Source: Alphaproteobacteria bacterium (GTDB lineage: Bacteria; Pseudomonadota; Alphaproteobacteria; GCA-2731375). Taken from it: a stretch of DNA of 13,190 nucleotides. A model generated the notes under the pieces. It did no database searches. It saw only the letters and a list, made by a program, of their open reading frames with translations, and was not told the origin of the DNA. The stretch's first letter is position 1, and every line of letters starts with the position of its first letter. The stretch lies in contig JASLMY010000136.1 in assembly GCA_030746295.1 (NCBI GenBank), forward strand, positions 1 to 13,190, in the 5' to 3' direction. Positions 1 through 13,190 of this stretch are shown piece after piece. The translations under genes and the position numbers were made by a program.

Positions 1-106
1 AAACTCATTACAATCATCAACGCCAGACTCAGAGAGCAACGAGCAACAACACTCCAACAAGTGAGTTGATGACGATTTCCAAGCACTGTCTGTGTGCCGT
101 TCGTTT

Positions 107-120
107 TCACCGATCGGTGA
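107..120. repeat. 14-bp perfect palindrome, possible operator
   Basis: TCACCGATCGGTGA is a perfect palindrome. It lies in the gene-free left end (1-167), about 50 bp beyond the stop of the HEPN gene. The first ~100 bases are visibly AT-richer than the rest. I recognise no gene in 1-167. The palindrome could be a binding site for a gene outside the window, or chance. Confidence 0.3.
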
Positions 121-167
121 TGCCGCCGTACCGGATCTGGGTCTCGGCCGGAGGGGCCGCCCCCGGC

Positions 168-512
168 TCAGCACATCGCCGTCAACTCGGCTTCGACCAC
201 GGTTTGCAGGGGCGGCAGGGCGATCGCCACGGTGTCCCAGATGCGTCTCGGGGCGACGTCCTCGTCGTCGTGGCGATAGACGCTGCCGGCAAAGGCCATC
301 TCGAGCCAGGGGATCTCCGGATGCCGCGACTTCAGCGCATCGGAGAGGCGCTCGGAGGCTTCGGAGATGATCTCCAGGCACCGGGCGGCGGCATAGAGCC
401 GCATTGTATCGGCCTCGAAGGCTTCCGCGTCGTGCCCGTTCGTGAACGTGAATGCGAGATCGATCTGGCGCAAGATGTCGCGCAGCGCAGCCACCTCGGC
501 CTCAAAAGGCAT
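168..512 (-). CDS. HepT-like (DUF86) HEPN-domain protein, putative toxin half of a MntA/HepT pair
   Basis: This 114-residue all-helical protein matches the HepT/DUF86 family in length and layout. It has an N-terminal LRDIL helix and a conserved block near residues 66-93 with IPW, RHDDEDV and IWDTV. HepT proteins are HEPN RNases, normally silenced by AMPylation of the tyrosine in an R-X4-H-X-Y motif by the partner nucleotidyltransferase. Here His81 is kept but the tyrosine position is Asp83, and the distal Arg position is Gly76; Arg80 before the His matches the common RHxY variant. The start at 512 is chosen because GGGA lies about 8 nt upstream; an ATG at 521 is also in frame. It overlaps the upstream nucleotidyltransferase gene by 11 bp, so the two are probably translationally coupled. 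Family assignment is fairly sure; activity is doubtful. Confidence 0.8.
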   Translation of the reverse strand: MPFEAEVAALRDILRQIDLAFTFTNGHDAEAFEADTMRLYAAARCLEIISEASERLSDALKSRHPEIPWLEMAFAGSVYRHDDEDVAPRRIWDTVAIALPPLQTVVEAELTAMC

Positions 513-798
513 AGACCGCATCCCGCGCCGAGCCGGCCTGGCGGTGCGGCTTCAAGGCCTCCCGGTCGACCACCTCGACAACCTCGTCGAAAAGGCCGGA
601 GATGTAGCGCTTCAGGCCGACATAGTCGAAGACGGTGACGCCCGCCTCGGGCTCGAACTCGACCAAGATGTCGATCTCGCCGCCGGCAGGGTCGCCGCCG
701 CGCGCCGCCGAGCCGAAGAGCGCCGCGTGCCGTACGCCGCGGGCACGCAAGGCGGCTTCCTGGCCGCGCAGAGTCTCGATGATATGGGCGCGCCTCAT
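502..798 (-). CDS. MntA-like minimal nucleotidyltransferase, putative antitoxin half
   Basis: This 98-residue protein has the small nucleotidyltransferase fold of the MntA family, which AMPylates HepT in type VII toxin-antitoxin systems. The signature GS-X10-DXD is present as Gly29-Ser30, ten residues, then Glu41-Ile42-Asp43. The first metal-binding Asp is therefore replaced by Glu. A third acidic position is probably in the VVEVVD stretch near residues 72-77. The gene comes first in the pair and overlaps the HEPN gene, the normal order for this family. No strong Shine-Dalgarno sequence is visible before the ATG. Family assignment is confident from motif, size and context. Whether Asp-to-Glu lowers or abolishes AMP transfer cannot be told from sequence. 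Confidence 0.82.
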   Translation of the reverse strand: MRRAHIIETLRGQEAALRARGVRHAALFGSAARGGDPAGGEIDILVEFEPEAGVTVFDYVGLKRYISGLFDEVVEVVDREALKPHRQAGSARDAVYAF

Positions 799-989
799 GC
801 CCGCATTCTTACACTGTTTTCGAGATCGGCTAAACCGCTCTTTCCCCTGACTTGACCAGGCTTAGGGGACGATCTGTGGGTGGTTGGGACAGCGGAGCCG
901 GCGGCCCAGCGAATCGGCGTAAGTCGCGACAGCTCTATGACGAAGAAGCAGCTCTTCGATCGGGGAGCGAGGCGCCTACGCCGGTGGGC

Positions 990-1376
990 TCACGAGGGCT
1001 CCGTCATCACGGCCGTGGCGTGGCGCTTGACCTGCCAGTCCCAGATGGCGCCGGCGACCAGGCCCGCAAAACCGGCGACTTCCAACGCGCGGTCGTACGA
1101 GACCGCCATCGCCCAGAGCACCAGTGCCGTCCCGCAAGCGCCGACGATCAAGGGGCCGACAGCGCGGTGGCGGCGGTAGCCGAGAGCCAGGGCGCCCAAC
1201 GCGAGCAGGGCGAATAGCCCAATCGCCGCCGCCCAAGCGCCCTCGTGCAGGTCGAGGCCGACGCCAAGCGCCGACAGCGCGCCGACCACGCCGAGCGTGC
1301 CATAGCAGGCGAGGAGGGCCAGTAGCGTCGCCGCGCCCGCGAGCCAGGCCGGGCCACCGCTTTTGCTCCGAGGCAT
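990..1376 (-). CDS. Four-helix inner-membrane protein, MerC/MerT-like
   Basis: The 128-residue product has four predicted membrane helices at about 11-33, 48-67, 73-94 and 98-114, with a basic YRRHR loop between helices 2 and 3 and a WDWQVKRH end after helix 4. Size, helix number and that loop resemble MerC-type mercury transporters. The paired cysteines used for mercury transfer are not evident: only Cys24 and Cys81 are seen. It could equally be an unrelated small membrane protein, so I do not assign transport of any metal. GGAG about 6 nt before the ATG supports the start. It begins 25 bp after the radical SAM gene on the same strand and is probably its last operon partner. A 6-bp inverted repeat (941-958) lies downstream, without a U-run. 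Confidence 0.6.
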   Translation of the reverse strand: MPRSKSGGPAWLAGAATLLALLACYGTLGVVGALSALGVGLDLHEGAWAAAIGLFALLALGALALGYRRHRAVGPLIVGACGTALVLWAMAVSYDRALEVAGFAGLVAGAIWDWQVKRHATAVMTEPS

Positions 1377-1401
1377 CGTCGCTCCGCGCCCGCACCGTGC
1401 C

Positions 1402-2376
1402 TCAATCGGGGAGAGGGCCGTTCAGCCGGGGGCCCTGATCGGCGATGTGGCGGGTGCGGTGGTGGTAATCGTCCTGGCCGAGCGTCAGGCGGTGGTGTGC
1501 CGTATTGAAGACGCTGTAGGCGCCGCATTTCGAGCAGTCGACGTCGTTGCCATAGCAGCAGAAGGGGCGCTCGAAGTTGCCGCCCTCGCCCATGTAGAGC
1601 GGCAGCGTCGCCCGCATCATGCAGTGCTCACCGGCGGCGCCGGTGTATTCGAGGCAGCGGTCGGAGTACATCAACTCCAGTGCGCCGACGTTGGCCTTCA
1701 CGACCGAGGGGTACTTGCGCTTGACGGCGATGACGCGGTCGATGACGGCGTCGCGCTCGGCCAAGTCGTCCCAGCCGAGGCGGGTGTCGTCCTCCACCAC
1801 CGGCACGTAGAAGGTGAAGGCGACGCCGTTGATGGGCCAGTCCTTGACCTCCTCGACGAAGGCCTCGATGCCCGCCTCGTTCTGGCGCGTGATCGTCATC
1901 TGAACGATGACGGTGGTCTCGTCGTTCGGTTCGCGCTCGGCGATCGCGGCTTTGACCTTCTGGAAAACGCCTTCGCCGCGGATGCTGTCGCTGAGCGCTT
2001 CCGGGCCGTCGAGCGAGACCGTGACCAGGCCGCCCGGCAGCCTTGGGATGCCGTATGTGCCGTTGGTGACGATCGCCGGCAGCTCGAACAACTCGGCTGC
2101 CTGCATCACCATCTTCTTGCGGATCATCGGCTCGCCACCCATGAACAGCATCGAGCGGATGCCGTGCTTGTCGCGCAGCACGCGGAGCTGATGCAGCATG
2201 GTGGCGTCATCCATCTTGTCGCGCGGCCGGTTGGGGTTTGAGGCTCGGAAGACGAAGCAGTGCGAGCAGTCGAGGTTGCAGACGTTGGTGACGTTGACGA
2301 GCGCGGTCGGGAACTCTTGCTCGCCGAAATCGGTCGGCGGTCGGATCTCGGCCTCTCGTGCAGCGGTCTCGGGCAT
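1402..2376 (-). CDS. Radical SAM protein with C-terminal auxiliary cysteines, function unknown
   Basis: The 324-residue protein carries the radical SAM signature C-x3-C-x2-C (Cys33, Cys37, Cys40), followed by the GGEP SAM-binding motif at 80-83. The C-terminal part has Cys241, Cys252, Cys273, Cys274, Cys281 and Cys284 (the last two as CSKC). This looks like a SPASM- or HpnH-type region that could hold an additional Fe-S cluster. Radical SAM enzymes of this architecture modify peptides, lipids or cofactors; no substrate can be read here. The frame stays open upstream to 2643, but the ATG at 2376 is chosen because the upstream part is compositionally unlike protein, overlaps the methyltransferase gene and crosses a 20-bp operator. 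The four-helix membrane protein gene follows 25 bp downstream. The enzyme class is certain, the reaction unknown. Confidence 0.88.
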   Translation of the reverse strand: MPETAAREAEIRPPTDFGEQEFPTALVNVTNVCNLDCSHCFVFRASNPNRPRDKMDDATMLHQLRVLRDKHGIRSMLFMGGEPMIRKKMVMQAAELFELPAIVTNGTYGIPRLPGGLVTVSLDGPEALSDSIRGEGVFQKVKAAIAEREPNDETTVIVQMTITRQNEAGIEAFVEEVKDWPINGVAFTFYVPVVEDDTRLGWDDLAERDAVIDRVIAVKRKYPSVVKANVGALELMYSDRCLEYTGAAGEHCMMRATLPLYMGEGGNFERPFCCYGNDVDCSKCGAYSVFNTAHHRLTLGQDDYHHRTRHIADQGPRLNGPLPD

Positions 2377-2398
2377 GGCGGCCACTCGGTCAGTGATT

Positions 2399-2418
2399 AT
2401 TCTAACGTCCGTTAGAAT
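2399..2418. promoter_or_regulatory. 20-bp perfect palindromic operator (TetR-family type) in the radical SAM promoter
   Basis: ATTCTAACGTCCGTTAGAAT has two perfect 9-bp arms around a TC centre, 22 bp upstream of the radical SAM start. The CTAACG..CGTTAG form resembles TetR-family operators. On the minus strand TAGAAT, at the start-proximal end, could serve as a -10 hexamer with TTTAGG as -35 (15-bp spacing, short), which would put the operator inside the promoter as a repression site. No TetR-type regulator is encoded in the window. The palindrome is certain; the regulator class is inference. Confidence 0.65.
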
Positions 2419-2470
2419 GCCTAAACTCGGGCGACTAAGGAAGCTCTTTCCGGTTGGGGCGGGCCGGCAT

Positions 2471-3193
2471 TCAGTCGGCGCGTTTGCGCAATAGGTTGGC
2501 GCGAAAACCCATGTCGAGGACGAAGATACCGTCCTCGGCCCGCGCTTCGGCCTCGAAGCGGGCGCGAATCGCCGGCCCGTTGTCGGCGAAGGCCCGGGCG
2601 TTCTCGGGTCGCCGCCCGCCGACGGTGGCGACGAAGTCGTCATAGTCCTCGAAACGCCGGCTGCCGCCGTAGAAGCTCTCGGAGACCGCCTCGAAGCCGA
2701 GCTCGCCGGCGCGGCCCAGCTCGTCGTAAGCGCGGACCCGTACCGCCGTCTCGTCGTCGACCAGCCGCTCGACGTCGAAGTACGCGCCCGCGGCCAGCGG
2801 CTCGGTGACGTAGAGCAGGCCGCCGGGCCTGAGCACCCGGGCCGCCTCGGCCAGTGCCGCGCGCATCTTGTCGGGTGGTACGTGATGCAGGCTGGTGGCG
2901 AAGATCACCGCGTCCAGGACGCCGTCGGGGAAGGCCAGCGCCTCGGCCTTGCCGGTCAGAAACTCGGCCGCGTTGGCGCTCGCCTCGGCCGCCCGCCGGG
3001 CGGTATCGATCCGTTCCCGGTCCGGGTCGATGCCAATGACGCCGGCGCCGACGGTGGCGAGATAGCGGGCGAGCGCCCCTTCGCCGCAGCCGACATCGGC
3101 GATGCGCTTGCCGGCGGGGCTGAGCAACGCCTCGGCCATCGCCTCGTGCGTCGCCTCTTCGAGGGGGCCGGCCTCGGGCCGAAACGGGGACAT
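2471..3193 (-). CDS. Class I SAM-dependent methyltransferase (UbiE/Methyltransf_11 type)
   Basis: The 240-residue protein has the class I methyltransferase fold: motif I DVGCGEG at 33-39, an acidic motif II (GIDPDRER), ATSLHHVP in the motif IV region, and LRPGGLLYVTEP as the post-motif IV strand. This pattern is typical of small-molecule C- or O-methyltransferases; the acceptor is unknown. The ATG at 3193 is taken because the family alignment starts there; an in-frame ATG at 3250 would lie inside the preceding gene. It starts 10 bp after the EthD-like gene on the same strand, so the two are very probably co-transcribed. The radical SAM gene further on is separated by 94 bp containing its own operator, so read-through into it is uncertain. 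Confidence 0.85.
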   Translation of the reverse strand: MSPFRPEAGPLEEATHEAMAEALLSPAGKRIADVGCGEGALARYLATVGAGVIGIDPDRERIDTARRAAEASANAAEFLTGKAEALAFPDGVLDAVIFATSLHHVPPDKMRAALAEAARVLRPGGLLYVTEPLAAGAYFDVERLVDDETAVRVRAYDELGRAGELGFEAVSESFYGGSRRFEDYDDFVATVGGRRPENARAFADNGPAIRARFEAEARAEDGIFVLDMGFRANLLRKRAD

Positions 3194-3203
3194 GCTCTGT
3201 TTC

Positions 3204-3515
3204 TCAGGGCCAGACCTGCACGTAGGCGGCGCGCTCGCGATCCGAGACATCGCCGAAGTTGCGGTCGTACTCGGCGATCAGCTCGGCGAAATGCTCGGAC
3301 TTCTGGAATTCCTCGAAGGTGGCTTCGCTCTCGAACTCGTACATCGCCATGTATTGGTACGCGTCGTCACCCAGGATCTTACGGTAACGCCGGGCCGAGA
3401 CCGCACCTTTGTAGCGCAGGAGCTGCGGGCAATGCTCGTTCTCGTACCAGTGGTTGAAGGCCTCTTCGGCTTCGGCGGTGATCGTGGCGCGGACGGTCAA
3501 CAGGACGGCGGCCAT
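3204..3515 (-). CDS. EthD-like small dimeric alpha/beta-barrel protein
   Basis: The 103-residue product looks like a ferredoxin-fold dimeric alpha/beta-barrel protein of the EthD/DUF4286 kind. It has a beta strand (LLTVRATI), a helix with FNHWYENEHCP at 20-30, a strand with SARRYR, a strand with YMAMYEFES, and a C-terminal helix. HWYxxEHxP is the hallmark of the group, whose members include accessory proteins, cyclases and monooxygenase-like enzymes. The AAAGGAG Shine-Dalgarno sequence just before the ATG at 3515 is strong and decides the start over an in-frame ATG at 3578. The adjacent methyltransferase suggests a small-molecule tailoring or degradation role; this is inference. Confidence 0.75.
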   Translation of the reverse strand: MAAVLLTVRATITAEAEEAFNHWYENEHCPQLLRYKGAVSARRYRKILGDDAYQYMAMYEFESEATFEEFQKSEHFAELIAEYDRNFGDVSDRERAAYVQVWP

Positions 3516-3548
3516 GGTTGCGTCTCCTTTCGGCCTCGGGCTGGGGGA

Positions 3549-3578
3549 AGTATGAGCCGCGGTAGCGTCCGCCGGCAA
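3549..3578 (-). promoter_or_regulatory. Candidate sigma70-type promoter for the EthD-like/methyltransferase pair
   Basis: On the minus strand TTGCCG (3573-3578) and CATACT (3549-3554) are 18 bp apart, about 35 bp before the ATG at 3515. A perfect 7-bp inverted repeat with a 5-nt loop (CGCCGGC...GCCGGCG, 3570-3588) overlaps the -35 hexamer and could be an operator. A 9-bp palindrome TTAGTCTAA lies further upstream at 3611-3619. Each element is short, so support is modest. Confidence 0.35.
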
Positions 3579-3588
3579 GCGGCCGGCG
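3570..3588. repeat. 7-bp inverted repeat overlapping the candidate -35
   Basis: CGCCGGC, loop AAGCG, GCCGGCG is perfect. Its position on the candidate -35 of the EthD-like gene makes an operator more likely than a terminator; there is no T-run on either side. Confidence 0.4.
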
Positions 3589-3659
3589 ACCCGACGATCG
3601 GCGTGCGGCGTTAGTCTAATGTTACGGAGTGCTGCCTATACCCCGATCCGGCGAACGGT

Positions 3660-3689
3660 CAGCGTCGCGAAGGGGGGCAGCGTCGCGAA
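3660..3689. repeat. 12-bp direct repeat pair
   Basis: CAGCGTCGCGAA occurs at 3660-3671 and again at 3678-3689, 18 bp apart start to start. The pair sits immediately upstream of the truncated RND gene. It may mark a deletion or rearrangement scar, or be a tandem binding site. Nothing in the sequence decides between these. Confidence 0.55.
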
Positions 3690-3712
3690 ATGTTCGGAGG
3701 ACACCCTGAACC

Positions 3713-4051
3713 ATGTCGGTCATGCTGATCGGCTTGGCCAGCAAGAGCGCCATCCTGATCGTCGAATTCGCCAAGGTGCGCCGCGAGGAGGGCAGGTCCT
3801 TGGACGAGGCGGCGCTCTTGGCCGCGCGGCTGCGCTTTCGCGCCATGATGATGACCGCACTCTCCTTCATCCTGGGCGTCCTGCCGCTCGTCTTCGCGAC
3901 CGGCGCCGGGGCGGCGAGCCGGACCTCGATCGGCTTCGTCGTCTTCGGCGGCATGGTCGCCGCGACCGCGATCGGCGTCCTCTTCATCCCGGTGCTCTAC
4001 GTCGCCGTGCAACGCCTCCGCGACGGCTTAAGGTCGCTGATGCCGTCGTAG
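3713..4051 (+). pseudogene. C-terminal remnant of an RND (AcrB/HAE1) efflux pump
   Basis: The 112 residues align to the last ~110 residues of AcrB-type inner-membrane pumps, which are normally about 1,000-1,050 residues. [16 protein letters not shown] corresponds to transmembrane helix 11, [15 protein letters not shown] leads into the next conserved part, [13 protein letters not shown] is the conserved loop, and [19 protein letters not shown] is helix 12. Everything before helix 11 is missing: the proton-relay helix 4, the porter domains and the funnel. An in-frame stop (TGA, 3707-3709) directly precedes the ATG, and I see no pump sequence upstream in any frame. GGAGG at 3695-3699, about 13 nt before the ATG, is far for a ribosome site. 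A fragment of this size cannot pump alone. The family match is certain; expression is doubtful. Confidence 0.85.
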
Positions 4052-4076
4052 TCCACTTGGCGGCGAGGGGTGTCGG

Positions 4077-5039
4077 TCAGCTCTTGAAATCGTGCGCGGC
4101 CGGAAAGCCGTGAAGCGCCACCGGCGGTACCGTTGCGGCGAAGTCGCGGACCCGGCGCATCACGTCCGGCATGGGGCGCTCGCCAAGTGGGCAGAGTGCC
4201 ACACAGGCGATCTTGCAGATCCGGTTGTCGTTGCCGTCCATCGCCAGGTAGTCGTTCATGGTGTGGTCGACGCCGGCGCGGTCTGTCGGATAGCGTTCCT
4301 TGAAGCCGGCCTTCAGGGTCTCGAAGTCGGTGCCGCGCCGGCCCGCGTCGGCATAGCACCTGAGATGGCTGACGAGGCCGTCGCGGCTGATCGCGTCGGT
4401 CGGGCAGACGCGCCAGCAGATGTCGCAGGCGGGCGGGCAGGGATCGCCTTCGAGCAGGGGGTCGGCGGTCAGCGCCGCCGCCGTCAGTACGCCGCCCAGC
4501 CGAATTCGGGTGCCGTGCTTGGCACTGGCGACGAGGCCGTTCTTCGCCTTGCGTCCCAGCCCCGCCAGGACCGCGGCCCGCTTCATGCTGAAAAGGCCGT
4601 AGGCGGGCGAGGTGATGCTCTCGTCCCGATCCGCTCGCCTATCGTAGCGTGAGCCGATGTTGTAGCCCATCGGCACCGAGCGATGGCCCCGGTCCTCCAG
4701 CCAGCGGGCGAGGCCGAAGGTGATCTCGTTCAAGCGCCGGTTCAAGAAGACGTAGCCGAAGTTGCCCTGCACGCCCGTGGTCCGGCACGCCGTGGTGGTG
4801 GTATCGACGACGCCGTCCAGCAGGCGGACGGCGACCATCACGACGCTTCGGGTGGACGGCATCAGCTCTTGGGGCAGATGGCCGCTTTGCGGATAGACGC
4901 GGACGCGCTCAGGCTCGAAGGGTGGCGGCGCGTCCCAACGATCCACCGTCGCGACCGCGGCCTCGTCGGCGCCGAGCTCGAGGGCGAGCCGCTTCAGCTC
5001 AGCCGTCAGGTCGACGGACGCGGCCTCGGCGGTCGTCAT
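4077..5039 (-). CDS. QueG-like double [4Fe-4S] ferredoxin-type reductase
   Basis: The 320-residue protein belongs to the broad epoxyqueuosine-reductase-like (COG1600) group. The middle has the AVLAGLGRKAKNGLV and TRIRLGGVLT stretches typical of that group (about 156-186). Two cysteine clusters follow: C-x3-C-x2-C-x3-CP at 201-213, and Cys275-x3-Cys279-x3-Cys283-Pro, with Cys228 a likely extra ligand, consistent with two [4Fe-4S] clusters. The spacing differs slightly from the standard C-x2-C-x2-C-x3-CP, and I cannot confirm cobalamin binding, so it is probably a paralogue and not QueG itself. The gene starts 9 bp after the selenoprotein stop, with GAGG overlapping that stop as ribosome site: the two form an operon. 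A role as electron donor to the selenoprotein is inferred from adjacency only. Confidence 0.82.
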   Translation of the reverse strand: MTTAEAASVDLTAELKRLALELGADEAAVATVDRWDAPPPFEPERVRVYPQSGHLPQELMPSTRSVVMVAVRLLDGVVDTTTTACRTTGVQGNFGYVFLNRRLNEITFGLARWLEDRGHRSVPMGYNIGSRYDRRADRDESITSPAYGLFSMKRAAVLAGLGRKAKNGLVASAKHGTRIRLGGVLTAAALTADPLLEGDPCPPACDICWRVCPTDAISRDGLVSHLRCYADAGRRGTDFETLKAGFKERYPTDRAGVDHTMNDYLAMDGNDNRICKIACVALCPLGERPMPDVMRRVRDFAATVPPVALHGFPAAHDFKS

Positions 5040-5048
5040 GGCCCGGCC

Positions 5049-5921
5049 TCAATCGCCGCCCGTGGCCGCTTCCGCCAGCCGCCGGTCCTCCTCGGACTGG
5101 TAGCGCGGAGTTTCGTCGCGGGGGCTGCGCTGGTCGTCGCCCTCGGCGCTGGCGGCCTCGGCGCGCCAGTCGTCCTCGCCCCAGCCACAGCCGAGATCGA
5201 CGATCTCGCCCGGCGTGGTGATCGTCGGCCAGGCCTCGATGGCGCGGCGGACGATGTCGTGCTGGTCGGCGCTATCGGATGGCTTGCCCGTGGTATGGCC
5301 CAAGGGGTAGTCGACGAAGACGGCGCGCGGCGGCTTGCCGGCGGCGATGATGTCCCAGGCGCTGGCGATGCAAAGCGTCGGTATGCCGTTCGCTTCCAAA
5401 TGTCGGGCAACCAGACTCACGGTCTGGTGGCAGACCGGTCACAACGGCACCAGAAGCGCGAGGTCGACCGCTTGGCTTGCGAAGGCGGCCTCGACCGTCG
5501 GGATCAGCTCTTCCGTCACGCGGCGCTGCGAATAGATCCCGCCCATGCAGGAGAAGACCTCGTCCGCCAACTCGCCGATCGCAGCCTCGGCCTCGAGCTG
5601 GCGGAGCGAGCCCAGCGGAAAGACGCAGTTCGGGTCTCTGCGGGGGTCGGGCAGGTAGTGCTCGGTGATGTGGCTGAAGCGAAGCTCGGCTTCCGGTGTC
5701 GCCTTGGGGATCGCGCGGATCGAGGTGTCGTCCTTGTAGTAGTAGGCGACTTGGCCGGCGACGTAGGTGCCGGCCGTCGACAGCATGCCGAGCCGGGATT
5801 CGGAAAGCGGCTTGGCGAGTGGTTGCCAGGGCGGCTCGGTCTCGGCGTGGTACCAGTTGTAGGGCGGATAGCCGAGGCGGCTGTAGCGTTCGGTGATGCC
5901 CTTGATGTATTCGACGTGCAT
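5049..5921 (-). CDS. GrdB/PrdB-family selenoprotein, in-frame UGA = Sec161
   Basis: The product is 290 residues if the TGA at 5439-5441 is read as selenocysteine 161. Before it lie family features: LSTAG at 47-51, KDDTSIRAIP at 63-72, RFSH at 81-84, NCVFPLGSLRQL at 98-109 and AVDLALLVPL up to 160. After it the same frame continues U-P-V-C-H-Q-T-V (161-168), then LVARHLEANGIPTLCI, which is also family sequence. This is the selenoprotein B family of glycine/betaine/sarcosine and D-proline reductases, where the Sec-x2-Cys pair (U161, C164) is the redox centre. No grdA, grdC/D, grdE or prdA partner is in the window. The start at 5921 follows the family N-terminus. It is first in an operon with the QueG-like gene. 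A SECIS-like hairpin follows the UGA. The substrate is unknown. Confidence 0.88.
5410..5428 (-). promoter_or_regulatory. Candidate bacterial SECIS hairpin
   Basis: In the mRNA, stem ACCAGAC / GUCUGGU (7 bp, perfect) encloses loop CGUGA. The loop starts 18 nt after the UGA and has G at its second position, matching the general bacterial SECIS description (apical loop roughly 16-37 nt after the UGA, G among the first two loop bases). A competing hairpin, CGGUCUG / CAGACCG with loop CCAC (5420-5437), shares the CAGAC strand and sits too close to the UGA to be the usual SECIS. Confidence 0.7.
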
Positions 5922-5955
5922 GCCAGGTGCTTCCCTATCCGCGGAGGAGGGATCC

Positions 5956-5984
5956 ATTAGGCCAGAGGGACAAGGGCGAGGCAA
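5956..5984 (-). promoter_or_regulatory. Candidate promoter of the selenoprotein operon
   Basis: On the minus strand TTGCCT (5979-5984) and CCTAAT (5956-5961) are separated by 17 bp and lie 35-63 bp upstream of the start at 5921. The match to the sigma70 consensus is fair, and position and spacing are good. Confidence 0.4.
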
Positions 5985-5985
5985 G

Positions 5986-6020
5986 CAAGCGCGATTGAGC
6001 CGGCGCCGACAATCTGCTTG
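5986..6020. repeat. Inverted repeat in the divergent selenoprotein/nitrile hydratase intergenic region
   Basis: Arm CAAGC-GC-GATTG (5986-5997) pairs with CAATC-T-GCTTG (6010-6020): 10 bp with one small internal loop. The 12-nt centre contains the 8-bp palindrome CGGCGCCG. It lies just upstream of the candidate selenoprotein -35 and 35 bp before nthA, where a shared operator or activator site is expected. Confidence 0.5.
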
Positions 6021-6054
6021 AGTCCGGGGCTGGCGCATAATGAAAGGACGGGCG

Positions 6055-6690
6055 ATGGCCGAGTCGCATCACCACCACGATCACGGCGAGATGTCGGAGC
6101 TGAGCGAGACCGAGCTTCGGGTTCGGGCACTCGAATCGCTGCTGACCGAGAAGGGGCTCGTCGATCCGGCGGCGCTGGATGCGCTGATCGACGTCTACGA
6201 GAACAAGGTCGGGCCCAAGAATGGCGCCCGGGTCGTGGCCCGCGCCTGGACCGACCCCGACTACAAGGCTTGGCTGTTGCAGGACGCCACCGCGGCGATC
6301 GCCGAATTGGGCTACACGGGCCGCCAGGGCGAGGACATGGTGGTGCTGGAGAATACGGCCACCGTCCACAACATGGTCGTCTGCACGCTTTGCTCCTGCT
6401 ATCCCTGGCCGGTCCTGGGGCTGCCGCCGGTCTGGTACAAATCAGCCCCCTACCGTAGCCGTGCCGTCATCGACCCGCGTGGGGTCTTGGCCGAGTTCGG
6501 CCTGGAGGTCGACGACGATGTCGAGGTCCGGGTCTGGGACAGCACTTCGGAATTGCGCTATCTCGTGCTGCCCGAGCGGCCGGCGGGTACCGAAGGTTGG
6601 CCGGCGGAACGGCTGGCCGAGATCGTCAACCGGGATTCCATGATCGGCACCGCCAAGGTCACGGTTCCCGAATCCGAAATGGAGGGGTGA
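6055..6690 (+). CDS. nthA: Nitrile hydratase alpha subunit, cobalt type
   Basis: The 211-residue subunit binds the catalytic metal of nitrile hydratase, which hydrates nitriles to amides in the cytoplasm. The metal-binding claw is V-C-T-L-C-S-C with Cys110, Cys113 and Cys115; Thr after the first Cys marks the Co(III) type (the Fe type has Ser). [14 protein letters not shown] follows as in the family. In active enzymes Cys113 and Cys115 equivalents are oxidised to sulfinic and sulfenic acids. The N-terminus carries a His-rich stretch (His5-8, His10), common in Co-type alpha subunits and possibly used for metal capture. The ATG at 6055 is chosen over one at 6040 because AAAGGA lies 6 nt before it. 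The beta gene starts 1 bp after the stop with GGAGG as ribosome site. Confidence 0.95.
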
Positions 6691-6691
6691 G

Positions 6692-7354
6692 ATGAACGGA
6701 GCCCAGGACATGGGCGGCGTGCACGGCTTCGGCCCGATCCAGCGGGAAGCGGACGAGCCCGTGTTCCACGCCGAGTGGGAGCGCCGTGCCTTCGCCGTGA
6801 CACTGGCCATGGGCGCGCACGGCAAGTGGAACATCGACGCGACGCGCTTCGCCCGCGAGAACACGCCCCCCGGCGATTACCTCGCCCGCAACTACTACGA
6901 AATGTGGCTCTACGGCCTGGAGAAGCTGCTGGTGGAGAAGGGCTTCTGCACCGAGGCCGAGATCGAGGCGGCGCTCGCCGGCGAGCACGCGGCACGCGTC
7001 GGGGAGCCACCGCTCCGGGCGGACGACGTCGCGCCGGCCATGGCCAAGGGCAGCACGGCGCGCGTCGAGGCGGATGTGGCGGCCAAGTTCCGGGCCGGCG
7101 ATCGGGTCCGCGCCCGCAACCTGAACCCGACCGGCCACACCCGGGCGCCGCGCTATGTCCGGGGCCGCCAGGGTACGATCGATCGCGACCATGGCGTCTT
7201 CGTCTTTCCCGACACCCATGCGATGACCGGCGACAAGAAGCCGCAGCACGTCTACGCCGTCCGCTTCGAGGCGGCCGAGCTTTGGGGTCCGGAAGGGGTG
7301 GGCGGGGCTGCCGTCTACGTCGACCTCTGGGACGACCATCTAGAGCCCGCCTAG
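6692..7354 (+). CDS. nthB: Nitrile hydratase beta subunit
   Basis: The 220-residue protein is a complete beta subunit. It starts with the typical MNGxQDMGGVHGFGP, has the helical ARNYYEMWLYGLEKLL part at 65-80, and a C-terminal SH3-like barrel with HTRAPRYVRGRQG at 149-161. Arg52 and Arg151 correspond to the two conserved arginines that hydrogen-bond the oxidised cysteines of the alpha subunit. One intact beta chain argues against thiocyanate hydrolase, where this region is split in two. The alpha and beta genes are 1 bp apart, and the accessory gene begins 2 bp after the beta stop, so all three are one transcript with coupled translation. Confidence 0.95.
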   Translation: MNGAQDMGGVHGFGPIQREADEPVFHAEWERRAFAVTLAMGAHGKWNIDATRFARENTPPGDYLARNYYEMWLYGLEKLLVEKGFCTEAEIEAALAGEHAARVGEPPLRADDVAPAMAKGSTARVEADVAAKFRAGDRVRARNLNPTGHTRAPRYVRGRQGTIDRDHGVFVFPDTHAMTGDKKPQHVYAVRFEAAELWGPEGVGGAAVYVDLWDDHLEPA

Positions 7355-7356
7355 CC

Positions 7357-7728
7357 ATGTGCCCGGCGCCGACGCGAACGGAGCTTCCGAGCCTGCCGCG
7401 CGACGACGAGGGCCCGGTCTTCGCCGAGCCCTGGCAGGCCCAGGTCTTCGCCATGGTGGTGAAGCTGCACGAGGAGGGGGTCTTCGGCTGGCCCGAATGG
7501 ACCGAGCGGCTGGGCGCCGAGATCAAGGCGGCGCAGGCCGCCGGTGACCCCGACACGGGCGAGACCTACTACGGGCATTGGCTGGCGGCCTTGGAGCGGC
7601 TGATGGCCGAGAGGGCACTGGTTACAGGTGCCGAGCTCGCCGAGCGGCGGGACGCCTGGGCCCGCGCCGCCGCCGTCACGCCGCACGGCCAGCCGATCCG
7701 GCTGGGCGCCGAGGTCGGCAAGAGCTGA
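7357..7728 (+). CDS. Nitrile hydratase accessory protein (small beta-like activator family)
   Basis: The 123-residue protein resembles the N-terminal half of nitrile hydratase beta. EPVFAEPWQAQVFAMVV and YYGHWLAALERLMAERAL parallel the EPVFHAEWERRAFAV and YYEMWLYGLEKLLVEKG segments of the beta subunit encoded just upstream. Such proteins act as metallochaperones or self-subunit-swapping activators for Co-type enzymes, loading cobalt into the alpha subunit; that role is taken from the family. The ATG is 2 bp after the beta stop. A short inverted repeat (GGGCG/CGCCC, 7735-7749) follows the stop without a T-run, so a weak attenuator at most. No CobW/P47K-type activator or cobalt transporter is seen nearby. 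Confidence 0.88.
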   Translation: MCPAPTRTELPSLPRDDEGPVFAEPWQAQVFAMVVKLHEEGVFGWPEWTERLGAEIKAAQAAGDPDTGETYYGHWLAALERLMAERALVTGAELAERRDAWARAAAVTPHGQPIRLGAEVGKS

Positions 7729-7782
7729 CGGTCCGGGCGTCTTTCGCCCCCTGGTACGCAATTGGTCACGGAAACCCGAGCC

Positions 7783-8475
7783 ATGTCCGGCAACGACGAG
7801 CACGGCAAGACCGGGAACACGGCCACTCCCTACTGGGAGTGGACCGGCGAGGTCGTGCGCGGGCCGGTCAAGCATTTCTCGCCCAGCGCCGAACGAAACA
7901 TCGATCCGATAGCCGAGGTGCTGCGCTGGGTGCTGCCGGCGCACGGCAGGGTGTTGGAGATCGCCAGCGGCACCGGCCAACACGCCGTCGCCTTCGCCCA
8001 AGGCTTTCCCGACCTCGATTGGCAGCCGAGCGACACGGCACCCGAGGCGCATGCCAGCATCGCCGCTTGGCGGGCTGAAGCCGGTTTGCCCAACCTCGCC
8101 GCGGCGCTGGACCTGGACGTCTCGGGTCCGATTTGGGAACGCGGCCTGACGCCCAGTTGGGGAGGCATTGTCGCCATCAACCTGCTGCACATCACACCTT
8201 GGCGGGTGACCGAAGGACTGCTGCGCGGCGCCGGTGCCTTGCTCAGCCCCGGCGCGCCGCTCGTCGTTTACGGCTGTTTCAAGCGCCAGGGCCGGCATCT
8301 TTCCACGGGCAACGCCACTTTCGACGACAGGCTGCGCCGGCACGACCCGGAATGGGGCGTGCGCGACGTCGACGCGGTCGCGGCGGCGGCCGAGCCTCAC
8401 GGGCTGGTGCTCGACGATCTCGTCGAGATGCCGAGCGCCAATCTCACGCTCGTATGGAAAAAACGGCCCGAATAG
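7783..8475 (+). CDS. DUF938 family SAM-dependent methyltransferase
   Basis: The 230-residue protein has the DUF938 pattern common in Proteobacteria: KHFSPSAERNIDPI at 30-43, the SAM-binding LEIASGTGQHAV at 58-69, WQPSD as the second acidic strand, AINLLHITPW near the active site, and a GPxxxYGCFKRxGxHLSxGNxxFD-like block. The reaction is unknown. It starts 54 bp after the nitrile hydratase accessory gene in the same direction and may be read from that promoter, though the gap and short hairpin leave this open. The ATG at 7783 is preferred over a TTG at 7762 because the conserved part starts well inside either. A terminator follows 8 bp after the stop, closing the unit that begins at nthA. Confidence 0.85.
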   Translation: MSGNDEHGKTGNTATPYWEWTGEVVRGPVKHFSPSAERNIDPIAEVLRWVLPAHGRVLEIASGTGQHAVAFAQGFPDLDWQPSDTAPEAHASIAAWRAEAGLPNLAAALDLDVSGPIWERGLTPSWGGIVAINLLHITPWRVTEGLLRGAGALLSPGAPLVVYGCFKRQGRHLSTGNATFDDRLRRHDPEWGVRDVDAVAAAAEPHGLVLDDLVEMPSANLTLVWKKRPE

Positions 8476-8483
8476 CCTCGATT

Positions 8484-8503
8484 TCGGGGGTTGCCCCGAT
8501 TTT
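8484..8503 (+). terminator. Rho-independent terminator after the DUF938 gene
   Basis: Stem TCGGGG / CCCCGA with loop GTTG is followed directly by TTTT. It ends the plus-strand unit running from nthA. The stem is short (6 bp) but GC-rich. Confidence 0.6.
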
Positions 8504-8593
8504 CCACGGCCCTGCAAACGCTTTCTCACACGCGCGTCCACCAAATTTGATGGTGGAGGCGAACGGGCGCCCCGTCGAACGAGGTGGAAGCCA

Positions 8594-8953
8594 ATGACGA
8601 TCGCGATGCTGAGGCCGCTGCAGACAGAGGACGGATGTGCCGCGGAGGATGAGACACTCACCACGGCCGCGGCTTGGCTGTCGCAAATCTCGCTCAGAAT
8701 CGGGGATCGGGCGCGCCACGACGGCACTGACCTCGAATCCGACGCCTACGCCATGGTGCAAGGCCTCTCGGCCGCGATGATGGCGCTGGTCGAGACGCTG
8801 GAGGAGTCCGGTTTCACGACCAAATCGGCCTTTCGACGGAACCTCTTCGCCGTCTGGCATGAGATGGACGAGGGCGCGGCTGCCGGCGAGGCCGGCGGCG
8901 TGATCGAGACGCTTCTGGAGGGGCTCGGAGAACCGGCGGCCGACGACGCCTGA
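8594..8953 (+). CDS. Small acidic helical protein, unknown
   Basis: I do not recognise this 119-residue product. It is acidic and looks mostly helical: [18 protein letters not shown] (about 23-40), [23 protein letters not shown] (about 51-73), and an Ala/Gly/Glu-rich tail. There is no signal peptide, membrane segment or cysteine motif. GAGG lies 9 nt before the ATG at 8594. It sits alone between a terminator and recQ, whose start is 41 bp beyond its stop, so it may share a transcript with recQ. Codon composition is like its neighbours (G/C at most third positions), which supports a real gene. Function cannot be inferred. Confidence 0.65.
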
Positions 8954-8963
8954 GCATTGGCGC

Positions 8964-8994
8964 GGGAGCGCCGATCTGGGAAGATCGCGCTCCC
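8964..8994 (+). promoter_or_regulatory. Hairpin abutting the recQ start codon
   Basis: GGGAGCG pairs with CGCTCCC (7 bp), then, across a CC/G internal loop, GATCT with AGATC (5 bp), closing on loop GGGA. The structure ends at the base before the recQ ATG. Purine-rich GGGAG, a possible ribosome site, is inside the stem, while GGGAAG at 8978-8983 straddles the loop. In RNA it could limit RecQ translation; it has no T-run and is unlikely to be a terminator. Confidence 0.5.
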
Positions 8995-10842
<1,848 letters not shown>

Positions 10843-11051
10843 GTCGTGTCAGGCCCGAATGACCGTCACTACCGGCGGAATTGCCATTTGCGCCCCTGCT
10901 GGCTACTCTCACCCCCGGTACCGGCGAACTTTCGGGAATGCCGGCCAGGGGAGACCCTGCTGCGGCCGTTCGGAGCCGCAGTCGACATGGCGAAGCCGCT
11001 GCTACGACGCGGCGGCCTTCGCGTATCAACCTGAACTTGGGAGACCCGCAT

Positions 11052-12086
11052 ATGACGAGACGCTTTACATCCGTTGCATTCGGCGCCCTGCTTTTGGCCG
11101 GTTCCGGCCTAGCGGCAACGCAGGCGAGCGCCGAGGAGTGGAGCATGGCCACGCCCTGGGGCGGCGGCCCGCTCCTGGAAATCGAGGCGAAGGGGATTGG
11201 CGAACGCATCACGTTCTACACCAACAATGAGATCAAGGTCGGGGTCTTCCCCGGCGGCACGCTCGGCAGCCCGCTGAAAGTGACCGAGACCGTGCGTTCC
11301 CAGGTGGCGCAGATGGGTCACAACTGGGCTGGTTACGACTGGGGTATCGACCGCACCGCGGTGTTGTTCGGCGGCTTCGCCGGCAGCCCCGGTGGCACCG
11401 AAGGCTTGCACTGGTACCTCAAGGGCGGCGGTGTCGAGCTGATGAAGGAGTGGCGCAAGGAGAAGTTCGGCGTCGAAGCCATCTTCTGCGGTATGTCCCC
11501 GCGCGAGATCTTCTTGCACTCGCGCAAGTCGGTGAAGAACCTTGCCGACTACAAGGGCATGAAGGTGCGCACCTCGGGTGCTTGGGCCGAGATTGCCCAG
11601 ACGATTGGTGCCACGACCGTGATCCTGCCGGGCGCCGAGGTCTATCCGGCCCTCGAGCGCGGTGTCGTCGACGGCATCGAGTGGGGCAGCCCGTCGATGA
11701 ACAAGGCGGCCGGCTACGCCAAGATCGCCAAGTACGTCGTGGTCCCGGGCGTGCACCAGCCCGCCGGCTACCACGAATGCACCTTTAGCCCAGAGGTCTG
11801 GTCGAAGCTCTCCGCTCGCAACAAGCGTATGATGGAGTTGGCGGGCCGCGACGGTGGTCTCGACTTCTGGCTGGATGTGGGCAACGACGACGCCTCCGCA
11901 TTCGCCGAGTACGCCACCTCGGGCAACCAGGTCGACGTTCTGGACGATGCTTTCCTGAAGGCCTCGATGGATGCGACGGTGGCGTGGGCCGAGAAGCAGT
12001 CTGCGGCCAACCCGTGGTTCAAGAAGGTCTGGGATCACCAGCAGGCCTATCGCAAGCAGTGGGCGACCTACGGGCCCTACCGCTAA
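11052..12086 (+). CDS. TRAP transporter solute-binding protein (DctP family)
   Basis: The 344-residue periplasmic protein captures an organic-acid type ligand for a TRAP transporter. A Sec signal peptide (MTRR, hydrophobic 8-21) has a likely cleavage site after Ala27 (ASA|EE). The DctP core has KGMKVRTSG (168-176), with Arg173 the conserved carboxylate-binding residue, then GAEVYPALERGVVDGIEW (194-211). The IEW end resembles the keto-acid/lactate (TakP-like) branch, which is a weak ligand hint. GGGAG about 8-13 nt upstream supports the start at 11052. The DctQ and DctM membrane subunits are not downstream: the next gene converges from the other strand. They could lie elsewhere, making this an orphan binding protein. 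A terminator follows 32 bp after the stop. Confidence 0.93.
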   Translation: MTRRFTSVAFGALLLAGSGLAATQASAEEWSMATPWGGGPLLEIEAKGIGERITFYTNNEIKVGVFPGGTLGSPLKVTETVRSQVAQMGHNWAGYDWGIDRTAVLFGGFAGSPGGTEGLHWYLKGGGVELMKEWRKEKFGVEAIFCGMSPREIFLHSRKSVKNLADYKGMKVRTSGAWAEIAQTIGATTVILPGAEVYPALERGVVDGIEWGSPSMNKAAGYAKIAKYVVVPGVHQPAGYHECTFSPEVWSKLSARNKRMMELAGRDGGLDFWLDVGNDDASAFAEYATSGNQVDVLDDAFLKASMDATVAWAEKQSAANPWFKKVWDHQQAYRKQWATYGPYR

Positions 12087-12118
12087 GCCACGACACGCAA
12101 TAGCGACCAAGTCGAGGT

Positions 12119-12149
12119 GCCGGTGCCGCAAGCGCCGGCCCCGTTTCTT
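12119..12149 (+). terminator. Probable terminator of the solute-binding protein gene
   Basis: Stem GCCGGTGC / GCGCCGGC (8 pairs, one G-T) with loop CGCAA is followed by CCCGTTTCTT, a weak T-tract. It is 32 bp after the stop. A 12-bp direct repeat TCGAGGTGCCGG (12112-12123 and 12149-12160) flanks it. Confidence 0.5.
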
Positions 12150-12193
12150 CGAGGTGCCGGAACCACCACGGTTCTCCTGCGCTGCTTGAAGGG

Positions 12194-12290
12194 GGATCAG
12201 GAAGGCGAGGGCGCTGTCTTCTTCCGGCCCTGTTTCGCCGCCCGGCTCCGGGCGCAATATTGGAGGCTCCTTACCGGCGAAACCTGATCC
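12194..12290. repeat. Interrupted 16-bp inverted repeat, possible structured RNA or repeat element
   Basis: The right arm at 12275-12290 (CGGCGAAA then CCTGATCC) pairs perfectly with two separated left pieces: GGATCAGG at 12194-12201 and TTTCGCCG at 12233-12240. The 31 nt between the left pieces and the 34 nt in the centre (with CCCGG-CT-CCGGG) would form side arms, giving a three-way-junction-like fold. It lies beyond the 3' ends of both flanking genes. Confidence 0.5.
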
Positions 12291-12451
12291 GTTCCTGTCA
12301 TTCCAACGACACCGCCTTGTGCGATGCTCGCAGGAATTCATCCCTGTAACCGGGGATTCTTGCCGGATCGGCCTCATCGCTCGTCAGGGGGGAATAAGGC
12401 GCGGCGAGATGGCGGAGCAATGGGAGGTTCGAATTAAGGGTACGTTCGATG

Positions 12452-13084
12452 TTAGCCTTTCAACCGCATACTCGTTTCCTCGTCCGCCTTCACGGTTAGC
12501 TCGTAGGACGGCCGCGCCGTAACCCTGTCGAAATACGCTTGAGCATTGAGGGGCAGTGACTCGCTCACCAAACGGCGGTAGCCGCGCATGACGTAACAGA
12601 TGCTCAAATCAGCGGCGCTCATGGCGTCGCCCAGCAGATAGGGCTGGTCCGACAGCGCAGCATCGAGCGCCGCGACGCAGGCCGTCGCCCGGCCCTTCAT
12701 CTCTGCCACGACGGCGTCGATTTCCGGTTTGAACTCACGCCTGTGGTTGACGACCTCGCCCAGCGGTCGAGCGAAGGTCGCCTCGGCAAACCAACACCAT
12801 TGCAGATAGTGAGCGTAGGTCGGGTCAGCCTTGGCCGGCTGCAGTCGCCCGTCGCCATAGCGATCCAATACGTACTGCATCATGGCGCAGGATTCGAATA
12901 TCGTCATATCGCTGTCAGCCATCACCGGTACCTTGCCCACCGGGTTCAACGCCCGCCATTCCGGCGTGGCGCGGTATTCGGCAGCAAAGTTCACCGGCAC
13001 GATCTCATATGGCACGGACAGTTCCTCGCACGCCCAAATGACACGAAAACCGCGGGTTCCAGGGGAGTGGTAAATCTTCAGCAT
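12452..13084 (-). CDS. Glutathione S-transferase family protein
   Basis: The 210-residue protein has the two-domain GST layout. The thioredoxin-like N-terminal domain (about 1-78) contains YHSPGTRGFRVIWACEEL (5-22), the cis-proline motif NPVGKVPV, and the glutathione gamma-glutamyl site FESCAM. A helical C-terminal domain has LLGDAMSAADLSICYV, the usual N-capping/Asp motif. Ser7 is the likely position of the thiol-activating residue; there is no Cys there as in classical beta-class enzymes. It would conjugate glutathione to electrophiles or act as a thiol reductase; the substrate is unknown. The start at 13084 is set by the strong GGGAGGAG ribosome site 7-8 nt upstream. It is monocistronic here and converges with the TRAP gene. 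Confidence 0.92.
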   Translation of the reverse strand: MLKIYHSPGTRGFRVIWACEELSVPYEIVPVNFAAEYRATPEWRALNPVGKVPVMADSDMTIFESCAMMQYVLDRYGDGRLQPAKADPTYAHYLQWCWFAEATFARPLGEVVNHRREFKPEIDAVVAEMKGRATACVAALDAALSDQPYLLGDAMSAADLSICYVMRGYRRLVSESLPLNAQAYFDRVTARPSYELTVKADEETSMRLKG

Positions 13085-13159
13085 GATATCGCTCCTCCCA
13101 TCTTGTGTATTTGGCCCGGATTTCCCGGATGGAAGCGGCAATTGCTGACCTTTTGAGAC

Positions 13160-13177
13160 GATTCTGATATAAGAATC
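13160..13177. promoter_or_regulatory. Inverted repeat in the AT-rich GST upstream region
   Basis: GATTCT-GATATA-AGAATC is a perfect 6-bp inverted repeat with a 6-bp spacer, about 76 bp upstream of the GST start in an AT-rich stretch typical of a promoter. The minus strand reads TTATAT/TATATC as a possible -10 within it; the -35 would be at or beyond the window end. It may be an operator for the GST or for a divergent gene outside the window. Confidence 0.4.
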
Positions 13178-13190
13178 AATAAGTTGATAC

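Follow-up and report, generated by a model that had tools for sequence, protein, structure and literature searches.

Is a minus-strand reading frame with a TGA in its middle one selenoprotein gene, or two pieces of a broken one, and what might its product do? These questions are raised by a locus in a window (the whole stretch of DNA analysed) of 13,190 nucleotides. The comparisons below indicate that the locus is very probably one intact selenoprotein gene with selenocysteine at residue 161. As such it is a clean case of a stop codon mishandled by standard annotation, in which the gene looks split in two.

Reading frame and in-frame TGA

An earlier note on this DNA had described a minus-strand frame with a single internal TGA at 5439-5441 and no indel, and re-reading of the letters proved this correct. 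With TGA read as U, the minus strand from 5921 to 5049 gives 291 codons, in which TGA occurs twice, as residue 161 (5441-5439) and as the terminal stop (5051-5049). The sequence around the Sec codon reads ...LALLVPL-U-PVCHQTVSLVARHLE..., free of both frameshift and indel. A Cys had been placed two residues after the TGA; the partner Cys is indeed present, but at U+3, with two residues between (UxxC). Gene calling had been expected to yield two fragments of 160 and about 123 residues, and the mechanical ORF list does split the gene in this way: counted from the ATG at 5921, the piece up to the TGA is 160 residues long (the list, starting at an ATG further upstream, gives 199), and the C-terminal piece has 123 (5420-5049). 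Long ORFs are also found in frames overlapping the gene, such as one of 425 aa on the plus strand (4683-5960), so that the open frame by itself is little proof; what goes beyond chance is that the sequences before and after the TGA both have homologues. Coordinates of the gene and of its surroundings are collected in Table 1.

Table 1. Features in the window, with strand and basis of assignment.
Feature	Position	Strand	Basis
Predicted selenoprotein gene, 290 residues, PrdB/GrdB superfamily, Sec at residue 161, motif UPVC	5049..5921	minus	Frame, profile and homologue comparison
In-frame TGA, read as selenocysteine U161	5439..5441	minus	Frame reading, homologues, named loci
Cys164, probable resolving Cys in the UxxC motif	5430..5432	minus	Invariant column, 36 aligned sequences
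Putative SECIS hairpin, 7-bp stem (5428-5422 with 5416-5410), loop CGUGA (5421-5417)	5410..5428	minus	Comparison, covariation
QueG/reductive-dehalogenase-like gene, ATG 9 bases past the selenoprotein stop	4077..5039	minus	Profile search, ORF list
Nitrile hydratase alpha and beta subunits and accessory-like ORF (by eye), divergent, upstream of the selenoprotein gene	6040-7728	plus	Pfam/NCBIfam matches
AcrB/AcrD/AcrF transporter C-terminal fragment (ACR_tran model positions 923-1020)	3713-4051	plus	Pfam match
Radical SAM protein, methyltransferase, small DUF4286/EthD-like protein	1402-3578	minus	Pfam/NCBIfam matches

Homologues and recurrence of the TGA

The protein search scored 7997 candidates, 3279 of them at E 0.001. 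Among the best 120 of these 3279 homologues, 73 read through the Sec site, with Cys in all 73, and one is the window's own first half; the remaining 46, out of 119 other homologues, end truncated just before the Sec codon. Because standard-code protein calls cannot show U, the informative point is that Cys is the sole residue at the site, and this alignment of column 161 bears out the proposal that the codon occupies the redox Sec/Cys column of the family.

Loci from named genomes (n = 22) are 53-69% identical to the protein; the match spans 279 residues or more in 20 of them and is shorter in L017 and L019. Codon 161 is TGA in 20 of the 22 and TGT in L016, and L019 is cut off before it. A set of 30 loci from the nearest order, in which L001 appears once more, has TGA at the equivalent codon without exception. 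A TGA is one base away from TGC or TGT, as it would be in a Cys-form gene that had been misread in sequencing or had lately become a pseudogene by a nonsense mutation; recurrence of the same TGA in both sets of loci, together with conservation that persists in both halves of the gene, argues against such an origin.

A putative SECIS hairpin downstream of the TGA

Counting the T of the TGA as 1, the hairpin stem is formed by positions 14-20 and 26-32. It starts 10 nt after the UGA, and its five-base loop begins 17 nt past the UGA and has G as its second base. Such a spacing of the loop, and a G near its start, fit the bacterial SECIS model. Within the window there was no Rfam match, and the window's 50 nt alone gave a fold z-score of -1.34, with 14 of 200 shuffles as good, a modest gain that can be counted on the side of a pseudogene or an error. 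Among 59 distinct Sec sequences, all six inner stem pairs are present in 51 and five in the remaining eight, whereas in 10 distinct Cys sequences six pairs are never found, five are found in two, four in five and three in three, so that the predicted hairpin is weakened in the Cys homologues.

Covariation was scored on 24 sequences picked from the 59 for variety, a choice that favours covariation: 95.8% of cells were paired, two-sided changes occurred in four of seven pairs (matched by 1 of 500 shuffles), and the covariation score was reached by none of 500 shuffles. Pairing fell from 95.8% to 20-36% in slid-partner controls. Single loci behave alike: in L098 two synonymous changes turn a G-C pair of the stem into A-U, and in L050 pairing is kept although four of six stem pairs differ. 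A hairpin that covaries is a further argument against a pseudogene or a sequencing error.

The stem and loop also encode the residues TV[SCG]L that follow the CHQ motif. These residues are found in 56 of the 59 distinct Sec sequences, a set that includes paralogues, vs one of the 73 Cys proteins in the best-120 list, a Cys set free of paralogues; among the 10 distinct Cys DNA sequences, L090 reads TVSL. The pattern suggests that the SECIS dictates residues beside the active site. We infer, as our own reading and from a Sec set with paralogues in it, that the TV[SCG]L residues drift after Sec loss.

Selenocysteine machinery in relatives

We compared the presence of selA with the codon form across relatives, and found it in 52 of the 57 genomes whose family match has a TGA in frame vs none of the 13 whose match has none (Fisher P 1.8e-10, kinship not corrected). 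For 48 of these 57 genomes the TGA itself was read at codon 161, and for the other nine (G089, G130, G228, G295, G298, G331, G339, G371 and G374) the assignment comes from the search row "1 TGA inside" alone; nine of the 13 TGA-free genomes were read as Cys, and four (G144, G336, G382 and G413) show just no stop. G264 and G019, whose matches are too short for codon 161, were left out, and one family-match search behind the table was capped at six scored candidates for each genome, at E 1e-20. The five TGA genomes that lack selA (G002, G026, G047, G298 and G347) are perhaps incomplete assemblies; G002 carries a tRNA-Sec at 79.8 bits.

Among 22 relatives, selB scored above the cut-off in 19 and tRNA-Sec reached at least 63 bits in 17, and the sole Cys genome, G016, is without selA and without selB above the cut-off. 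No tRNA-Sec match over the cut-off was found in G015, G018 or G019, all of which have selA; weaker tRNA-Sec matches are ambiguous, because the cut-off is passed in 5 of 14 control genomes too. The earlier note had predicted selA, selB, selD and tRNA-Sec for the source organism if the selenoprotein reading is right; as judged by these matches, selA, selB and tRNA-Sec go along with the TGA form in the genomes of relatives. With selA accompanying the TGA as well, we regard a pseudogene or an error in a Cys-form gene as extremely unlikely. In a selenoprotein gene, SelB with Sec-tRNA would recognise the hairpin behind the UGA and insert selenocysteine at residue 161, and this predicted route of insertion is well supported by comparison.

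Family placement and name

The protein had been called GrdB/PrdB-like, a label that holds for kinship and falls short for function. Kinship is indicated by the alignment of U with Cys in the 73 read-through homologues and by the NCBIfam search, in which PrdB (TIGR04483) is the best model (E 2.9e-34), with an alignment that spans model positions 17-230 of 238; the score, 118.6 bits, lies far under the curated cut-off of 300. The GrdF, GrdH and GrdB models follow as weaker matches, all below their cut-offs, and for GrdB (TIGR01918) the score was 28.7 bits vs a cut-off of 65.45 and the length 290 residues vs about 430. TIGR04483 is also the best model for five fetched paralogues, at 80-134 bits. 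A Pfam scan of the selenoprotein at E 0.001 returned no family, and relatives such as P0012 and P0020 (60% identical) carry a precomputed PF07355.

Published annotation would make the protein a true subunit of D-proline reductase (PrdB) or glycine reductase (GrdB): beyond the best model, some relatives bear the JGI name PrdB, and the Sargasso Sea selenoproteome paper assigns D-proline cleavage to its PrdB family (PMC1088965). Neither the scores of this protein and its paralogues nor the presence of several family loci per genome agrees with that assignment. PrdA (TIGR04480) and PF09338 were each found in 0 of 36 relatives; since the 14 control genomes were silent for PrdA too, and no control genome matched PF09338 either, the absence of PrdA in relatives is not proved by these counts. 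A Pfam scan of 10 proteins from the window gave no PF09338 match, and no prd genes were recognised around the selenoprotein gene. As the searches of relatives turned up no PrdA, the pyruvoyl partner, D-proline reductase is probably the wrong identity, and we consider a true PrdB or GrdB subunit very unlikely. The product would instead be a stand-alone relative of PrdB, for which the usual name, proline reductase, is probably ill-fitting.

Structure prediction gave a confident alpha/beta domain (mean pLDDT 92.4, pTM 0.92), in which residue 161, modelled as Cys, lies between the beta strand 154-158 and the helix 162-177; a search of solved structures found no convincing relative. Sec161 and Cys164 would act as a selenol/thiol pair that cycles via a selenenylsulfide.

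Paralogues and Sec/Cys exchange

The genome of the closest named locus (G001, 69% identity) belongs to an order in which 14 of 15 genomes, their assemblies taken as they stand, each carry 2-10 family loci that have a TGA in frame; the orthologue counts among these. Ten family loci were counted in G027, some of which are contig-end fragments that might belong together. In 13 of the fetched loci the resolving Cys is replaced by D (PLDH); 12 of these loci carry TGA (L037-L042, L045-L047, L051, L084 and L085) and one, L083, carries TGC. The SECIS stem is intact in the 12 TGA forms of this subclass.

We built a tree of 157 sequences (82 Sec and 75 Cys) with the site itself omitted, leaving out L023 (same place as L001), L019 and L094. 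The Sec/Cys label needs five changes on this tree, in a direction that is not fixed, and at least three of the five are forced by well-supported branches.

Gene neighbourhood and possible role

An acyl-CoA-type gene lies within 500 bp of 16 of 55 family matches, and none of the four gene types lies within that distance of the other 39; the 55 matches include L018 as two pieces, and distances were taken from alignment ends. The 16 near genes encode six acyl-CoA dehydrogenases, five class III CoA-transferases, four AMP-dependent ligases and one enoyl-CoA hydratase. More than 3 kb away, the same four types number 25 in 528,330 bp, which gives about 2.6 expected, a figure to be read as a guide with no formal test, since sister species inflate the observed 16. 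In all five cases with a near CoA-transferase, its gene has the same orientation and lies 45-77 bp downstream.

No acyl-CoA gene adjoins the selenoprotein gene in the window itself; this, like the 39 matches with none of the four types nearby, counts against a CoA-linked role. The QueG-like gene is likely co-transcribed with the selenoprotein gene in the window, and it was not found beside the selenoprotein gene in the relatives examined. Its protein has no Pfam match, two 4Fe-4S-type Cys motifs by eye, and close orthologues in 2 of 15 nearest-order genomes. Likewise, no nitrile hydratase operon was found near the selenoprotein gene in the relatives searched. The AcrB/AcrD/AcrF fragment is apparently a remnant, and in L001 a protein 68% identical to the DUF4286/EthD-like one is encoded about 3 kb away from the selenoprotein gene. 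Two small overlapping ORFs on the minus strand at 168-798 resemble a HEPN/MNT pair, judging by motif.

The UxxC motif and the lack of a fixed operon across the relatives examined would suit a general thiol/peroxide redox protein rather than a substrate-specific catabolic enzyme. We think this somewhat improbable, as 36 aligned sequences share many invariant residues along the whole length beyond the UxxC pair, and as the several paralogues per genome and the closely spaced CoA-transferase genes suggest substrate specificity. From the neighbourhoods of some relatives, we tentatively propose, as the likeliest role but at less than even odds, that the protein may be a stand-alone selenol/thiol reductase that performs a two-electron reduction in the catabolism of compounds handled as CoA thioesters. 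A bolder and distinctly less probable scheme is a pyruvoyl-free branch of PrdB/GrdB type that radiated in marine Proteobacteria to as many as 10 UGA-encoded members per genome, including a UxxD subclass with Asp for the resolving Cys. Each member would reduce a different alpha-substituted acyl-CoA, with Sec attacking the thioester-activated carbon as GrdB attacks the Schiff-base-activated carbon.

Comparison with known selenoproteins

Marine bacterial selenoproteins of this kind have been catalogued since 2005. The Sargasso Sea selenoproteome lists "PrdB, UxxC" with 42 genes and the D-proline role (PMC1088965), and the GOS study counts 235 Sec and 110 Cys PrdB sequences (PMC2398784); in both, the family is among the commonest marine selenoproteins. 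Two reviews treat TIGR04483 as a selenoprotein family (PMC13188914, PMC9312934). The kind is thus already known from these four sources. Less expected are the 2-10 TGA loci per genome, the UxxD subclass and the presence of acyl-CoA genes close to 16 of the 55 family matches; in literature represented mostly by titles and abstract openings, we noticed no paper on many family loci per genome, on the subclass or on a CoA linkage.

GrdB, GrdF and GrdH (TIGR01918, PF07355) resemble the protein in part: the C-terminal third of their models aligns with its residues 95 to about 230. They differ in being about 430 residues long, the present protein staying under all of their cut-offs, and GrdB has UxxCxxC in one of the reviews (PMC13188914), unlike the UxxCxxT found here. 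D-proline reductase PrdB is closer in that it aligns over nearly the whole TIGR04483 model and has its Sec in a UxxC motif, according to the same review (PMC13188914); the present protein differs in scoring far under the PrdB cut-off, and the searches recognised neither PrdA in 36 relatives nor prd genes around the locus. From their published descriptions, we infer that the marine selenoproteins named "Proline reductase PrdB" (PMC1088965, PMC2398784) belong to the same branch. Unlike them, this copy has neighbours of its own; it shares with them the UxxC Sec motif, the PrdB type, Cys homologues and an origin in environmental bacteria, and an abundant marine selenoprotein family may have borne an unfitting functional name since 2005.
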